The notes under the pieces are model-generated. The model searched no databases. It had not been told where the DNA came from and saw only the letters and a program-made list of their open reading frames with translations. Below are positions 1-64,000 of a stretch of 64,000 nucleotides of DNA, piece by piece. The first letter of the stretch is position 1. Each line of letters opens with the position of its first letter. Made by a program: the position numbers and the translations under genes. This stretch comes from Rhizobium sp. LC145 (GTDB lineage Bacteria > Pseudomonadota > Alphaproteobacteria > Rhizobiales > Rhizobiaceae): positions 310,001 through 374,000 of the forward strand of contig NZ_LBHV01000001.1 in assembly GCF_001005825.1 (NCBI RefSeq), given 5' to 3'.

Positions 1-1311
1 GTGAAGGTGACGGTCGTGCGCAAGAGCGATCTCTTCTTCGCCGGCAGCTTCGCCACCGCGCCGGAACTGCGGGCGACCGGCACCGCCGCAAGCAACAAGG
101 TGGCTGCCTTTTCAGTCGGCTCGCGGCTTGCAAGCCTCGACGGCGGCATATTGAACGCGCTGCTCGGCAAGCTCCTCGGCACGACGGTGTCGCTGAAGGT
201 CATGGACTACCGGGCGCTCGTGGATACCCAGGTGAACCTGCTCCACGTGCTGGACGCGCTCGCGATCGATCTCGGCCTGACTGCAGGCACCTATTCGGAC
301 GTGCTCGCGACCGAAATCACCTATGGCAAGCTGCTCGACGCGCTCGGCAAGACCACCGGCGTTACACCGGCCGTCGATACCGTGCTGAACACGCTTGAAA
401 ATGCGCTCGGCAGGACGCAGGTCAAGCTGAAGCTCGAGGAAATCCTGGCGCTCGGTCCGCTCTCGGAAAACCTCGTCGGCCAGGGTGACGGGTTGATGGT
501 CAAGGCGAGCCTGATGGACATCATCTCGGCCGCGGCCGTCGCCGGCAACAATGGCAAGCAGCTCGCCATCGATCTCGGGGCCACCATTCCGGGGCTTGCC
601 TCGATCACGCTGGATCTCGCGATCGGCGAACCGCCCGTCGGCACGCCTCCGACCGCCGTCGGCGAGCCGGGTACCGTCGTCCGCACCGCCCAGACGCGGC
701 TTGCGCTGCGGGTCGCGGTCGATGGGCTTGCGGCGATCGCCGGGCTGAAGGTGGAAGTTCCACTCTATCTGGAAGTCGCCCACGCAGAAGCGCGGCTTGC
801 CGATATCCGCTGCGGTGCCGGATCGCCGGGCACGGTCGATGTCGAAGTGGTTCCGGGGGTCGCTTCCCTCGGCCTAGGCAAGGTCGATCAGACCGCTTTC
901 GAGAATTTCGGCACGAAACCGCGCGTGACGGAGGCAAAAATCCTCTCGTCGCTCCTCATCAACATCACAGGCAAGGCGGATATCGCCGCGGGCAATCTCA
1001 CGAAGAAGACGCTGACCTTCTCGCCCGCTGACATAGCCGCCGCACGTGTCCAATCCGTACCGACCACCGACACGCTGACAAGCCTCCTCACCTCGGCTAT
1101 CCGCCGGCTCAAACTCGAAATCCAGGTGGGGCCGCTTGCTCTCGGAACGCCAACGCTCATCCAGAACGCGCTGGCCGATACGCTGGGCCTTTTGACCAAG
1201 CCGCTCGACACGGTGCTCTACAACTTGCTTGTTACGCTGGGCGTGCGGATCGGCGAGGCCGACGTGCGGGTCACCGGCGTGAGCTGCCAGCGTCCGGTGC
1301 TCGTCCAGTAA
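1..1311 (+). CDS. TadG-like / DUF2134 pilus-associated protein, C-terminal part
   Basis: The reading frame is open at the left edge, so this is very probably the last 436 residues of a longer protein; the GTG at base 1 is not taken as a start. The sequence is rich in small and aliphatic residues with long Leu/Gly/Ala stretches. It resembles the region after the N-terminal membrane anchor in rhizobial TadE/TadG-related proteins with a DUF2134 domain. Those proteins accompany Flp/Tad pilus genes and are thought to sit in the envelope. A cysteine near residue 271 and one near the C-terminus could form a disulfide; this is inference. It ends in TAA just before a strong hairpin shared with the convergent aroG. 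The family call rests on overall resemblance only. Confidence 0.65.
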   Translation: MKVTVVRKSDLFFAGSFATAPELRATGTAASNKVAAFSVGSRLASLDGGILNALLGKLLGTTVSLKVMDYRALVDTQVNLLHVLDALAIDLGLTAGTYSDVLATEITYGKLLDALGKTTGVTPAVDTVLNTLENALGRTQVKLKLEEILALGPLSENLVGQGDGLMVKASLMDIISAAAVAGNNGKQLAIDLGATIPGLASITLDLAIGEPPVGTPPTAVGEPGTVVRTAQTRLALRVAVDGLAAIAGLKVEVPLYLEVAHAEARLADIRCGAGSPGTVDVEVVPGVASLGLGKVDQTAFENFGTKPRVTEAKILSSLLINITGKADIAAGNLTKKTLTFSPADIAAARVQSVPTTDTLTSLLTSAIRRLKLEIQVGPLALGTPTLIQNALADTLGLLTKPLDTVLYNLLVTLGVRIGEADVRVTGVSCQRPVLVQ

Positions 1312-1336
1312 TCCGGCACGAAGCACGGAAAGCAGA

Positions 1337-1360
1337 AAGGCCGGCGTTTCCGCCGGCCTT
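1337..1360. terminator. Bidirectional Rho-independent terminator
   Basis: A perfect 10-bp inverted repeat (AAGGCCGGCG / CGCCGGCCTT) with a TTTC loop lies between the convergent TadG-like gene and aroG. A T-rich flank follows on the + strand, and the 5' arm supplies an AA/TT end on the other strand, so it could serve both genes. Confidence 0.8.
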
Positions 1361-1389
1361 CTTCATGTTTGCTCTTCGAAAACGGCCGA

Positions 1390-2763
1390 TCAGCCGTTCA
1401 CGACCATGCGCTTCTCGTCGCGGCCGCTCTTCATGCGCTCGGCGAGCAGGAAGGCCAGTTCCAGCGCCTGGTCCGCGTTGAGGCGCGGATCGCAATGGGT
1501 GTGGTAGCGATCCTGCAGGTCACCGGCCGTAACGGCACGTGCGCCGCCGGTGCATTCGGTCACGTCCTTGCCGGTCATCTCGACATGGATGCCGCCCGGA
1601 TGCGTGCCCTCGGCGCGGTGGATCTGGAAGAAGCTTTCCACTTCCGAAAGGATACGCTCGAACGGCCGGGTCTTGTAGTTGTTGAGCGTGATCGTGTTGC
1701 CGTGCATCGGATCGCAGGACCAGACGACCTTTTTGCCTTCGCGCTCCACGGCGCGGATCAGCTTCGGAAGGCTGTCGGCGACCTTGTCGTGGCCGAAACG
1801 GCAGATCAGCGTCAGGCGGCCCGCTTCGTTTGCCGGGTTCAGCGCGTCGATGAGTTCGATCAGGTTATCGGGCTGCAGCGAGGGGCCGCATTTGAGGCCG
1901 ATCGGGTTCTTGATGCCGCGGAAATATTCTACATGCGCATGGTCGAGCTGGCGCGTGCGGTCGCCGATCCAGATCATGTGGCCGGATGTGGCGTACCAGT
2001 CGCCAGACGTGGAGTCGACGCGGGTCAGCGCTTCCTCGTAGCCCAGAAGCAGCGCCTCGTGGCTGGTGAAGAAGTCCGTCTCGCGCAGGCTCGGCTGGTT
2101 TTCCGCGGTGATGCCGATCGCCTTCATGAACTCCATGGTTTCGCTGATGCGGTCGGCAAGCTTGCGGTAGCGCTCGCCCTGCGGGCTGTCCTTCACGAAA
2201 CCGAGCATCCACTTGTGGACGTTTTCGAGATTGGCATAGCCGCCCATGGCGAAGGCGCGGATCAGGTTGAGCGTCGCGGCCGACTGCCGGTAGGCGTCGA
2301 GCTGGCGCTCCGGGTTCGGCGTGCGCGACTCTTGCGTGAAATCGATGCCGTTGATGATGTCGCCGCGATAGGACGGCAGCTCCACCTCGCCCTGCTTCTC
2401 GATGTTCGAGGAGCGCGGCTTGGCGAACTGGCCGGCGATGCGCCCGACCTTCACGACCGGAAGCTGCGCGCCATAGGTCAGAACCACGGCCATCTGCAGG
2501 AAGGAGCGGAAGAAGTCGCGGATATTGTCCGCGCCATGTTCCGCGAAGCTTTCGGCGCAGTCGCCGCCCTGCAGCAGGAAAGCATTGCCTTCCGCAACGC
2601 TTGCGAGCTGCTTCTTCAGACGCCGAGCCTCACCGGCAAAGACGAGCGGCGGAAAGGTCGCAAGCTGTGCTTCCGTTGCAGCCAGCGCGGCCTGATCCGG
2701 ATATTCCGGGACCTGCTGGATCGGTTTCAGCCGCCATGTGCTCGGGGTCCAGTTTTGTGCCAT
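1390..2763 (-). CDS. aroG: Class II 3-deoxy-7-phosphoheptulonate synthase
   Basis: Catalyses condensation of phosphoenolpyruvate with erythrose 4-phosphate, the first committed step of the shikimate pathway, in the cytoplasm. The protein is about 457 residues, the normal size of the class II (plant/AroA-II) family. The signature QGGDCAESF begins near residue 65, with the metal-binding cysteine at about 69. Later motifs CGPSLQPDN and CDPMHGNT supply further metal and phosphate ligands. I chose the ATG at 2763 because AGGTGAG lies 4-5 bases upstream. A GTG at 2772 would add three residues but falls inside that SD. The gene stands alone, convergent with the TadG-like gene. In some species it is named aroF or aroH. 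Confidence 0.95.
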
Positions 2764-2945
2764 CTTACTCACCTGTTTGCCGCATCGGCAGATGCCGCCG
2801 CGCGCCTTCGATCTCGGGGATGCGGGCTTATAAACCTTAACGAAGCTCTTGCATAGCGGCAGTTACAGCCGGCCGCATGTTGCGACGAACCCACTATTTT
2901 TGAGGGGTCCGCCGCATACGGCAAGCTGGAATCCGCCTCTCTCGC

Positions 2946-4340
2946 TCAGGCGTCCACGCGCTCGCCGTTCACCACCCGGTAGCTCGGCTTGTACATGGTG
3001 ACGAGTTCTTCGGCAGCCGTCGGATGCACCGCCATGGTGCGGTCGAAATCTTCCTTGGTGAGCCCGGCCTTCAACGGAATGCCCAGAAGCTGCGCCATCT
3101 CGCCCGCGTCGTGGCCGAGAACGTGCGCGCCAACCACCTTGCGGCTCTTCGCATCGACCACGAGCTTCATGATCATCTTCTCCGCGCGGCCCGAGAGCGT
3201 CGCCTTCATCGGGCGGAATTCGGCGCGGTAGACCTCGATCACGGGATATTTCTTACAGGCGGCTTCTTCCGAAAGCCCGACCGTGCCGATCTCGGGCTGC
3301 GAGAAGACGGCCGTCGGGATGAGTTCGTGGTCGGGCGCCGTCGGATTGTCCTTGAAGGCCGTCTCGATGAAGCACATGGCCTCATGGATCGCTACCGGGG
3401 TCAGCTGTACCCGGTCGGTGACATCGCCGAGTGCGTAGATATGCGGAATGCTCGTGCGGGAATATTCGTCCACGACGATCGCTCCGCGCTCGTTCACCTC
3501 GACGCCGGCTGCCTCCAGTCCGAGTCCTTGCGTGTTCGGATCGCGCCCAAGAGCCAGCATGATCGTATCGACGGCGATCGTCTCGCCGCTGAGGGTGCGG
3601 GCGACGAGCCCGCCGGCCGGCGCCTTCGTCACTTCCTCGATGACATCGGTCAGGACGATGCGGATACCCTTTTCCACCATCGCCTTGTGGAGCCCCTGGC
3701 GCATATCCTGGTCGAAGCGGACAAGGATCTCCTTGCCGCGATAGATCAGCGTCGTATCCACGCCGAGGCCGTGGAAGATATTGGCGAACTCAACCGCGAT
3801 GTAGCCGCCGCCTGAAATCAGGATCGAGCGCGGCAGCTCGGGCAGATCGAAGGCCTCGTTGGAGGAAATGCAGAGCTCGTGCCCGGGAAGGGCAGCGTGC
3901 GGGTTCGGCGAGCCGCCGGTCGCGATCACGATCTTTTCCGCCGTGACGGTCTTGCCCGTATTTACCAGCCGGATCGTGTGGGCATCCACCAGTTCGGCCC
4001 GAGTTTCCAGAACCTCGGCGCCGTTATTCTCCAGTCCCCTGCGGTAGAGGCCTTCGAGACGGGCGATCTCCTTGTCCTTGGCGGCGATCAGCTTCTTCCA
4101 GTCGAAGGTGCTCGTTCCCACCTCCCAGCCGAAGCCAACGGCATCCTCGAAATGCTCGCCGAATTGCGAGGCGTAGACGAAGAGTTTCTTCGGCACGCAG
4201 CCACGGATGACGCAGGTTCCGCCGAAGCGATATTCTTCCGCGATCGCCACCCTCTTTCCGAGCGACGCCGCGACGCGGCCCGCCCTCACGCCCCCCGATC
4301 CGCCACCGATCACAAAGAGGTCGTAATCATAGGCGGCCAT
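2946..4340 (-). CDS. gor: Glutathione-disulfide reductase
   Basis: An NADPH-dependent flavoenzyme that reduces glutathione disulfide and maintains cytoplasmic thiol balance. The 464-residue protein has the FAD-binding GGGSGG motif at residues 12-17. The redox-active pair Cys43/Cys48 lies in GGTCVIRGCVPKK, a second Rossmann motif (GGGYIAVEFA) binds NADPH, and the HPT motif near the C-terminus carries the proton-relay histidine. The ATG at 4340 has AAGGAG seven bases upstream, so an in-frame start 39 bases further upstream is unlikely. It follows the DUF2059 gene on the same strand, separated by a terminator, so it is probably transcribed separately. Confidence 0.95.
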   Translation of the reverse strand: MAAYDYDLFVIGGGSGGVRAGRVAASLGKRVAIAEEYRFGGTCVIRGCVPKKLFVYASQFGEHFEDAVGFGWEVGTSTFDWKKLIAAKDKEIARLEGLYRRGLENNGAEVLETRAELVDAHTIRLVNTGKTVTAEKIVIATGGSPNPHAALPGHELCISSNEAFDLPELPRSILISGGGYIAVEFANIFHGLGVDTTLIYRGKEILVRFDQDMRQGLHKAMVEKGIRIVLTDVIEEVTKAPAGGLVARTLSGETIAVDTIMLALGRDPNTQGLGLEAAGVEVNERGAIVVDEYSRTSIPHIYALGDVTDRVQLTPVAIHEAMCFIETAFKDNPTAPDHELIPTAVFSQPEIGTVGLSEEAACKKYPVIEVYRAEFRPMKATLSGRAEKMIMKLVVDAKSRKVVGAHVLGHDAGEMAQLLGIPLKAGLTKEDFDRTMAVHPTAAEELVTMYKPSYRVVNGERVDA

Positions 4341-4404
4341 GGGGTTCTCCTTCGGCAGGCAATGGAATGTGGCACTCATATAATGATTGCGGCCGGAAAA
4401 GGAA

Positions 4405-4426
4405 AAGCCCGGATCGCTCCGGGCTT
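4405..4426 (-). terminator. Rho-independent terminator downstream of the DUF2059 gene
   Basis: A 9-bp inverted repeat (AAGCCCGGA / TCCGGGCTT, 4-base loop) followed on the minus strand by TTCCTTTTCC. It lies between the DUF2059 stop and the gor start and should end rpiA-DUF2059 transcripts. Confidence 0.75.
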
Positions 4427-4453
4427 CACAAAATCCTTTTGCCGATGCGGCAC

Positions 4454-5020
4454 TTACTGCTGCGGCTGGCCTTCGGCCGGCGGCGCCACGCTTTCGGCGG
4501 CCGGAGCCTGAACGGGAGCCGCGTCGATCACGCCGCGGAGCTTTTCGCTGCTCTGGGCGGTCAGGTCGCGGGAAATGCCGTTTGCCCAGATCTCGGCAGA
4601 CTTCGCGAGTTCGCGGGCAACCAGCGGACCGTTGGTCAAGAGCTTCTTGCCGGCCTCGGTGCCGTAGAAGGCGGTAATGGCCTTGAGCTCGTCGATGGTG
4701 AAGGTCTTGGCGTAGGTCGTCGCAGCCTCGCGCTCCAGATCGGAACGGCGGGCGGCGAGACTGATTGCCACCTCGTCGACACCGGCGGAAATCTGCTCCT
4801 GGAAGTTCGGCGATGCCTGGATGAACTCGGCCTTCAGCCGCTCGGCGAGGTTCGGCAGGATGGCATCATAGCGATCGGTGGCGTTGATCGCGTCGATCGT
4901 TGCGCGCGCAGCCGCAAGATGCTCCTCGGAAATCTCCTGCGCGCTCGCGGGCGCAGCAAAGGCGCCGGCAAGAAGAATCGCAACAGCGGCGGCACGCCCA
5001 AAAACCGCAAATCTGACCAT
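4454..5020 (-). CDS. DUF2059 domain protein, exported
   Basis: A 188-residue protein of unknown function. The first 28 residues form a clear Sec signal peptide (basic start, alanine/leucine core, cleavage near ASAQ), so the mature protein is probably periplasmic. The rest is a helical DUF2059-type domain with the characteristic stretch around FTIDELKAITAFYGTEAGKKL near residues 105-125, and a Pro/Ala/Gln-rich tail. AGGAGC lies about eight bases before the ATG. The gene starts only 20 bases after the rpiA stop on the same strand, so the two are probably co-transcribed. DUF2059 proteins commonly sit beside rpiA in rhizobia, but no biochemical role is established for them. Confidence 0.85.
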   Translation of the reverse strand: MVRFAVFGRAAAVAILLAGAFAAPASAQEISEEHLAAARATIDAINATDRYDAILPNLAERLKAEFIQASPNFQEQISAGVDEVAISLAARRSDLEREAATTYAKTFTIDELKAITAFYGTEAGKKLLTNGPLVARELAKSAEIWANGISRDLTAQSSEKLRGVIDAAPVQAPAAESVAPPAEGQPQQ

Positions 5021-5040
5021 GAGTTGATTGCTCCTGTAAA

Positions 5041-5736
5041 TTATTTCGCCTTCAACGTCCGCACTCCCGCCGGACCGGCGATGATCGCAAAGGACGCCAT
5101 ATTGATGAACAACCCGTGTTCAACGACACCGGGAATCGAATTCAGCTCGCCAGAGAGAGCCTCTGCATCAGGAATACGGCCAAAAGATGCGTCGAAAATG
5201 AAGTGGCCGCCGTCCGTCGTGAACGGGTCTTCGCCGGCTTTGCGCAGCTTCAGCTCACCCGAAAGACCAAGCCGCGCTGCCGCTTTTTCGATGGCGATGC
5301 GGGTGGATGTCTGGCCGAAAGGGTTGATCTCGATCGGCAGCGGAAAGGCGCCGAGCGTATCCACGAGCTTGGTTTCGTCGGCGATGACGATCATGCGGTT
5401 CGAAGCCGCCGCGACGATCTTCTCGCGCAGAAGCGCGCCGCCGCCGCCCTTGATGAGGCTGAGACCGCCGTCCACCTCGTCGGCGCCGTCGACTGTCAAA
5501 TCGAGCTCCGGAAGTTCCTCCAGGGATTTCAGCGGCACGCCGAGTTCAAGGCAGAGCCTCGCAGTACGCTCGGATGTCGGAACGCCCTCCACCCGCAGCC
5601 CCTCGGCCACCTTCTCGGCGAGCAGCCGGACGAATTCCTCGGCTGTCGAGCCTGTGCCGATGCCGAGCCGCATGCCGTCCTCGACATAGGCCAGCGCCGC
5701 CTCGGCTGCCTTGATCTTCATTTCCCGGGCGTCCAT
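5041..5736 (-). CDS. rpiA: Ribose-5-phosphate isomerase A
   Basis: Interconverts ribose 5-phosphate and ribulose 5-phosphate in the non-oxidative pentose phosphate pathway. The 231-residue protein matches the family in length. Visible motifs are [11 protein letters not shown] (phosphate binding), DGADEVD (catalytic aspartates), [11 protein letters not shown] (catalytic lysine and the conserved glutamate region) and [18 protein letters not shown] precedes the ATG at 5736 by about ten bases. The frame stays open further upstream, but that part overlaps the divergent gph gene and has no family character. It is followed closely by the DUF2059 gene. Confidence 0.95.
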
Positions 5737-5923
5737 GCGCCAAAAGCTCCCCCGATGTTTCGCCGAACCGCTGTTTACACGCCTCCCCCGCCAAACGAAA
5801 GACCCCGATCGCGTGAAAACAGGCATATCCGCCGACGCTGTCAGACGCCTCATCATTTGCATTTGCCGCCGCCATTGCCTAAGTCGGATGTCCAACCTTC
5901 CTGCGACCTCACGAGGTGTTCCG

Positions 5924-6637
5924 GTGAATTCTCCCCTCGTCATCTTCGATCTCGACGGCACGCTGATCGATACCGCGCCCGATCTCATCGACAGCCTGAA
6001 CCATACGATCGCGGCGGCCGATCTTGCGCCGGTCACCTTCGCGGACCTCACCCATCTCGTCGGCCAGGGAGCGCGCGTGATGATCCGCCGCGCCTTCGAA
6101 CTCCGAGGCAAGCCGCTCGATGAGAAGGACGTGGAACCGTTGCTCGAGCGTTTCCTCGCCCATTACAAGGCACATATGCCGGGCGAAAGCCGCCCCTATC
6201 CCGGTCTCATCCAATGCCTGGATCGTCTTTCGGCCGCCGGCATGACGCTCGCCGTCTGCACCAACAAATCGGAAGAGCTTGCCCTGCCGCTTCTCGAAAA
6301 GCTCGGCCTGACGCAGCGTTTCGCCGCGATCACCGGGGGAGACACGTTCCCCGTCCGCAAGCCCGACGCGCGCCACATCCTCGGCACGATCGAGCGCGCC
6401 GGCGGCGATCGCGAAAAGAGCGTGATGATCGGCGACAGCATCAACGACATCCTGGCCGCCCGCAACGCCGGCATTCCCTCGATCGCCGTCACCTTCGGCT
6501 ATTCGGACGTTCCCGTGCACGAACTCGAACCGGACCATGTGATTGACGGCTTCGATGAGCTCACCGCCGACCTGATCGGACGAGCGATCGCCGAGGGCGT
6601 CAAACTTCAGCCGATCGTCGATAGCGCGACGGCCTGA
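5924..6637 (+). CDS. gph: Phosphoglycolate phosphatase
   Basis: HAD-superfamily hydrolase that removes 2-phosphoglycolate, a product of oxidative DNA repair and photorespiration-like chemistry. The motif I DLDGT (Asp9 and Asp11) is at the N-terminus, motif II lies around AVCTNKSEE, the conserved lysine in the KPDARH segment, and motif IV is [15 protein letters not shown] chose the GTG at 5924 because GAGGTG lies six bases upstream and the protein then begins as other Gph proteins do, about 237 residues. An ATG at 5888 would add twelve residues. It is divergent from rpiA and followed 17 bases later by the acetyltransferase gene. Confidence 0.9.
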
Positions 6638-6654
6638 GCCCGGCGAGGCCTGCC

Positions 6655-7170
6655 ATGAGGATCGAGCGGGTCGGGCGAATTTCCACAAGCGATATCGCGG
6701 ATTGCGACTTCTCCTTCGACGTGACCTCCGAGCTGAAGGCGCCCTGGGACCCGTTCCGGGACGTCGAAGATGTCGAGGCTTATGGAAAGACCTATGAATT
6801 CCATGAGGATGAAGCGAGGACGGATGAAGACCGCGCCGTGATCGCGGCGATCGACGGCAGCCGGGTCCGTGGCTACGTGATCGTCTCCAGGAGCTGGAAT
6901 GGCTATGCGGAGATCGATGACATTCAGATCGACCGGCCGCTGCGCGGCACCGGTCTCGGCAGCCTGTTGATGGATCATGCGGTCGAATGGGCGAAGGCTC
7001 AGGCCCTGCCCGGCATCCGCCTCGAAACGCAGTCCAACAATGTGGCTGCGTGCCGGTTCTACAAGAGATACGGCTTCGAACTCGGCGGATACGACGAACA
7101 TCTCTACAGCGCGCTCGGCCAATCCCGCCGGGAGATCGCGCTCTTCTGGTACCTGTTCTTCAAGAAATAA
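6655..7170 (+). CDS. GNAT acetyltransferase, streptothricin-acetyltransferase-like
   Basis: A 171-residue GNAT-fold protein. The acetyl-CoA-binding loop RGTGLG lies near residues 99-104. The C-terminal part has LETQSNNVAACRFYKRYGF and ends with an EIALFWYLFF-type strand; both closely resemble streptothricin acetyltransferases such as Bacillus subtilis SatA. These enzymes acetylate the beta-lysine group of the antibiotic. Whether this protein does so is inference from that resemblance. It follows gph by 17 bases and may be read from the same transcript, ending at a hairpin shared with the convergent L,D-transpeptidase gene. Confidence 0.8.
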   Translation: MRIERVGRISTSDIADCDFSFDVTSELKAPWDPFRDVEDVEAYGKTYEFHEDEARTDEDRAVIAAIDGSRVRGYVIVSRSWNGYAEIDDIQIDRPLRGTGLGSLLMDHAVEWAKAQALPGIRLETQSNNVAACRFYKRYGFELGGYDEHLYSALGQSRREIALFWYLFFKK

Positions 7171-7194
7171 GGGCGGCGCTATCCGCACCGCCCT
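7170..7194. terminator. Terminator between convergent genes
   Basis: A 7-bp stem (AGGGCGG / CCGCCCT) with an 11-base loop is followed on the + strand by AATTGTTTTT. It overlaps the last base of the acetyltransferase stop codon and lies between that gene and the convergent transpeptidase gene. Confidence 0.65.
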
Positions 7195-7220
7195 AATTGT
7201 TTTTCAGCTTCGGTCCTGGA

Positions 7221-9134
7221 TCACGCCTGCGGCGTTCTCGCCTTGGTGGTCGCCTCGAAAGCCTTCTCAACCGCCGCATCCCGACCGTAGACATCATCGA
7301 AATATTCCACCACGCCGTCCTTGTTCGGCCATGCCGTGAAATAGGCCACGTAGACCGGGATCTTCGCATTCACCTTGGCGGCGACATTCTTGCCGGCCGC
7401 GATCCGCGCCGAAACGTCCGCCTCGGTCGTGCCGAGCACCGCGGCCGCCATCTTGCGCGGTTCGGCAAGCCGCACGCAACCATGGCTCAGAGCCCGCATG
7501 TCGCGCTGGAAATAGCTCTTTGAGGGCGTGTCATGCATGTAGATCGCATGCGCGTTCGGGAAGAGTATCTTTAGATCGCCGAGCGCATTGTCGCTCGACG
7601 GCGGCTGGCGTACCGAAATCCCCCTGGTCGATCCATACCAGTTGACGTTGCGCGAGGAGACCGTGCGGCCGTTGACGGCCACCTCGTAACCCAGCCGGTC
7701 GAGATAGGACGGGTCCGAGCGCAGGCGCGGCAGCATCTCATTGACGATGATCGACTGCGGCACGCCCCAATAGGGGTTGAACTCCACCGTCTGGATTTCG
7801 TCCTGGAAGAAATAGGTCTGGTTCGCTTTCGAGCCGATGACGACGCGCATCGAGAACTGCTCGGCGCCGTGCTCGTGATAGTTCACCGTATAGGCCGGCT
7901 GATTGATGAAGACGTAGCGGTCGCCGAGATTGTCCGGCAACCAGCGGGCCTCTTCCATGGCGACGACGAGCTTGCGGATCTTGTCCTCGGCGGTATGGCC
8001 GGTCATGGCGCGCACGGTGGCCGGGCCGATCACGCCGTCCGCCTTCAAACCCGCTTCCTCCTGGAAGGACTTCACGAGATCGACGAGTTCGGGCGTATAG
8101 TCGGTCGACTGCTGATAGCCGGCAAAGATCGCGGAATGCTTGCTCTTCAGCGCATCCGAACCGCGATGCTCGATCGCCGCCACCACGTTGGCCATTTCCG
8201 GGCTGCTCTTGCCCGGCTTCAGGATCAGGTTTTCCGGCAGCGCGACCGCCGCACTCTCCTTGCTTGCCTCCGCCTTCAGCTTGGCAAGCTCCGCCTTCAA
8301 CGCATTGAAATGGGCGCTCTGCGGCGCCAGGCTTTCCAGATAGGCGCCGGCATCCGTGCTGTTCTTCACGAAGGGAAGCACGACGGAGAGGTTCACGTCC
8401 TTGCGCTTCAGGTCGTGGTAGCCGGAAATCCGGTTCGGATCGATGCGCCCGCGGATCATGTCCTGTGCGAAGGTCAGCACCTTGGCCGACAGGGCAAGCT
8501 CGAACTGCATCAGTTGCCGTTCATGCGTCTCGATCCCGGAAACGGCAGGAACATCCGATGCCTCGACGGCTTCGTCGGTCGCGGAAACGGGCTCTATGCT
8601 CGCGGTGACCAGCTCGGGCACCGGCAGCACGTAATCGGCCGGATCGAGCCCGTAGTCGCCGGCCTTTTCGAGCGTGGCGAGCACGGCCCTCGCCTTCTCC
8701 GTGATGTCGCCATCGGCAACCCAGAGGGTCTTGGCGCCGGATCGGCCGTAATAGGTCTCCAGCGCCTGTGCGACGTCGCTGGCGGCCATCACCTTGGCTT
8801 CAGTCAGGAAACGGCTCTCGTCGGTTGCCGTCGCCGCGGCAAAGCCGTCCGTTTTCACGGCGCGCACGGCATCCGTCTTGTAGGTGTAATAGGTTGGCCC
8901 GGAGACCTTCGGCAAGGGCTCGGGATCGCGGTCGCGGACGGCGGAGGACGGCTGGCGCCCCGCGACGTTCGGCGCCGGAGCCGGCTCCTCGGCGACCGGT
9001 GCGCGCTTTGCCGGCCCACCCCGAATGAGATCGAGAAGCGTCAGGGCATGGGCGGGTGCGATACCTCCGGCAAGCAATGAAATTCCCGACGCGAGCGCAA
9101 GCGCGATCGAAGTCCTGTTAAGTCTCTGCTGCAA
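7221..9134 (-). CDS. L,D-transpeptidase with peptidoglycan-binding domain (YcbB/LdtD-like)
   Basis: An exported enzyme predicted to form 3-3 cross-links in peptidoglycan or attach proteins to it. The 637-residue protein starts with a signal peptide (cleavage near HALT, about residue 32). A Pro/Glu-rich linker and a helical region typical of YcbB-like enzymes follow. A peptidoglycan-binding segment (LVDLVKSFQEEAGLKADG) lies near residues 355-380. The YkuD catalytic domain carries HDTP, then SHGCVRL with the nucleophile at about Cys553. The start appears to be TTG at 9134 with GGGGA upstream; there is no ATG that keeps the signal peptide intact. It stands alone on the minus strand. Confidence 0.88.
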   Translation of the reverse strand: MQQRLNRTSIALALASGISLLAGGIAPAHALTLLDLIRGGPAKRAPVAEEPAPAPNVAGRQPSSAVRDRDPEPLPKVSGPTYYTYKTDAVRAVKTDGFAAATATDESRFLTEAKVMAASDVAQALETYYGRSGAKTLWVADGDITEKARAVLATLEKAGDYGLDPADYVLPVPELVTASIEPVSATDEAVEASDVPAVSGIETHERQLMQFELALSAKVLTFAQDMIRGRIDPNRISGYHDLKRKDVNLSVVLPFVKNSTDAGAYLESLAPQSAHFNALKAELAKLKAEASKESAAVALPENLILKPGKSSPEMANVVAAIEHRGSDALKSKHSAIFAGYQQSTDYTPELVDLVKSFQEEAGLKADGVIGPATVRAMTGHTAEDKIRKLVVAMEEARWLPDNLGDRYVFINQPAYTVNYHEHGAEQFSMRVVIGSKANQTYFFQDEIQTVEFNPYWGVPQSIIVNEMLPRLRSDPSYLDRLGYEVAVNGRTVSSRNVNWYGSTRGISVRQPPSSDNALGDLKILFPNAHAIYMHDTPSKSYFQRDMRALSHGCVRLAEPRKMAAAVLGTTEADVSARIAAGKNVAAKVNAKIPVYVAYFTAWPNKDGVVEYFDDVYGRDAAVEKAFEATTKARTPQA

Positions 9135-9549
9135 TGTCGTCCCCGTGCCTGATTCCGCGTGACCACGCGGCTTGAAGAAGTATCACGGCATCTAACGAAT
9201 GCCATGAGGGATGGAAATAAAGCCCGGCTGCGCGGGCCGACTCGGCAGGCCCGAAAAGCGCGCCGGTTCGCAGGCGAAAGGTTAAGAAAATATTCGTTAA
9301 ATTTTTACTGATGCGATGCCGGCCAAGCCCGGCATTCGTGCAAACCGCGTCGAATTAATTTTGGCTGCGTGGCACAAAAGGCACGCCGTTTGCTTTGAAC
9401 GCGAGCGATCCACGGCATGGTTCCACTCGGGCGAATCGCCTTTCCTCAACCTAATCGTTTAGAAAATACCCTGCCCTCTTGCGCGCTTCCGCGTAGTTGA
9501 ATACTGCCTGCGGCAGCAATCCACCTGGACGAAAATAAAGGCAGCGAAG
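9135..9549. other. Intergenic region between divergent transpeptidase gene and fumC
   Basis: About 415 bases without a credible gene. It should hold the promoters of both flanking genes. I see an AT-rich stretch at about 9280-9312 with two TTAA tetramers separated by 11 bases, and a small hairpin at 9316-9335 (ATGCCGG / CCGGCAT). No assignable operator or RNA motif was recognised. Confidence 0.5.
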
Positions 9550-10941
9550 ATGGCATCGACCCGCACGGAAACCGATACGTTTGGCCCGATCGAAGTGGCG
9601 AGCGACCGTTACTGGGGAGCCCAGGCACAGCGCTCCCTCGGCAATTTCAAGATCGGCTGGGAGAAGCAGCCGCTCTCCGTGGTCCGCGCACTCGGCATCG
9701 TCAAGCAGGCTGCAGCCCGCGCCAACATGAACCTCGGCGGACTTGATCCGGCTCTCGGCAAGGCGATCGAGGACGCGGCCCAGGAAGTCATCGACGGCAA
9801 GCTCGACGACCACTTCCCGCTCGTCGTCTGGCAGACCGGTTCCGGCACCCAGTCGAACATGAACGCCAACGAGGTCATCTCCAACCGGGCGATCGAAATG
9901 CTCGGCGGCACCATGGGCTCGAAGAAGCCGGTGCACCCGAACGACCACGTCAACATGAGCCAGTCGTCGAACGATACCTATCCGACGGCCATGCACATCG
10001 CCTGCGCCGAGCAGATCGTTCGCCATCTCATCCCGTCGCTGAAGCATCTGCATGCGGCGCTGGACGCCAAGGCGAAGGCCTTCGCGCACATCATCAAGAT
10101 CGGCCGCACGCATACCCAGGATGCCACGCCGCTCACGCTCGGCCAGGAATTTTCCGGCTATGCGGCCCAGATCGCCTCCTCGATCAAGCGCATCGAACTC
10201 ACCCTGCCGGGCCTCTATGAACTCGCCCAGGGCGGTACCGCCGTCGGCACGGGCCTCAATGCGCCGGTCGGCTTTGCCGAAAAGGTCGCCGAGGAGATCG
10301 CCAAGATCACCGGCCTCCCCTTCGTCAGCGCGCCGAACAAGTTCGAGGCGCTCGCCGCCCATGACGCGATGGTCTTCGCGCACGGCGCGATCAACGCGGC
10401 CGCCGCGGCCTGCTTCAAGATTGCCAACGACATCCGCTTCCTCGGTTCGGGCCCGCGCGCCGGCCTCGGGGAACTGGCGCTTCCGGAAAACGAGCCGGGC
10501 TCCTCGATCATGCCGGGCAAGGTCAACCCCACCCAGTCCGAAGCCATGACCCAGGTCTGCGCCCATATCTTCGGCAACCAGGCGGCGATCACTTTCGCCG
10601 GCAGCCAGGGCCATTTCGAACTCAACGTCTACAATCCGATGATGGCCTACAATTTCCTGCAGTCGGTGCAGCTCCTCGGCGACGCCGCCGTCTCCTTCAC
10701 CGACAATTGCGTGGTTGGCATCGAGGCACGCGAAGACAATATCAAGCGCGGCGTGGAAAACTCGCTGATGCTGGTGACCGCGCTCAACACGCGCCTTGGC
10801 TATGACGCCTGCGCCAAGATCGCCAAGACAGCCCACAAGAACGGCACGACGCTTCGCGAGGAGGCGGTCGGCGGCGGATACCTCACCAATGAGGAATTCG
10901 ACCAGTATGTGCGCCCCGAAAACATGATCGGCCCGAAGTAA
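9550..10941 (+). CDS. fumC: Class II fumarate hydratase
   Basis: Converts fumarate to L-malate in the tricarboxylic acid cycle without an iron-sulfur cluster. The 463-residue protein is the usual family length. It shows [13 protein letters not shown] near residues 139-151, [11 protein letters not shown] with the conserved His near 190, and the mobile SS loop [13 protein letters not shown] near 316-328 that carries the catalytic serine. The start codon follows a weak purine-rich SD. It is a single gene, with a stable hairpin 24 bases after its stop. Confidence 0.97.
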
Positions 10942-10964
10942 CCGGCCGCTTCACATCCTGCACC

Positions 10965-10998
10965 ACATCCGCTTCATGCTTCGGCGTGAGGCGGATGT
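10965..10998 (+). terminator. Stable hairpin downstream of fumC
   Basis: A 15-bp stem (two G-T pairs) closed by a TTCG tetraloop, with ACATCCGC and GCGGATGT as its ends. There is no T-run after it, so it may act as a 3' stabiliser or a Rho-assisted end rather than a classical intrinsic terminator. Confidence 0.55.
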
Positions 10999-11209
10999 AC
11001 AGCTCTCCTCTACCCATCTCACTGGATGAGCGCGCCTCGCGCATATTGCTGCCACGCAATAGGATAAAGTATAAAGTAATATTAGTAGCCATTGGGCTTC
11101 GAACGCGCGGCAAGAAGAAGCTGTGCCAAAGTGAAATTACTTAATTCCTTTTCCAATAGTTTTCATTTAACTTCAGTCAAATAGGGCTGGGTTTATTCGG
11201 AGTTCATCG

Positions 11210-12280
11210 ATGACGACGGCGAATGCGCCGAAGGCGCAAACGGCTGACGTTATGAGTCAGATCATCTATGCCGTGCGGTCGATGGGGGTGGCGCCGGTCC
11301 CGCGCAACTATCAACTATTCTATGAAGCCTATATCGGATCGCATCCGGACCTGACGCGCGATCTCGCCGCGCTCGGAAACCGCGCCACACAGGAAGAACT
11401 CGACAGGCTTGCGCAGATCTATATCGGCGGCGGCCAGACCGATATCGTCGAGCGGGCGCATACGAGATTGCTCACGGAACTCGAAGGGCTGCTGAATGTC
11501 CTGCACCAGGAGCAGCGTTCGCTCGAAAGCTATAGCAAGCTGCTGAGCGAGACGGCATTGCGGATCAGCTCCAAGAGCAGTTTTTCGAGCGATATCATCC
11601 GCAGCGCCATCGCGCTTTTGAGCGAGGCGACCGGCGACAAGATGGTTCATGGCGAAAAAACCGCCGGGACCGTCGCCCAGAGTTCCCAGGAGATCGATGA
11701 GGTCCGCAAGGAACTCGACGAATACAAGCGGATCGCCAATACCGATTCGCTGACGCGGCTCGCCAACCGCCGCGCCTTCGACGAGCGGCTGACGTCGATC
11801 TACGACAACGCCGCCATGCTGCCGTTCACGGCCCTCGTGCTCGCCGACATCGACAATTTCAAGAAGATCAACGACAGCTACGGCCACCCGGTCGGAGACA
11901 AGATCCTCGCCACCGTCGCCACCGTCATCCGCGCCAATGTCCGCAACGAAGTTTTCGTGGCGCGCACGGGCGGGGAAGAATTCGCCCTCCTCGTCGAAGG
12001 CAACACGCCCGACGAGGTGATGGCCATCTGCGAGCGCATCCGCCGGGCCGTGGAAACGCGCATCTTCCGCAATTCCCGCACCGGCGTGAATTACGGACCG
12101 ATCACCCTATCGCTGGGCTGCACCATGGCATCACAGGCGAACGATCCCGGCGAGCTCTACGCCAATGCCGATACCGCCCTCTATCATGCGAAGAACGCGG
12201 GGCGGAACCGCACGAGTTTCTTCGAAGAAGAAATGAAGAGCGAATATGTCGGCAAGAGCTGGCTCATCTACCGGAAATAG
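11210..12280 (+). CDS. GGDEF domain diguanylate cyclase
   Basis: A 356-residue soluble protein predicted to make cyclic di-GMP from two GTP. The first 165 residues are helical and show no recognised sensor domain or membrane segment. They are followed by a short coiled coil ending in the typical DSLTRLANRRAFD linker. The GGDEF domain carries the active signature GGEEF at residues 254-258 and a conserved metal-binding DIDNFKKIND. The inhibitory I-site (RxxD, five residues before GGEEF) reads RNEV, so product inhibition may be lost. A GGAG lies about nine bases before the ATG. No EAL domain is present, and the gene stands alone. Confidence 0.92.
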   Translation: MTTANAPKAQTADVMSQIIYAVRSMGVAPVPRNYQLFYEAYIGSHPDLTRDLAALGNRATQEELDRLAQIYIGGGQTDIVERAHTRLLTELEGLLNVLHQEQRSLESYSKLLSETALRISSKSSFSSDIIRSAIALLSEATGDKMVHGEKTAGTVAQSSQEIDEVRKELDEYKRIANTDSLTRLANRRAFDERLTSIYDNAAMLPFTALVLADIDNFKKINDSYGHPVGDKILATVATVIRANVRNEVFVARTGGEEFALLVEGNTPDEVMAICERIRRAVETRIFRNSRTGVNYGPITLSLGCTMASQANDPGELYANADTALYHAKNAGRNRTSFFEEEMKSEYVGKSWLIYRK

Positions 12281-12460
12281 ACGGCAGATTAGGGTCAGGC
12301 CCCATTAATTCCGATAGCATCGAATGACGGCGATGGGCCAAACTGCATCCGAAATGTGATTAGCCAATGCCCGCTTTGGCCGAACGCTTTGGGTCCAAAT
12401 GACCCTCTTCGAGTTTGCACCAGTTTGTAAAAACAGGTTTTGGGTTGCCAAAGACAGCCG

Positions 12461-12817
12461 CTAAAATCCCTTTTTGCTGCGCGAACTAATTGCCAATTTT
12501 TCAACTAGTTCATCAGTGATAGGCTTACTCACCGAGAACGTAACTCCGGTCTTAGTCGCCTTGAGTTTCAAAGAAGCGATCTCGTCTGCATGGGCAGCAA
12601 TTGCACCCGGATCAACATATAGACCGCATTGTTTACTGAAGACAGCATAGCCCGCGATAATCGTTTCTTCGATCTGGAAACCGGGCATATCGTACTTCAT
12701 GATTTCTTCGGCGTCTGGTAGTGCCCGCGATAGCTGTGCACGCAGTTGACCCAACATGGCGCGAAACTGCTCCGGTGCTGCGGCTATATAGGCGTCATGA
12801 TTATCCTTCTTCGTCAT
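12461..12817 (-). CDS. DUF1801 family protein
   Basis: A 118-residue protein of the DUF1801 (YdhG/YjbR-like, iron-chaperone-like fold) family. It is recognisable from YIAAAPEQFRAML, the PDAEEIMKYDMPGF core and the C-terminal FSVSKPITDELVEKL. The function is not established; similar small proteins are found as accessory genes. The start ATG at 12817 gives the normal family length; earlier in-frame codons lack family character. By eye the gene and its 3' flank (12281-12460) are more AT-rich than the neighbours, which suggests acquisition. No partner gene is obvious. Confidence 0.8.
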   Translation of the reverse strand: MTKKDNHDAYIAAAPEQFRAMLGQLRAQLSRALPDAEEIMKYDMPGFQIEETIIAGYAVFSKQCGLYVDPGAIAAHADEIASLKLKATKTGVTFSVSKPITDELVEKLAISSRSKKGF

Positions 12818-12931
12818 GCCGACAGTATGCCTTTCAGCATGTCCAAAGGCAACAAATTGGGCGCTAAAGCTCTTGATGCGGCTGTGTGTCTCGGCGCTCC
12901 TAGGCTCAGGCCCCAAAGGGATTCACAGGCC

Positions 12932-12956
12932 GGTGCGGGTCTACTGCACCCGCACC
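12932..12956. other. Inverted repeat of unknown role
   Basis: A perfect 9-bp inverted repeat (GGTGCGGGT / ACCCGCACC, 7-base loop) between the DUF1801 gene and the LysR gene. No run of T follows directly on either strand. It could be a degenerate terminator or a remnant of a lost gene. Confidence 0.35.
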
Positions 12957-13063
12957 TTCTTCTCGGCCATCGCCGCCACCATCATCTTCTGGATTGGCGC
13001 TCAATGAGTTCCGAACCGAAAAACGCCGAACCGGCATGAGGAGGCGTGCGGCAGATAGCGGTC

Positions 13064-13996
13064 TCAACTTCCGACGTCGATCCCCGACGACATATCCGTC
13101 GCCGCCGCGACGATGGCGCGTCTCAACCATATGTGTCTGGGTGCGTCCTGCTGGCGCGCATGCCAGGCGAGGCTCATCGTGAAACTCCCAAGATCGAGGG
13201 GCGGCGGCAAGGATACCAGACGCCTCATAGTGGCGGCCGCCCGCGCCAGGCTGGACGGCAGGGTCATGATGAGGTCTGAGCGAGCGGCGATCTCTACCGC
13301 CGCGAAGAAGTTCGGCACGCGCAGCTTCACCCGCCGCGTTCGCCCCATCCGCGCCAGTACCTCATCGACGGGTGCCGCGCCCACGCCGGTAACGCTCACC
13401 ACGATATGCTCGAGCGCCAGAAAGCGGTCGAGCGTGAGATTTCCGGCAAGCGCGGGGTGATGCGCCCGCATGAGCGTCACGAGGTTTTCGTCATAGAGGC
13501 GGCGCCGGTGGATGCCGGCCGGCGCGTCGTCGATCAGCGCCACCATCGCATCCGCGCCGCCTTGCTCCAGCAGATCGAAACCGTTCGAACCCGGCGCGAC
13601 GATATCGAGGTCGAGGAACGGCGCCTCGCGGGCGAAGCGGGCGAGCAGATGCGGCGCGAGCGTGGCCGCCTGGAGATCGGGCATGAGCAGCCGTATTCTC
13701 CCCGTCGCCGTCGCCGGATCGAACGCATTCGCCTCCAGTATCTCGCCTACGCCTTCCAAGATCCTGCGCAGCGCAGGGCGCACCTCCTCCGCACGGGCGC
13801 TGAGAAGGTAACCGCCCGGCCCGTCGACCAGCAGCGCATCCGAAAACAGCGCGCGCAACCGCCCGAGCGCCCGGCTTGCGGCCGGTTGGCTCATGCCGAG
13901 CCGATGGGCGGCCCGCGTCACGCTCTTCTCCTCCAGCAGCGCGTCGAGCGCCACCAGCAGGTTGAGATCGATCCCGCGCAAATTCACTTCGTGCAT
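13064..13996 (-). CDS. LysR family transcriptional regulator
   Basis: A 310-residue DNA-binding regulator. The N-terminal winged helix-turn-helix (residues about 8-66, with SVTRAAHRLGMSQPAASRAL as recognition region) is followed by a periplasmic-binding-protein-like effector domain. The arrangement and DLNLLVALDALLEE start resemble the NodD/LeuO-like branch. It is divergent from the NmrA-like gene at 14081, and the 84-base gap contains a near-ideal LysR box, so it probably regulates that gene and itself. The effector cannot be deduced. Confidence 0.93.
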   Translation of the reverse strand: MHEVNLRGIDLNLLVALDALLEEKSVTRAAHRLGMSQPAASRALGRLRALFSDALLVDGPGGYLLSARAEEVRPALRRILEGVGEILEANAFDPATATGRIRLLMPDLQAATLAPHLLARFAREAPFLDLDIVAPGSNGFDLLEQGGADAMVALIDDAPAGIHRRRLYDENLVTLMRAHHPALAGNLTLDRFLALEHIVVSVTGVGAAPVDEVLARMGRTRRVKLRVPNFFAAVEIAARSDLIMTLPSSLARAAATMRRLVSLPPPLDLGSFTMSLAWHARQQDAPRHIWLRRAIVAAATDMSSGIDVGS

Positions 13997-14011
13997 ACAG
14001 ACTATATATCA

Positions 14012-14028
14012 CATGCATTGGACGCATG
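14012..14028. promoter_or_regulatory. LysR-type operator (T-N11-A)
   Basis: CATGC-N7-GCATG, a dyad that contains the T-N11-A pattern typical of LysR boxes, centred in the short gap between the divergent LysR and NmrA-like genes. The adjacent TATATAT run on the LysR side may be part of a promoter. Confidence 0.6.
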
Positions 14029-14080
14029 AAACTCCCGCGCCTACCCTCCCTCCATCGAGCAAACCGAAGGAGGACCAATC

Positions 14081-14959
14081 ATGTATGTCGTACTTGGAGC
14101 AAACGGCCGGGCCGGCGGCGAAGCAGCACGCGCCCTCATCGAACGCGGCGAGGCCGTGCGTGTCGTCCTGCGCCGCAGGGAACAGGGTGAAAAATGGGCA
14201 GATCTCGGCGCCGAAGTGGCCGTTGCGAGCATCGAGGATGCCGAAGCAATCGCCGATGCGCTGAAGGGCGCGTCGGGAGCCTTCCTCATCAATCCGCCGC
14301 CGGTGAGCGGCGATCCCTATACCCGCACGGAAGAACTCGGCACGGCGCTGGCCGTCGCGGCACGGCGGGCGCATCTGCCGAAAGCCGTCGTGCTGTCGTC
14401 CATCGGAGCGCAGCATGCCTCCGGCACCGGCGTCATCGCCACGCTCAACCGGTTCGAGGCGCTGCTTGACCGGGTGGCACCCTCAATCGCCTTTATGCGG
14501 TCTGGCTATTTCGTCGAGACCTGGGGAGAGATGGCGGAGACCGTCATGTCGGAAAGCGTGCTGCCCACCTTTATCGAACCCTCTCGGAAAATCCCGATGG
14601 TGAGCACGATCGATGTCGGGCGCACTGCGATAACCTTGCTGGGCGAAGAGTGGACCGGCAAGCGGGTTGTCGAGCTGACAGGACCGGAAGACTGGAGCGC
14701 CGGCGACGTGGTCTCGGCCTTCGCGGAAATTCTCGGCCGCCCGGTAAAGTCAGTGTTTGTTCCGCCGGAGGGCCGCGCCGCACTGCTTGCCGAGGAAGGC
14801 GTGCCCGCCGAGGTGGCGGACGCACTTCTCGGCATGTACGAGGGCATCGCCAATGGACTGTTCACACGCCAGAACGACAACGAACACCGGCGCGGCACGA
14901 CTTCGCTCACGACAGCGATAGAGCGCCTCGTCGCAAAAGCTCACCGAGCCGGCCGCTGA
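14081..14959 (+). CDS. NmrA-like NAD(P)-binding protein
   Basis: A 292-residue atypical short-chain dehydrogenase of the NmrA/NAD(P)H-binding group. The nucleotide-binding motif GANGRAGG starts at residue 6, and VLSSIGAQHASG near residue 105 is typical of this group. It lacks a YxxxK catalytic pair, so it may be a redox sensor or a quinone-type reductase rather than a classical SDR enzyme. GGAGGA lies eight bases upstream of the ATG. It is divergent from its presumed LysR regulator, a very common arrangement for inducible reductases. The substrate is unknown. Confidence 0.85.
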   Translation: MYVVLGANGRAGGEAARALIERGEAVRVVLRRREQGEKWADLGAEVAVASIEDAEAIADALKGASGAFLINPPPVSGDPYTRTEELGTALAVAARRAHLPKAVVLSSIGAQHASGTGVIATLNRFEALLDRVAPSIAFMRSGYFVETWGEMAETVMSESVLPTFIEPSRKIPMVSTIDVGRTAITLLGEEWTGKRVVELTGPEDWSAGDVVSAFAEILGRPVKSVFVPPEGRAALLAEEGVPAEVADALLGMYEGIANGLFTRQNDNEHRRGTTSLTTAIERLVAKAHRAGR

Positions 14960-14968
14960 AGCAGCGGC

Positions 14969-15577
14969 TCACCACATGGTTTTAGCGGCGCGGCCTGCCC
15001 ATTCCCGGTCATAGGTTTCCTGGTCGAAATCCGCTTTCGCCGCTTTCAGGAGTGTGCCGGGCGTGGGCAGGTCCTTCGGCTCCACGAAATGTTCCGGGTT
15101 CCAGAGCTCGGCGCGCATCAGCGCCCGGGCACACTGGAAATAGACCTCGCCGATGGTGATGATGGCGACGCTGCGCGGATGTTTCCCATCCATTTCGAAA
15201 CTCTGCAGAAGCGCCGGCTCCACCGAGATCACCGCGCTTCCGTTCACCCGCATGGTCGTGGTCGATCCGGGGATCAGGAACATCAGGGCGACGCGCGGAT
15301 CGCGCACGATGTTGAGGAGCGAATCGATCCGGTTGTTGCCGCGCCAGTCCGGCAGCAGCAGGGTGGCTTCGTCCCTCACCCGCACCGCGCCGCCGAGATC
15401 GCCGCGCGGGGAGCAATCGAGCCCTTCCGGGCCGACGGTTGCAAGCCCCACGAAGGGCGAGGCCTCGATCATCTGCCGGTACTCGGGCGTCAGCGTCCGC
15501 GTGACCTTGACGAGCGAGGCCTCGGAAGCCCCGTCATAGATTTCCCTGAGCTGCTCGACGGATGTGATGATGGTCAT
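14969..15577 (-). CDS. PPOX-class FMN-dependent flavoprotein (MSMEG_1061-like)
   Basis: A 202-residue protein of the pyridoxamine-5'-phosphate-oxidase-like split-barrel family. It shows SPFVGLATVGPEGLDCSPRGD near residues 40-60 and LLPDWRGNNRIDSLLNI, which form the FMN-binding site, and a C-terminal YFQCARALMRAELW stretch. This combination is typical of the MSMEG_1061-type subfamily. The exact reaction is unknown; relatives bind FMN or F420. It converges with the NmrA-like gene with only nine bases between them. A 7-bp inverted repeat (CTGCCCG / CGGGCAG) lies just upstream of its start at 15584-15605. Confidence 0.85.
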   Translation of the reverse strand: MTIITSVEQLREIYDGASEASLVKVTRTLTPEYRQMIEASPFVGLATVGPEGLDCSPRGDLGGAVRVRDEATLLLPDWRGNNRIDSLLNIVRDPRVALMFLIPGSTTTMRVNGSAVISVEPALLQSFEMDGKHPRSVAIITIGEVYFQCARALMRAELWNPEHFVEPKDLPTPGTLLKAAKADFDQETYDREWAGRAAKTMW

Positions 15578-15630
15578 GATGTCCTGCCCGATGAATGCCG
15601 GGCAGAGCCTATGCCACGGTTATGTGACGA

Positions 15631-16554
15631 TCAAGCGACACCGCGCCCGGTCCTGTCGATCCGGCCGCATTCCTCCTCCTCCAGGAAGGACCGGATAGCA
15701 TCTATCACCTCGGGAGAGCTGACGATCCGCCGGTGGCCGAGGCCGTTGGCCCAGAGGAAACGGACCGAAGACAGGCGCTCGTAGCGCCGCGCATGCGCCG
15801 CATCCACTTCCTTGTCCTCTTCCGCATGCACCACGAGCAAGGGCATCCCGAGGCTCTTGATGACCGGCACGCCGTCTATGTCGTCCAGCCGGGCGCCGGC
15901 GACGGTTTCGGCGTGAGCGATCAATCGCGACTTGACCTGCGCCGACAGACCAACCATTCGCGAGAACCCGTCGAACAGCCATCGGACCTGGCTCGGCGAG
16001 CCGATCACCGCCAGCTTGCCGGGAGAGAATGTGCCGGCATTCCGCATCACCCCGCCGGCCGCGAGCACGAGGCTCGCCCCGCCGAAAGAGTGCCCGACCG
16101 CCGCATCGAAGGGCCCGAAGCGCTTTTCGGCCTCTGCGATGGTGTCGACGGCAAGCCGTATGTGCAGCATTCGCCCACTCGATCCGCCATGGCCGGGAAA
16201 ATCCAGAACCACGACCTCCGCCCCGCCTTCCGCAAGGCCGGCCGCGAGCGCCGAGATATAGGCGGCATTGGAGCCCCAGCCATGCACCACGAGATAGCGC
16301 GGGCGACCCGGCGCGCCCTCCCCGTTGAACCGGTAAGCCATGACGGTCTTGCGCCCGACCGGGAACGGCATCTGCTCAGCGCCGGCGAGCCGCAGGCGCC
16401 CCTCCTCCTCGGTCGCTCGGGCCTTTTCGCTCTTCGGCCTGCGCGAGGGCGTCAGGCAAAAGAGCCTGAAGGCAAGCCGGCCGGCGGCTGCGGGCGAGAT
16501 CTTGCCGATAGAGGCGAAACCCAGACTGATGACCTTGGTGGCAAAGGATGGCAT
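15631..16554 (-). CDS. Alpha/beta hydrolase
   Basis: A 307-residue alpha/beta-hydrolase-fold enzyme. Visible elements are the oxyanion-hole motif VVHGWGSN, LDFPGHGGS, the nucleophile elbow GHSFGG, an acidic residue near VVHAEEDKEV and the catalytic His in NGLGHRRI. The substrate cannot be told. I chose the ATG at 16554, which yields MPSFATKV. The frame continues far upstream, but there it overlaps the divergent MarR gene and has no family character. The operator in the 48-base gap suggests control by the neighbouring MarR protein. Confidence 0.85.
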   Translation of the reverse strand: MPSFATKVISLGFASIGKISPAAAGRLAFRLFCLTPSRRPKSEKARATEEEGRLRLAGAEQMPFPVGRKTVMAYRFNGEGAPGRPRYLVVHGWGSNAAYISALAAGLAEGGAEVVVLDFPGHGGSSGRMLHIRLAVDTIAEAEKRFGPFDAAVGHSFGGASLVLAAGGVMRNAGTFSPGKLAVIGSPSQVRWLFDGFSRMVGLSAQVKSRLIAHAETVAGARLDDIDGVPVIKSLGMPLLVVHAEEDKEVDAAHARRYERLSSVRFLWANGLGHRRIVSSPEVIDAIRSFLEEEECGRIDRTGRGVA

Positions 16555-16573
16555 AGTGAGATGATCCGATAAA

Positions 16574-16589
16574 TGTTCAATACTGAACA
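16574..16589. promoter_or_regulatory. Palindromic MarR-type operator
   Basis: TGTTCA-ATAC-TGAACA, a perfect 6-bp dyad with 4-base spacer, centred in the 48-base gap between the divergent hydrolase and MarR genes. Position and symmetry suggest that the MarR protein binds it and represses both. Confidence 0.6.
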
Positions 16590-16602
16590 ATAAAGTACAA
16601 GC

Positions 16603-17082
16603 ATGAACAAAAATCAATCCCTCCCTTGGGATCATCCGCGTTTTCGAAGCTGGGTTGCCGTGGCCCGCGCCTGCCAGCTCATGCAGACCGTGCTGACCCG
16701 CGAGCTTGCCGAACTCGACATCAAGCCGCCGCATCTCGACATTCTCGTCAATCTCTATCGCTTCGAAGGCATTTCGCAGCAGGAGCTGGCCCGCAGGCTT
16801 CTGGTCGGCCGCTCCAACATGAGCATGACGCTGCCGCAGATGGAAAAGCGCGGGCTCATCGAGCGCCGCGGCGACAGCCGCGACAAGCGCATCCTGCGGC
16901 TCTTTCTCACCGCCGAGGGGCGGCGGATAGCCGCTCAGGCGATGGCGATCCAGACCTCGCTCATCGAGCGCACGCTGTCCTCGACGCCGATCGAGCAATG
17001 CACGGCTCTCGCCGAATCGATGGAGAAGATCATCGTCGCGCTACAGGCGGAAACCGCCGACGAGACGGCCGAGCCCGCGTGA
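16603..17082 (+). CDS. MarR family transcriptional regulator
   Basis: A 159-residue dimeric regulator. Helical ends flank a winged helix-turn-helix at about residues 50-105, seen as ISQQELARRLLVGRSNMSMTLPQMEKRGLIERR followed by the wing RGDSRDKRILRLFLT. Such proteins usually repress the divergent gene and release DNA on binding a small aromatic or lipid-like ligand. The divergent partner here is an alpha/beta hydrolase and the shared gap holds a palindrome. The ATG at 16603 is the only start that keeps the dyad outside the coding region. Confidence 0.93.
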   Translation: MNKNQSLPWDHPRFRSWVAVARACQLMQTVLTRELAELDIKPPHLDILVNLYRFEGISQQELARRLLVGRSNMSMTLPQMEKRGLIERRGDSRDKRILRLFLTAEGRRIAAQAMAIQTSLIERTLSSTPIEQCTALAESMEKIIVALQAETADETAEPA

Positions 17083-17087
17083 GCGCT

Positions 17088-17459
17088 TCAGCGGGGCCGC
17101 CGCGAATCGCGGGTGAGCCCCTTCTCCGCGAGTTCCCGCTCGTATTCGGCAAAGAGTTCCGCGCCCCGTTCGCCAAGTTCGCGCAGATAAGGCCAGGTAT
17201 AGATGCCGCTGTCATGCATGTCGTCGAAGCCGATCCGCACCGCGTAATTGCCTGCCGGCGTCACGGTCACGATCGCGACATCGCGCTTGCCGGGCACAGT
17301 CACCTTCTGGCCGGGTCCGTGCCCCTGCACCTCCGCCGAGGGGGAAAGCACGCGCAGCATCTCCGCTGCGAGCGAAAAGGCCTTTCCGTCACTGAAGGTT
17401 ATGTTCAGGTTGCGCCGATCCTTCGATATGCGCAGTTCCGTCGGCCAGATTTCGCTCAT
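17088..17459 (-). CDS. DUF971 domain protein
   Basis: A 123-residue DUF971 protein (the domain also found at the N-terminus of gamma-butyrobetaine hydroxylase). Family features are the start IWPTELRISKDRRNLNITFSDG-like strand region, SAEMLRVLSPSAEVQGHGPG and GNYAVRIGFDDMHDSGIYTW. The domain often binds zinc or iron and is frequently encoded beside molybdenum-cofactor or Fe-S genes. Here it is divergent from moaA. The ATG at 17459 gives the usual length; an upstream in-frame extension lacks similarity. The gene converges with marR, with a gap of only 5 bases. Confidence 0.87.
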   Translation of the reverse strand: MSEIWPTELRISKDRRNLNITFSDGKAFSLAAEMLRVLSPSAEVQGHGPGQKVTVPGKRDVAIVTVTPAGNYAVRIGFDDMHDSGIYTWPYLRELGERGAELFAEYERELAEKGLTRDSRRPR

Positions 17460-17602
17460 CGCAATCGATCCGTTGTAAGTCGCTGCCTGGAGGATTATGA
17501 AGTTGATTGATCCATCGCAAGTGATTTTGATCGCCGATCGATTATCCCGCACTTGACGGTGAGACCGACAGCGCCCACGTTCGATGGATCAGGAGATAAC
17601 GC

Positions 17603-18652
17603 GTGAACAGTTTTGCAGGATCGCTCGACAGGGCAGCACCGCTGGTTGCCGACAAGGCGCCGATGATCGACCCGTTCGGCCGCGCGGTCACGTATCTGCG
17701 CGTATCCGTCACCGACCGCTGCGATTTCCGCTGCACCTATTGCATGGCCGAGCACATGTCCTTCCTGCCCAAGAAGGACCTGTTGACGCTCGAAGAGCTG
17801 AACCGGCTCTGTTCCGCCTTCATCGCCAAGGGCGTGCGCAAGCTGCGCCTGACGGGCGGCGAACCCCTGGTGCGCAAGAACATCATGTTTCTCGTGCGCG
17901 AACTCGGCAGGCATGTGCAGTCCGGCGCGCTGGACGAGCTGACGCTGACCACGAACGGTTCGCAGCTCGCCCGCTATGCCGACGAGCTTTATGATTGCGG
18001 CGTGCGCCGCATCAACGTCTCGCTCGACACGCTCGACCCTCAGAAATTCAAGGAAATCACCCGCTGGGGAGATTTCCACAAGGTCATGGAAGGCATCGAT
18101 GCCGCCCAGAAAGCCGGCCTGAAGATCAAGCTCAACGCCGTGGCGCTCAAGGATTTCAACGAGCACGAAATCCCCGAAATGCTGCGCTTCGCGCATGGCC
18201 GCGGCATGGATATGACGGTCATCGAGACCATGCCCATGGGCGAGATCGAGGAGGACCGCACCGATTGGTATCTGCCGCTCTCCAAGCTGCGGGCCGATCT
18301 CGAGGAGCGGTTCACGCTTGTCGATATCCCCTATAAAACCGGGGGGCCGGCGCGCTATGTCGAGGTGAAGGAAACCGGCGGACGTCTCGGTTTCATCACG
18401 CCGATGACCCATAATTTCTGCGAGAGCTGCAACCGCGTGCGGCTTACCTGCACCGGCACGCTCTACATGTGCCTCGGCCAGAACGACGCGGCCGATCTCT
18501 GCACGCCGCTGCGCGCCTCCGAGAGCGACGACTATCTCATGGCCGCGATCGACGAGGCGATCTCGCGCAAGCCCAAGGGCCACGATTTCATCATCGACCG
18601 CAAGCACAAGAAACCCGCCGTCGCCCGCCACATGAGCGTCACGGGCGGTTGA
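17603..18652 (+). CDS. moaA: GTP 3',8-cyclase
   Basis: Radical-SAM enzyme for the first step of molybdenum cofactor synthesis, GTP to 3',8-cyclo-GTP. The N-terminal cluster cysteines Cys40, Cys44 and Cys47 lie in CDFRCTYC. The C-terminal cluster cysteines lie at about 273, 276 and 290 within the [12 protein letters not shown] region. The TGGEPLVRK motif binds SAM. The expected C-terminal GG is present as the last two residues. The length of 349 residues is normal. The start is GTG at 17603 with AGGAG about seven bases upstream. mobA and mobB lie 6 kb downstream in the same direction, but moaC, moaB, moaD and moaE are not in the window. Confidence 0.97.
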
Positions 18653-18655
18653 GGC

Positions 18656-19426
18656 TCACGTCCGGCTGATCGAGACGCCGCCGTCGGCCAGCATGGCCGA
18701 GCCGGTCACGAAACTCGCCATGTCCGATGCCAGGAAGCACGCCGCTTTGGCGATCTCCTCCGGCTGCGCCACCCGTTTCAGCGCATGCAGGCCGTTGATG
18801 AAGGCAACCGTCTCCGGAAGCGCCCCCGGGAAATTGATGGGGTTGGCCTGCGTATCCACGCCGCCCGGCAGCAGCGCGTTGACCCGGATGTTCTGCGTCC
18901 CGAGTTCGGCCGCAAGCACCTGCACCAGGCCGATCAGCCCCGCCTTGGCCGCCGCATAGGGGCCCATGCCCGGCATTCCGGCCGAATATCCGACGAAGGT
19001 GGAGGTGAATATCATCGAGCCGCCTCCCCGCTTCATCATGGCCGGCGCCTGATGCTTTGCCGCCAGGAACCCGCTCGTCAGGTTGAGATCGATGTTCTCG
19101 CGCCAGTCGGCAAGCGAGGTCTCGCTGATCGACCCGTAGCTCGAGGTGCCGCCGGCATTGTTGAAGGCGATGTCGAGGCCTCCGAAACGCTCCACCGCCG
19201 TCGCAACGAGCCGCGCGTGCAGCGCCTCGTCGCGGATGTCGCCCGCCACCGCGGCGGCTTCGCCGCCTGCCGCGGAAATCTCCCCGACGAGGCCATCGAG
19301 CTCGGCCTGTCTCCGCGCGGTGACGACCACGCAGGCGCCCTCGGCCGCGAAGAGCTTGGCTGCCGCCCGGCCGATTCCGGCGCTTGCACCGCTGATGATG
19401 GCGACCTTGTCCTTGAATAGCGTCAT
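18656..19426 (-). CDS. SDR family oxidoreductase
   Basis: A 256-residue classical short-chain dehydrogenase/reductase. The cofactor motif GASAGIG is at residues 13-19 and NNAG near 89. The catalytic tyrosine and lysine are in YAAAK near 157-161, with a serine in FTSTF before it. It ends with the common TGSAMLADGGVSI strand. The arginine in TARRQ after strand beta-2 suggests NADP preference. AGGAG lies upstream of the ATG. It converges with moaA with three bases between stops. The substrate is unknown. Confidence 0.92.
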   Translation of the reverse strand: MTLFKDKVAIISGASAGIGRAAAKLFAAEGACVVVTARRQAELDGLVGEISAAGGEAAAVAGDIRDEALHARLVATAVERFGGLDIAFNNAGGTSSYGSISETSLADWRENIDLNLTSGFLAAKHQAPAMMKRGGGSMIFTSTFVGYSAGMPGMGPYAAAKAGLIGLVQVLAAELGTQNIRVNALLPGGVDTQANPINFPGALPETVAFINGLHALKRVAQPEEIAKAACFLASDMASFVTGSAMLADGGVSISRT

Positions 19427-19523
19427 GTCTGTGATCTCCTGTTCTGCGGGATACCGTTCCCGCCCTGGAGATCACAAACTCAGCCCTTCGAAGCCACCCG
19501 TTTCCTGCCGGAAACGAAAAAGC

Positions 19524-19538
19524 CGGGGTGATGCCCCG
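19524..19538 (-). terminator. Probable terminator of the chemoreceptor gene
   Basis: A short GC stem (CGGGG / CCCCG, 5-base loop) followed on the minus strand by GCTTTTT. It sits 20 bases after the chemoreceptor stop. The stem is short, so confidence is moderate. Confidence 0.5.
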
Positions 19539-19557
19539 CCTGCCGTCGATTCAGCAC

Positions 19558-22101
19558 TCAGGCCGCGTCGTAGCGGCGTGCCTGCGCATGGGTCACGGAT
19601 CGCGGCTCGCCCGTCCTGAACCGCTCGATCTTTTCGGAAAGCGTCTCCACGCGCTGCCTGAGGCCATGGATTTCGGCATTGTTCTCCTCCACCATGGCCG
19701 CATTGCGCTGCGTGATCAGTTCCACCTCCTGCACCGCGCTCGTCACCTCCTTGATGCCGGTCGCCTGCTCTCCCGTCGCAGACGAAATGGAGGCGACCAG
19801 TTTGCGGATATCGGTCACATGCGAGATGATCCGGTTCAGCGCTCCGCCGGTCTCCTCCACCAGGTTCACGCCATTGCTGACCTGCGAGGAACTCACGGAA
19901 ATGAGCTGCTTGATCTCGCGGGCGGCACCGGCGCAGCGTTGGGCGAGCTCGCGCACTTCCTGCGCAACGACCGCGAAACCGCGTCCCGCCTCGCCGGCGC
20001 GCGCGGCCTCCACGCCGGCATTTAGCGCCAGCAGATTGGTCTGGAAGGCGATCTCGTCGATCACGCCGATGATCGTGGCGATCCGGTTGGAGGAACGGCT
20101 GATCTCGCCCATGGCGTCGACGGCGCGCGCCACCACCTCGCCGGAGCGCACGGCGAACTCTTCCGCCTCGTTGACCGAAACCGAGGTCTGCTTGGCGCTT
20201 TCGGCCGTCGATCGGACGATATCGCTCAAATGGCGCAGCGCCCGCGAGCTTTGCTCGAGCGCCGCCGCCTGCTGCTCTGTGCGGCGGGCAAGGTCGTCGG
20301 CGGAAGCCGCGAGATTGCCCGTACCGCCGTCGATCTCCTCGGTCGTGAAGCGCACATCGGCAAGCGTCGCGCGCAGGGCTTCGACGGCCTGGTTATAGGT
20401 GCGCGCCATCTCCACGAAATCGGCAGGCAGGTTCTCGTCCATGCCCTGCTCCAGATCGCCGTCGGCAAGCTTGCCCAACACTTCGGAAAGCGCCGTCAAC
20501 GCCTGCCGCTGCTCGGCGGCGATGCGGGCGCGTTCGGCAGCGCGGCGCTCGGCCTCAGCCGCCGAGAGTTCACGGGATGCCGCGGCCTCCTGTTCCAGCC
20601 GCACGTTTTCGAGCGCCGCATCCCGGAAGACCGTGACGGAGCGCACCATGTCGCCGATCTCGTCGCGGCGTTCGCGGCCCTCTATCTTCACTTCGAGGTC
20701 GCCGTCGGCAAGCCGCTTCATCACTTCCGTCACGCGCTTCAACGGACCGCGCAGGGTTTCCACCAGCATCAGCCCGCCGGCGATCGCGAGCAGCGTGCCC
20801 ACCACCATGGCGATGACCGAAAGCCTCGCAGAACGCTCGCTATCCTCCTTGCCGACCTCCTGGGCCTGGGCGACGAAATTCTTCAGCCCCGCCATGCCCG
20901 CGGTCAGCGCTTCCGTGGCCGCGCCGCGCGCCTGGCGCCATTCCCCGGCGATCCGCAGCGTGTCGGCAGATTTCTCATCCACCGCCTTCAGCAGCGGCTC
21001 CAGCTTGGGCGCGAAGTCGCGCATGGCGGCGTTGCGCGGATTGAGTTCAGAGACCTTGGCGCTGGAAGTCCTCAGTGCTGCGATATCCGCAAGCACGGTA
21101 CCGCGCGCCTCCTCCGTCAGATGCGAGGAAAACCGCTCCGCGTGCAGCCGCATCGCATCGATGACCGTGAGCGAGGTGTCGATCTCCTCTAGGAGATCGC
21201 GAAGTGTGGCGACATCGTCCTCCAGGTCCACGAAACGCTCGGCTGCGTCGCCGGATTTCTTCGACACTTCCGCCTGAAGTTCGCCTTGCCATTTCATGAA
21301 ACCGCTTGCGCCCACCCGCAGGGTTTGGCTTTTGGTGGCCGGCTCCATGTTCTCTTCTGCGGTCGCTTTCATCTTCTCCGCCGCCTGACGGATCGGTTCC
21401 ATGGCCGCCTTGCCCCTCGGCGAGAGCATGGGTTCGATGGCCGCGAATTCCTTGAGAAGCGTTCCGCCGTAGAGTGTGGCGGCCTTGGCCGTGGCTTCGT
21501 CGGTTTCGGCCTTGCGCACCGCATCGCGCAGGTTTTCGATCCGGTGCGCAATGGATTTATAGGCAAAGGCTTCGAACAGCATTGCCTTCGCAAACCGCTC
21601 CTTGCCGTCGAACTGCCGGCGGACCGTGTCGATCTGCTGGTCGACGGCGGTCGCCAGCGTGCGGATCTCGTCGAATGCCACTTCCATCTCCCGCGCATTC
21701 TGGTCGCGCCGTTCCTTGACCGCCCACAGCGCATCCGCACGCTCGCGCATCTGCGGCGCAAGCGCCTTCACCGGCGCCACCCGCTCGCGGTCGCCCGCCG
21801 TCGCCAGCAGGCCCTCCAGCGCCGCCACCCCTTCTTGCTGGCGGTCGATGCCCGCTCTCAACGCCGTAAGCGTGGCCTCGTCCGGCTTGTCGGTGAAATC
21901 CTGGAGAGCGGCCTGGAGTTCTTCGAAATCGCCGATGTTCTCGATCGTCGCGCGCGTGACCGTCATATGGCCGTTCAGCATGCTGGACGTGTAGTAGCCG
22001 GCAAGGCCGACACCGGCGATCAGGAGGATGAGCGGCACGACGAAGAGAAGAACCTTGGTGACGATCCTTCGGCTCTGGAGCAGGCGATCGATGAAGGACA
22101 T
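19558..22101 (-). CDS. Methyl-accepting chemotaxis protein, large
   Basis: An 847-residue membrane chemoreceptor. A transmembrane helix lies at about residues 14-37. A long all-helical periplasmic region runs to about 410 with no recognised Cache or 4-helix signature. It is followed by a second membrane helix (about 415-440), a HAMP domain (LRGPLKRVTEVMKRLADGDLEV), a second HAMP-like segment (LGKLADGDLEQGMDENLP) and the signalling hairpin FQTNLLALNAGVEAARAGEAGRGFAVVA. The tail has no CheR/CheB pentapeptide. The ATG at 22101 follows a GGGGGT SD; an in-frame upstream ATG is less likely. No che genes are adjacent, so it is an orphan receptor; its ligand is unknown. Confidence 0.93.
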   Translation of the reverse strand: MSFIDRLLQSRRIVTKVLLFVVPLILLIAGVGLAGYYTSSMLNGHMTVTRATIENIGDFEELQAALQDFTDKPDEATLTALRAGIDRQQEGVAALEGLLATAGDRERVAPVKALAPQMRERADALWAVKERRDQNAREMEVAFDEIRTLATAVDQQIDTVRRQFDGKERFAKAMLFEAFAYKSIAHRIENLRDAVRKAETDEATAKAATLYGGTLLKEFAAIEPMLSPRGKAAMEPIRQAAEKMKATAEENMEPATKSQTLRVGASGFMKWQGELQAEVSKKSGDAAERFVDLEDDVATLRDLLEEIDTSLTVIDAMRLHAERFSSHLTEEARGTVLADIAALRTSSAKVSELNPRNAAMRDFAPKLEPLLKAVDEKSADTLRIAGEWRQARGAATEALTAGMAGLKNFVAQAQEVGKEDSERSARLSVIAMVVGTLLAIAGGLMLVETLRGPLKRVTEVMKRLADGDLEVKIEGRERRDEIGDMVRSVTVFRDAALENVRLEQEAAASRELSAAEAERRAAERARIAAEQRQALTALSEVLGKLADGDLEQGMDENLPADFVEMARTYNQAVEALRATLADVRFTTEEIDGGTGNLAASADDLARRTEQQAAALEQSSRALRHLSDIVRSTAESAKQTSVSVNEAEEFAVRSGEVVARAVDAMGEISRSSNRIATIIGVIDEIAFQTNLLALNAGVEAARAGEAGRGFAVVAQEVRELAQRCAGAAREIKQLISVSSSQVSNGVNLVEETGGALNRIISHVTDIRKLVASISSATGEQATGIKEVTSAVQEVELITQRNAAMVEENNAEIHGLRQRVETLSEKIERFRTGEPRSVTHAQARRYDAA

Positions 22102-22357
22102 GATACCCCCGGCTGGAATATCTGCCGGTTTCGCTGGCGGCATTCGCGAAACGGCGCAGATGCGATTCCAGCCTCATGCGGGAACAAGGAAGCGCTAGGT
22201 TGCGCAATTTCCATTGAACAAGCGTTAATCCGGCTCACAACCAAGCGATTTCGTCTCCTTCGGCTGGTTCCCGAGGCGTACCGCCATGGCCGCAACGGTA
22301 CTGGCAGCCGTTCGACCCATGTTCTAGAACAACGCAGCGGTTGTAAGGGAATCGGAA

Positions 22358-23266
22358 ATGGCCCTCTCGGAAAATGCGCGCGGCGCGCTGTTCATGTCCA
22401 TCGCCATGGCAGCGTTCACCTGCAACGATGCCCTCGTGAAATCCGTCACGGCCGAGCTCAGCATTGCCCAGATCATGGCGGTGCGCGGCATCATGACGAT
22501 GATGCTCGTCTATGCCGCCGCGCGCACCGTCAGCACGCTCGGGTCATGGCGGGTCATGCTGCATCCGCTGGTTCTTCTGCGCGGCACATTCGAGATCGGC
22601 GCCACACTGACCTTTCTCTCCGCGCTCGCCAGCATCGAATTCGCCAATGCCTCCTCGATCCTGCAGTCCCTGCCGCTCGCCGTCACGCTGGGTGCTGCGC
22701 TCTTCTTCGGAGAGCCGGTCGGCTGGCGGCGCTGGACCGCGATCGCGGTCGGCTTCCTGGGTGTCCTTCTGATCCTGAAGCCGGGACCGGAAGGTTTTTC
22801 GCCCGGTTCGCTCTACGCCGTGGGCGCTGTCTTCTTCACCGCCGCCCGCGATCTCACCACACGCCGCATGAGTGCGGATATACCCACCCTTTCCGTGACG
22901 CTCTTTACCACGCTCGCCAACACGATCATCGGCACGCTGCTGATCTGGCCGATGGGCGGTTGGCAGCCGTTGAGCGCCGGTACCTTCACTTCTCTGTTGA
23001 TCGCTTCGGTCGCCGTGTTCGTCGGCTACCAATCGGTCATCATGTCCATGCGCGGCGGCGAAATCTCCTTCGTCGCGCCCTTCCGCTATACGAGCCTCGT
23101 CTGGGCGCTCATCATCGGTATCCTGTTCTTCGGCGAAGCTCCGGACCTCTTCATGCTGCTCGGGGCCGCGACCGTCATAGGCTCCGGCCTTTACACCTTC
23201 TATCGGGAGGCGAAACGCCGTACCGTCACCGCCGCAGAGGCCAGTCCAGTCAGCCCGTCGGCCTGA
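22358..23266 (+). CDS. EamA/DMT family transporter
   Basis: A 302-residue inner-membrane protein with about ten hydrophobic helices in two EamA repeats. The second begins near residue 150 (FSPGSLYAVGAVFFTAARDLTTRR). It resembles the S-adenosylmethionine/riboflavin-type carriers of alphaproteobacteria, but the substrate cannot be fixed from sequence. A purine-rich AAGGGAATCGGAA precedes the ATG. It is followed 20 bases later by the MFS gene, so the two probably share a transcript with mobA and mobB. Confidence 0.88.
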   Translation: MALSENARGALFMSIAMAAFTCNDALVKSVTAELSIAQIMAVRGIMTMMLVYAAARTVSTLGSWRVMLHPLVLLRGTFEIGATLTFLSALASIEFANASSILQSLPLAVTLGAALFFGEPVGWRRWTAIAVGFLGVLLILKPGPEGFSPGSLYAVGAVFFTAARDLTTRRMSADIPTLSVTLFTTLANTIIGTLLIWPMGGWQPLSAGTFTSLLIASVAVFVGYQSVIMSMRGGEISFVAPFRYTSLVWALIIGILFFGEAPDLFMLLGAATVIGSGLYTFYREAKRRTVTAAEASPVSPSA

Positions 23267-23286
23267 CGGTCCAAGAGGAGCAATAC

Positions 23287-24513
23287 GTGCAGCAGCAGAG
23301 CCGCTTTCTCGACAGAACGACACCGCCGCATATCGCAACGCTCGTCCTCGTCTGCGGGCTCGCCGCCCTCTGCATGAACATCTTCCTGCCGTCGCTTCCC
23401 GCCATGGCGGAGCACTTCTCGACCGACTACGCGATCATGCAGTTCGCGGTCTCCGGATATCTCGCGGGCACCGCCGTCCTGCAACTGGCGATCGGCCCGC
23501 TTTCCGATCTCTTCGGGCGACGCCCGGTGCTGATCGCCGGCATCGTCATCCTTCTGATCGGCACGCTTGTCTGTGCATTCGCCCCGAACGTAACCGTTTT
23601 CATGGTCGGCCGCCTGCTGCAGACCACCATCGTCTCCGCCTTCGTCCTGGCGCGCGCCGTCGTCCGCGACATGGTGCCGATGGAGGAAGCCGCCTCGATG
23701 ATCGGCTACGTCACCATGGGAATGTCGCTGGTGCCGATGGTGGGGCCCACGATCGGTGGCGTGCTCAACGATCTCTTCGGCTGGCAGGCAAGCTTTGCCG
23801 TGCTCTTCATCCTCGGTCTTGCGGTCCTTGCGCTCGTCTTCGCCGATCTCGGTGAGACCAACCGCGCCCGCGCCGGCAGCTTCGCCGAGCAGTTCGGCGC
23901 ATGGCCCGACCTCCTTCGGTCGCGCCGTTTCTGGGGCTATGTGGCGACCTCCACCTTCTCCTCCGGCATCTTCTACGCGTTCCTGGGCGGCGCGCCCTTC
24001 GTCGGCAGCGTGGTCCTCAACATGACGCCGGCCATGCTTGGCCTGAACTTCTTCCTTTTCGCCGCGGGCTTCATGGCCGGCAATTTTCTCTCGGGCCGCT
24101 ATGCGCGGCGTATCGGCATCACCCGCATGATGCTCGGCGGCAATGTCCTCGGCATCATCGGCATTGCGCTCACGCTCCTGCTCACGCTGTCCTTCCCCGG
24201 ATCGCCGCTCGCCTTCTTCGGCCCGTTCTTCCTGGTGGGCGTCGGCAACGGGCTGACGCTGCCGAGCGCGAATGCGGGCATGGTAAGCGTGCGTCCGCAC
24301 ATGGCGGGCGCCGCCCCCGGCCTCGGCGGCGCGATCACCGTCGGCGGCGGAGCCCTGCTGGCGATCGTCGCGGGCGCGATCCTCAGCGAAGAAGCAGGCG
24401 CAATCCCGCTTCTCGTGCTGATGGGCATTTCCGCCCTGCTTGCCATCCTTTCGAGTGAATTCGTGCGCCAGATCGATCTCAAGGAAGGCTTTTCCACTTC
24501 GGAGGCCCGATGA
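23287..24513 (+). CDS. Bcr/CflA-type MFS multidrug efflux transporter
   Basis: A 408-residue major-facilitator protein with twelve predicted membrane helices, predicted to export drugs or metabolites by proton antiport. Typical Bcr/CflA features are the start region with LPSLPAMAEHF after helix 1, the loop 2-3 motif GPLSDLFGRRPVL, and the helix 4-5 RAVVRDM stretch. The start is GTG at 23287 with AGAGGAGC six bases upstream. The frame remains open about 2 kb further upstream, but that part lies antisense to the chemoreceptor and through the DMT gene. Its stop overlaps the mobA start (ATGA), implying translational coupling. Confidence 0.9.
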   Translation: MQQQSRFLDRTTPPHIATLVLVCGLAALCMNIFLPSLPAMAEHFSTDYAIMQFAVSGYLAGTAVLQLAIGPLSDLFGRRPVLIAGIVILLIGTLVCAFAPNVTVFMVGRLLQTTIVSAFVLARAVVRDMVPMEEAASMIGYVTMGMSLVPMVGPTIGGVLNDLFGWQASFAVLFILGLAVLALVFADLGETNRARAGSFAEQFGAWPDLLRSRRFWGYVATSTFSSGIFYAFLGGAPFVGSVVLNMTPAMLGLNFFLFAAGFMAGNFLSGRYARRIGITRMMLGGNVLGIIGIALTLLLTLSFPGSPLAFFGPFFLVGVGNGLTLPSANAGMVSVRPHMAGAAPGLGGAITVGGGALLAIVAGAILSEEAGAIPLLVLMGISALLAILSSEFVRQIDLKEGFSTSEAR

Positions 24514-25130
24514 GCAAGCGACCGCCGGCTCTCATCCTCGCGGGCGGGAAGTCGTCCCGCATGGGCCGCGACAAGGCATTCCTCGAACTCGGCGGCGAGA
24601 CGATGCTCGAGCGCATCCTCCGCCGGCTGAAGCCTCAAGTCTCGGAAATAGCGCTCAACGCCCCGGCACTCCTCTCCGACCCAAAGGGGCTCCAACTGGT
24701 GCCGGACATCATCCCCGGACAGATGGGGCCGCTTGCCGGAATTCTCTCCGGCCTGCGCGATCTCGAAGCCCGCAGGTCGAAAGCCTCCCATCTTCTGGTC
24801 GTCCCATCGGACAGTCCCTTCTTTCCGGAGAACCTGTCCGCCCGGCTCGAGGCGGGCGTCGATCATCAGCAAACCATCGTGGTCGCAAGTTCCGGCGGCC
24901 AGGTGCATCCGGTCTTCGGGTTCTGGCCGGTGGCACTGGCCGATGATCTGCAGGCATGGCTTTCCAACCCGGAAAACCGGCGCATCAAGGCCTATCTCTC
25001 CCGTCACCGGGTGGTGACTGTCGATTTCGACCCCGTCGAAACGAGCCGCGGGCCGCTCGACCCGTTCTTCAACATCAACACGCCGGAAGAGCTTGCCGAA
25101 GCGCGGGCCTTCCTGGAGGCACTGGCATGA
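24510..25130 (+). CDS. mobA: Molybdenum cofactor guanylyltransferase
   Basis: Links GMP to molybdopterin to form the bis-MGD cofactor of DMSO-reductase-family enzymes. The nucleotide-binding signature LAGGKSSRMGRDK is at residues 10-22, a second loop lies at GQMGPLAGI, the metal-binding aspartate is in VPSDSPFF, and the C-terminal FFNINTPEEL motif is present. The length of 206 residues is normal. The start ATG overlaps the MFS stop by four bases and the stop overlaps the mobB start by four bases, so all three are translated as one unit. Confidence 0.95.
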   Translation: MSKRPPALILAGGKSSRMGRDKAFLELGGETMLERILRRLKPQVSEIALNAPALLSDPKGLQLVPDIIPGQMGPLAGILSGLRDLEARRSKASHLLVVPSDSPFFPENLSARLEAGVDHQQTIVVASSGGQVHPVFGFWPVALADDLQAWLSNPENRRIKAYLSRHRVVTVDFDPVETSRGPLDPFFNINTPEELAEARAFLEALA

Positions 25131-25636
25131 CCGCCCCTCGTATCTTCGGCATCGCCGGCTGGAAGAATTCCGGAAAGACCGGGCTCGCCGTACGGCTGGT
25201 GGAGGAATTCACCCGCCGCGGCTATGCGATCTCGACCATTAAGCACGCCCATCATGATTTCGACATCGACAAGGTGGGTGCCGATTCCTACCGGCATCGT
25301 CAGGCCGGCGCTCATGAGGTGGCGATCGTTTCCGGCACGCGTTACGCCATCATGCACGAGCTGCGCGGCGCACCCGAACCGACTTTCCATGAGATCCTTG
25401 CCCGCCTCGCGCCATGCGATCTCGTGCTCATCGAGGGCTACAAGCGCGAACCGGTGCCGAAGATAGAGGCACGGCGGCTGGAATCGGCCCGCCGCGATCC
25501 GCTCGCCCCCACCGATCCGCATATCGTCGCCATCGCCGCCGATCATCCGGTCGAGGACACCGATCTTCCCGTCTTCGATCTCAACGATACCGCCGTAATC
25601 GCCGATTTCATCGCGAAGGTGACCGGCCTGCCCTGA
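25127..25636 (+). CDS. mobB: Molybdopterin-guanine dinucleotide biosynthesis protein B
   Basis: A 169-residue P-loop GTP-binding protein that assists MobA. The P-loop GWKNSGKT is at residues 11-18, the conserved IKHAHHDFDIDKVGADSYRHR region near 40-60 follows, and LVLIEGYKREPVPKIE near 100 is a family hallmark. It starts at an ATGA overlap with mobA. The gene ends at the edge of an AT-rich accessory stretch. Confidence 0.95.
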   Translation: MTAPRIFGIAGWKNSGKTGLAVRLVEEFTRRGYAISTIKHAHHDFDIDKVGADSYRHRQAGAHEVAIVSGTRYAIMHELRGAPEPTFHEILARLAPCDLVLIEGYKREPVPKIEARRLESARRDPLAPTDPHIVAIAADHPVEDTDLPVFDLNDTAVIADFIAKVTGLP

Positions 25637-25781
25637 AGTTGAGGGACTTCACCCGCGCCACCGGGAACAGGCGCAGGCTCGTATAGTAAACGGCATAGGC
25701 GACGAAGGTTGCAATCAGCACCAGCCACGCCATGCCTATGGCGAAATCCCGGGTCATCGGCGGGACGAGGCTGCCCTGCAT
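25608..25781 (-). CDS. Possible small membrane protein or transporter remnant
   Basis: A 57-residue frame on the minus strand that overlaps the last 29 bases of mobB. It encodes one strong hydrophobic helix (FAIGMAWLVLIATFVAYAVYY) followed by a basic end. The helix and the following SLRLFPVARVKSLNF resemble a late helix of EamA/DMT permeases, so it may be a leftover of a deleted transporter gene. It could also be a real single-pass protein. No SD is visible and a stop codon lies a few codons upstream. Confidence 0.35.
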   Translation of the reverse strand: MQGSLVPPMTRDFAIGMAWLVLIATFVAYAVYYTSLRLFPVARVKSLNFRAGRSPSR

Positions 25782-26101
25782 CAATTCATTGATTTATTTA
25801 TAAAATAAGGACTGCGCGCTGCAGCAATAGCCACTTTTGGTTGTGATCTGTAATTTTACACTTATCACGAGCATTGGCGAATGCTATATGTTTTCCCGGT
25901 TGCCGATTTGGCCCTGTGCATTGGCAGCCACGCAATTTTGCACCCCACTATGGCCATATCAACGAGGGCAACTGCATACAGAGAGCATCATAAACCATCG
26001 GCAATTCAGGGGAGAGAATGAACTATCACGGCAAGACAATACGGTCGGGGGAGAAGCCCCTTATGTGCCGATAATCAAAGCTAGCTGCGAGGAGCTCTAT
26101 C
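25782..26101. other. AT-rich intergenic region
   Basis: About 320 bases, clearly more AT-rich than the surroundings (for example ATTGATTTATTTATAAAATA near 25790). A 91-codon frame runs through it on the + strand but has no SD and no recognisable character, so I do not call it. The region probably carries the promoter of the orphan gene at 26102. Confidence 0.5.
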
Positions 26102-26590
26102 ATGATAAATAAAGATGTAATCGTGCGATGGGAAAGCGGCCAGGGCGAAGCGTCCGGCGAACTCAATGCGATGGTAAACGGCGAGGCGTTCAACGCCACT
26201 ACTCTGATTGGGTTCCACATATCCGACGCCGAGAACAAAGGGCGATTTGCCATTGGAAAATGGCCCGTTCCCCTTACAGGGCGCGAACAACAAAAAAATG
26301 CCTTCATTCAAATAGTGATTAACGAAGACCTCGAGCTTGGCAACTATGAGGTGCCTTCGAAAGACGTATCAATCACATACGGGCTGCTCAGCACGTATGA
26401 CGATGGGTCTGCGGTGGGAAGTTACTACGATACGCAGAGTGGCACTCTTCAATTTGAATATAACCATGTTGCGGACGAGGTAAAAGGCGTTTTTAGCTTC
26501 GTGGCAACGGACGAAGCCGAGCCGGGTCAAGCAACTAATTTCGATATCACGGGCACATTTAGCAATAAGCTCTTGGGAAAGAAAGCCTGA
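26102..26590 (+). CDS. Orphan hypothetical protein in AT-rich islet
   Basis: A 162-residue protein that I do not recognise. It has no signal peptide or membrane segment and looks like a mostly beta-strand protein, with alternating polar and hydrophobic stretches and the end VKGVFSFVA then FDITGTFSN. That pattern is reminiscent of small beta-sandwich proteins in which an ITxGxFS strand recurs, but no family is claimed. GAGGAG lies about eight bases before the ATG, so translation is credible. Base composition is lower in GC than the neighbours, suggesting horizontal acquisition. It is followed by a strong terminator. Confidence 0.65.
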   Translation: MINKDVIVRWESGQGEASGELNAMVNGEAFNATTLIGFHISDAENKGRFAIGKWPVPLTGREQQKNAFIQIVINEDLELGNYEVPSKDVSITYGLLSTYDDGSAVGSYYDTQSGTLQFEYNHVADEVKGVFSFVATDEAEPGQATNFDITGTFSNKLLGKKA

Positions 26591-26650
26591 CAAGGAACCT
26601 CGCTATGGCGGGCTCGTTCTGGCAAGCTGAAATAAGCCCCGCACCAGAAA

Positions 26651-26679
26651 AAAGCCGCCGGGCATTGCCCGGCGGCTTT
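26651..26679. terminator. Bidirectional terminator
   Basis: A perfect 14-bp inverted repeat (AAAGCCGCCGGGCA / TGCCCGGCGGCTTT) around one central base, with A-rich 5' and T-rich 3' flanks. It lies between the orphan gene and the convergent OmpA-domain gene and can serve both. Confidence 0.85.
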
Positions 26680-26703
26680 CGTTGTTGAGGATACGATCCC
26701 ACC

Positions 26704-28932
26704 TTACCGGTTCGAGGCGACCGGCTTCACCAGCGGGGTGATACGGCGGATGGTGACGCGGCGGTTTTCCTGTTCCGGCCCTTCGGTGCGGATCTTCAGG
26801 TAGCGCTCGCCATAGCCCTGCGTCGCGAGGTTTTCCGGCGGAATGCCGAAAGCTTCCGTCAGCACCGTGGCGACCGATTCCGCGCGCCGGTCGGAGAGAA
26901 CCAGATTGCTCTCGTCCGAGCCGACCGCATCCGTGTGGCCTTCGATGAGGAAGGTCTCGCCCGGATTGCCCTCTAGCACCCGGTTCATCGCTTCGGCGAC
27001 CTGCCGCAGCGAGCTTGCCTGGTTCATCGGGATTTCCGCGCTGCCCGTGGCGAAGGTGATCGTATCGAGATCGATACGGCGCACCTTGTCGCGAATGCGG
27101 GCAGAATAGCGGACCTCGTCGAGCGAGTAGACGCGCTCCACGCGCTCGACCGGCGGCTGTTCCAGGAACTCGTAGTAATCCCGGTCCGGCTCGCTTGACG
27201 TGTCGATGATGTAATCGTCGAGCGGCACGGTCAGCCGCATCGGCGGCAGATCGAGGCCCGGATCGCGCCAGACATAGTCGGGACGATCCTCCATCATCTC
27301 CGGTGCATAATAGAGCACGTATTCCTCGCCATCGACGATCCGCGAGCGCTGGACGATCTCGCCATAGCGGTTGCGGATGGTGACGATCTGCACGCCGCCA
27401 TCGCGATCGATCACCTCGCGGACACGGCCGCCGCGCAGGCGCTCGTATTCCGGCTCGTAGCCTTCTCGATAGAAGCGCCGGCTGTCGTCGTGGCGCACGA
27501 AGGTGCGGTTGTCGATCGAGATGATGACGCGGCCGTCGTCCCGATCACGATCCGTGCCGCGATCACGGTCCTGCACATCGCGATATTCCCAGCCGCGCTG
27601 CCGCTCGAACTCCGGACGGCGGTCGAGCCGCTCGCCCTGTTCTTCGGTCACGGCGCGGATTTCGATCTGCGGACGATCTCCGCCGCGGAAAGCCTGGGCC
27701 TCCTCATCGGATTTCGGCGGCTCGACGGGCGCGGCCTCCTGAACAGGCTGCTGCTGATCGGGAGCAGCGGGCTGCCCCCCGGCCTGTCCGCCAGGTTGGC
27801 CATCGCCACGGCGAGGCCGTTCACGCGCACCTTGCGGGGCGCCTTCCTTGGCGCTGTCGAGCACCGCCGCGCCGTTTTCGACCGGCAGCACGACCGGCTG
27901 ATCCGCAGGCGCGGATGCAGGGTCCTCGGCGATCTGGCGGGCGCGTTCCACCTCTTCGGGCGTGGTCGGCGGCTGAGGCTGGGCTTGCTGCTGGCCCTCG
28001 GCGCCGGGAACGGCCGGGGCTACGGCACCATCCTGCGGCTGGCCGCCTTCGGCCGGTGCGCCGCCCGGTTCGGCCGGCGCTGTTCCGGGCTCGACGGAAG
28101 GAGCCTGCCCACCCTCCGGAGCAGTTTGCTGTTCGGGAGCCTGCTCGGACGGCTGGGTCGGCGTCTGTTCATCGGACGGGCTCGGGGCCCGCTGGCCATC
28201 CTGCCCGGTTTCAGGCCTTGTTTCCGGCCTTGCTTCGGGCTGGCGATCCTGTCGCTCTCCTTCAGCCGGGGCCTGAGGCTGCTCAGCCGGGGCTTCGCGG
28301 CTTTCCGGCTGCCGTTCGCCCTCGGGTGCGCGTTCGGTTTCGGGGGCCTGTCCAGGGGCCTGCTGACGCTCGGGCTCCCGTTGCTCGGCAGGGGCTTCTT
28401 CGCGCTGCCGCTGTTCAGGTGCGGCCTCACCTTCCGCGGGACGCTCCCGTTCGGGCGCGGCTTCCCGCTGCCGTTCGCGTTCACGCCTGGATTCCGGCGC
28501 CTGCTGACGCTCCGGTTCCGCCTGCGGAGCCTCCTCGCGGCGCGGCTGTTCTTCGCGCGGCTCGGCCTGCGGCGCCTCCTGGCGTTCGGGCCGGGCCTCC
28601 GGCTCGGGCGCTCTCTGTTCTACCTCGGGCGGCGCTTCCCGCTGCGGCTCCGGAGCCGGCTCCGGCCGCTCTTCCTGCGGGCGCTCCTGCCGCTGGGGTT
28701 CCTCCTGAGGGCTTTCCTGCTGCGGCTCTTCCCGCCGCTTCCGCCGGCCCTCGCCCTCCTCTCCCTCTTCGGCGCCCGGCGGCAGAATGCGCTGCTGCAC
28801 CTCGATGACGGCGGGCGCCTCGCGGACCTGTGCATCGGGCACGGACGGCATTGCGCCGGCAGGCTGGATCATCAGCGGCAGCGAGACAAAAGGCATCGCA
28901 ACGCTGCTGAAAAGTCTGAATTTTTTCGACAT
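26704..28932 (-). CDS. OmpA-domain protein with long Pro/Glu/Gln-rich region
   Basis: A 742-residue envelope protein. A signal peptide of about 28 residues (cleavage after PAGA) is followed by about 370 residues of low complexity rich in Pro, Glu, Gln, Ala and Arg. An acidic/basic middle segment with many Asp-Arg pairs comes next (about 430-600). The C-terminal OmpA-like peptidoglycan-binding domain (about 620-735) contains FATGSAEIP, LIEGHTDAVGSDESNLVLSDRRAESV and ENRRVTIRR. It is predicted to anchor in peptidoglycan, with the low-complexity part spanning the periplasm or surface. I prefer the ATG at 28932 because AGAGGA is seven bases away; the ATG at 28938 lies almost on top of the SD. Confidence 0.85.
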   Translation of the reverse strand: MSKKFRLFSSVAMPFVSLPLMIQPAGAMPSVPDAQVREAPAVIEVQQRILPPGAEEGEEGEGRRKRREEPQQESPQEEPQRQERPQEERPEPAPEPQREAPPEVEQRAPEPEARPERQEAPQAEPREEQPRREEAPQAEPERQQAPESRRERERQREAAPERERPAEGEAAPEQRQREEAPAEQREPERQQAPGQAPETERAPEGERQPESREAPAEQPQAPAEGERQDRQPEARPETRPETGQDGQRAPSPSDEQTPTQPSEQAPEQQTAPEGGQAPSVEPGTAPAEPGGAPAEGGQPQDGAVAPAVPGAEGQQQAQPQPPTTPEEVERARQIAEDPASAPADQPVVLPVENGAAVLDSAKEGAPQGARERPRRGDGQPGGQAGGQPAAPDQQQPVQEAAPVEPPKSDEEAQAFRGGDRPQIEIRAVTEEQGERLDRRPEFERQRGWEYRDVQDRDRGTDRDRDDGRVIISIDNRTFVRHDDSRRFYREGYEPEYERLRGGRVREVIDRDGGVQIVTIRNRYGEIVQRSRIVDGEEYVLYYAPEMMEDRPDYVWRDPGLDLPPMRLTVPLDDYIIDTSSEPDRDYYEFLEQPPVERVERVYSLDEVRYSARIRDKVRRIDLDTITFATGSAEIPMNQASSLRQVAEAMNRVLEGNPGETFLIEGHTDAVGSDESNLVLSDRRAESVATVLTEAFGIPPENLATQGYGERYLKIRTEGPEQENRRVTIRRITPLVKPVASNR
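27690..28797 (-). repeat. Low-complexity coding tract (PEQ/R-rich)
   Basis: Imperfect short coding repeats built from Gln, Glu, Pro, Ala and Arg codons (units such as QEAPQAEPREEQP and similar) inside the OmpA-domain gene. There is no fixed period. The strong skew produces long open frames on the opposite strand that are not genes. Confidence 0.7.
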
Positions 28933-29248
28933 CGACATTTCCTCTTCTCGGGTGTCGTCCCTTCTTTCGCCCGCGCTCTTCTTGATCTTCTGACCGGCGG
29001 ACTTGGTGGCGGCTCAACTGCGTGGAACCGGAAAATGTTCCGTGAAACACTGGGAGCGCCGGGCTGAACCTCTCCTGAACGCGCCATTCATCTCGAGCCC
29101 ATGGGAATGGCGGACGTGAACGTAAAATGCCGTTGCAATTTCGGCCGCAGCGGTATCTAAAAGTCTCGGCGGGACCATTCGTGGACCTGCTTTCCGACGC
29201 GGCAAAAAAGATCAATGGCCGCGCGGTCCGCCAACAGAGAGGATCATC

Positions 29249-30034
29249 ATGCGTATCTCCACACGTTTCTTTGCAGCCGCCTCGATTGCCGCGCTCTCGC
29301 TGTTCGCCGGCTCGGCTATGGCACAGGAAAAGCTCGTCATCGGCACCGAAGGCGCCTATCCTCCCTTCAACAATCTCGAAGCCGACGGCACGCTGACCGG
29401 CTTCGACATCGACATCGCCAAGGCGCTCTGTGAGGAAATGAAGGTCACCTGCGAATTCGTGACCAATGACTGGGACGGCATCATTCCGGCGCTCCAGTCG
29501 AAGAAGTTCGACGCCATCGTCGCTTCCATGTCGATCACGCCGGAGCGCAAGGAACAGGTCGACTTCTCCAAGAAGTACTACAACACCCCGCCGGCAATCG
29601 CCGTGCCGAAGGATTCCGAGATCACCGCTGCAACCCCAGAGGCGCTTGCCGGCAAGTCGATGGGCGCGCAGGGCTCCACGACCCATTCCAACTACGCCGA
29701 AAAGCACATGCCGGATTCCGACCTGAAGCTTTATCCGACGGCTGACGAATACAAGCTCGACCTCCAGAACGGCCGCATCGATGCCGTCATCGACGATGTG
29801 GTCGTACTGTCGGAATGGGTGAAGTCCGATGCCGGCGCGTGCTGCAAGATCCTCGGCACCCTGCCGGTTGACGTCGAGATCAACGGCGAAGGCGCAGGCA
29901 TTGCCGTGCGCAAGGGCGAAACCGCGCTTGCCGACCGCCTCAGCACGGCGATCGCGGGCATCCGCGCTAACGGCAAGTATAAGGAAATCAACGACAAATA
30001 CTTCGACTTCGACGTTTACGGCAACGACGACTGA
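29249..30034 (+). CDS. Amino-acid ABC transporter substrate-binding protein
   Basis: A 261-residue periplasmic binding protein of the polar amino-acid (HisJ/ArgT/OccT-like) family. The signal peptide ends near AMAQ (residue 26). The family signature GFDIDIAKALCEEM lies near residues 51-64, and the ligand-site residues around ASMSITPERKEQVDFS near 91-106 are typical of cationic amino-acid binders. A cysteine pair and ACCK add possible disulfides. GAGAGGATC precedes the ATG. Two permease genes follow after a hairpin. Specificity for lysine, arginine, ornithine, histidine or an opine-like compound is inference. Confidence 0.92.
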   Translation: MRISTRFFAAASIAALSLFAGSAMAQEKLVIGTEGAYPPFNNLEADGTLTGFDIDIAKALCEEMKVTCEFVTNDWDGIIPALQSKKFDAIVASMSITPERKEQVDFSKKYYNTPPAIAVPKDSEITAATPEALAGKSMGAQGSTTHSNYAEKHMPDSDLKLYPTADEYKLDLQNGRIDAVIDDVVVLSEWVKSDAGACCKILGTLPVDVEINGEGAGIAVRKGETALADRLSTAIAGIRANGKYKEINDKYFDFDVYGNDD

Positions 30035-30057
30035 TCACGTATCTGTCAGGTTATCGG

Positions 30058-30084
30058 TCGGCGGAAGGCTTGCCCTTCCGCCGA
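30058..30084 (+). terminator. Hairpin between binding-protein and permease genes
   Basis: A perfect 11-bp stem (TCGGCGGAAGG / CCTTCCGCCGA) with a CTTGC loop, followed by TTTCCCTTTT. It probably acts as a partial terminator or mRNA stabiliser, giving more binding protein than permease, as is common in such operons. Confidence 0.75.
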
Positions 30085-30147
30085 TTTCCCTTTTAATGAG
30101 ACCGAATCTAAAGCGGCAGTCATAAAGCCGCAGGGGAAAATCAGCTT

Positions 30148-30930
30148 ATGAGCGGATTCTTTTCCGCCCTCACAACAGCGCTCGATCCGCTCTGTGGCCC
30201 TGTCGGCATCTTTTCGCTGCTCGGTTCCGATACCCTCGTCGCCTGCGGCGATACCGGCTGGGGTGACGAGATCGCCTTCGGCGTCAAGGTCACCATCACG
30301 CTCGCTCTCGCGACGCTGCCGGTCGGGCTCGTCATCGGCTTCCTGATCGCGCTTGCGGCGCAATCGGAGGAGAAGCTGCTGAGGCTTGCCGCAGGCATCT
30401 ATACGACGATCTTCCGCGGCCTGCCGGAACTGCTCACCCTCTTCATCGTCTATTACGGGCTGCAGATCCTCATCCAGTCGGTGCTCGCCTCCTTCGGCAT
30501 CGAGCAGCGGATCGAGATCAACGCCTTTTTCGCCGGCATGGCAGCGCTCGCCGTCGTCTTCTCCTCCTATTCGTCGGAGGTGCTGCTTTCGGCCTTCCGC
30601 GCGATCCCGAGGGGCCAGTACGAGGCCGGCGATGCGCTGGGCCTGCGCCGCTCGCGCACCATGGTTCTCGTCATCCTGCCGCAGCTGATCCGCATCGCCC
30701 TTCCCGGACTTGGAAACCTCTGGATGATCCTGCTCAAGGATACATCCTACGTCTCCATTATCGGCCTGGCCGATATCCTGCGCCAGACCGGCATTGCCGC
30801 GCGCGTCAGCAAGGAGGCCTTCTTCTTCTACACGCTCGCCTGCCTGCTCTACCTCGCGCTGGCGCTCATCTCCTCGGTCGGCCTCGGCTTCGTCGAACGC
30901 TGGACGCGCAAGTCGGGGGCTCGCAGATGA
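30148..30930 (+). CDS. Amino-acid ABC transporter permease (HisQ-like)
   Basis: A 260-residue inner-membrane permease of the polar amino-acid uptake family with about five helices. The N-terminal family motif is seen at FRGLPELLTLFIVYYG. The EAA loop that contacts the ATPase is at YEAGDALGLRRSRTMVLVILPQ near residues 153-174. It overlaps the next permease gene by four bases (ATGA). It forms a heterodimeric channel with that permease. Confidence 0.92.
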   Translation: MSGFFSALTTALDPLCGPVGIFSLLGSDTLVACGDTGWGDEIAFGVKVTITLALATLPVGLVIGFLIALAAQSEEKLLRLAAGIYTTIFRGLPELLTLFIVYYGLQILIQSVLASFGIEQRIEINAFFAGMAALAVVFSSYSSEVLLSAFRAIPRGQYEAGDALGLRRSRTMVLVILPQLIRIALPGLGNLWMILLKDTSYVSIIGLADILRQTGIAARVSKEAFFFYTLACLLYLALALISSVGLGFVERWTRKSGARR

Positions 30931-31757
30931 CTTATGCGAAGGAACTCATCGCGCCCCGCCCGGCGCCGAAGGTCGAACGGCGCCCGCTGACCGCGGCCAG
31001 AATTGTCGGCATGGCGATCCTGGCGCTCTGGGTGCTGCTCGCCATCGCACTCGTCGGAATGGTCATCGACGGCTGGGACCAGCAGAAATTCCTGCGTTAC
31101 GGCCCGCGCTACCTTTCCGGTCTCTGGACCACGATCTCGCTGGTGGGGCTCGCCATAATTCTCGGCGCCGTTCTGTCCCTGCCGATCGCGTTTGCGCGAA
31201 TGTCGAAGAACCGCGTCGCCAATGCCATCGCCTACGGCTATGTCTATGTCTTTCGCAGCACGCCGCTGCTGGCACAGCTCTTCCTCGTCTATTACGGGCT
31301 CGGCAGTTTCCGGCCCCAGCTCGAAGCGGTCGGCCTCTGGTGGTTCTTTCGCGAGGCCTGGTATTGCGGCCTCTTTTCCCTCACCCTCAACACGGCCGCC
31401 TATCAGGCGGAAATCCTGCGCGGCGCGATCGAAAGCGTGCCACATGGCCAGCATGAGGGAGCGGCGGCACTCGGTCTGCAGAAATGGGTCGCCTTCCGCA
31501 AGATCATCCTGCCGCAGGCGCTCATCGTGGCGCTCCGCCCTTACGGCAACGAGATCATCCTGATGATCAAGGGCTCGGCGGTGGTTGCCATCGTCACGGT
31601 GTACGACCTGATGGGCGAGACGCGCTACGCCTTTTCCCGCACCTTCGACTACCAGGCCTATCTCTGGGCGGCGATCTTCTATCTCGCCATCGTGGAGACG
31701 CTGCGGCACATCTGGGCTGCGCTCGAAAACCGGCTGACGCGCCATCTGAAGCGCTAG
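30927..31757 (+). CDS. Amino-acid ABC transporter permease (HisM-like)
   Basis: A 276-residue inner-membrane permease, partner of the preceding one. A cytoplasmic N-terminal stretch of about 25 residues precedes the first helix. The motif FRSTPLLAQLFLVYYGLG lies near residues 110-127, and the EAA loop HEGAAALGLQKWVAFRKIILPQ near 175-196. It ends just before a strong terminator. No ATP-binding subunit gene follows, so the transporter must use an ATPase encoded elsewhere. Confidence 0.92.
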   Translation: MTYAKELIAPRPAPKVERRPLTAARIVGMAILALWVLLAIALVGMVIDGWDQQKFLRYGPRYLSGLWTTISLVGLAIILGAVLSLPIAFARMSKNRVANAIAYGYVYVFRSTPLLAQLFLVYYGLGSFRPQLEAVGLWWFFREAWYCGLFSLTLNTAAYQAEILRGAIESVPHGQHEGAAALGLQKWVAFRKIILPQALIVALRPYGNEIILMIKGSAVVAIVTVYDLMGETRYAFSRTFDYQAYLWAAIFYLAIVETLRHIWAALENRLTRHLKR

Positions 31758-31758
31758 A

Positions 31759-31800
31759 AAAGGCTTGGTAGCACTCGATTATGAATGCTGCCAAGCCTTT
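31759..31800 (+). terminator. Rho-independent terminator of the ABC operon
   Basis: A 15-bp stem with one G-T pair (AAAGGCTTGGTAGCA / TGCTGCCAAGCCTTT) and a 12-base loop, followed by GAAATTTTTATT. It begins two bases after the last permease stop. Confidence 0.85.
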
Positions 31801-31923
31801 GAAATTTTTATTGAAATACCTTCACTTCGGCCAATTGTAAAGCCTGGGTTAACCGTGGCATGCTTCCCTATGGAGGCGGCGCGAGGAAACGCCGTTCTCC
31901 AGGACGATAAATGGGAACTGGCC

Positions 31924-32190
31924 ATGAAGTCTGAAATGGAAATGATGCTGAAAGGCTACGGCCTCACCACCGCCCAGATCTTCTACCACCTGCCGGATCA
32001 TCCGATCCTGCTGCAGACCTATGTCTGGCAGGATTACGATCTCGCCCCGGATTTCCCCGAGATGAAGGAATTCCTGAAATTCTGGCAGGAGACGCTGGAC
32101 GGACCGCTCCATTCGGTGCGCTATGTCCACCGCCGGCTCATCGCAGCAGGCGAATGGCGCGCATTGAAAGGCGAGTTCATCCTCCACTGA
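31924..32190 (+). CDS. usg: Usg family protein
   Basis: An 88-residue small protein of the Usg family, first noted beside trp genes in alphaproteobacteria. It is recognised by LTTAQIFYHLPDHPILLQTYVWQDYDLAPDFPEM-like sequence through the first half and by VRYVHRRLIAAGEWRA near the end. Its function is unknown. The ATG at 31924 is preceded by GGGA about eight bases away. The frame is open upstream to 31765, but that part overlaps the terminator and has no similarity. No trp genes are nearby. Confidence 0.85.
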   Translation: MKSEMEMMLKGYGLTTAQIFYHLPDHPILLQTYVWQDYDLAPDFPEMKEFLKFWQETLDGPLHSVRYVHRRLIAAGEWRALKGEFILH

Positions 32191-32200
32191 GGATGTGGCG

Positions 32201-32923
32201 CTATACGTGTACCTCGCCGTGGGCTAGCTCGCCCTCACCCCGCCCGCGATGCAGCGAGGCGATCAGTATGGCGGCGTAGAAGACGGCCACGAAGGTCATC
32301 ACGCCCCAGCCGGGCACGGGCCCGAGCGTCGCGTTGTTGACCGCCTCCGCCCATGAGAAGACCACGTCCGCCCTCGTCTCGTCGGGCAACAGCTTGGGCG
32401 TCGAGATTTTCAGCGCCCAGGCCATCAGCAGGATGAAATACATCCAGCAGTAATTGCGCCTTATGCGGCGGAAGAGCGCCTCCTGATAGCTTATCAGGAA
32501 GTGCGGGTCTCTGAGGCTTGAAGCGATCGAGGCCGCCCAGTCCGGTTTCAGGTCCGCCTGCGGATTGAGGGCCTGGGCGAAATAATGGCGCTCCAGCTTG
32601 CGCACCCGCGCCCGGTAGACGTCGAAGAAGCGGTAGCGCCGCGCCTCGATCAGCAGCAGCACGGAGATCAGCAGCATGCCGAACAGTATCACCCCGTGAT
32701 GCGATGTCGGCGTCGAGAGCGAGACCGAAAGCAGCGCCGCGACCATGGTGATCGCCCAGTTGGAGGTGCGGTCGATGCGGTCGCGCCAGCTCGTCATCCG
32801 GCCCATCTCCCCGCGATAGTAATGGATGATCATATTGGCCTTTTCGGCCGAGGTGATGGGTAGCGAAGGCGCGCGCCTTTCGACATTCTGCTCAAGAACA
32901 CTGGGCTTTTGATCGCCCGCCAT
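32201..32923 (-). CDS. DUF2270 membrane protein
   Basis: A 240-residue predicted inner-membrane protein of the DUF2270 family, marked by HYYRGEMGRMTSWRDRIDRTSNWAI near residues 33-57. Two membrane helices follow directly, then a cytoplasmic region with FFDVYRARVRKLERHYFA, and two more helices near 175-195 and 215-235. The role is unknown. The ATG at 32923 has CGGAGA eight bases upstream; the frame extends 84 bases further but without an SD. It converges with usg. Confidence 0.85.
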   Translation of the reverse strand: MAGDQKPSVLEQNVERRAPSLPITSAEKANMIIHYYRGEMGRMTSWRDRIDRTSNWAITMVAALLSVSLSTPTSHHGVILFGMLLISVLLLIEARRYRFFDVYRARVRKLERHYFAQALNPQADLKPDWAASIASSLRDPHFLISYQEALFRRIRRNYCWMYFILLMAWALKISTPKLLPDETRADVVFSWAEAVNNATLGPVPGWGVMTFVAVFYAAILIASLHRGRGEGELAHGEVHV

Positions 32924-33053
32924 GGCCGTTCTCCGGATCGCATGCGACGCCCCCTGCCCGGATACTTCCTCAACGATTGGCGGCGCGCCGTGTTCCGTCA
33001 TGGACAAATGCAGGCCATCGGCTTAAAGCCCGGCGAACACTGGAGACATGCCC

Positions 33054-33869
33054 ATGAGCAAGATCGACGAAGAAGCACTGGCCGAGGCCTATAACCGGGC
33101 GCTGGCGCTCGAAAAGGCCGGCGACATCGACGCCGCCGTGAAGGCCTATGAGGACGTGCTGGCGATCGATCCGGAGGATCATGGCGGCGCGGCAGTCCGC
33201 ATCGCCGCCCTCGGCCGCGGCGAGACCCCGCCCAAGGCGCCGGATGCCTATGTCGAGACCCTCTTCGACCAGCATGCGGAAAGCTTCGAGGACATACTCG
33301 TCGATCAGCTCGGCTATGCGGTTCCGGTCATGGTGCGCCAGCGCCTGCAGGAACTGAAGCTCGGCCCCTTCAAGCGCATGCTCGATCTCGGTTGCGGCAC
33401 CGGGCTCACCGGCGGCACGCTGCGTGACATGGCGGACGACATCACCGGCATCGACATTTCCGAAAACATGGTCGAGATCGCCCACGAGAAGGATCTCTAC
33501 GAAACGCTCTACGTGGCGGAAGTCGAGGATTTCCTGGAGGACAACGACGACGAGCCCTTCGACCTCGTCACCGCGACGGACGTGCTGCCCTATCTCGGCG
33601 CGCTGGAGCCGCTCTTCTTCGGCGCGGCGGAAAACATGGTGCCGGGCGGCATCTTCGTCTTTTCCTCCGAAACGCTGCCCAAGGAAACGTCCGGCGAGCG
33701 CTCCTATGTCGTCGGGCCTCACCAGCGCTTTCTTCATTCGGAAGCCTATATCCGCTCCCGGCTTACCGATACGGGGTTCGAAATCCTCGAAATCTCCGAG
33801 ATCAATGTCCGAATGCAGGACGGCAACCCAAGCCCCGGCCATCTGGTCATCGCGCGATTGAAGGGCTAA
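33054..33869 (+). CDS. SAM-dependent methyltransferase with N-terminal TPR
   Basis: A 271-residue class I methyltransferase. The first 45 residues form a TPR-like helix pair (YNRALALEKAGDIDAAVKAYEDVL). The methyltransferase fold carries the SAM-binding motif LDLGCGTGL near residues 107-115, GIDISENMVEIA for the ribose, and TATDVLPYLG. The substrate is unknown. I chose the ATG at 33054 since GGAGA is eight bases upstream; the ATG at 33048 lies too close to the same SD. It leads a three-gene cluster with the DinB and CopD-like genes. Confidence 0.85.
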   Translation: MSKIDEEALAEAYNRALALEKAGDIDAAVKAYEDVLAIDPEDHGGAAVRIAALGRGETPPKAPDAYVETLFDQHAESFEDILVDQLGYAVPVMVRQRLQELKLGPFKRMLDLGCGTGLTGGTLRDMADDITGIDISENMVEIAHEKDLYETLYVAEVEDFLEDNDDEPFDLVTATDVLPYLGALEPLFFGAAENMVPGGIFVFSSETLPKETSGERSYVVGPHQRFLHSEAYIRSRLTDTGFEILEISEINVRMQDGNPSPGHLVIARLKG

Positions 33870-33896
33870 ATCTTCCTCCCTGACGGAGGATTCGGG

Positions 33897-34457
33897 ATGA
33901 CTGCCCAGCACTATTTCCGGGCCCAGGCCTATAACAATGCCTGGGCCAATCATCGGCTTCTCAAGGCCTGCGCCAAGCTGTCGCCGGCCGAGCTCGAAGC
34001 TCCGCGCGTGAGCTTCTTTCCCTCGATCATCCATACGCTCAACCACATCCTGACGGTCGACTGGCTCTATATCAGCGCACTGGAAGGCGATTGCATCGGC
34101 TCGGCCGCCTTCGAGCCGGAAATCCCGTTTCACCTTCTTGCCGATCTCGAGCGGGAGCAGCGCGCCGCCGACCGGCGCCTCATCGACCACTGTCGCCAGC
34201 TCGATTCCGAGAGCCTGAAACAGGAAGTCCTCATTCCGCGCGAGACCCATGTTCAGGTCGAGACGGCGGATCGGGTGCTGCTGCATCTCTTCCAGCATCA
34301 GATCCACCACCGCGGCCAGGTCCATTCCATGCTTTCCGGCACGTCCGTCAAGCCGCCGCAGCTCGACGAATTCTTTCCCGCCGATCCCGCCGAGCAGGCC
34401 TTGCGCCGACAGGATTTCGCCGAACTCGGTTTCACCGAAGCCCTCATCTGGAGCTGA
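33897..34457 (+). CDS. DinB family protein
   Basis: A 186-residue four-helix-bundle protein of the DinB/YfiT superfamily, probably metal-dependent. The three metal-ligand histidines are visible: one in HTLNHIL near residue 48 and two in the HQIHHRGQVH stretch near residues 134-143. Many members are thiol-dependent transferases or damage-inducible proteins of unknown substrate. CGGAGG lies upstream of the ATG. It is followed with a two-base gap by the CopD-like gene. Confidence 0.9.
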   Translation: MTAQHYFRAQAYNNAWANHRLLKACAKLSPAELEAPRVSFFPSIIHTLNHILTVDWLYISALEGDCIGSAAFEPEIPFHLLADLEREQRAADRRLIDHCRQLDSESLKQEVLIPRETHVQVETADRVLLHLFQHQIHHRGQVHSMLSGTSVKPPQLDEFFPADPAEQALRRQDFAELGFTEALIWS

Positions 34458-34459
34458 CG

Positions 34460-34870
34460 ATGACTTATTTCCTCATCAAGTCCCTGCATCTCATTTCGAA
34501 TTTCCTGCTGATCGGCGGCATGCTGGTCAATGCCTTCGTCATCGGCATGGTGCCGCCGGCGATCCGCTCCGGCGTCATCCCGGCGCTGCGCCGCTACGAC
34601 CGCACGGTGACCACGGCGGCTCTCGGCGGCGCCTGGGTCTTCGGCCTCATCCTCGCCTTCACCTATGGTTTCTACACCTCCGGCTGGTTCGGCCTGAAGT
34701 TCCTGATCGTCATCATGCTCTCGGCTCTGCACGGCATGCAGGGCGGCTGGCTGCGGCGCATGGAGGCCGACCCGAAGCTCGATCCGCCCGGTTTCGTGCG
34801 CGCCGGCATGCCGATCGTCCTCGTCTCGGTGGTCGTGATCGTATTCCTGGCCGTCGTCAAGCCGTTCTGA
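34460..34870 (+). CDS. CopD/HemJ-like small membrane protein
   Basis: A 136-residue protein with four predicted membrane helices, resembling the CopD/UPF0093 group. It has His10 and a lysine-helix-His pattern (WFGLKFLIVIMLSALHGMQGG) that matches the K...H pair of HemJ-type proteins. Copper uptake or a heme-pathway role is possible but not shown. It starts two bases after the DinB stop, so the two are coupled. Confidence 0.75.
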   Translation: MTYFLIKSLHLISNFLLIGGMLVNAFVIGMVPPAIRSGVIPALRRYDRTVTTAALGGAWVFGLILAFTYGFYTSGWFGLKFLIVIMLSALHGMQGGWLRRMEADPKLDPPGFVRAGMPIVLVSVVVIVFLAVVKPF

Positions 34871-34985
34871 GGCCCTCTTTCCACACGACAAGGAACCTAA
34901 CCGGACCTAACTCGCCGAGCCCCGCTTTCCGATTATGCCGGTTTGTTCTAATCCTCGAATATCGAACGAACGACGGAGGATCAGC

Positions 34986-35858
34986 ATGGCAAATGTGGCA
35001 TTCATCGGCCTCGGCGTAATGGGTTTCCCGATGGCCGGGCATTTGAGGGAAAAAGGCGGCCACGAGCTCACCGTCTACAACCGCACCGCCGCCAAGGCCG
35101 AAGCCTGGGCGAAGAAATACGGCGGCAAAACCGCGGCCACGCCCGCGGAAGCTGCGCGGGATGCCGAATTCGTCTTCACCTGCGTTGGCAATGACGACGA
35201 CCTGCGCTCCGTCACCACCGGTCCGGACGGCGCGCTTTCCGGCATGAAGGGCGGCGCAGTCCTCATCGACAACACCACCGCCAGCGCCGAAGTCGCACGG
35301 GAACTCTACGAGGCCACCAAGGCGAAAGGCGTGGAGTTCATCGACGCGCCGGTCTCCGGCGGACAAGCGGGCGCTGAAAACGGCGTGCTCACCGTCATGT
35401 GCGGCGGCGATGAGGCCGTCTTCGAAAAGGCGAAGCCGGTGATCTCCGCCTATGCCCGCATGGTCGGGCTCATGGGGCCTGCGGGCGCCGGCCAGCTCAC
35501 CAAGATGATCAACCAGATCTGCATCGCCGGCCTCGTGCAGGGTCTTGCCGAAGGTATCCATTTCGGCAAGCGCGCCGGCCTCGATATCGAAAAGGTCGTG
35601 GAAGTCATCTCCAAGGGTGCCGCCGGCTCCTGGCAGATGGAGAACCGCCACAAGACCATGAACGAAGGCAAATACGACTTCGGCTTTGCCGTCGACTGGA
35701 TGCGCAAGGATCTCGACATCGTCTTGGCCGAGGCTCGCCGCAACGGCGCCAAGCTGCCGGTAACGGCGCTGGTCGATCAGTTCTACGGCGACGTGCAGGC
35801 GCTCGGCGGCAATCGCTGGGACACGTCCTCCCTGCTCGCCCGGCTGGAGAAGAAGTGA
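34986..35858 (+). CDS. 3-hydroxyisobutyrate-dehydrogenase-like NAD(P) oxidoreductase
   Basis: A 290-residue beta-hydroxyacid dehydrogenase. The cofactor motif GLGVMGFPMAGHL is at residues 7-19, the NRT segment after strand 2 suggests NADP, the substrate motif DAPVSGGQAGAENG lies near 120-133, and the catalytic lysine in GQLTKMINQ near 172. The substrate could be 3-hydroxyisobutyrate, tartronate semialdehyde or a related acid. CGGAGGATC precedes the ATG; an upstream in-frame extension is not needed. Its stop overlaps the next start (GTGA). Confidence 0.93.
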   Translation: MANVAFIGLGVMGFPMAGHLREKGGHELTVYNRTAAKAEAWAKKYGGKTAATPAEAARDAEFVFTCVGNDDDLRSVTTGPDGALSGMKGGAVLIDNTTASAEVARELYEATKAKGVEFIDAPVSGGQAGAENGVLTVMCGGDEAVFEKAKPVISAYARMVGLMGPAGAGQLTKMINQICIAGLVQGLAEGIHFGKRAGLDIEKVVEVISKGAAGSWQMENRHKTMNEGKYDFGFAVDWMRKDLDIVLAEARRNGAKLPVTALVDQFYGDVQALGGNRWDTSSLLARLEKK

Positions 35859-36568
35859 TCGGTCCCTCCTCGGACACGCCGGAAATCGTCGCGCATCTCG
35901 AAGCGCTGCGCTCCGAGGAGAACGTCCGCGGCATGGCGCGTTTCGGCATCGCGACCGAAACGGCGCTCGGCATTTCCAATCCGCAATTGCAGAAGATCGC
36001 GCGTCTCATCAAGCGCGATCATCGCCGCGCGCTCGATCTTTGGCGCACCGGCATCCGCGAGGCGCGCATGCTGGCGCTCTATACCGCCGATCCGGCGGCG
36101 CTGACGCGGGACGAGGCCAAAGCGCTCGCGGAAGACTTCGGCTCCTGGGAAGTCGTCGATACGGCCGCCGATCTCTTCGTAAAAGCGCCGTTCTGGCAGG
36201 AGCTCATAGTCGAACTCGCGGCGGATTCCCGCGAATTCGTGCGCCGCACCGCCTTTGCGGTGATCGCCTCCGCGGCTGTCCACCGGCACAAGAAAACGGA
36301 CGAAGCCCTGCTGTCCTTCCTGCCGCTGATAGAAGCTCATGCAACAGACCCGCGCAATTTCGTGCGCAAGGCGGTCAACTGGGCGCTCCGCAATATCGGC
36401 AAGCGCAACCGCGCCTGCCATGGCCCCGCGCTCGCAGTTTCGGAAAGGCTCGCCGCCTCGACGGACAAGACCGCCCGCTGGATCGGCAAGGATGCGGTCA
36501 GGGAACTTTCCAGCGAAAAGATTCTGGAGCGGTTGAAGCTAAAAAATAGAGCGAGCAACGCTCTTTAG
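35855..36568 (+). CDS. DNA alkylation repair protein (AlkD-like, HEAT-repeat)
   Basis: A 237-residue all-helical protein of the AlkC/AlkD family that removes alkylated bases from DNA by a HEAT-repeat fold. Characteristic segments are MARFGIATETALGISNPQLQKIAR, EARMLALYTADP, DFGSWEVVDTAAD and FVRRTAFAVIASAAVHR. The start GTG overlaps the dehydrogenase stop by four bases, so the pair is translationally coupled although the functions are unrelated. After its stop the DNA becomes AT-rich. Confidence 0.87.
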   Translation: MIGPSSDTPEIVAHLEALRSEENVRGMARFGIATETALGISNPQLQKIARLIKRDHRRALDLWRTGIREARMLALYTADPAALTRDEAKALAEDFGSWEVVDTAADLFVKAPFWQELIVELAADSREFVRRTAFAVIASAAVHRHKKTDEALLSFLPLIEAHATDPRNFVRKAVNWALRNIGKRNRACHGPALAVSERLAASTDKTARWIGKDAVRELSSEKILERLKLKNRASNAL

Positions 36569-36938
36569 CGCCTGAATTTCCCATTTAACTCCGACGATTT
36601 AAAGCTGCAGTCAACAGCAGCCGTGATTCTATAGGAAAATTCAGATTCCGCATTTAACCCCCTCCTTGGCAAGGCAAGCTCCCACCAACTCTTCAGCAGC
36701 GACTATCGGAGTCGCGGAGTGTATTTTTAGGGGCCCGCTATGAGGAAAGACGTGTGCTTAATTGCTCTGAGGTTTCTCGCATCGTCTGCAGCAACGCTCT
36801 TAAATCGCAGCGCGTTTATCAAAACTCCAGGCGGACTTGAAATCCAAGCACCAACCGCGAGCGGGGTCGTTTTGATACTAAAAGAACTAGAAACAACTCA
36901 ATCTATGAGCCGGTCGATAATCAATTATCCTGAAAAGG
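36569..36938. other. AT-rich region without a confident gene
   Basis: About 370 bases of lower GC than the surroundings. Near 36575-36650 two imperfect inverted segments (CTGAATTTCCC and GGAAAATTCAG) face each other. A 75-codon + frame at 36740-36967 has AGGGG six bases before its ATG, but it runs into the convergent small gene and has no recognisable family. I leave it uncalled. Confidence 0.45.
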
Positions 36939-37148
36939 TTACCCAGCGGCGTGCACGCCGGGTTTAACCAAGAAACAGTGCGAATGGGCCACTTTCTCGC
37001 CATTGGCCCGTTCTTCCTTGAGCCCATCGCCTACCTCAGGATCGACATAGTAGGAAGAGACGCCCTGTTTCCGCGCTTCAGCGCTTTCATGGGTGCCGAT
37101 ATCCGCTATGACTTCCTTCTTCGACCGAATTATCTCTAGCATTCGCAT
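36939..37148 (-). CDS. Small hypothetical protein
   Basis: A 69-residue soluble protein I do not recognise. It is charged and protein-like (IIRSKKEVIADIGTHESAEA, then GVSSYYVDPEVGDGLKEE). AGAGGTG lies about five bases before the ATG at 37148; a GTG six bases further upstream falls inside that SD. A perfect 14-bp palindrome (CGGCGTGCACGCCG, 36947-36960) lies in its last codons. It sits in an AT-rich patch upstream of the lrp gene and is probably accessory. Confidence 0.5.
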   Translation of the reverse strand: MRMLEIIRSKKEVIADIGTHESAEARKQGVSSYYVDPEVGDGLKEERANGEKVAHSHCFLVKPGVHAAG

Positions 37149-37203
37149 GAACACCTCTTCTCGGAAGCAGTATAGCGGATAGCTGGAGGAAATCCACGCC
37201 CGC

Positions 37204-37692
37204 CTATTCCTCGCCGGATTTCTGGTTGTCGAGCAGCATATAGTCGAGCGGCAATTCCGTCGTGTACTTGATCTGCTCCATGGCGAACACGGAGGAAACG
37301 TCGCGGATTTCGATCCTGGCGATCAGCCGCTTGTAGAAGGCGTCATAGGCGGCGATATCCGGCACCACCACGCGCAGCAGATAATCCACGTCGCCGCTCA
37401 TGCGGTAGAATTCTACCACTTCCGGGAAATCCACCACCACTTCGGAAAAGCGCTTCAGCCATTCGATCGAGTGGCTCGCGGTGCGGATCGAGACGAAGAC
37501 CGTGACCTTGGTATTGACCTTGACGGGATCGAGCAGCGCCACGCGGCGGCGGATCACGCCGTCCTCCTCCATCTTCTGGATGCGCCGCCAGCAAGGCGTG
37601 GTCGAGAGCCCGACCTTCTTCGCAAGGTCGGCGACGGCGAGCGTGGAATCTTCCTGCAGAATGCGCAGGATCTTACGGTCAAGACGGTCCAT
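37204..37692 (-). CDS. Lrp/AsnC family transcriptional regulator
   Basis: A 162-residue feast/famine regulator. The N-terminal HTH is at residues 4-60 (LDRKILRILQEDSTLAVADLAKKVGLSTTPCWRRI), followed by the ligand-binding RAM domain to about 150. It is expected to bind an amino acid and DNA as an octamer. GAGGGA lies eight bases before the ATG. The uracil-DNA-glycosylase-like gene is 36 bases upstream on the same strand, so read-through is possible. Its target is unknown. Confidence 0.93.
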   Translation of the reverse strand: MDRLDRKILRILQEDSTLAVADLAKKVGLSTTPCWRRIQKMEEDGVIRRRVALLDPVKVNTKVTVFVSIRTASHSIEWLKRFSEVVVDFPEVVEFYRMSGDVDYLLRVVVPDIAAYDAFYKRLIARIEIRDVSSVFAMEQIKYTTELPLDYMLLDNQKSGEE

Positions 37693-37728
37693 TCAAAGTT
37701 CCCTCGAAATGATTTTCCTCTATATAGC

Positions 37729-38418
37729 CTATTTGGCGGAGGTTAACCGAAAATTGTTTCCCCGAATGAGACTTTCCACATGCTGCTGCAGTACAGGCAG
37801 CACCTCTTCCTCGAACCATGGATTGCGCTTCAACCAGCCGGTGTTGCGCCAGCTCGGATGCGGCAGCGGCAGCACGCGCGGCTCCTGATTGGCGAAGAAA
37901 TATTCGCGCCAGTTCCGCACCGTCTCGGTCATACCCTTCTTGCGGCGCGGTCCGAGATGCCAGGCCTGCGCATACTGGCCGATCGCCAGCACCAGCTCGA
38001 CCTGCGGCATGGCGGCCAGCGCCCGCGCCCGCCACAGCGGCGCGCATTCCTTGCGCGGCGGCAGATCGGAGCCCTTGTCGTCGTAACCGGGAAAGCAGAA
38101 GCCCATCGGCACGATGGCGAAGAGGTCCGGATCGTAGAACTCCTCGCGCGTTATGCCCATCCACGCGCGCAGGCGGTTGCCGGAGGCATCGTTGAAGGGG
38201 AGCCCGCTCTCATGCACCTTGAGGCCCGGTGCCTGCCCCGCGATCAGCACGCGCGCCGTTTTCGAAAGAACAGAGACGGGGCGCGGCTCATGCGGCAGGC
38301 GATCCGCCTCGCCCCGGCGGGGCATATCGCGACAGATGCGACAGGCCGCGATTTCTTTACGTAGCAGCGCGACCTGCTTTTCCGCTTCCTTCACCAATCC
38401 CTGCATCTTATCGGTCAT
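37729..38418 (-). CDS. Uracil-DNA glycosylase family protein
   Basis: A 229-residue protein of the uracil-DNA-glycosylase superfamily. It shows four-cysteine-type family features only partly (CRICRDMP near residue 27). Motif A is seen as AGQAPG near 60, LPFNDASGNRLRAWMGI follows, and motif B is LPLPHPSWRNT near 181-191. The catalytic residue differs from classical family-4 enzymes, so base specificity is open. The ATG at 38418 overlaps the stop of the upstream thermonuclease-like gene by four bases, which decides this start and implies coupling. Confidence 0.85.
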   Translation of the reverse strand: MTDKMQGLVKEAEKQVALLRKEIAACRICRDMPRRGEADRLPHEPRPVSVLSKTARVLIAGQAPGLKVHESGLPFNDASGNRLRAWMGITREEFYDPDLFAIVPMGFCFPGYDDKGSDLPPRKECAPLWRARALAAMPQVELVLAIGQYAQAWHLGPRRKKGMTETVRNWREYFFANQEPRVLPLPHPSWRNTGWLKRNPWFEEEVLPVLQQHVESLIRGNNFRLTSAK

Positions 38419-38999
38419 TCTGCGAACATTCCGCCGAGCCAACCTCTCAATCGCGCCCACAAATCCCCGAAAGCGTCTCCGTCATCCGGTTCCTCCATCA
38501 TGCCGCGCATCCGGCGCCATTGGCGCGGGCGGTCGAATTCACCTGCCCAGATCCCCGTCTCCTCGCGCTGCGCGGCGTCCTCCTCGTCGATATAATCACT
38601 GCCCGAGGCCACCGCCATTCCCATGCGGACCAGCCTTGCATTGATGTCGGTATCGCCCGCCTGGCAGCGCACGAGAATGCGTTGATACTGATCGCGCGCA
38701 AAACCGTAACACTCGGCGGAAGCGGCGGAAATGAGGCCGGCGAGCGCCCGTCTCGCCTCCCTGCCGCAGTTCCAGGAGCCCTTGGGCGATCCGCAAACCT
38801 GGTCGAATTCCGGCGCGTCGAGGCCCTCCAGCCGCAGCCGCTCCACCCCGGCGGAAAGCGTGTCGCGGTCAAGCGCGCGATAGGGTCCGGGTATCGGAGG
38901 ATCGGTGTTCCGGTCGAGCTTGGCGACGATCAGCAGGGCCAGCACGACAAAGCAGATGAACAGGAGACCGTCCCGAAGGGTCCGGAAAATTCGCGTCAC
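38415..38999 (-). CDS. Thermonuclease-like (SNase fold) protein, membrane-anchored
   Basis: A 194-residue protein with an N-terminal membrane helix (about residues 11-27) and an SNase-like domain. Features are the strand VERLRLEGLDAPEF with the acidic pair, CGREARRALAGLI and RILVRCQAGDTDINARLVRMGMAVA. The second part matches the usual end of the barrel. It would act in the periplasm. It is translationally coupled to the glycosylase-like gene. Classical catalytic arginines are only partly recognisable, so nuclease activity is not certain. Confidence 0.8.
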   Translation of the reverse strand: MTRIFRTLRDGLLFICFVVLALLIVAKLDRNTDPPIPGPYRALDRDTLSAGVERLRLEGLDAPEFDQVCGSPKGSWNCGREARRALAGLISAASAECYGFARDQYQRILVRCQAGDTDINARLVRMGMAVASGSDYIDEEDAAQREETGIWAGEFDRPRQWRRMRGMMEEPDDGDAFGDLWARLRGWLGGMFAE

Positions 39000-39120
39000 G
39001 ATCCTGCCTCATATGGAAACAGAAGCTTCAGAAAAATGGCAAACAAATCCTTGCCTAGCAGTATCTTCTTAAGATTTCACCGCTAATCTCCCGCCATCCG
39101 GAACTCAACTTCCTGTGGCA

Positions 39121-40656
39121 ATGAGTAGCGGCGTCAGTACCTCGACCGACAAGATCATCGTTGACCGATCGCGCGGCCACCGCAACAAGGCCGTCTCGAA
39201 AGCCGTCCGCGCGACCCGCGAACGCCTCCAGTCGAGCGCCAACGGCAACCAGGCCTTCGACCGCGACATGCTGGCAATGCATGTCAGGGCCATTCTCCAG
39301 GGAGCGCTCATCATGCCGCTCCTGGTGGCGCTCGTCACGGGCATCGGCATCTATATAAGTCCCGGCACGGACCTCATCGGATGGGCCCTGCTCGTTCTCT
39401 GCATCCATGCGCTCCACGTGCTGCTCGCGCGCCGGGCAAGCCGCAAGGAGCTTGGCGCAAACGACACGCCCAAATGGCGGATGCGGTTCCTGCTGGCGCA
39501 GGTGGTGATCGGCTGCGGCTGGGCGGTGTTCGCGCTTAGGGATTGCAGCGCCTGCGGCGGAGACGGCTTCTACTTCTACAAGGGCGCGGTGCTGCTCGTC
39601 GCCATCTCCATCATGGCCATGGGCGGCTTCATGCTGCGCCAGGGCGTCCTCTTCGGCTTCCTGCCGGTGATTGCGGCGCTTATGGTGCAGGCTGCATTTT
39701 CCCGCAATCCGCTCGATATCGGCATGACCGCGATCTGTGCGACGGCGGGCGTCTTCTTCCACTACATCGCCGATCGTCTTTACCGGAACAGCCTGACGCT
39801 GATGTCCTACCAGTCGGAAAAGGACAATCTCATCGCGGAGCTGGAAGTCGCCAAGTCGATGTCCGACGAGGCCCGCCGGCGCGCCGAGGAGGCCAATCTG
39901 GCCAAGTCCCGCTTCCTGGCCTCCATGTCGCATGAGCTGCGCACGCCGCTCAACGCCATTCTCGGCTTTTCCGAGGTCATGAACTCGGAGGTCCTGGGGC
40001 CACTCGCAAACCCCACCTACAAGGAATATGCCGGCGACATCCATCGCTCCGGCCAGCATCTCCTGAACCTCATCAACGAGATCCTCGATCTCTCGCGCAT
40101 CGAGGCGGGGCGCTACGATCTCAGCGAAGAGGCGCTGTCGCTTCTGGAAATCGCCGAGGACTGCATCGGCATGGTCCAGCTTCGCGCGCGCGGCAAGGAC
40201 ATCACCATTCACGCGCAGTTCGAGCCGCAGCTTCCGCAGGTATGGGTGGACGAAAAGGCCATGCGGCAGGTCCTTCTCAATCTCCTGTCGAACGCGGTGA
40301 AGTTTACCTCCCAGGGCGGCGAGATCACCGTCAAGGTCGGCTGGACCGCGGGCGGCGGACAATACGTCTCGATCAGGGATAATGGCCCCGGCATTCCGGA
40401 GGAGGAAATCCCGGTCGTGCTCTCGGCTTTCGGCCAGGGGTCGATCGCCATCAAGAGCGCCGAACAGGGCACCGGCCTCGGCCTGCCGATCGTGCAGGCG
40501 ATCCTCGCCAAGCATGACGGCCATTTCGTCCTGCGCTCCAAGCTCCGGGAAGGCACCGAAGCCATCGCCATCCTGCCTCCCACCCGCGTGCTGCAGACGC
40601 TGCCCGCCGTCAGCGACGCACCTGCGATCGAACGCCGCCGCAAGAGCTTCGCGTAA
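39121..40656 (+). CDS. Sensor histidine kinase
   Basis: A 511-residue membrane histidine kinase. About five hydrophobic helices lie between residues 58 and 225, then a short coiled coil. The dimerisation/phosphoacceptor domain has the H-box FLASMSHELRTPLNAILGFSEVM near 263-285. The ATPase domain has N box RQVLLNLLSNAVKFT, G1 DNGPGIPEEE and G2 GTGLGLPIVQ. The H-box and core resemble the PleC/PdhS-type kinases of alphaproteobacteria. No response regulator gene is adjacent, so it is an orphan. An in-frame GTG six bases upstream is possible; neither start has a strong SD. Confidence 0.92.
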   Translation: MSSGVSTSTDKIIVDRSRGHRNKAVSKAVRATRERLQSSANGNQAFDRDMLAMHVRAILQGALIMPLLVALVTGIGIYISPGTDLIGWALLVLCIHALHVLLARRASRKELGANDTPKWRMRFLLAQVVIGCGWAVFALRDCSACGGDGFYFYKGAVLLVAISIMAMGGFMLRQGVLFGFLPVIAALMVQAAFSRNPLDIGMTAICATAGVFFHYIADRLYRNSLTLMSYQSEKDNLIAELEVAKSMSDEARRRAEEANLAKSRFLASMSHELRTPLNAILGFSEVMNSEVLGPLANPTYKEYAGDIHRSGQHLLNLINEILDLSRIEAGRYDLSEEALSLLEIAEDCIGMVQLRARGKDITIHAQFEPQLPQVWVDEKAMRQVLLNLLSNAVKFTSQGGEITVKVGWTAGGGQYVSIRDNGPGIPEEEIPVVLSAFGQGSIAIKSAEQGTGLGLPIVQAILAKHDGHFVLRSKLREGTEAIAILPPTRVLQTLPAVSDAPAIERRRKSFA

Positions 40657-40702
40657 GTCCGGCTCACTTCCCTACAAAGCGCGTTTCGGGCATACTGAGC
40701 GC

Positions 40703-40930
40703 ATGACCAAATTGCTCGACAAGGCCATCGAGGCAGCCAAGGCCCTGCCGCCGGAAATGCAGGATGACATCGCCCGCGTTGTCCTTACGCTCGCGGGCAA
40801 TGACGAACCTGTCTATGAGCTCACTCCCGAGGAAGAGGCATCCTTTGCCAAATCCCGTGCTCAAGCCGCCCGCCGCGAGTTCGCGACTGAAGAGCAAGTT
40901 GAAGCTGTGTGGACGAAATACCGCTCGTGA
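40703..40930 (+). CDS. Type II antitoxin
   Basis: A 75-residue acidic protein (LTPEEEASFAKSRAQAARREFATEEQVEAVWTKYRS at the C-terminus). It matches the short antitoxins that precede ParE/RelE toxins in rhizobia. The C-terminal half is expected to wrap the toxin; the N-terminal half (LLDKAIEAAKALPPEMQDDIA) is helical. The stop overlaps the toxin start by four bases (GTGA). Confidence 0.8.
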   Translation: MTKLLDKAIEAAKALPPEMQDDIARVVLTLAGNDEPVYELTPEEEASFAKSRAQAARREFATEEQVEAVWTKYRS

Positions 40931-41232
40931 AAATTCGCTACACGCCGGAGGCCCTGATCGAGCTTGATGACGTACTCGCCGGGATTGCGGAACATTCCCC
41001 GCAAGGTGCCGGCCGCATCAGCAATCGGATAGAAGCCGTCGTCAAGCTTCTATCCGAACATCCATATAGCGGTCAGCCGGCAAGCTCGAAACCGATGCGC
41101 AGAATAGTCGCGTCACCATATCCCTACATAATCTTCTACGAACCGGGTGACGGCGAAGTCGTCATTATCGGGATAAGGCATGCTGCTAGGGATCCTTCCT
41201 CGATGCCGGATACTCAAACTCGCCTCGACTGA
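40927..41232 (+). CDS. RelE/ParE family toxin
   Basis: A 101-residue toxin of the ParE/RelE fold. The N-terminal IRYTPEALIELDDVLAGIAEHSPQGA helices, the MRRIVASPYPYIIFYEP strand and the end GIRHAARDP are typical ParE features. ParE members poison DNA gyrase and RelE members cut mRNA on ribosomes; the sequence favours ParE. The start is GTG at 40927, overlapping the antitoxin stop. Confidence 0.88.
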   Translation: MKIRYTPEALIELDDVLAGIAEHSPQGAGRISNRIEAVVKLLSEHPYSGQPASSKPMRRIVASPYPYIIFYEPGDGEVVIIGIRHAARDPSSMPDTQTRLD

Positions 41233-41250
41233 ATTGACGCATCCGCCTGC

Positions 41251-42267
41251 TCACCCCTTGTTGCTCACGCCAGCCTGTTCGAACGTCGCCATGCCCGAAT
41301 GGCAGGCGGCGGCGGCCTTGACGATGCCGGCCGCGAGTGCTGCGCCCGTCCCCTCGCCGAGCCGCATGCCGAGCGCCAGAAGCGGCGTCTTGCCGAGTTT
41401 CTCGATGGCGTGCAGATGGCCCGGCTCCCCGGAGACATGGCCGATCAGGCAGTGGTCGATGGCAGCCGGGTTGGCGGCCTTCAGGATCGAGGCCGCCGCC
41501 GTCACCACATAGCCGTCGAGCAGGACGGGGATCTTCTCCATGCGCGCCGCGAGGATGGCGCCGGCGATCGCCGCGATCTCACGGCCGCCCAAGCGCCGCA
41601 GCACCTCCAGCGGGTCGGAAAGGTGGTCCTTGTGGAACTCCACCGCCGCCTTCACCGCCGCGATCTTGCGCTCCAGAAGCTCGCCGTGCGAGCCGGTGCC
41701 CGGCCCCACCCAGTCCTCCGCCTCGCCGCCGTAAAGCGCTAGGTTGATCGCCGCCGCGACCGTCGTATTGCCGATCCCCATCTCGCCGATGCAGAGAAGA
41801 TCGGTGCCGCCGGCGATCGCCTCCATGCCGAAGGCCATGGTCGCCGCGCAGTCGCGCTCGGAAAGCGCCGCCTCGCTGGTAATGTCGCCAGTCGGATAGT
41901 CGAGCGCCAGGTCGAAGATCTTCAGGCCGAGATCATGGGTCACGCAGATCTGGTTGATCGCCGCTCCGCCGGCCGCGAAATTCTCCACCATCTGCTGGGT
42001 CACCGAGGACGGATAGGGCGTGATGCCGTGCTTCGTCACGCCGTGATTGCCCGCGAAGATCGCCACCAGCGGCCGGGTGACGGCCGGCGACCTGCCGCTC
42101 CAGGCGGCAAGCCAATAGGCGATCTCTTCCAGCCGGCCGAGCGAACCCGGCGGCTTGGTGAGTTGACCGTCCCTCTCGCGCGCCGCCACCAGCGCCCGCG
42201 CATCCGGGCCCGGCAGGTTCTGGATCAGGTGACGGAAATCATCGAAAGGCAGGCCGCTCACGCTCAT
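41251..42267 (-). CDS. cobT: Nicotinate-nucleotide:dimethylbenzimidazole phosphoribosyltransferase
   Basis: Makes alpha-ribazole 5'-phosphate for the lower loop of cobalamin (called CobU in the aerobic pathway literature). The 338-residue protein has the family motifs TKPPGSLGRLE near residue 37, FAGNHGV near 70, GEMGIGNTT near 160-168 and the catalytic glutamate in GEGTGAAL near 310. It is divergent from cobS, which performs the following step. No cobalamin riboswitch was found in the 96-base gap. Confidence 0.96.
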   Translation of the reverse strand: MSVSGLPFDDFRHLIQNLPGPDARALVAARERDGQLTKPPGSLGRLEEIAYWLAAWSGRSPAVTRPLVAIFAGNHGVTKHGITPYPSSVTQQMVENFAAGGAAINQICVTHDLGLKIFDLALDYPTGDITSEAALSERDCAATMAFGMEAIAGGTDLLCIGEMGIGNTTVAAAINLALYGGEAEDWVGPGTGSHGELLERKIAAVKAAVEFHKDHLSDPLEVLRRLGGREIAAIAGAILAARMEKIPVLLDGYVVTAAASILKAANPAAIDHCLIGHVSGEPGHLHAIEKLGKTPLLALGMRLGEGTGAALAAGIVKAAAACHSGMATFEQAGVSNKG

Positions 42268-42363
42268 TCAAATGTCTCTCTCGGCTTGGCCGGGCAGCTT
42301 GTGTTTGCCGGCAAATCAGGATTTTGTTGCGTCGTTCATAATCGGGCAAGCACGGAGGGACAA

Positions 42364-43149
42364 CTGCCAAACGCGACGGATTTCATCGATGACCTCGCCC
42401 GTTCGGTCGGCTTCCTCAGCCGCCTGCCCGTGCCGGACCGCTTTTTCCAGGGCCATGACGGTTCGATGGCGCGGGCCGTGCGCGCCTTTCCCGCGGCCGG
42501 TCTCCTGCTGGGGCTGGGTCCGGCGCTTGTCCTGTACCTGCTGCTGCGCTCGGACGCCGATCCGCTGCTGGCCGCGCTGATCGCGCTTGGCCTCATGACG
42601 CTCCTGACCGGCGCACTGCACGAGGATGGGCTTGCCGATGCCGCCGACGGGCTCGGCGGCGGACGTGATGCGGAGCACGCGCTGACGATCATGAAGGATA
42701 GCCGCACCGGCAGCTATGGCGTGGTGGCGCTCATCCTCTCCTTCGGATTGCGCGCCGCAGCGCTCGCCTCGCTCGGCCGGAGCGAGGAAGCGTGCGCCGG
42801 CGCTCTGGCGCTGCTTGCCGCCGCCGCCCTCAGCCGCGCCGTCATGGTTGGCCATTGGAGCGCCTTGCCCTCTGCCCGCGCCGCAGGCGTTGCCGCGTCC
42901 GCCGGAATGCCTGACGTATCCATCCGCAATGTCGCGCTCGCCATCGGCGCTGCCCTCGCCATCGTCGTTCTGCTGCCCGCTTTCGGCTTTTCCGAAATTC
43001 TCACCGCCCTGGTCGTCGCCGGCCTCGCCGGTTTCGGCTTCACCCGTTTCGTCGCCCGCAAGCTCGGCGGCCATACCGGCGATACGATCGGCGCGACGCA
43101 GCAGATCGCCGAGATCGCGACGCTTGCAGCCCTTGCTCTTGCGGCATGA
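42364..43149 (+). CDS. cobS: Adenosylcobinamide-GDP ribazoletransferase
   Basis: An inner-membrane enzyme (also CobV) that joins adenosylcobinamide-GDP and alpha-ribazole to form cobalamin. The protein has about six hydrophobic segments. Family motifs are FLSRLPVP near residue 17, AVRAFPAAGLLLG, GALHEDGLADAADGLGGGRDAEHAL with the metal-binding acidic residues, and MKDSRTGSYG. A GGAGG SD precedes a CTG at 42364 that would give a 261-residue protein of the normal length. No ATG, GTG or TTG lies in frame at that point. The nearest conventional start is GTG at 42301, adding 21 residues without family character. The true start is therefore uncertain. Confidence 0.9.
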   Translation: MPNATDFIDDLARSVGFLSRLPVPDRFFQGHDGSMARAVRAFPAAGLLLGLGPALVLYLLLRSDADPLLAALIALGLMTLLTGALHEDGLADAADGLGGGRDAEHALTIMKDSRTGSYGVVALILSFGLRAAALASLGRSEEACAGALALLAAAALSRAVMVGHWSALPSARAAGVAASAGMPDVSIRNVALAIGAALAIVVLLPAFGFSEILTALVVAGLAGFGFTRFVARKLGGHTGDTIGATQQIAEIATLAALALAA

Positions 43150-43168
43150 AACCACGATATATTTCAAC

Positions 43169-43402
43169 ATGATTTCGCCCTGCATCCTCGTCTGCTCCAT
43201 CGATGACAAGACCGGCTACTGCTTCGGCTGCGGCCGCACGCGCGACGAGATCGCAAGCTGGATGGATTACACGGATGAGAAGCGGCGCGAACTCATGGCG
43301 CTGCTTCCGGCACGGCTCGAAACCGTGGAACGGCGGCCGCGCCGCGAAACGCGCCGCCGACGGCTAGCCCGAGGGCTGACAAAGGAGCGCGACAGCGTAT
43401 GA
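43169..43402 (+). CDS. DUF1289 small protein
   Basis: A 77-residue protein of the DUF1289 family, seen in SPCILVCSIDDKTGYCFGCGRT, whose four cysteines probably bind a metal ion, and the following DEIASWMDYTDEKRRELMALLP. The tail is very rich in arginine. Its function is unknown. It starts 19 bases after cobS and overlaps the protease gene by four bases, so all three may form one operon. Confidence 0.88.
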   Translation: MISPCILVCSIDDKTGYCFGCGRTRDEIASWMDYTDEKRRELMALLPARLETVERRPRRETRRRRLARGLTKERDSV

Positions 43403-44100
43403 ACGGTCTGACCTTCGTCCTTCTGGTGCTCGGCATCGGGCTTGCCTTCCTCGTCTTCAACCATGACAGCGGCCAGACGCTCGGCCTTTCCAACGACGAG
43501 TTCGGCCGCTTCATCTATCTGCTGCCGATCGCCGGCCTTCTCGGCGCGGGCATTCTCGCCGGCCGCCGCGGGGGCTTGAGCCAGTCTCTCCGCTATATCG
43601 CCATCTGGCTCCTGATCATCCTGGCGCTCGTCGCCGCCTATCTCTATCGCGACGACGCCCGCGGCTTTGCGGCGCGCATGTATGCCGGGCTCGTGCCGGG
43701 CAGCGCCGTGGTCGTCACCAGCGAGGGCGGCAACGAGGTCATCATCCACAAGACCATGGGCGGGCATTTCCAGGCGAATGTATCGGTGGATGGCGAAACG
43801 CTTCCCATGCTGGTGGATACCGGCGCCAGCGCCGTCGTACTCACCTATGAGGACGCCGCCCGCATCGGCCTCCATCCCGACGACCTTCGCTACACCTTGA
43901 CCGTCCTGACCGCGAACGGAAGGGCAAGCGCGGCACCTGTCAATATCGACGAAATCGCGATCGGCCCGATCGTCCGCCGCAACGTCCGGGCCATGGTTGC
44001 GGAAGATGGCCGGCTGGACCAGAGCCTCCTCGGCATGACCTTCCTCGCCACGCTCGGCTCGCTGCAGATGCAGACGGACGAGCTGAGATTGCGGGATTAA
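43399..44100 (+). CDS. TIGR02281-type clan AA aspartic protease
   Basis: A 233-residue membrane-anchored retropepsin-like protease. Three hydrophobic helices lie in the first 90 residues. The periplasmic protease domain has the catalytic motif LVDTGAS near residue 138, the flap region FQANVSVDGETLPM before it, and ALGS/LLGMTFLATLGS near the end. A single active-site motif implies dimerisation. The start overlaps the DUF1289 stop. Substrates are not known for this family. Confidence 0.9.
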   Translation: MNGLTFVLLVLGIGLAFLVFNHDSGQTLGLSNDEFGRFIYLLPIAGLLGAGILAGRRGGLSQSLRYIAIWLLIILALVAAYLYRDDARGFAARMYAGLVPGSAVVVTSEGGNEVIIHKTMGGHFQANVSVDGETLPMLVDTGASAVVLTYEDAARIGLHPDDLRYTLTVLTANGRASAAPVNIDEIAIGPIVRRNVRAMVAEDGRLDQSLLGMTFLATLGSLQMQTDELRLRD

Positions 44101-44256
44101 CCGGACTTCGCCGATACGCTCACTCAGCGGTTGCAGGGGGTGGTTTTGGCTCCCAAATTTCCATTTTTAATTGCATTTCTTAATCAACAATCGTAAAGAT
44201 TGCATCGCCGTATTATTCGTCAGTATTTTCCGCTACGGCAAACAGGAGATGCGATC

Positions 44257-45867
44257 ATGAAATGGATGAACGGTCTTATGACCGCCGGGCTCATTGTGCT
44301 CGGCGGGCAGCAAACAATCACGCCTGCATTTGCCCATGGCGCGCTAGAATTTCCGCCGGCCCGCCAGAAATGGTGCTTCCTGCAGAACGACTGGGGTGGC
44401 GACAATCTTCCCGCCAACGAAGCCTGCCGCAAAATGAAAGTAATTGGCGGGGAATACCCTTTCACGCAATGGCATGAATATGCACATCACACGAAACCGC
44501 CTGGCGATCTCGATACGGTGAAAAAGGAGATTGCCGACGGTCAACTTTGCTCCGGCACCGTGGGTACGACGCGCAAGGCGGCCCCTCATAAGGGTTATCC
44601 AATTGCAGACCAGGGTTATCCAATTGCAGACCGCTATCGCAATCGCAATTCCAATCGCAAAGACGGCGTCAACGAACCGTCAAACGCATGGCATGTAACG
44701 GACATTATTACGAAAAATGGAAACTTCGAGCTTGTTTTTGATGGCTCCCCGGCTCCCCATCGGCCCAGCTATTGGCAAGTCTTTCTGACCAAACCTGGCT
44801 ATGATTTCAGTCAGCGCCTGAAGTGGGATGATCTCGACCTCATCACGGAAGTCGGCGACACCCCCTATGATGAAGAGAGCAAGCGTTTCAAGTTTGATGT
44901 GACGGTGCCGGACGGACGGACAGGAAAGGCTATTCTTTACGTGCGATGGCAGCGCTACGGCGACACCTGGTTCGAAAGCGAGGGGTTTTATAGCTGCGCG
45001 GATATCAATCTGATAGCCGAGGATTCTGAACCTCCTTCATTTGACAAAGGCTATTTCATTTCTCGGGGTCTCGATCCGCAACCGGGCGAGCGCCTCCGCT
45101 TCCGGCTTTTCAGTGCACCGCTGTACAGCGAAAAAGTCGATGTCTATCTAGATATTACCGCCGCCAACCAGAAACCAAGCATATGGGCAAAACAGCTCGC
45201 CGATAAACTCAACCAGGGCTACGGAAGCCAGCTTCGCGTCGGTATCAGGCAAGGTGACGCGATCGAGTACAACGATCAGCTTCCCTATGAGAACAAGGTC
45301 TATGTGGCAAGCGAGGAGGACAGTTTTGCAATCTCCATCGAAGATGGAAACAGCAACCTGCCTCCACTTGCCGATGCCGGTCAGGATACGGCTGTGGTCG
45401 GCCCGACGACAATCACCCTGAACGGCACGGGCTCCAGCGATCCTGATGGAGACCCTCTGGCATATCATTGGCACCTGCATAATACCCTGGAGGGTGTTGT
45501 CATCGACAACCCGAACGCCGCTACGACAGCCGTGACGATCCCGTCGGTCACCGAGAGAAAAGAGCTGATCTTCATGCTGCGGGTGACGGATGACAAGGGT
45601 GCTGCAAGCACGGATACGGTGACAGTAACCGTGAACCCGTCCAACGGCGGCGGCTATAACTACGTCTGGCCGGATGGTATCGAGAACTATGAGTGGGGCA
45701 AAACGGTGGTTCTCGGCGTCGACGGCAATCTGTGGAAGTGCAAGCCGTTCCCGCAGGGGGCCTGGTGCAAGCAAAATGTGCCCGCCTATACTCCTGGTGG
45801 CCCGGACATGGCGCCCAATCCTGAGCAGCAACCTTGGGAGCGATATACGCCGCCAGCACGCCGTTGA
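44257..45867 (+). CDS. Copper lytic polysaccharide monooxygenase (AA10), multidomain
   Basis: A secreted 536-residue chitin- or cellulose-attacking enzyme. The signal peptide ends after AFA (residue 26), leaving His27 as the mature N-terminus for the copper histidine brace. The second copper histidine is at about 168 (SPAPHRPSYW). The AA10 domain spans about 27-265. It is followed by a GbpA-domain-2-like module (about 270-365), a PKD domain (about 366-460, ADAGQDTAVVG to VTVTVNP) and a C-terminal carbohydrate-binding module with many Trp/Tyr (about 470-536). AGGAG lies eight bases before the ATG. Codon and base use look less GC-biased than the neighbours, consistent with acquisition. It contains a 21-bp tandem duplication. 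Confidence 0.88.
   Translation: MKWMNGLMTAGLIVLGGQQTITPAFAHGALEFPPARQKWCFLQNDWGGDNLPANEACRKMKVIGGEYPFTQWHEYAHHTKPPGDLDTVKKEIADGQLCSGTVGTTRKAAPHKGYPIADQGYPIADRYRNRNSNRKDGVNEPSNAWHVTDIITKNGNFELVFDGSPAPHRPSYWQVFLTKPGYDFSQRLKWDDLDLITEVGDTPYDEESKRFKFDVTVPDGRTGKAILYVRWQRYGDTWFESEGFYSCADINLIAEDSEPPSFDKGYFISRGLDPQPGERLRFRLFSAPLYSEKVDVYLDITAANQKPSIWAKQLADKLNQGYGSQLRVGIRQGDAIEYNDQLPYENKVYVASEEDSFAISIEDGNSNLPPLADAGQDTAVVGPTTITLNGTGSSDPDGDPLAYHWHLHNTLEGVVIDNPNAATTAVTIPSVTERKELIFMLRVTDDKGAASTDTVTVTVNPSNGGGYNYVWPDGIENYEWGKTVVLGVDGNLWKCKPFPQGAWCKQNVPAYTPGGPDMAPNPEQQPWERYTPPARR
44591..44632 (+). repeat. 21-bp tandem duplication inside the LPMO gene
   Basis: Two exact copies of a 21-base unit (44591-44611 and 44612-44632) encode a repeated GYPIAD segment in frame. 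The duplication lies in a loop of the AA10 domain between the N-terminal histidine and the second copper histidine. Confidence 0.9.
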
Positions 45868-45900
45868 AGCTGCCCGATAACTGAGTTGTCGTACGAAACA

Positions 45901-45928
45901 GGCAAGCGCTCATACATGAGCGCTTGCC
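45901..45928. terminator. Bidirectional terminator
   Basis: A perfect 13-bp inverted repeat (GGCAAGCGCTCAT / ATGAGCGCTTGCC) with two central bases lies between the convergent LPMO and ABC-2 permease genes. An ATCATTTCT tract follows on the + strand. Confidence 0.75.
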
Positions 45929-45935
45929 ATCATTT

Positions 45936-47620
<1,685 letters not shown>

Positions 47621-47735
47621 GAGGACGGTTCTTTGTGGAATCGATTTGCGGAATTCGCGGCCAATATAGGCACGGCAAGTTTCGAAACCATCCCCAAGAG
47701 AAGAATATTGCGTTCGCTTTTAGTGACCAATCCGG

Positions 47736-48557
47736 TCAGAAAACGGTCGTCAGGAAGAACTGGAACGAAACGAAGACGAGGAAGAAGCCGAATCCCATTT
47801 CGAGCTGCCGCTTCGTCATCGCATGCGCCAGCCGCGCGCCATAGGGCGCCACATAGAGCGTGATCGGGATCAGCAGCAGCACGGCGAGCCAGTTGATGTA
47901 GCCGGTCGAGAACGGCGGCAGGCCAGGCACGCCCCAGCCGGCCCAGACATAGCCCGCCAGTCCCGGCAGCGAAATGAGCACGCCGACGCCCGAAGACGTC
48001 GCGACCGCCTGATGGATCGAGCGGCCGTAGAGGGTCATGAACGTGTTGTTGAGCACCCCGCCGCCGATGCCCATCAGCCCGGAGAGAATACCGATCCCGG
48101 TGCCGACGAGGAACTTCACCGGATTTCCCGGCAGGTCGCTGCCGAGGTGCCAGGTGGAGCGGTTGAAGATCATCCGCAGCGCCAGAGCCAGCGCGATCGC
48201 CGCGAAGATCAGCCTCAGCGCCACGCTGGATGCCTCCGCCGCTATTCCCGCGGCGATCAGCGTGCCGAGCGGCACGGCGATCACCCAGCCCTTCAGCAGT
48301 TCGATATCCACCGCGCCCTTTTGCCTGTGCGCCATGAAGGAGCGTATCGAGGTCGGCACGATGATGGCGAGCGAGGTGCCGAGCGCGAGATGCATGCGCA
48401 CTTCCTCCGGCACGCCCAGAAGCCCGAAGACATGATAGAAGACGGGAACCAGGATTGCGCCGCCGCCGATCCCGAAAAGCCCGGCGAGCAGGCCCGCCAC
48501 CACGCCTGCAGCCGCCAGCGCCAGAGCGAACATGATCACTTCGGTCATCGGCGGCAT
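47736..48557 (-). CDS. TauE/SafE family permease
   Basis: A 273-residue inner-membrane protein with about eight helices in two repeats. Each carries the family motif: GLLAGLFGIGGGAILVP near residue 25 and GILSGLMGIGGGVLNN near 160. The family exports sulfite, sulfoacetate and related organic anions; the substrate here is unknown. GGAGTG lies seven bases before the ATG at 48557; an upstream in-frame start lacks similarity. It stands alone. Confidence 0.92.
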   Translation of the reverse strand: MPPMTEVIMFALALAAAGVVAGLLAGLFGIGGGAILVPVFYHVFGLLGVPEEVRMHLALGTSLAIIVPTSIRSFMAHRQKGAVDIELLKGWVIAVPLGTLIAAGIAAEASSVALRLIFAAIALALALRMIFNRSTWHLGSDLPGNPVKFLVGTGIGILSGLMGIGGGVLNNTFMTLYGRSIHQAVATSSGVGVLISLPGLAGYVWAGWGVPGLPPFSTGYINWLAVLLLIPITLYVAPYGARLAHAMTKRQLEMGFGFFLVFVSFQFFLTTVF

Positions 48558-48647
48558 GAAGTCACTCCGGCGGGATGCGGACAAGGGAAAGAACGGCGCA
48601 GTTTTCAACTGCCCAGATTACTGACGAAGGGGCGGGAACGTCTCTTT

Positions 48648-48678
48648 CGTCATCCTCGGACTTGTCCCGAGGATGACG
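48648..48678. repeat. Palindromic intergenic element
   Basis: A perfect 12-bp inverted repeat (CGTCATCCTCGG / CCGAGGATGACG) with a 7-base loop, in the gap upstream of the TauE/SafE gene. Palindromes of this composition occur as dispersed repeats in rhizobial genomes, from memory; no further copy was noticed in this window. Confidence 0.6.
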
Positions 48679-48869
48679 TTGCGTATGCCGGGAGGTTTGC
48701 CAACAAACCGGGACTCTCCCACAACCGCTGTCATTTTTCCGTGACGTTCTTACAGCATTGTTCCCGCGTGGCAAGCAACGGTCGTGCTCCCACGCCGCAC
48801 GCACCCCTCACATGCGCGACCGTGATGACCAAGTTGTTGGCGTTTTCTCATTTCCGCTTGCCAGGCAAA

Positions 48870-48970
48870 TATTGACCATAAGTGCTGAGCTCACGTCTTC
48901 GGAAGCAACGACCTCCCCGCGCGTCCCCGCTTCCGCCCCTTAGCCGGCCCCTCGTGCCGGCTTTTTCTTT
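48870..48970 (+). ncRNA. Candidate small RNA with C-rich loop
   Basis: Between the divergently placed TauE/SafE promoter region and the convergent YjbR gene, the + strand shows a 7-bp stem (CGGAAGC 48900-48906 / GCTTCCG 48929-48935). Its 22-base loop contains ACCTCCCC and GTCCCC, complementary to Shine-Dalgarno sequences. Seven bases after this stem comes a second GC stem with a T-run. No protein frame runs along this strand with an SD. C-rich loops plus a terminal hairpin are typical of rhizobial trans-acting sRNAs. The 5' end is a guess; a weak CTTGCC box at 48857 may be part of the promoter. Confidence 0.45.
48942..48968 (+). terminator. Rho-independent terminator on the + strand
   Basis: A 7-bp stem (AGCCGGC / GCCGGCT) with a CCCTCGT loop followed by TTTTCTTTT. 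No protein gene precedes it on this strand, so it points to a non-coding transcript. Confidence 0.75.
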
Positions 48971-48975
48971 TCATG

Positions 48976-49314
48976 CTACCGCGTTCTTCGGCTTCCGCTT
49001 TTCGGCTTCGGCAGCGCGTGCCGCCATGCCGTTTCGAGGGCGGCCGCAAGCTCCCCCTCTTCCAATTCTGAAAGAATTGCCGTGGTCCAACCTTGCCGCC
49101 CCCAGGCATTCGGCACGGGCGAGAAAGCCTCGGGCGCGGTCAGGCATTTGAGTTCCTGCTCATCCGGCGTGAACTTGAAATTGGCGGTCAATTCGTCCGG
49201 AGCGAGCGTCACGTAGATCCGCACGACGCGGAAGGCGGCGCGGTCGAAATGCGGCGTCTCGGCGGTCCCTTCCAGCGATAGGGCCAGTTTACGCAGGGTC
49301 GCCGCAGTCGCCAT
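48976..49314 (-). CDS. MmcQ/YjbR family protein
   Basis: A 112-residue protein of the MmcQ/YjbR (CyaY-like fold) family. Features are LALSLEGTAETPHFDRAAFRV, ATLAPDEL-type strand and PNAWGRQGWTTAIL near residues 68-81. Some members bind DNA or are accessory to mitomycin resistance; the actual role is unknown. It begins nine bases after the extensin-like gene stop on the same strand, so the two probably share a transcript. Confidence 0.9.
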   Translation of the reverse strand: MATAATLRKLALSLEGTAETPHFDRAAFRVVRIYVTLAPDELTANFKFTPDEQELKCLTAPEAFSPVPNAWGRQGWTTAILSELEEGELAAALETAWRHALPKPKSGSRRTR

Positions 49315-49323
49315 CGCCGCTCC

Positions 49324-50691
49324 TCAATCGCAGTATCGACGCCCCGCCTTGCGCGAGCGCAGGTCGAAATGGAAGTGGTTCCAGTGCTCGGCATTGCTGC
49401 CCGGTCCGAGAACCGTGTTGAAATACTTGCAGCTGTCGTTGCGCACCGCCTTCAGCAGGCCCTTTTCGCGGAAGGCAAACAAGCCCTTCTTGCGCACGTC
49501 GATCCGCTTGCCGTTCTTCAGCACGAACTTGCCCACATCGATCGCGTTCCCGCGGGCGTGCTCCGACATCGGATTATACCTCTGGCGGCTGTTGTTCATG
49601 CGCCGGCAAGAGTAACCGCCCATGGATTCGATGGTCTTCACGCCGGAAAGGTAGCGGTAGCGCGAGGATGGGGCGAGCTCGTGTTTCACCCATTTGGCGA
49701 AGGCGAGCGTCGTCTGGCAGTTGAGCTTGGTGGCGGGCTTCAGGTCGATGCCGCCCGAAAAGCCGCTCACCAGAACCGGGAAGTCGATGCCGCAGCTCGG
49801 GCCGTTCGAAATCCGCGGAATATCCCGGAATTCGACGCCGATGCGCCTAAGCTCGGCGCGGCAGCTCACTTCGGAAGCCGGCATGACCTCGCGCACCCTC
49901 GGGCGCTCGGGCTCGGCGGCCGGGTTTTCCGGCCGCATCAGCATCGCCACTTCCTGCTGCGGCTCTGCCGGCGCGCGGCTCGGCGGGACGACGGGCGATT
50001 GGTCTCCCCAGACCATGGGCTGACCGGAAGGCGCGCCCTGCAAGCCCGCCCCCTGGCGCTTCGGCGGCACCACCACGACGTCGTCGGAGATCGGTTGCGC
50101 GGTTGCGGGCGCTCGCGGCCGTCCCTGCCCCACCGCCACCGGATTGTCGGTGCCGATGCCGTCCACAACCGGCTGATCGCTGTTGCCTTCCGCGATCATG
50201 CTATCCTGTTCCTCGGCCAGGCCCACGACCTCGCTGTCGGCCGCGTTCTCCTCGAAGCCGAACTGGGCGTCCATGTTGACGCCCTCGTCCGGGATGCTCA
50301 TCGGCCCGCTCGCCGCCACCGAAGTTTGCGCCATCGCCTCGTCGCTGTCGATCTTCGGCAGGCGTCCGGCTGTCGCCGGCGGCGGAGCCGGCTGCTGGAG
50401 CGGAGCGGATTGAACGCTGGAGGGCGGCGCGGCGGAATAGCCGCCGGCCGGACCGGGCGTGTCGAGATAGTCGATGGCGCCGCTCGTCTGGGAAACGGGC
50501 GCCGGCGGCACATGATAGGCCTGGTGGGACATCGGCTCGCGCGGCGGCATTCCCCTCGGGGAGATCGCGCCCACGCGGGTCGCGCCGTCAATCGGCGCTG
50601 GCGGCACCAGCCCCTCGGCGGAACAGGCAGCCAGCATCGTCGAGATCAGCAGCGAGGCAATCGCCCGCCGGACAGGGGAAGCATACGCCAT
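49324..50691 (-). CDS. Extensin-like lipoprotein, M15-type peptidase fold
   Basis: A 455-residue exported protein. The signal peptide ends in a lipobox (TMLAAC), so it is probably a lipoprotein. A proline/alanine-rich low-complexity region of about 240 residues follows. The C-terminal extensin-like domain has SEHARGNAIDV near residue 380 and EHWNHFHFDL near 435, the His/Asp/His zinc pattern of D-Ala-D-Ala carboxypeptidase-like folds. It therefore probably acts on peptidoglycan. The ATG at 50691 is preferred; a GTG 12 bases upstream is possible. Confidence 0.88.
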   Translation of the reverse strand: MAYASPVRRAIASLLISTMLAACSAEGLVPPAPIDGATRVGAISPRGMPPREPMSHQAYHVPPAPVSQTSGAIDYLDTPGPAGGYSAAPPSSVQSAPLQQPAPPPATAGRLPKIDSDEAMAQTSVAASGPMSIPDEGVNMDAQFGFEENAADSEVVGLAEEQDSMIAEGNSDQPVVDGIGTDNPVAVGQGRPRAPATAQPISDDVVVVPPKRQGAGLQGAPSGQPMVWGDQSPVVPPSRAPAEPQQEVAMLMRPENPAAEPERPRVREVMPASEVSCRAELRRIGVEFRDIPRISNGPSCGIDFPVLVSGFSGGIDLKPATKLNCQTTLAFAKWVKHELAPSSRYRYLSGVKTIESMGGYSCRRMNNSRQRYNPMSEHARGNAIDVGKFVLKNGKRIDVRKKGLFAFREKGLLKAVRNDSCKYFNTVLGPGSNAEHWNHFHFDLRSRKAGRRYCD

Positions 50692-50835
50692 ACCAGTTGC
50701 CACTCTTGTTCCGCATTCGGACGTCTGAACGGAACGTTAGCCATGGCGGGTAAAGGAAGCCTTGAGAAAACAAGACTTTTTCATGGCCCATGCGCCATTT
50801 TCCCGCCCTTTCCGCGCCATTTTCCCGAAAAGAAA

Positions 50836-50868
50836 CAGCCCGCCGGCGAGCCTGTCGCCGGCGGGCTG
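50836..50868 (-). terminator. Terminator of the second chemoreceptor gene
   Basis: A perfect 14-bp stem (CAGCCCGCCGGCGA / TCGCCGGCGGGCTG) with a 5-base loop, followed on the minus strand by TTTCTTTTC. It lies 20 bases after the chemoreceptor stop. Confidence 0.85.
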
Positions 50869-50888
50869 TCGAAATTTGCGGGTCGGGA

Positions 50889-52721
50889 TCAGGCGGCGCG
50901 GGCGCGCGAGCCTGCCTCATGGGTCGCGGTGCCTCGGGCGCCGCCGAGCTTGAAGGCCGAAAGCAGGCTTTGCAGGTAAAGGCTCCGTTCGGCGAGCGTC
51001 TGGCTCGCCGCCGTGGTTTCCTCCACCATCGCCGCGTTCTGCTGGGTCATCTGGTCCATCTGGTTGACGGATGTGTTGATCTCCTGCAGCCCGGTCGCCT
51101 GCTCGCGCGCGGCGGTGGCGATCGTCTCCACATGCGCGTTCACCCGCTCCACCAGTTCGGCGATCTCGACCAGCGCCTCGCCCGTAGAGCGCACGAGCGT
51201 CACGCCGCCATTCACCTCGCGGGCGGAATTGCCGATCAGCGCCTTGATCTCCTTGGCGGCATTGGCCGAGCGCTGGGCAAGCTCGCGCACTTCCTGGGCG
51301 ACCACCGCAAAACCACGGCCGGCCTCGCCGGCGCGCGCGGCCTCCACGCCTGCGTTCAGCGCCAGAAGGTTGGTCTGGAAGGCGATCTCGTCGATCACCG
51401 AGATGATCTGGCTGATGCGGTTGGAGGAGTCCTCTATGCGCCCCATGGCCTCGATCGCGTCGCGGACGATCTCGCCCGAACGGCCGGCGCTCTCCTTGGT
51501 GTTGCCCACCATGCCGCGCGCCTCATGCGCCCGTTCGGAAGCGGTGCGCACGGTGGCGGTGATCTCGTCCAGCGCCGCGGCCGTCTCCTCGAGCGCGGCT
51601 GCCTGCTGCTCGGTCCGGCGGGAAAGATTGCCCGTCGCCTCGCTGATGTCGGCCGCACTTTCGCGCACCACATGGCCCGTCTCGGCGATTGCGGCGATCG
51701 CGTCATGCAGCGCGCCGACAGCCGTGTTGAAGTCTTCCCGCAGCTTTTCGTATTCCGGGCCGATATCGCCGAGCGAGACGGAAAGATCGCCGCCCGCAAG
51801 GCTTTCGAGCGCGCGGCCGAGCTCGTTCATGGCGCGCGTCTGCCGCTCACCAGCGGCCGTCAGCGTCCGCTCGTTTCCGGCGCGTTCGGCGGCGATCGCC
51901 CGCTGCTGCTGGCTCTCGCGGGCCTGCAGCGCGGCGCGTTCCTCGACGCTGTCGCGCAGCACCACCAGCGCCCGGGCCATCTCGCCGATCTCGTTTCTCT
52001 GGTCGGTGCAGGGAACCGTCACGCCCGCCTCCCCGCCGGCGATCGCCTGTAGCACGCCCTTCACCTTGCCGATCGGCCCGGTGACGCTGCGCACCACCAC
52101 ATAGGCGCCGGCAAGCAGAACCAGCATTCCGATGCCGCAGATCGAGGCGAAGCGCATGGCGTCGCGCCAGAACATGGCATGCAGGTCGTCCACGTAGACG
52201 CCGGTGCCGACGATCCAGCCCCAGGGCTCGAAACCGGCGACATGCGAGAATTTCTCCACCGGCTCCTCGGCGCCCGGCTTCGGCCAATAGTAATCGACGA
52301 AACCCTTGCCCTCGGCCTTCACGGTTTTCACGAATTCCACGAACAGGAACTTGCCGTTCGGGTCCTTGTCGTCGGAAAGGTCGCCGCCGTTCATTTCCGG
52401 CTTGATCGGATGCATGACCATTGTCGGGGCCATGTCGTTGATCCAGAAATAGCCCGTGCCGTTGCCGTAGCGCATGGTGGCGACGATATCCTTGGCGGCG
52501 GCCTGGGCATCCTCCCGGCTCATGGCGCCGGAGGCTTCGAGCTTGTGGTATTTGGCAAGCACCGTCAGCGCGGCATCGTTCATCTGCGCCAGCCCCGCCT
52601 TTCGCTCCACTTCGGAGGAACGGTAGCTCTGGAATAGGCTGAAGGCCATCGCCCCGCACAATATGGCGAGCGAAAGCAGTACAAGGCAGCATAGCCGCCA
52701 GGAAATGGTAAGACGCTGCAT
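50889..52721 (-). CDS. Methyl-accepting chemotaxis protein with Cache domain
   Basis: A 610-residue chemoreceptor. Membrane helices lie at about residues 10-30 and 185-205. The periplasmic domain between them matches single Cache type 2 (AKYHKLEASGAMSREDAQ, GNGTGYFWINDMAPTMVMHP, FEPWGWIVGTGVYVDD). A HAMP domain (VTGPIGKVKGVLQAIAGGE) follows, then a methylation region and the signalling tip FQTNLLALNAGVEAARAGEAGRGFAVVA. The ATG at 52721 has a GGAGGG SD. sCache_2 receptors often sense small organic acids, but the ligand is unknown. No che genes are adjacent. Confidence 0.95.
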   Translation of the reverse strand: MQRLTISWRLCCLVLLSLAILCGAMAFSLFQSYRSSEVERKAGLAQMNDAALTVLAKYHKLEASGAMSREDAQAAAKDIVATMRYGNGTGYFWINDMAPTMVMHPIKPEMNGGDLSDDKDPNGKFLFVEFVKTVKAEGKGFVDYYWPKPGAEEPVEKFSHVAGFEPWGWIVGTGVYVDDLHAMFWRDAMRFASICGIGMLVLLAGAYVVVRSVTGPIGKVKGVLQAIAGGEAGVTVPCTDQRNEIGEMARALVVLRDSVEERAALQARESQQQRAIAAERAGNERTLTAAGERQTRAMNELGRALESLAGGDLSVSLGDIGPEYEKLREDFNTAVGALHDAIAAIAETGHVVRESAADISEATGNLSRRTEQQAAALEETAAALDEITATVRTASERAHEARGMVGNTKESAGRSGEIVRDAIEAMGRIEDSSNRISQIISVIDEIAFQTNLLALNAGVEAARAGEAGRGFAVVAQEVRELAQRSANAAKEIKALIGNSAREVNGGVTLVRSTGEALVEIAELVERVNAHVETIATAAREQATGLQEINTSVNQMDQMTQQNAAMVEETTAASQTLAERSLYLQSLLSAFKLGGARGTATHEAGSRARAA

Positions 52722-52807
52722 GGAATTCCCCCTCCCTTGCAAATTACCGCAAATTCTAATGGAGGAACCTTACCAGGTCATGAAAGCGGCTCCGTCCGCG
52801 GCCGGAG

Positions 52808-52846
52808 GAATAGAGCAAGGGAATGGAGCAAGGGAATGGAGCAAGG
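52808..52846. repeat. 13-bp tandem repeat, three copies
   Basis: Three head-to-tail copies of GAATGGAGCAAGG (the first differs at one base) followed by a partial copy, in the gap upstream of the chemoreceptor gene. No gene overlaps it convincingly. Confidence 0.85.
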
Positions 52847-52945
52847 GGAATGAAGCCGCGAACAAGCGCATCCGCTCGCGTGAACGCTGCCGCGCTCGGC
52901 AAGAGTGATACGCTCACGCTGCCGCTATTTCAGCTCGGTCAAGTA

Positions 52946-53353
52946 TCAATTTGCCGCTGGAACCGGGCAGCTCATGTCGCCCTCCGGGCATTTCAGATAA
53001 TATTGGAAGCTTTCGATGCGGACCTTGGTCAGGTTGTCGAGGCACATGCTGGAAATCAGCGGATAGGCGGTGCCGCCGGCGACTGGGGAGCTTGAGAAAT
53101 TGCATTCGGCGTCGCGGAACGCGACCCAGGCCTTCTGAGCCGATACCAGCAGTTTTTTGGTATCGGCATCGTCTTTCAGGCGCCCCTCGATTTCCCGATA
53201 GAGCTTGTTCAGCTCGGCATCCGATTTCTCATATGCCTTCCCGGCGCAGATATTCATGTCCGTTTGATTGGTCAGATCGCCGCAATTTTGCTCCGCAAAG
53301 GCAAAAGTCGAGGTCGCCAAAACCATGGCGGTCGTCAGCAGTGAAACTCTCAT
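52946..53353 (-). CDS. LprI-like (DUF1311) lysozyme-inhibitor family protein
   Basis: A 135-residue exported protein. The signal peptide ends near FAFA (residue 20). The mature part has NCGDLTNQTDMNICAGKAYEKSDAELNKLY, the DUF1311 signature, and WVAFRDAECNF later. Six cysteines suggest three disulfides. Mycobacterial LprI inhibits lysozyme, but most members are uncharacterised. AGAGGAAGG precedes the ATG. Confidence 0.88.
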   Translation of the reverse strand: MRVSLLTTAMVLATSTFAFAEQNCGDLTNQTDMNICAGKAYEKSDAELNKLYREIEGRLKDDADTKKLLVSAQKAWVAFRDAECNFSSSPVAGGTAYPLISSMCLDNLTKVRIESFQYYLKCPEGDMSCPVPAAN

Positions 53354-53613
53354 CGGCCTTCCTCTCCTTCAAATGAACTCAACTGCAGGGCGATCAACCG
53401 CGCCTACTCCCATGTTACAGGTAATTTTCCGGGTTACGATCAAAGTTATCGAATTCTAATGTAAGCGTTAACAACCCATCGCTGTTCTACCCCAGAGCGG
53501 CACACCGGGCGCGAGCAGCCTCCACGCGGCCACAACGCTCTGGATCAAAACCGCCGACGCAGGCTAGTCTCTCCCTGGCCGGAATCGTCGGCTTTCATTT
53601 GCAGGAGTACAGG

Positions 53614-54000
53614 ATGACCGAGACCAAGCCCACCGGCGAACTCACCTTGCGCACGCTCGCAATGCCCGCCGATGCCAATGCCGCGGGCGATATCTTCGGT
53701 GGCTGGGTCATGGCGCAGATGGACCTTGCAAGCGGCATCCGCGCCGCCGAGCGCGCCCGCGGTCGCGTGGTGACCGCCGCCGTCAAGGAGATGGCTTTCC
53801 AGCTTCCGGTCAAGATCGGCGATACGCTGAACGTCTATACCGAGATCACCCGTGTCGGCCGCTCGTCGATCACCCTCCAGGTGGAGGCCTGGGCGCATCG
53901 CGCCCGCTACCGCATTCTCGAAAAGGTGACCGCCGCCACATTCGTCATGGTCGCGCTCGACGAAGACGGCCGGCCGGTGCCCGTGCCACCGGAGGAATAG
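53614..54000 (+). CDS. Acyl-CoA thioesterase (YciA-like hotdog fold)
   Basis: A 128-residue hotdog-fold enzyme that hydrolyses acyl-CoA. The catalytic aspartate motif is seen at ANAAGDIFGGWVMAQMDLASG near residues 20-40, then VVTAAVKEMAFQLPVKIGD. CAGGAG is upstream of the ATG at 53614. It is followed two bases later by a membrane-protein gene with which it probably forms an operon. Confidence 0.92.
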   Translation: MTETKPTGELTLRTLAMPADANAAGDIFGGWVMAQMDLASGIRAAERARGRVVTAAVKEMAFQLPVKIGDTLNVYTEITRVGRSSITLQVEAWAHRARYRILEKVTAATFVMVALDEDGRPVPVPPEE

Positions 54001-54002
54001 TC

Positions 54003-54590
54003 ATGGACCCGATCCCCGCCGCGGAAACATTCCCCCATATCCGCATCGTCATGGGCATGGTGGTCAGCCTCAGCATCGCGCGCCTGCTGAACGGCCTTGC
54101 CGGCATCGTGCAGCATCCGAAGGAAGCGCGGCTCTACCTCACCCATCTCGGCTGGGTCGCCTTCATGATGCTGTTCCTGGTGCATTTCTGGTGGTGGGAA
54201 TACCGGCTGCACGAAGCCCCGGTCATCGGCTTCGGGGCCTTCCTGTTCCTGATCCTGTTCTGCTCGCTCTTCTTCTTCCTCTGCGCCCTGCTCTTCCCCA
54301 CCTCCATGAAGGATTACGACGGCTACGAGCACTATTTCTTCTCCCGGAGGAAATGGTTTTTCGGCCTCTTCGCCGGCCTCTTGGCAACCGATATTCTGGA
54401 TACGATCCTGAAAGGACGGAGCTATTTCGCCTCGCTCGGCTGGGAATATCCGCTGCGCACCGGGCTCTACATCGTGCTCGCCCTGATCGCCGCCTATACC
54501 GCCAGCCGGCGCTATCACGCCGCCTTCGTCGTCTTCGCGCTCGCCTACCAATTCTACTGGATCTGGCGGATCTACGATATTTTGACGTGA
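54003..54590 (+). CDS. Hypothetical membrane protein
   Basis: A 195-residue protein with about five hydrophobic helices. The sequence is strongly aromatic (HFWWWEYR near residue 61, YEHYFFSRRKWFFG near 108, QFYWIWRIYDIL at the end). I do not recognise a named domain. Starting two bases after the thioesterase stop, it is probably co-translated with it. Confidence 0.75.
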   Translation: MDPIPAAETFPHIRIVMGMVVSLSIARLLNGLAGIVQHPKEARLYLTHLGWVAFMMLFLVHFWWWEYRLHEAPVIGFGAFLFLILFCSLFFFLCALLFPTSMKDYDGYEHYFFSRRKWFFGLFAGLLATDILDTILKGRSYFASLGWEYPLRTGLYIVLALIAAYTASRRYHAAFVVFALAYQFYWIWRIYDILT

Positions 54591-54656
54591 GGCCGAGGAA
54601 CGGCTGAACGCCCTGCGGAATTAAGGTTATCCGACATTCGAACAGGGGTAGTCGCA

Positions 54657-55121
54657 ATGAGCAGCATGGAAGGACAGGAGTTCGTTCTGGCCGGCGTCAC
54701 CATGAAGCTCCTGCTGTCCGGCGAACAGACTAACGGCCAGTTCTGCCTCCTCGAAAATACGAGCTGCGGAAACACGAAGACGCCCATCCACGTCCACGCG
54801 GGAGACGATGAAACCGTCTATATCATCGAGGGCGAACTGACCGCCGTGGTCGACGGCAAGGCACGCCGTTTGACCGCCGGGCAAAGCCTTTTCCTCGAGC
54901 GCGGGGTGCCGCATCAACTGATGAACACGAGCGGCCGGCCGGCACGCTATATCCTCATCGATACGCCGGCGCTTTTCGATAAATTCCTGAAGGAAGCCGG
55001 CCGCGAATTGCGGCAGGGCGAAACGGCCGGGCCGCCGACGCCCGAGGAGATCGACCGCCTTCAGAAGGCTTCCTTGAAGTACGGCATCACCCTGCTGCCC
55101 GGCTGGCCCGCTCAAGGTTGA
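54657..55121 (+). CDS. Cupin domain protein
   Basis: A 154-residue single-cupin protein. Metal-binding histidines are visible in TPIHVHAGDDETVYIIEGEL (HxH...E) near residues 42-61 and GVPHQLMNT near 84-92, which is a complete cupin site. The C-terminal helix is amphipathic. The substrate is unknown; quercetinase-like and isomerase relatives exist. AGGGG lies upstream of the ATG. Confidence 0.87.
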   Translation: MSSMEGQEFVLAGVTMKLLLSGEQTNGQFCLLENTSCGNTKTPIHVHAGDDETVYIIEGELTAVVDGKARRLTAGQSLFLERGVPHQLMNTSGRPARYILIDTPALFDKFLKEAGRELRQGETAGPPTPEEIDRLQKASLKYGITLLPGWPAQG

Positions 55122-55148
55122 CTAAAAAGGCCATCAGGCTGCGGCTCC

Positions 55149-55511
55149 TCAACCAACCGAGCCGCCTCCTAGAATAGGCATCGATCCCAATCCCAGTATG
55201 TCATTGACCAGCGCTACCCCGATCCCGACGGCGACGACGGAGAGCCCGATCAGGAACAGCCGTCTCGCGCGGTCGTATTTGGCGGCGATCAGCGAGTCCC
55301 GCGCCAGAAGATCGGCAAAGACCTTGACCTGCAGGGCAATCCCTATCGTCAGCAACAACATCGGCACGATATCGATCCTGCTCCAGTCGTTCGGATTGGA
55401 AACCCAGCGGCTGATGAAGCTCAAGGAAAAGCCGAGGATAATGCCGGCAGCCGTCAGCGAGCCGTTGCGGAATGTCGCGTCGATCCTCTCCTCTGGACCG
55501 GGCTCGGTCAT
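55149..55511 (-). CDS. Small membrane protein, unknown
   Basis: A 120-residue protein with three hydrophobic helices (about residues 18-38, 49-68, 85-110). Between helices 2 and 3 it has a charged stretch (LLARDSLIAAKYDRARR). I do not recognise the family. The ATG at 55511 has GGAGAAG upstream; the frame continues 57 bases further without an SD. It is convergent with the cupin gene. Confidence 0.65.
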   Translation of the reverse strand: MTEPGPEERIDATFRNGSLTAAGIILGFSLSFISRWVSNPNDWSRIDIVPMLLLTIGIALQVKVFADLLARDSLIAAKYDRARRLFLIGLSVVAVGIGVALVNDILGLGSMPILGGGSVG

Positions 55512-55686
55512 GACACTTCTCCGGGTGTTCCCTATCCAAAGAAAGGCAGAAATTCCCGGAATCAGCAAGGGCAGCGCTCACCGCGCATCATGGAGCCATT
55601 ACGCGCAGCCTTTCGCGCAAAGGCCATGATCCGACGGCTGCAACGATCCGACTAACTCCGAGAATTGATGTCAGCACCGGATCGAG

Positions 55687-56475
55687 TTACTTCCCGGAGA
55701 ACTGGATTTTCGGGATCGGCTCATGTTTCCGTACAGCCGCGACTGCAATGGCCATTCCCTCTGCCCCGTCTTTGGTGTCGAGGATGCCAGCGCCGAGCTG
55801 GGTGGAGATGATGTCGGCAGCCGAGACGCCACCGGTAGCCCAAGTGCGGATGAGCGTACGCGCCTTGCCGTAAGAGAGGGTCGGCCCTGTCGCGAGATGC
55901 TGCACGAGTTCGTCGGAGACTTGCTCCAACTTGCCGTCGGGCACTAAATGGGTTGCGATACCCAGATCGACTGCGACCTTTCCGAAAATTGGCTCCGAAA
56001 GCAGAACGAAGCGCGTGGCGAGTGTTTTGCCGACGCGATCGGCGAGCCGCTGCACCCCGCCTGCCATGGGAAGGCCGCCGACCGATACTTCGGGGAGGAC
56101 GAGTACCGCCGACTCCGCCACGACGAGGAAATCGAACGCCAGGAGCAGTTCAAAGCCACCGCCCAGGGCCATCCCTGCTACCGAAGCAACCGTGGGGACG
56201 GGCAGTTCCTCGATGAGACGGATCGAAGCCAGGATGTCGGCTGCAAACGCTTCGAGAAATTTCGAGCCCTTGTCCCCGATGGTACCCAGATCGTCTGCCA
56301 CGGCAAAGTTGCCGGACGCGGACGCCAAGTGAAGGACGCGGATGTCGCTTGCATATGCCTGGCGAACGGCGGCCCGCAGCGACGAGGGAAAGTCGGACCC
56401 TGGCTCGCTGTCCGCATCACCGAGCAAGATCAGCTTGCCCACCGCACCGTGTTGCTCGAAGCGGAACGAACTCAT
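55687..56475 (-). CDS. Enoyl-CoA hydratase/isomerase family protein
   Basis: A 262-residue crotonase-fold protein. The oxyanion-hole segment ASVAGMALGGGFELLLAFD near residues 98-116 contains one catalytic glutamate position, and LPEVSVGGLPMAGG near 127-140 contains the second. Both catalytic acids of hydratases are thus present. The usual AGAD loop is replaced by SGNFAVADDL, which is unusual. It is divergent from the double TetR regulator, with a palindromic site in the gap, so it is probably the regulated gene. Confidence 0.85.
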   Translation of the reverse strand: MSSFRFEQHGAVGKLILLGDADSEPGSDFPSSLRAAVRQAYASDIRVLHLASASGNFAVADDLGTIGDKGSKFLEAFAADILASIRLIEELPVPTVASVAGMALGGGFELLLAFDFLVVAESAVLVLPEVSVGGLPMAGGVQRLADRVGKTLATRFVLLSEPIFGKVAVDLGIATHLVPDGKLEQVSDELVQHLATGPTLSYGKARTLIRTWATGGVSAADIISTQLGAGILDTKDGAEGMAIAVAAVRKHEPIPKIQFSGK

Positions 56476-56579
56476 GTCTTACCTCCTAATTTACTGACTG
56501 ATCTAGCCAGGCAGGCCTAACGCCTGCTACAAAACGGCTGGTGTCTCACGCCGCGATTGGCGGATGACCAAGCCTGTTA

Positions 56580-56595
56580 TGTTACGTACGTTACA
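56580..56595. promoter_or_regulatory. Palindromic TetR-type operator
   Basis: TGTTACGTACGTTACA, a 16-bp near-palindrome (core ACGTACGT, one symmetric mismatch), 16 bases before the double-TetR start codon and within the gap shared with the enoyl-CoA-hydratase-like gene. Confidence 0.55.
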
Positions 56596-56611
56596 AAATG
56601 GAAGACTGTCA

Positions 56612-57844
56612 ATGGCTCGTCCTCGCGCGTTCGAAGAAAGTGAAGTGCTCGATCGCGCAGCGGACGTATTCGGTCGCCGGGGCTACGACGGCTCGACCAT
56701 GGCGGAACTGACGGCCGCAATGGGCTTGAACTCTCCCAGCATCTACGCGGCTTTCGGAAGCAAGCGCGGGCTTTTCGACGCCGTTCTCAGGCGCTGTAGC
56801 GCTCGCGAGGACGAGCACTGGGAGTGGGCGCTCACAGCCCCCACGGCCGAAGAAGTCGTCAAGCGCTTGCTGACGACCTCGCCAGCGCAGGAGTCTAGCC
56901 GCATACTCGTTCATGCGGGCTTGGCGATGAGCAGTGAGAATGCCGACATTCCCGCTGCCCTGCTTCATCGCCGCCAATCGGCAGAACTGAAACTGCAAGA
57001 CCGGTTCGAAGAGGCGAAACGGAGTGGCGAACTCCCTGTGGACGCTGATGCCTCAGGGCTGGCGAGCTATGTGACGTCGGTTCTCGGCGGCCTCGCCATG
57101 AAAGCCGCCGGCGGCGCGCCGCACGACGACTTGCGGGAGAGTGCCGAACAGGCGATGGCGGCCTGGCGGGCGATCAGCGACGTTGCGGCCGCCGCGAGCG
57201 CTTCAACGAAGGGGGCGGCACCGGCAGGCGAGCTAGGCCGCGATCCGCGAAGGTTCAATGCTGACACGGCACTTGATGCTGCCATGAAGGTCTTTTGGAC
57301 CAAGGGTTTCGCGGGCGCATCGTTGAATGATCTCACTGAGGCTATGGGAATCACTCGACCCAGTCTCTACGCCGCATTCGGCAACAAAGAAGCATTGTTT
57401 TTCAAGGCCCTCGACCTCTATCAGGCACTTCGTAAAGACTACCTGACTGAAGCGCTCCAAGCTCCGACGGCACGAGGCGTTTTCGAAGCGCTGCTCAGGG
57501 GAGCGCTACGCGATCAACAGGCAGAGGGGCAACCGCGCGGCTGCCTCATGGTTCTTAACGCAATGCAAGGCGGTGATGAGGCGCAGCCCATTCGCAACGA
57601 AGTCCTCAGGCGCCAGGCCATCGGGCGCGACTTGCTCGCGGCCCGGTTTGAGCGGGCCAAACGCGACGGCGACCTGTTGCCGACCGTCAATGTCGAAGGT
57701 CTCGTGCGTTTTGTCCAAAGTCTGATGCACGGCATCCTCATGCAGGGAGGGGCCGGCGCAAGCCAACGGGAGCTTGAGGCGCTGGTTGAGAGCAGCTTGA
57801 CCATGTGGACCGCATCCGCCGAATTACCGATCAGTAAAGATTAG
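56612..57844 (+). CDS. Double TetR regulator (two TetR units in one chain)
   Basis: A 410-residue protein made of two complete TetR-type units. Unit 1 has its HTH at residues about 8-58 (STMAELTAAMGLNSPSIYAAFGSKRGLF) and a helical domain to about 195. An Ala/Ser/Gly-rich linker follows. Unit 2 has its HTH at about 215-265 (ASLNDLTEAMGITRPSLYAAFGNKEALF) and its own ligand domain to the end. Both HTH copies are intact and clearly homologous. A single chain may thus act as a pseudo-dimer on one palindrome. The ATG at 56612 begins MARPRAFEE, typical of the family; an earlier in-frame start overlaps the operator. It is divergent from the enoyl-CoA-hydratase-like gene. Confidence 0.9.
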   Translation: MARPRAFEESEVLDRAADVFGRRGYDGSTMAELTAAMGLNSPSIYAAFGSKRGLFDAVLRRCSAREDEHWEWALTAPTAEEVVKRLLTTSPAQESSRILVHAGLAMSSENADIPAALLHRRQSAELKLQDRFEEAKRSGELPVDADASGLASYVTSVLGGLAMKAAGGAPHDDLRESAEQAMAAWRAISDVAAAASASTKGAAPAGELGRDPRRFNADTALDAAMKVFWTKGFAGASLNDLTEAMGITRPSLYAAFGNKEALFFKALDLYQALRKDYLTEALQAPTARGVFEALLRGALRDQQAEGQPRGCLMVLNAMQGGDEAQPIRNEVLRRQAIGRDLLAARFERAKRDGDLLPTVNVEGLVRFVQSLMHGILMQGGAGASQRELEALVESSLTMWTASAELPISKD

Positions 57845-57868
57845 GTTCAGCCAATCTGTCGAGATCTT

Positions 57869-57880
57869 TACCGATCGGTA
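57869..57880. promoter_or_regulatory. Orphan TetR-like palindrome
   Basis: TACCGATCGGTA, a perfect 12-bp palindrome 25 bases after the double-TetR stop. No gene on the + strand follows it, so its target, if any, is missing. It may be a leftover operator of a deleted gene. Confidence 0.4.
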
Positions 57881-58031
57881 TCTTGTCCTTCTTTATCGGG
57901 GACTTGCAGGGATTGGAGTAGCCATCGTGGAGGCCACACACTCGCTGCGCTCACGATTTCCGTGAACCAAAGATGCGCGCAGCGACTGAACGGGTTCGTT
58001 CAACATCCTCGTCCGGCCTAACGGGTGCCCC

Positions 58032-59210
58032 CTACCCCCTCAGATAAATCGAGGCGCGGTCGAAGGCGAGGCCCGGGAAGACCTTGCCGGTCAGGTCCTC
58101 CGGCGTGACGCCGAACTGGCGGAACAGCATGGCGGCGGCCACTTCGCGCACGTCGCCGGTCGGCATCAGGTCGCGGCCGTCCAGCAGCTTGTCCTCGGCA
58201 AGGCCCGGCCACTGGCCCAGCACCTTGCCGCCCGGGAACCCGCCGCCGGCGATGATCGCCAGCCCGCCGGTGCCGTGGTCCGTGCCGCCGCTGCCGTTCT
58301 CGCGCGCCGTGCGGCCGAACTCGGTCAATGCCAGAACCACGGTCTGGCTCCAGGCTTCGGGCCCAAGCGTTTCCTTCAGCGTCGTGATCGCCGTCGCCAG
58401 ATCACCGGCGGCGCGGGCGAACTGCGCCTTCTGGCCCGCATGCGTATCCCAGCCGTTGATGGAGAAGCTGGCGATCCGGTATTCGTTTTTCAGCATACCG
58501 CCGGCAAGCCGGGCGATATCCGCGACCTTGGCGCGCGCCCTGCCCCCGGAATTGAGGATATCGGCGGCGGCATCGGCATTCCTCGCCTCCGCAAGCGCGC
58601 GGGAAAAGGCTTCGTCCCCCGCATAGAGCTGTTCCAGGAAGGCGATCTCGTCGTCTGCAAGCGTGAAATCGGATTGCGCCGACCAGGAGTCGGCGGCGTT
58701 CGGGCCTGAGAGGATCAGTTCCATCGAGGTGCTGACGTCGATCGCCTTGCGCGCTTCCGAACGCGGGATCACCCCGATGGCGCGGTTCAGCCAGCCGCTG
58801 CGCTCGCCCTTGCCGTTGCCGCCGGTTTCCAGCATGTCCTGGCCGTCGAAATGGCTGCGCTGGTTGCGATAGGGCGTGGAGACCGCATGGGCGAAGGAAA
58901 GCTCGCGCGTCTGCCAGAGCGGCATCAGCGCCGAGGCGACGGGGTTGAGGCCGAAGAATCCGTCGAGATCGAGGAGCCCGGCATCGGGCGTCAGGCCGAG
59001 CTTCGGCCGCAGCGCCGCAAAGGCGGGATCGGCATAGGGCTGCACGAAATCGAGCCCGTCCATCGCGCCGCGGAGCACGATGGTCACGAAGCGGCGCTCT
59101 CCCGGCATGGCGGCGAAGGTCACCGGCGTCAGGACGGGGGCGGCGGCGGCGCAGCAGGCGCCGGCCAGAAAGCCGCGCCGGGACAGCAGGAATTTCTTGC
59201 TATCGGCCAT
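58032..59210 (-). CDS. DUF1501 protein, Tat-exported
   Basis: A 392-residue protein with a twin-arginine signal (LSRRGFLAG at residues 9-17), so it is probably exported folded. The DUF1501 domain shows RFVTIVLRGAMDGLDFVQPY, FDGQDMLETG and LTEFGRTARENGSGGTDHGTGG near residues 293-314. The latter resembles the metal site of alkaline-phosphatase-like hydrolases. The family has no established function but nearly always sits next to a DUF1800 gene, as here with a 3-base gap. Confidence 0.93.
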   Translation of the reverse strand: MADSKKFLLSRRGFLAGACCAAAAPVLTPVTFAAMPGERRFVTIVLRGAMDGLDFVQPYADPAFAALRPKLGLTPDAGLLDLDGFFGLNPVASALMPLWQTRELSFAHAVSTPYRNQRSHFDGQDMLETGGNGKGERSGWLNRAIGVIPRSEARKAIDVSTSMELILSGPNAADSWSAQSDFTLADDEIAFLEQLYAGDEAFSRALAEARNADAAADILNSGGRARAKVADIARLAGGMLKNEYRIASFSINGWDTHAGQKAQFARAAGDLATAITTLKETLGPEAWSQTVVLALTEFGRTARENGSGGTDHGTGGLAIIAGGGFPGGKVLGQWPGLAEDKLLDGRDLMPTGDVREVAAAMLFRQFGVTPEDLTGKVFPGLAFDRASIYLRG

Positions 59211-59213
59211 TGG

Positions 59214-60674
59214 TCATCTCCTGTTGAACTCGGGCGAGGCGAACACCATGGTCAGCCCGTGCGCCCTGCTGGGCGCCTGTTCCACCAGCCGGATCGTATC
59301 CTCGCGCGCCGCATCGGCGAGCGCTGCCCGCAAGAGATCGGCCGGCTGCGCGCTGCGGCCGAGCGTTTCGGCCGCCATCCGCGCCCAGGCGATCCGCTCG
59401 CTCACCTGGCTCGGAGAGACCCAGGTGGCCGTATCGTCGGGAAAGCCCGCCGGGCTCGGCGGCTGCCAGACTGGCTGGCCCATGCGCCGGAGCGCGCCGA
59501 TGGTCAAGGTACGCGCCAGCGACCGGCCCCGCTTGGCCTCGCCCTCGTCGGCCTGCGCCGCCATCGCGCCATCCTCTTCCTCGTCCTCTTCCGCTTCGGC
59601 CTCGCGCAGAAGCTCGGAGAAATCCTTGTCCGGCACGCCGAGCGCCCGGATGCCCGAGACGATGAATTCGAAGGGCTGCTTCACCTTGCGGCCCTCCTCC
59701 GTCCAGGCGCGGGGATGATCCAGCATGGCCCGGTAGACGTTCGTCAGGTTGCCGTCGCTCTCCGTCCACGCAGCAACCATGGGCTCGATCACTTCGGCCG
59801 GCGGATCGTCGGCGATGAAATGCGCCACCAGCTTGCGGCAGATGTGGCGCGCCGTCTGCGGATTGGCGGCGAGATCGTCGAGCATGGCGAGATGATCGTT
59901 CTCCGGCTGGCCTTCCTCGCCATAGGTCTTGCCGAGCAGCTTGATGGCGCCCGGTTCGGCGAGCCGGCGGCGATAGGTGACCTCCAGCGTGCGCGTGTCC
60001 ACCGTCAGCCCGGTCAGGATCAGCGCGGCGGCGCGCACGTCGGCCTGCCCGTAGCCGCCGTCGGCGCCGAGCGTGTGCAGTTCCAGCAGCTCGCGGCCGA
60101 GATTCTCGTTCAATCCCCGTTCCGTCTTCTGGCCCACCGGCGATTCCGGGCCGACGGAGCGGTTCTGGTCGAGATAGATCAGCATGGCCGGATGCAGCAC
60201 GGCCGCATGCAGAAGATCGCGGAAGCTTCCGCCCACGTTCGGGCGGATCGCCTCCACCTCGTGCAGCGGCACGACCATCCGCATCAGGAAGGATTTCGCG
60301 GCGCTGGTGGCGAAATGTCCGGCCCAGAAGGCGGCCAGCCTCTCATAGAAGCCATAGGGGGAATCGACCGTCTGGGCGATCCGCGCCATCGCGTCGCGCT
60401 GGTAGATCTGCTGGGCCTCGCGCTGCGTCTCGCGGCGCAGGTCGGGATTGGGCTTGCCCCCTTGAGCGGCCTTCGCCTCGGCCGCCCGCACCGACAGGAT
60501 CTTGCCTATCGTCTCGCGCCGGCCGGTTAAGCCTTCCCGCGGAAAACGCGGCTTTTCGGCCAGGCCCTGGCGCACCTGCTTCATGAGGTCGTCAGGACCC
60601 GCTACCGGGTCTTCGCCGGCGCGGAGGCCGTAGCCGTAGCGGATCGCCGCCATGGTCGGGACGGTAAGCCCCAT
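59214..60674 (-). CDS. DUF1800 protein
   Basis: A 486-residue protein with the DUF1800 hallmarks: RMVVPLHEVEAIRPNVGGSFRDLLHA, LNENLGRELLELHTLGADGGYGQADV near residues 189-214 and ARHICRKLVAHFIADDPP. It carries a strongly acidic stretch (EAEEDEEEDG near 363). It is translated just upstream of the DUF1501 gene. I prefer the ATG at 60674 because AGGTGA is five bases upstream; the GTG at 60683 falls inside that SD. No signal peptide is visible from this start. Function unknown. Confidence 0.9.
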   Translation of the reverse strand: MGLTVPTMAAIRYGYGLRAGEDPVAGPDDLMKQVRQGLAEKPRFPREGLTGRRETIGKILSVRAAEAKAAQGGKPNPDLRRETQREAQQIYQRDAMARIAQTVDSPYGFYERLAAFWAGHFATSAAKSFLMRMVVPLHEVEAIRPNVGGSFRDLLHAAVLHPAMLIYLDQNRSVGPESPVGQKTERGLNENLGRELLELHTLGADGGYGQADVRAAALILTGLTVDTRTLEVTYRRRLAEPGAIKLLGKTYGEEGQPENDHLAMLDDLAANPQTARHICRKLVAHFIADDPPAEVIEPMVAAWTESDGNLTNVYRAMLDHPRAWTEEGRKVKQPFEFIVSGIRALGVPDKDFSELLREAEAEEDEEEDGAMAAQADEGEAKRGRSLARTLTIGALRRMGQPVWQPPSPAGFPDDTATWVSPSQVSERIAWARMAAETLGRSAQPADLLRAALADAAREDTIRLVEQAPSRAHGLTMVFASPEFNRR

Positions 60675-60993
60675 CGATGTCACCTGTCTATTTTTATTGC
60701 CAGAGAATACGAGTTCGCGGAGGGTTAAGGATTGCGGAGGAATGTGGCAGAAGCCTTGGCTAAATGTGGCTATTTTGCGGCATCAAGCAATTGTAACCGA
60801 CCGTAACAAATCGAAAGGCGAAAATTGGGCGGGGAAGCGCTTTTGCAAATTTCCCGCCTTGGCCGCACTACACCGGAGCCATGGCGCGGCGCAACTGCGG
60901 CCCCCCGTCAAACCGCAATTTCGTTTCCCTTTTGTACCTGTTTTGTGACCTCACCCTCTTCCCTTTCCCCGCGACTATCTCCATATTTGCGGC
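60675..60993. other. Intergenic region between divergent DUF1800 gene and uvrB
   Basis: About 320 bases. It must hold both promoters. I see AT-rich stretches near 60690-60700 and 60940-60990, and no clear LexA box (GTTC-N7-GTTC type) that I could support. Nothing else was recognised. Confidence 0.5.
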
Positions 60994-63900
60994 ATGGCCA
61001 GATCTCCGAAGAAATCCCCAGCCTCGAACGGTTTCGAGGAAGCCCCGCAATCGTCGTTTGAAGGCGCTCCCCTGTCCGGATCGGTATCCGACTGGGTGAA
61101 GCAGCTCGAGGCCGAAGCGGAAGCCTCATCGGTCGAGACGCAGCGCGAAATCGCGTCGAAGGCGGGCAAGCACCGCAAGAAGATCGAGATCGAGGCGCGC
61201 GAGGAAGCCATCAAGCAGGCGGCCAAGGACGCGGCGAAGTCCAAGCCTAAAACGGCAAAGAACACCACCGCCTCCAAGACCGCCCGCGGCGTGTCGATCG
61301 GCGCTTCCTCCGACCCGAAGACCCGCGCCGCCGCCGGCCTGAACCCGGTCGCCGGCATGGATGTGTCGCTGGAGGATGCCGGCAGCCTTGCCACCGGTTC
61401 GGTCACTGCCACGGTCGAGGCGCTGTCGGCGCTGATCGAATCGGGCAATCCGCTGTTCAAGGATGGCAAGCTGTGGACGCCGCACCGACCGCATCGTCCG
61501 GAAAAGTCGGAAGGCGGCGTCACCATCCGCATGGCCTCCGATTACCAGCCGGCCGGCGACCAGCCGACCGCCATCCGCGACCTCGTCGAGGGCATCAACA
61601 ACAACGAACGTAGCCAGGTCCTGCTCGGCGTCACCGGCTCGGGCAAGACCTTCACCATGGCCAAGGTGATCGAGGCGACCCAGCGCCCGGCGGTCATCCT
61701 CGCGCCCAACAAGACGCTCGCCGCCCAGCTCTATTCGGAGTTCAAGAACTTCTTCCCCGACAATGCGGTGGAATATTTCGTTTCCTATTACGACTATTAC
61801 CAGCCGGAAGCCTATGTGCCGCGCTCCGATACCTTCATCGAGAAGGAATCGTCGATCAACGAGCAGATCGACCGGATGCGCCATTCCGCCACCCGCTCGC
61901 TGCTGGAGCGCGACGACTGCATCATCGTCGCCTCGGTCTCCTGCATCTACGGTATCGGCTCGGTCGAGACCTATACGGCCATGACCTTCCAGATGTCGGT
62001 CGGCGACCGGCTGGACCAGCGCCAGCTGCTGGCCGATCTCGTGGCCCAGCAATACAAGCGCCGCGACATGGATTTCACCCGCGGCTCGTTCCGAGTCCGC
62101 GGCGATACGATCGAAATCTTCCCGGCCCACCTGGAAGACGCGGCCTGGCGCATTTCCATGTTCGGCGACGAGATCGACGCGATCACCGAGTTCGACCCGC
62201 TGACCGGCCAGAAGACCGGCGACCTGAAATCGGTCAAGATCTACGCCAACTCGCACTACGTGACGCCGCGCCCCACCCTCAACGGCGCCATCAAATCGAT
62301 CAAGGAAGAGCTCAAGCACCGGCTCGCCGAACTGGAAAAGGGCGGCCGCCTCCTGGAAGCGCAGCGGCTCGAACAGCGCACCCGCTACGATATCGAAATG
62401 CTCGAGGCGACCGGCTCCTGTGCCGGCATCGAGAACTATTCGCGCTATCTCACCGGCCGCAATCCCGGCGAACCGCCGCCCACCCTGTTCGAATACATCC
62501 CCGACAACGCCCTGCTGTTCATCGACGAAAGCCACGTCTCCGTCAGCCAGATCGGCGGCATGTACCGGGGCGATTTTCGCAGAAAAGCGACGCTTGCCGA
62601 ATACGGTTTCCGCCTGCCCTCCTGCATGGACAACCGCCCGCTGCGCTTCGAGGAATGGGATGCCATGCGGCCGCTCACCATCGCCGTTTCGGCCACCCCC
62701 GGCAATTGGGAGATGGAACAGGCTGGCGGCGTCTTCGCCGAACAGGTGATCCGCCCGACCGGCCTCATCGACCCGCCCGTCGAGGTCCGCTCCGCCCGCT
62801 CCCAGGTGGACGACGTGCTCGGCGAGATCCGCGAGACCGCCGCCAAGGGTTATCGCACGCTCTGCACCGTGCTCACCAAGCGCATGGCGGAAGACCTCAC
62901 CGAATACCTGCACGAACAGGGCATTCGCGTCCGCTACATGCACTCGGACATCGACACGCTGGAGCGCATCGAGATCATCCGCGACCTCCGCCTCGGCGCC
63001 TTCGATTGCCTCGTCGGCATCAACCTCCTGCGCGAGGGCCTCGACATTCCCGAATGCGGCTTCGTCGCCATCCTCGATGCCGACAAGGAAGGTTTCCTCC
63101 GCTCCGAAACCTCGCTCATCCAGACGATCGGCCGCGCAGCGCGTAACGTCGACGGCAAGGTCATTCTCTATGCCGACAACATCACCGGCTCGATGCAGCG
63201 CGCCATGGACGAGACCGCGCGCCGCCGCGAGAAGCAGATGGAATACAACATCGCCAACGGCATCACGCCGGAATCGGTAAAGGCCCGCATTTCCGACATC
63301 CTCGACAGCGTCTACGAGCGCGACCATGTCCGCGCCGACATTTCCGGCGTCTCGGGCAAGGGCTTTGCCGATGGCGGCCACCTGGTCGGCAACAACCTGC
63401 AGACCCATCTCAACGCGCTGGAAAAATCCATGCGCGACGCCGCCGCCGATCTCGATTTCGAAAAGGCCGCCCGCCTGCGCGACGAGATCAAGCGCCTCAA
63501 GGCCGCCGAACTGGCGGTCATGGACGACCCGATTGCCAAGCAAGAGGCGGCGAGTGCCGAAGGCACGAGGGGGAGCCGAAAAAATGAGGAGGCGCGCGCT
63601 GTCGAGGGCAGCAACAAGAAGAGCAAGGGTGCCGCGGGCTCAGCCAACTCCCTCCCCCTTGTGGGGAGGGTTGGGGAGGGGAAAGCCACGATCGAGACCC
63701 CTCCCGGTCCTTCGGACCACCCTCCCCACAAGGGGGAGGGTTTGGGAGCCCGCGGCTCCCTCTTCGCCAAACCCTCTTTGGACGACATGGGCCGCGACAT
63801 CGCCGAACCCGCCCGCCCGTCCTCGGGCTCGACCCGGGGATCACTCTTCCGCAAGAACACGCTGGACGAAATGACCGTCGGCCGCACGGAAAAGCCGGTC

Positions 63901-64000
63901 ACCGGCAAAATACCGCCGAAGCCGGTTGGCACGACGGGCTCCCTCCCCCCTGTAGGGAGGGTTGGGGAGGAGTCCAGCGACTCCTCCTCGGACCTGACCC
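60994..64000 (+). CDS. uvrB: Excinuclease ABC subunit B (3' end beyond window)
   Basis: Damage-verifying helicase-like subunit of nucleotide excision repair. A 170-residue charged N-terminal extension, usual in alphaproteobacteria, precedes the core beginning [17 protein letters not shown]. Walker A GVTGSGKT is at about 212-219, the damage-probing hairpin follows at [12 protein letters not shown], Walker B DESH lies at 511-514, and the helicase motifs up to [10 protein letters not shown] follow. The UVR domain that binds UvrA/UvrC is near 805-840 ([16 protein letters not shown]). After it comes an extra tail of more than 160 residues containing a palindromic repeat in frame. No stop occurs before the window ends, over 1002 codons. 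The ATG at 60994 lacks a strong SD. Confidence 0.95.
63650..63740. repeat. Palindromic repeat inserted in frame in uvrB
   Basis: Two perfect 22-base inverted arms (63650-63671 and 63719-63740) beginning CCCTCCCCCTTGTGGGG enclose 47 bases. These contain a smaller hairpin (GGTCC-TTC-GGACC, 63706-63718). The whole element is GC-rich and reads through without stop in the uvrB frame, adding a Pro/Gly-rich segment ([11 protein letters not shown] through PPHKGEGLG). Such elements are normally intergenic in Rhizobiales, from memory. Confidence 0.85.
63941..64000. repeat. Second copy of the palindromic repeat, cut by the window end
   Basis: CCCTCCCCCCTGTAGGGAGG at 63941-63960 followed by GTTGGGGAGG repeats the left arm of the 63650 element with a few differences (the same VGRVGE peptide is encoded). 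The remainder would lie beyond base 64000. It also stays open in the uvrB frame. Confidence 0.75.

Follow-up and report, generated by a model that had tools for sequence, protein, structure and literature searches.

Palindromic elements read in frame in the C-terminal tail of UvrB in Rhizobium sp. LC145 and its relatives

Introduction

Near its 3' end, the uvrB gene of Rhizobium sp. LC145 contains a long, perfect palindrome that is open in the reading frame of the gene, and the question raised by this locus is whether such a segment is an old part of UvrB or a repetitive element that entered the gene in frame, and, in the latter case, how often this has happened in related bacteria. The best-known case of in-frame palindromic insertions is that of Rickettsia, for which reduced genomes and weak selection offer an easy explanation. 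In the present case, the genomes have approximately 4–7 Mb, the host is a conserved repair protein, several families of elements are involved, and their turnover between species is fast. The occupied and empty sites form a natural series for asking whether selfish DNA builds new protein segments, why a single frame is retained, and whether DNA-repair genes are favoured targets. The DNA analysed here, referred to as the window, is a stretch of 64,000 nucleotides (contig NZ_LBHV01000001.1, positions 310,001 to 374,000 of the forward strand), and coordinates given without a prefix are those of the window.

The palindrome and its setting in uvrB

The uvrB coding sequence lies on the plus strand and runs past the end of the window (60994..64000), the full gene, of 1043 amino acids, being located at L009:495-3626 of the same genome. 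The NCBIfam model of UvrB covers residues 179-837 in a profile match, and the last recognised domain is the UVR motif (Pfam PF02151, residues 806-837; 63409..63504, plus strand), beyond which there is a tail of approximately 206 residues, rich in Gly, Ser, Pro, Arg, and Lys. The AlphaFold pLDDT values are 37-54 in the blocks of this tail and above 90 in the UVR motif, with the truncated part of the helicase being low as well. An alignment of 22 UvrB C-termini defines two native motifs on the plus strand, one of 14 residues that makes up the right flank of the insert (63757..63798) and the other of 18 residues (63844..63897), almost invariant in the relatives aligned; the motif FRKN.LDEMTV.RTE is also almost invariant in these 22 sequences. 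As an observation in its own right, short motifs resembling [LY]F.KP.LD.MG recur along the native tail, as exemplified by the two intervals above.

The arms of the palindrome, which were recovered by inverted-repeat search, library match, and folding, occupy 63650..63671 on the plus strand and 63719..63740 on the minus strand, have 22 nt each, are 100% complementary, and are spaced by 47 nt. The left arm is the core of a unit of the family here termed A and is read as 11 amino acids, while the right arm represents the second unit of a doublet, in the opposite orientation, and is read as HPPHKGEG. The whole block is open in the uvrB frame, and the earlier note was right in describing a perfect 22-bp inverted repeat which lies in frame in the C-terminal tail and is free of stops. 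The nested hairpin reported in that note is present, but it is not single, given that RNA/DNA folding produces a 22-bp stem capped by two hairpins, the first at 63674..63705 (plus strand; 63674-63681 paired with 63698-63705) and the second, GGTCC/GGACC, at 63706..63718 (plus strand; 63706-63710 paired with 63714-63718). As RNA, the 121-nt stretch has a predicted energy of -87.5 kcal/mol (z -6.6), and as DNA, of -49.9 (z -7.2); in both cases none of 200 shuffles was as good.

The pattern of the arms, when up to three mismatches are permitted, has four matches in the window, against the 0.01 expected. A further single family-A unit, identified through the repeat search and the library, is found in frame on the plus strand at 63941..63970 (the copy spans about 63939-63970) and is read as 11 amino acids, and a palindrome of family C, which resembles the CGTC-REPs, is read in frame as SSGSTRGS at 63820..63842 (plus strand; 91% match to the family consensus). 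An identity in Rfam was considered and rejected, as the 41 weak matches in 63300-64000 were all below the gathering score and came mostly from microRNA models triggered by the hairpin.

A dispersed family and an empty site

The block is one doublet of family A, which is present in approximately 35 places in the same genome, including uvrB, when neighbours within 250 nt are merged and matches that merely repeat the palindrome are left out. At least 58 matches to the block have E<=0.001 (40 of the 71 first-look candidates were scored), and six other places match it over approximately 93-110 nt at 77-82% identity, which agrees with the expectation of many copies elsewhere, these being mostly outside genes among the clusters sampled in this genome. 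The copies are composed of two types of unit, CCCCTCCCC-loop-GGGGAGGGG-TTGGGGAGGGG and CCCTCCCC-loop-GGGGAGGG-TGGCCGGCAGGCC-GGGAGGGG, which are frequently paired in opposite orientation. Scoring by a rough codon model, with the window as its training sequence, showed a coding frame that continues through the element in two of 23 repeat clusters (from 20 loci of this genome, best matches), both of them in uvrB. When only the flanks were compared, the best frame was the same on the two sides in 10 of the 23 clusters, and both flanks were free of stops solely in the uvrB doublet. Family A was found in 24 of 40 genomes of the genus and family B in 36, with no matches to the reversed-pattern control.

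The inserted block has 117 nt, that is, 39 codons (63640..63756, plus strand), and is missing from the UvrB of L052 (genome G019), in which the flanks are intact. In an alignment with the L052 row made by eye, the 39 codons, a length which is a multiple of three, replace one Lys codon, and an uninterrupted stretch of 18 amino acids is found where the window has KGAAG, the 39 inserted residues, and the native flank. In the core tree, L052 is the row nearest to the UvrB of the window by path, and the two-row set that holds the window has 99% local support; in terms of core identity, L052 and L033 are tied as the highest, at 91.9%. A relative without exactly this block and with its flanks kept, which the earlier note had named as support for an insertion, is found in the nearest position of the tree. 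The tail of L052 carries two copies of family E instead, and a doublet is found at a comparable place in Sinorhizobium glycinis (L098).

Occupancy and turnover of the UvrB tail

The sample comprised 110 tails from 110 loci, 109 of them distinct, of which 30 came from the same genus and 80 from named contigs (at least one of these, L060, is also of the genus, and L053 and L105 are truncated by contig ends). Both genomic copies and the tails served as sources for the ten element consensi that form the library, so that the counts of presence are partly circular and should be read as descriptive: 96 elements were recognised in 58 of the 109 distinct tails, i.e., in 29 of 30 from the genus and 29 of 79 from the named contigs. 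The tails of different species carry different families, situated between the conserved native motifs, and the same family may be found in different slots, just as different families may be found in the same slot. An expression combining FRKN.LDEMTV.RTE with a GKTGRPG-like end matched 52 of the 58 element-bearing tails. Among the six failures, L053 and L105 lie at contig ends, L051 reaches a stop, L134 and L138 have a different end, and L101, which ends in SKTGRPGQ, fails through the expression only. No library match was found in 163,262 nt upstream of the tails.

Three of the families, A, B, and C, are genome-wide repeats; copies of family C, for example, were found in all three genomes tried, with 45 in one of them. 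Under a strict pattern, family D was found solely in the uvrB of G001, G002, and G034, and for family E four of the six matches in G019 were outside uvrB, with two in the genome of the window and none in G007 or G009, while family F had one or two copies outside uvrB in each of two genomes and none in G004 or the genome of the window. With looser matching, the 903,094 nt of fetched DNA were found to contain copies of every family beyond the tails, and the shuffled control gave none. Of these looser copies, 6/7 of family D, 3/6 of E, 2/5 of F, and 1/1 of G are located in the first 1 kb downstream of uvrB, so that families D and G may not extend beyond the region of this gene.

In 30 genomes of the genus, nine of 609 copies of the family-B pattern fall in uvrB tails against 0.06 expected from tail length, and five of 75 copies of family A against 0.008, enrichments of approximately 150-fold and 600-fold which serve as an upper guide, since the calculation assumes independent copies and a uniform genome. 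The in-frame palindrome described in the earlier note is real and, rather than one exceptional insertion, it is part of a recurrent hotspot occupied by several families.

The turnover of these elements was followed on a tree built from 1200 nt of the uvrB core, in which 27 of 106 inner branches are open, so that all counts of changes are inflated. On this tree, the six carriers of family A in the first slot require six changes, the twenty carriers of family B require fifteen (18.5 for shuffled labels), and most other combinations of family and slot require as many changes as shuffled labels. In the third slot, the eight carriers of family B require five changes (7.9 when shuffled), and the four carriers of family C two (4.0 when shuffled), which show that these two families are inherited in part at this position. 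Some of the sharing, i.e., that of family B in the third slot and that of the FtsY doublet described below, may be by descent.

Reading frame and likeness at the DNA level

In the tails, forward copies almost always use one phase per family: 27/27 for B+, 11/11 for C+, 8/8 for Aa+, 6/6 for E+, 4/4 for G+, and 3/3 for D2+. Exceptions were found in two of ten D+ copies, one of six F+ (in the frame-broken L051), and one of four H+, and Ab+ has one copy in each of two phases, while the reverse copies of family B (B-) use two phases, with four and two copies. In L051 (G015), of the same genus, the tail meets a stop within a family-F element whose phase differs from the usual one, which reflects either a broken gene or a sequence error.

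This bias is due only in part to stops, because other phases are often open outside uvrB: in 152 fetched copies of family B from outside the gene, phases 0, 1, and 2 are open in 90, 150, and 152, and, when 12-nt flanks are added, in 66, 90, and 145, respectively. The forward frames in use yield hydrophilic peptides, and the unused forward frames of families B and A include Cys or Trp, from which we infer a filter acting on the peptide; the insertion itself might also be phase-biased.

At the DNA level, a codon alignment of 23 full-length copies of family B gave an identity of 0.917 at third positions, against 0.688 in the aligned UvrB core, with the element exceeding the core in all 253 of 253 pairs. 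Third positions were above the core in 21/21 pairs for family D, 14/14 for E, 20/28 for C, and 5/6 for F. The second, small hairpin of family B has ten cells changed on both sides in 20 distinct UvrB copies, a value reached by none of 500 shuffles (the number of both-sided pairs was reached by 16/500 and that of pair types by 40/500), and the peptide encoded over it shifts from S..R.T to P..K.A or G..S.P. In the first, longer hairpin, no both-sided change was found, with 95% of cells paired and six of nine pairs varying by breaking only. The covariation of the small hairpin supports kinship to mobile subfamilies, while the long hairpin is simply well kept. The in-gene copies track the mobile family and not the host gene. 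The outcome which had been named as contrary to an insertion, in which relatives keep the peptide and lose the palindrome, was not seen; rather, third positions in family B are 92% identical against 69% in the core, and in one hairpin the two strands vary together at the cost of the encoded peptide.

Elements in other genes

Insertions in frame are not restricted to UvrB. In 89 clusters of family B from four genomes of the genus, which do not include uvrB, a strict in-frame test was passed by six, four of them in FtsY (G014, G021, G007, and G010) and the other two in RibD and a heavy-metal ATPase of G014; an in-frame copy in CobN (G014) was missed by the strict rule and seen by eye. Profiles confirmed RibD and CobN, in each of which the match falls in two stretches, as well as FtsY (G014 and G021) and the heavy-metal P-type ATPase, and the phase of B+ in RibD, CobN, and FtsY is that used in UvrB. 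In RibD (L152:200-1477, G014), a doublet of family B, approximately 60 residues long, is found in frame within the reductase domain, where it splits the profile match in two.

Elements were found in 17 of the 18 FtsY N-terminal regions read, out of 30 loci, and the genome of the window also carries an element in its FtsY. The B+ copies are in the UvrB phase in 15 of the 17 and in another in the remaining two. In the acidic N-terminal domain of this protein (L224-L253), a doublet of family B, sometimes accompanied by family E, was observed in a similar position in the majority of the 18 regions, and this doublet was probably inherited.

Origin of the in-gene copies

Given the comparisons above, the block is very likely a non-autonomous doublet of family A that was inserted in frame, and elements of this kind would have entered the UvrB tail recurrently across the sampled Hyphomicrobiales, most notably in this genus. 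Elements would arrive at random phases and sites, and most of those that reach a gene would be lost, leaving the copies that fall between native motifs and whose frame yields a hydrophilic peptide free of Cys and Trp. Later losses and replacements would lead to turnover between species, and conversion between copies may help to keep the elements alike.

This last process could have a greater role, in that old insertions in UvrB and FtsY might be continually overwritten by genomic copies, in which case most of the apparently independent insertions would be products of conversion and replacement. The evidence closest to this possibility comes from FtsY, in which most of the N-termini read have the doublet in a similar position and yet the third positions of 19 B+ copies, kept only in the main phase, have an identity of 0.927, against 0.658 in the GTPase domain (30 domains read) and 0.48 in the native flank, the latter two ungapped (93% vs 66% and 48%). 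This likeness could stem from genomic copies that homogenise the element, from reinsertion on several occasions, or from hairpin constraint. Conversion at one site, on the other hand, does not give rise to the same family in different slots and different families in the same slot of UvrB, and L052, the closest relative, has other elements, so that conversion is rather unlikely to be the main source of the pattern.

Selection could also have acted in favour of the elements, if the hairpin or the peptide in UvrB altered repair or the behaviour of the mRNA. An adaptive role has been speculated for repair genes tagged by REPs, in the part of that study considered here (PMC3733652), and the strong hotspot in a repair gene, the use of one frame per family in forward orientation, and the earlier report of REPs in the uvrB of R. 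conorii and in other repair genes in the same source (PMC3733652) are compatible with this. As judged from sequence patterns, such a role would nevertheless be improbable, given that close species differ in the families, slots, and numbers of their elements, that 50 of the 79 named-contig tails have no library element, and that FtsY, RibD, CobN, and an ATPase are also struck.

Mobilisation by a RAYT, as in REP/REPIN systems, would account for short stem-loops, doublets in opposite orientation, and a location mostly outside genes, as in the sample from the genome of the window. RAYTs belong to the Y1 transposase family. The corresponding profile, PF01797, had no match in the genome of the window and matched in two of 40 genomes of the genus (the other 38, including that of the window, had none); the two matches, which we take to be IS200-like, have no clear element adjoining them, with one weak 21-nt library match, and one of the stretches reaches a contig end. 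A Y1 transposase flanked by the repeat was not found in these genomes, and this system is very unlikely to be the one at work.

The least probable of the explanations, that the block is a native peptide repeat, vertically inherited as an old part of UvrB and palindromic by chance through its Pro/Gly-rich codons, may draw on the Gly/Ser/Pro/Arg/Lys-rich composition of the tail and on the comparable place of the doublet in S. glycinis, but it is refuted because copies exist elsewhere (approximately 35 genomic places, with the in-frame test passed in 23 sampled clusters by two in uvrB only) and the site is empty in L052, the closest row, to which are added the far greater likeness of family-B third positions than of the core and the both-sided changes in a family-B hairpin.

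Relation to known palindromic repeats

In-frame palindromic elements are a hallmark of Rickettsia, according to the parts of the literature considered here (PMC10969869, PMC2229807). The Rickettsia palindromic elements (RPEs) are short palindromes which occupy intergenic DNA as well as in-frame positions in conserved proteins and whose encoded peptide is conserved, as described in the same portions of these papers (PMC10969869, PMC2229807), and the present elements share this behaviour, both in the existence of a palindromic block of 117 nt, within the range of approximately 100-150 nt, with intergenic copies and in-frame copies in conserved genes, and in the use of one frame per family, almost always so in forward copies, with reverse B copies in two phases in UvrB. 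They differ in that the families are G+C-rich and belong to free-living Rhizobiaceae, in which one tail is struck repeatedly by several families with turnover between species. The likeness to Rickettsia drawn in the earlier note holds for behaviour, i.e., for intergenic and in-frame copies, and is not put forward as a kinship of sequence. By analogy, the elements may be said to behave like RPEs, and they are assigned here neither to the RPEs nor to the RAYT-REPs.

Palindromes within genes, with uvrB as a target, are already known, as the GTAG and CGTC REPs are described inside genes of several species, many of them repair genes, including two single REPs in the uvrB of R. conorii, in the part of that paper considered here (PMC3733652). 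The present case resembles this one in its intragenic copies and in the inclusion of uvrB among the targets, as seen in those passages (PMC3733652), and 9 of 20 exact family-C stems, from palindromes scanned on both strands, are preceded by CGTC, the window copy being diverged (91%); a CGTC REP has this tag beside a stem of 8-9 bp with a loop of 4-5 nt. Families A and B have a small hairpin in addition, and neither a GTAG nor a CGTC tag was evident by eye in the copies inspected. The portions of PMC3733652 considered here name bradyrhizobial REPs and present no UvrB-tail hotspot in Rhizobiaceae.

Intergenic palindromic repeats of rhizobia, such as the RIME, the Sm repeats, and the A, B, and C palindromes of Sinorhizobium, offer another likeness, in the part of the source considered (PMC2573895), in which they are described as intergenic; the families studied here are set apart from them by this description only and may overlap with them (PMC2573895). 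The ERIC/RU elements and other MITE fusions are similar in being small and non-autonomous, with open frames fused to genes, in the sections considered of PMC2229807. Target duplication and defined termini belong to ERIC according to the same sections (PMC2229807). As to the features of a MITE, the inverted repeats of the present elements are clear and no target duplication was identified.

Judged by title or by the beginning of the abstract, no report on insertions in rhizobial UvrB was found among the papers that the searches listed. The recurrent, multi-family, and frame-biased occupation of the UvrB tail and of the FtsY N-terminus in free-living Rhizobiaceae is unreported in the literature searched.

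Implications for the host proteins

These insertions very probably represent selfish DNA by which a conserved protein of free-living bacteria acquires additional peptides, in a manner similar to that described in Rickettsia, and neither the tails of uvrB nor the N-termini of FtsY should be regarded as the product of vertical descent alone. A wider and more tentative proposal, which we hold to be possible though somewhat doubtful, is that free-living Rhizobiaceae harbour palindromes that fit one benign hydrophilic frame, with disordered-looking tails (the UvrB C-terminal tail and the FtsY N-terminal domain) as their standing reservoirs, and that concerted evolution links the in-gene copies to the genomic families. 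If this were true, selfish DNA would set both the pace and the rules of change in parts of conserved proteins.

The end of the gene

Finally, the last 100 nt or so of uvrB, including the stop, are repeated downstream with approximately 90% identity (L009:3520-3626 vs 3735-3839), just past the end of the window, and a family-C palindrome (G000:C1:374192-374219) is found between the two copies of the gene end. This arrangement suggests a repeat-associated segmental duplication.
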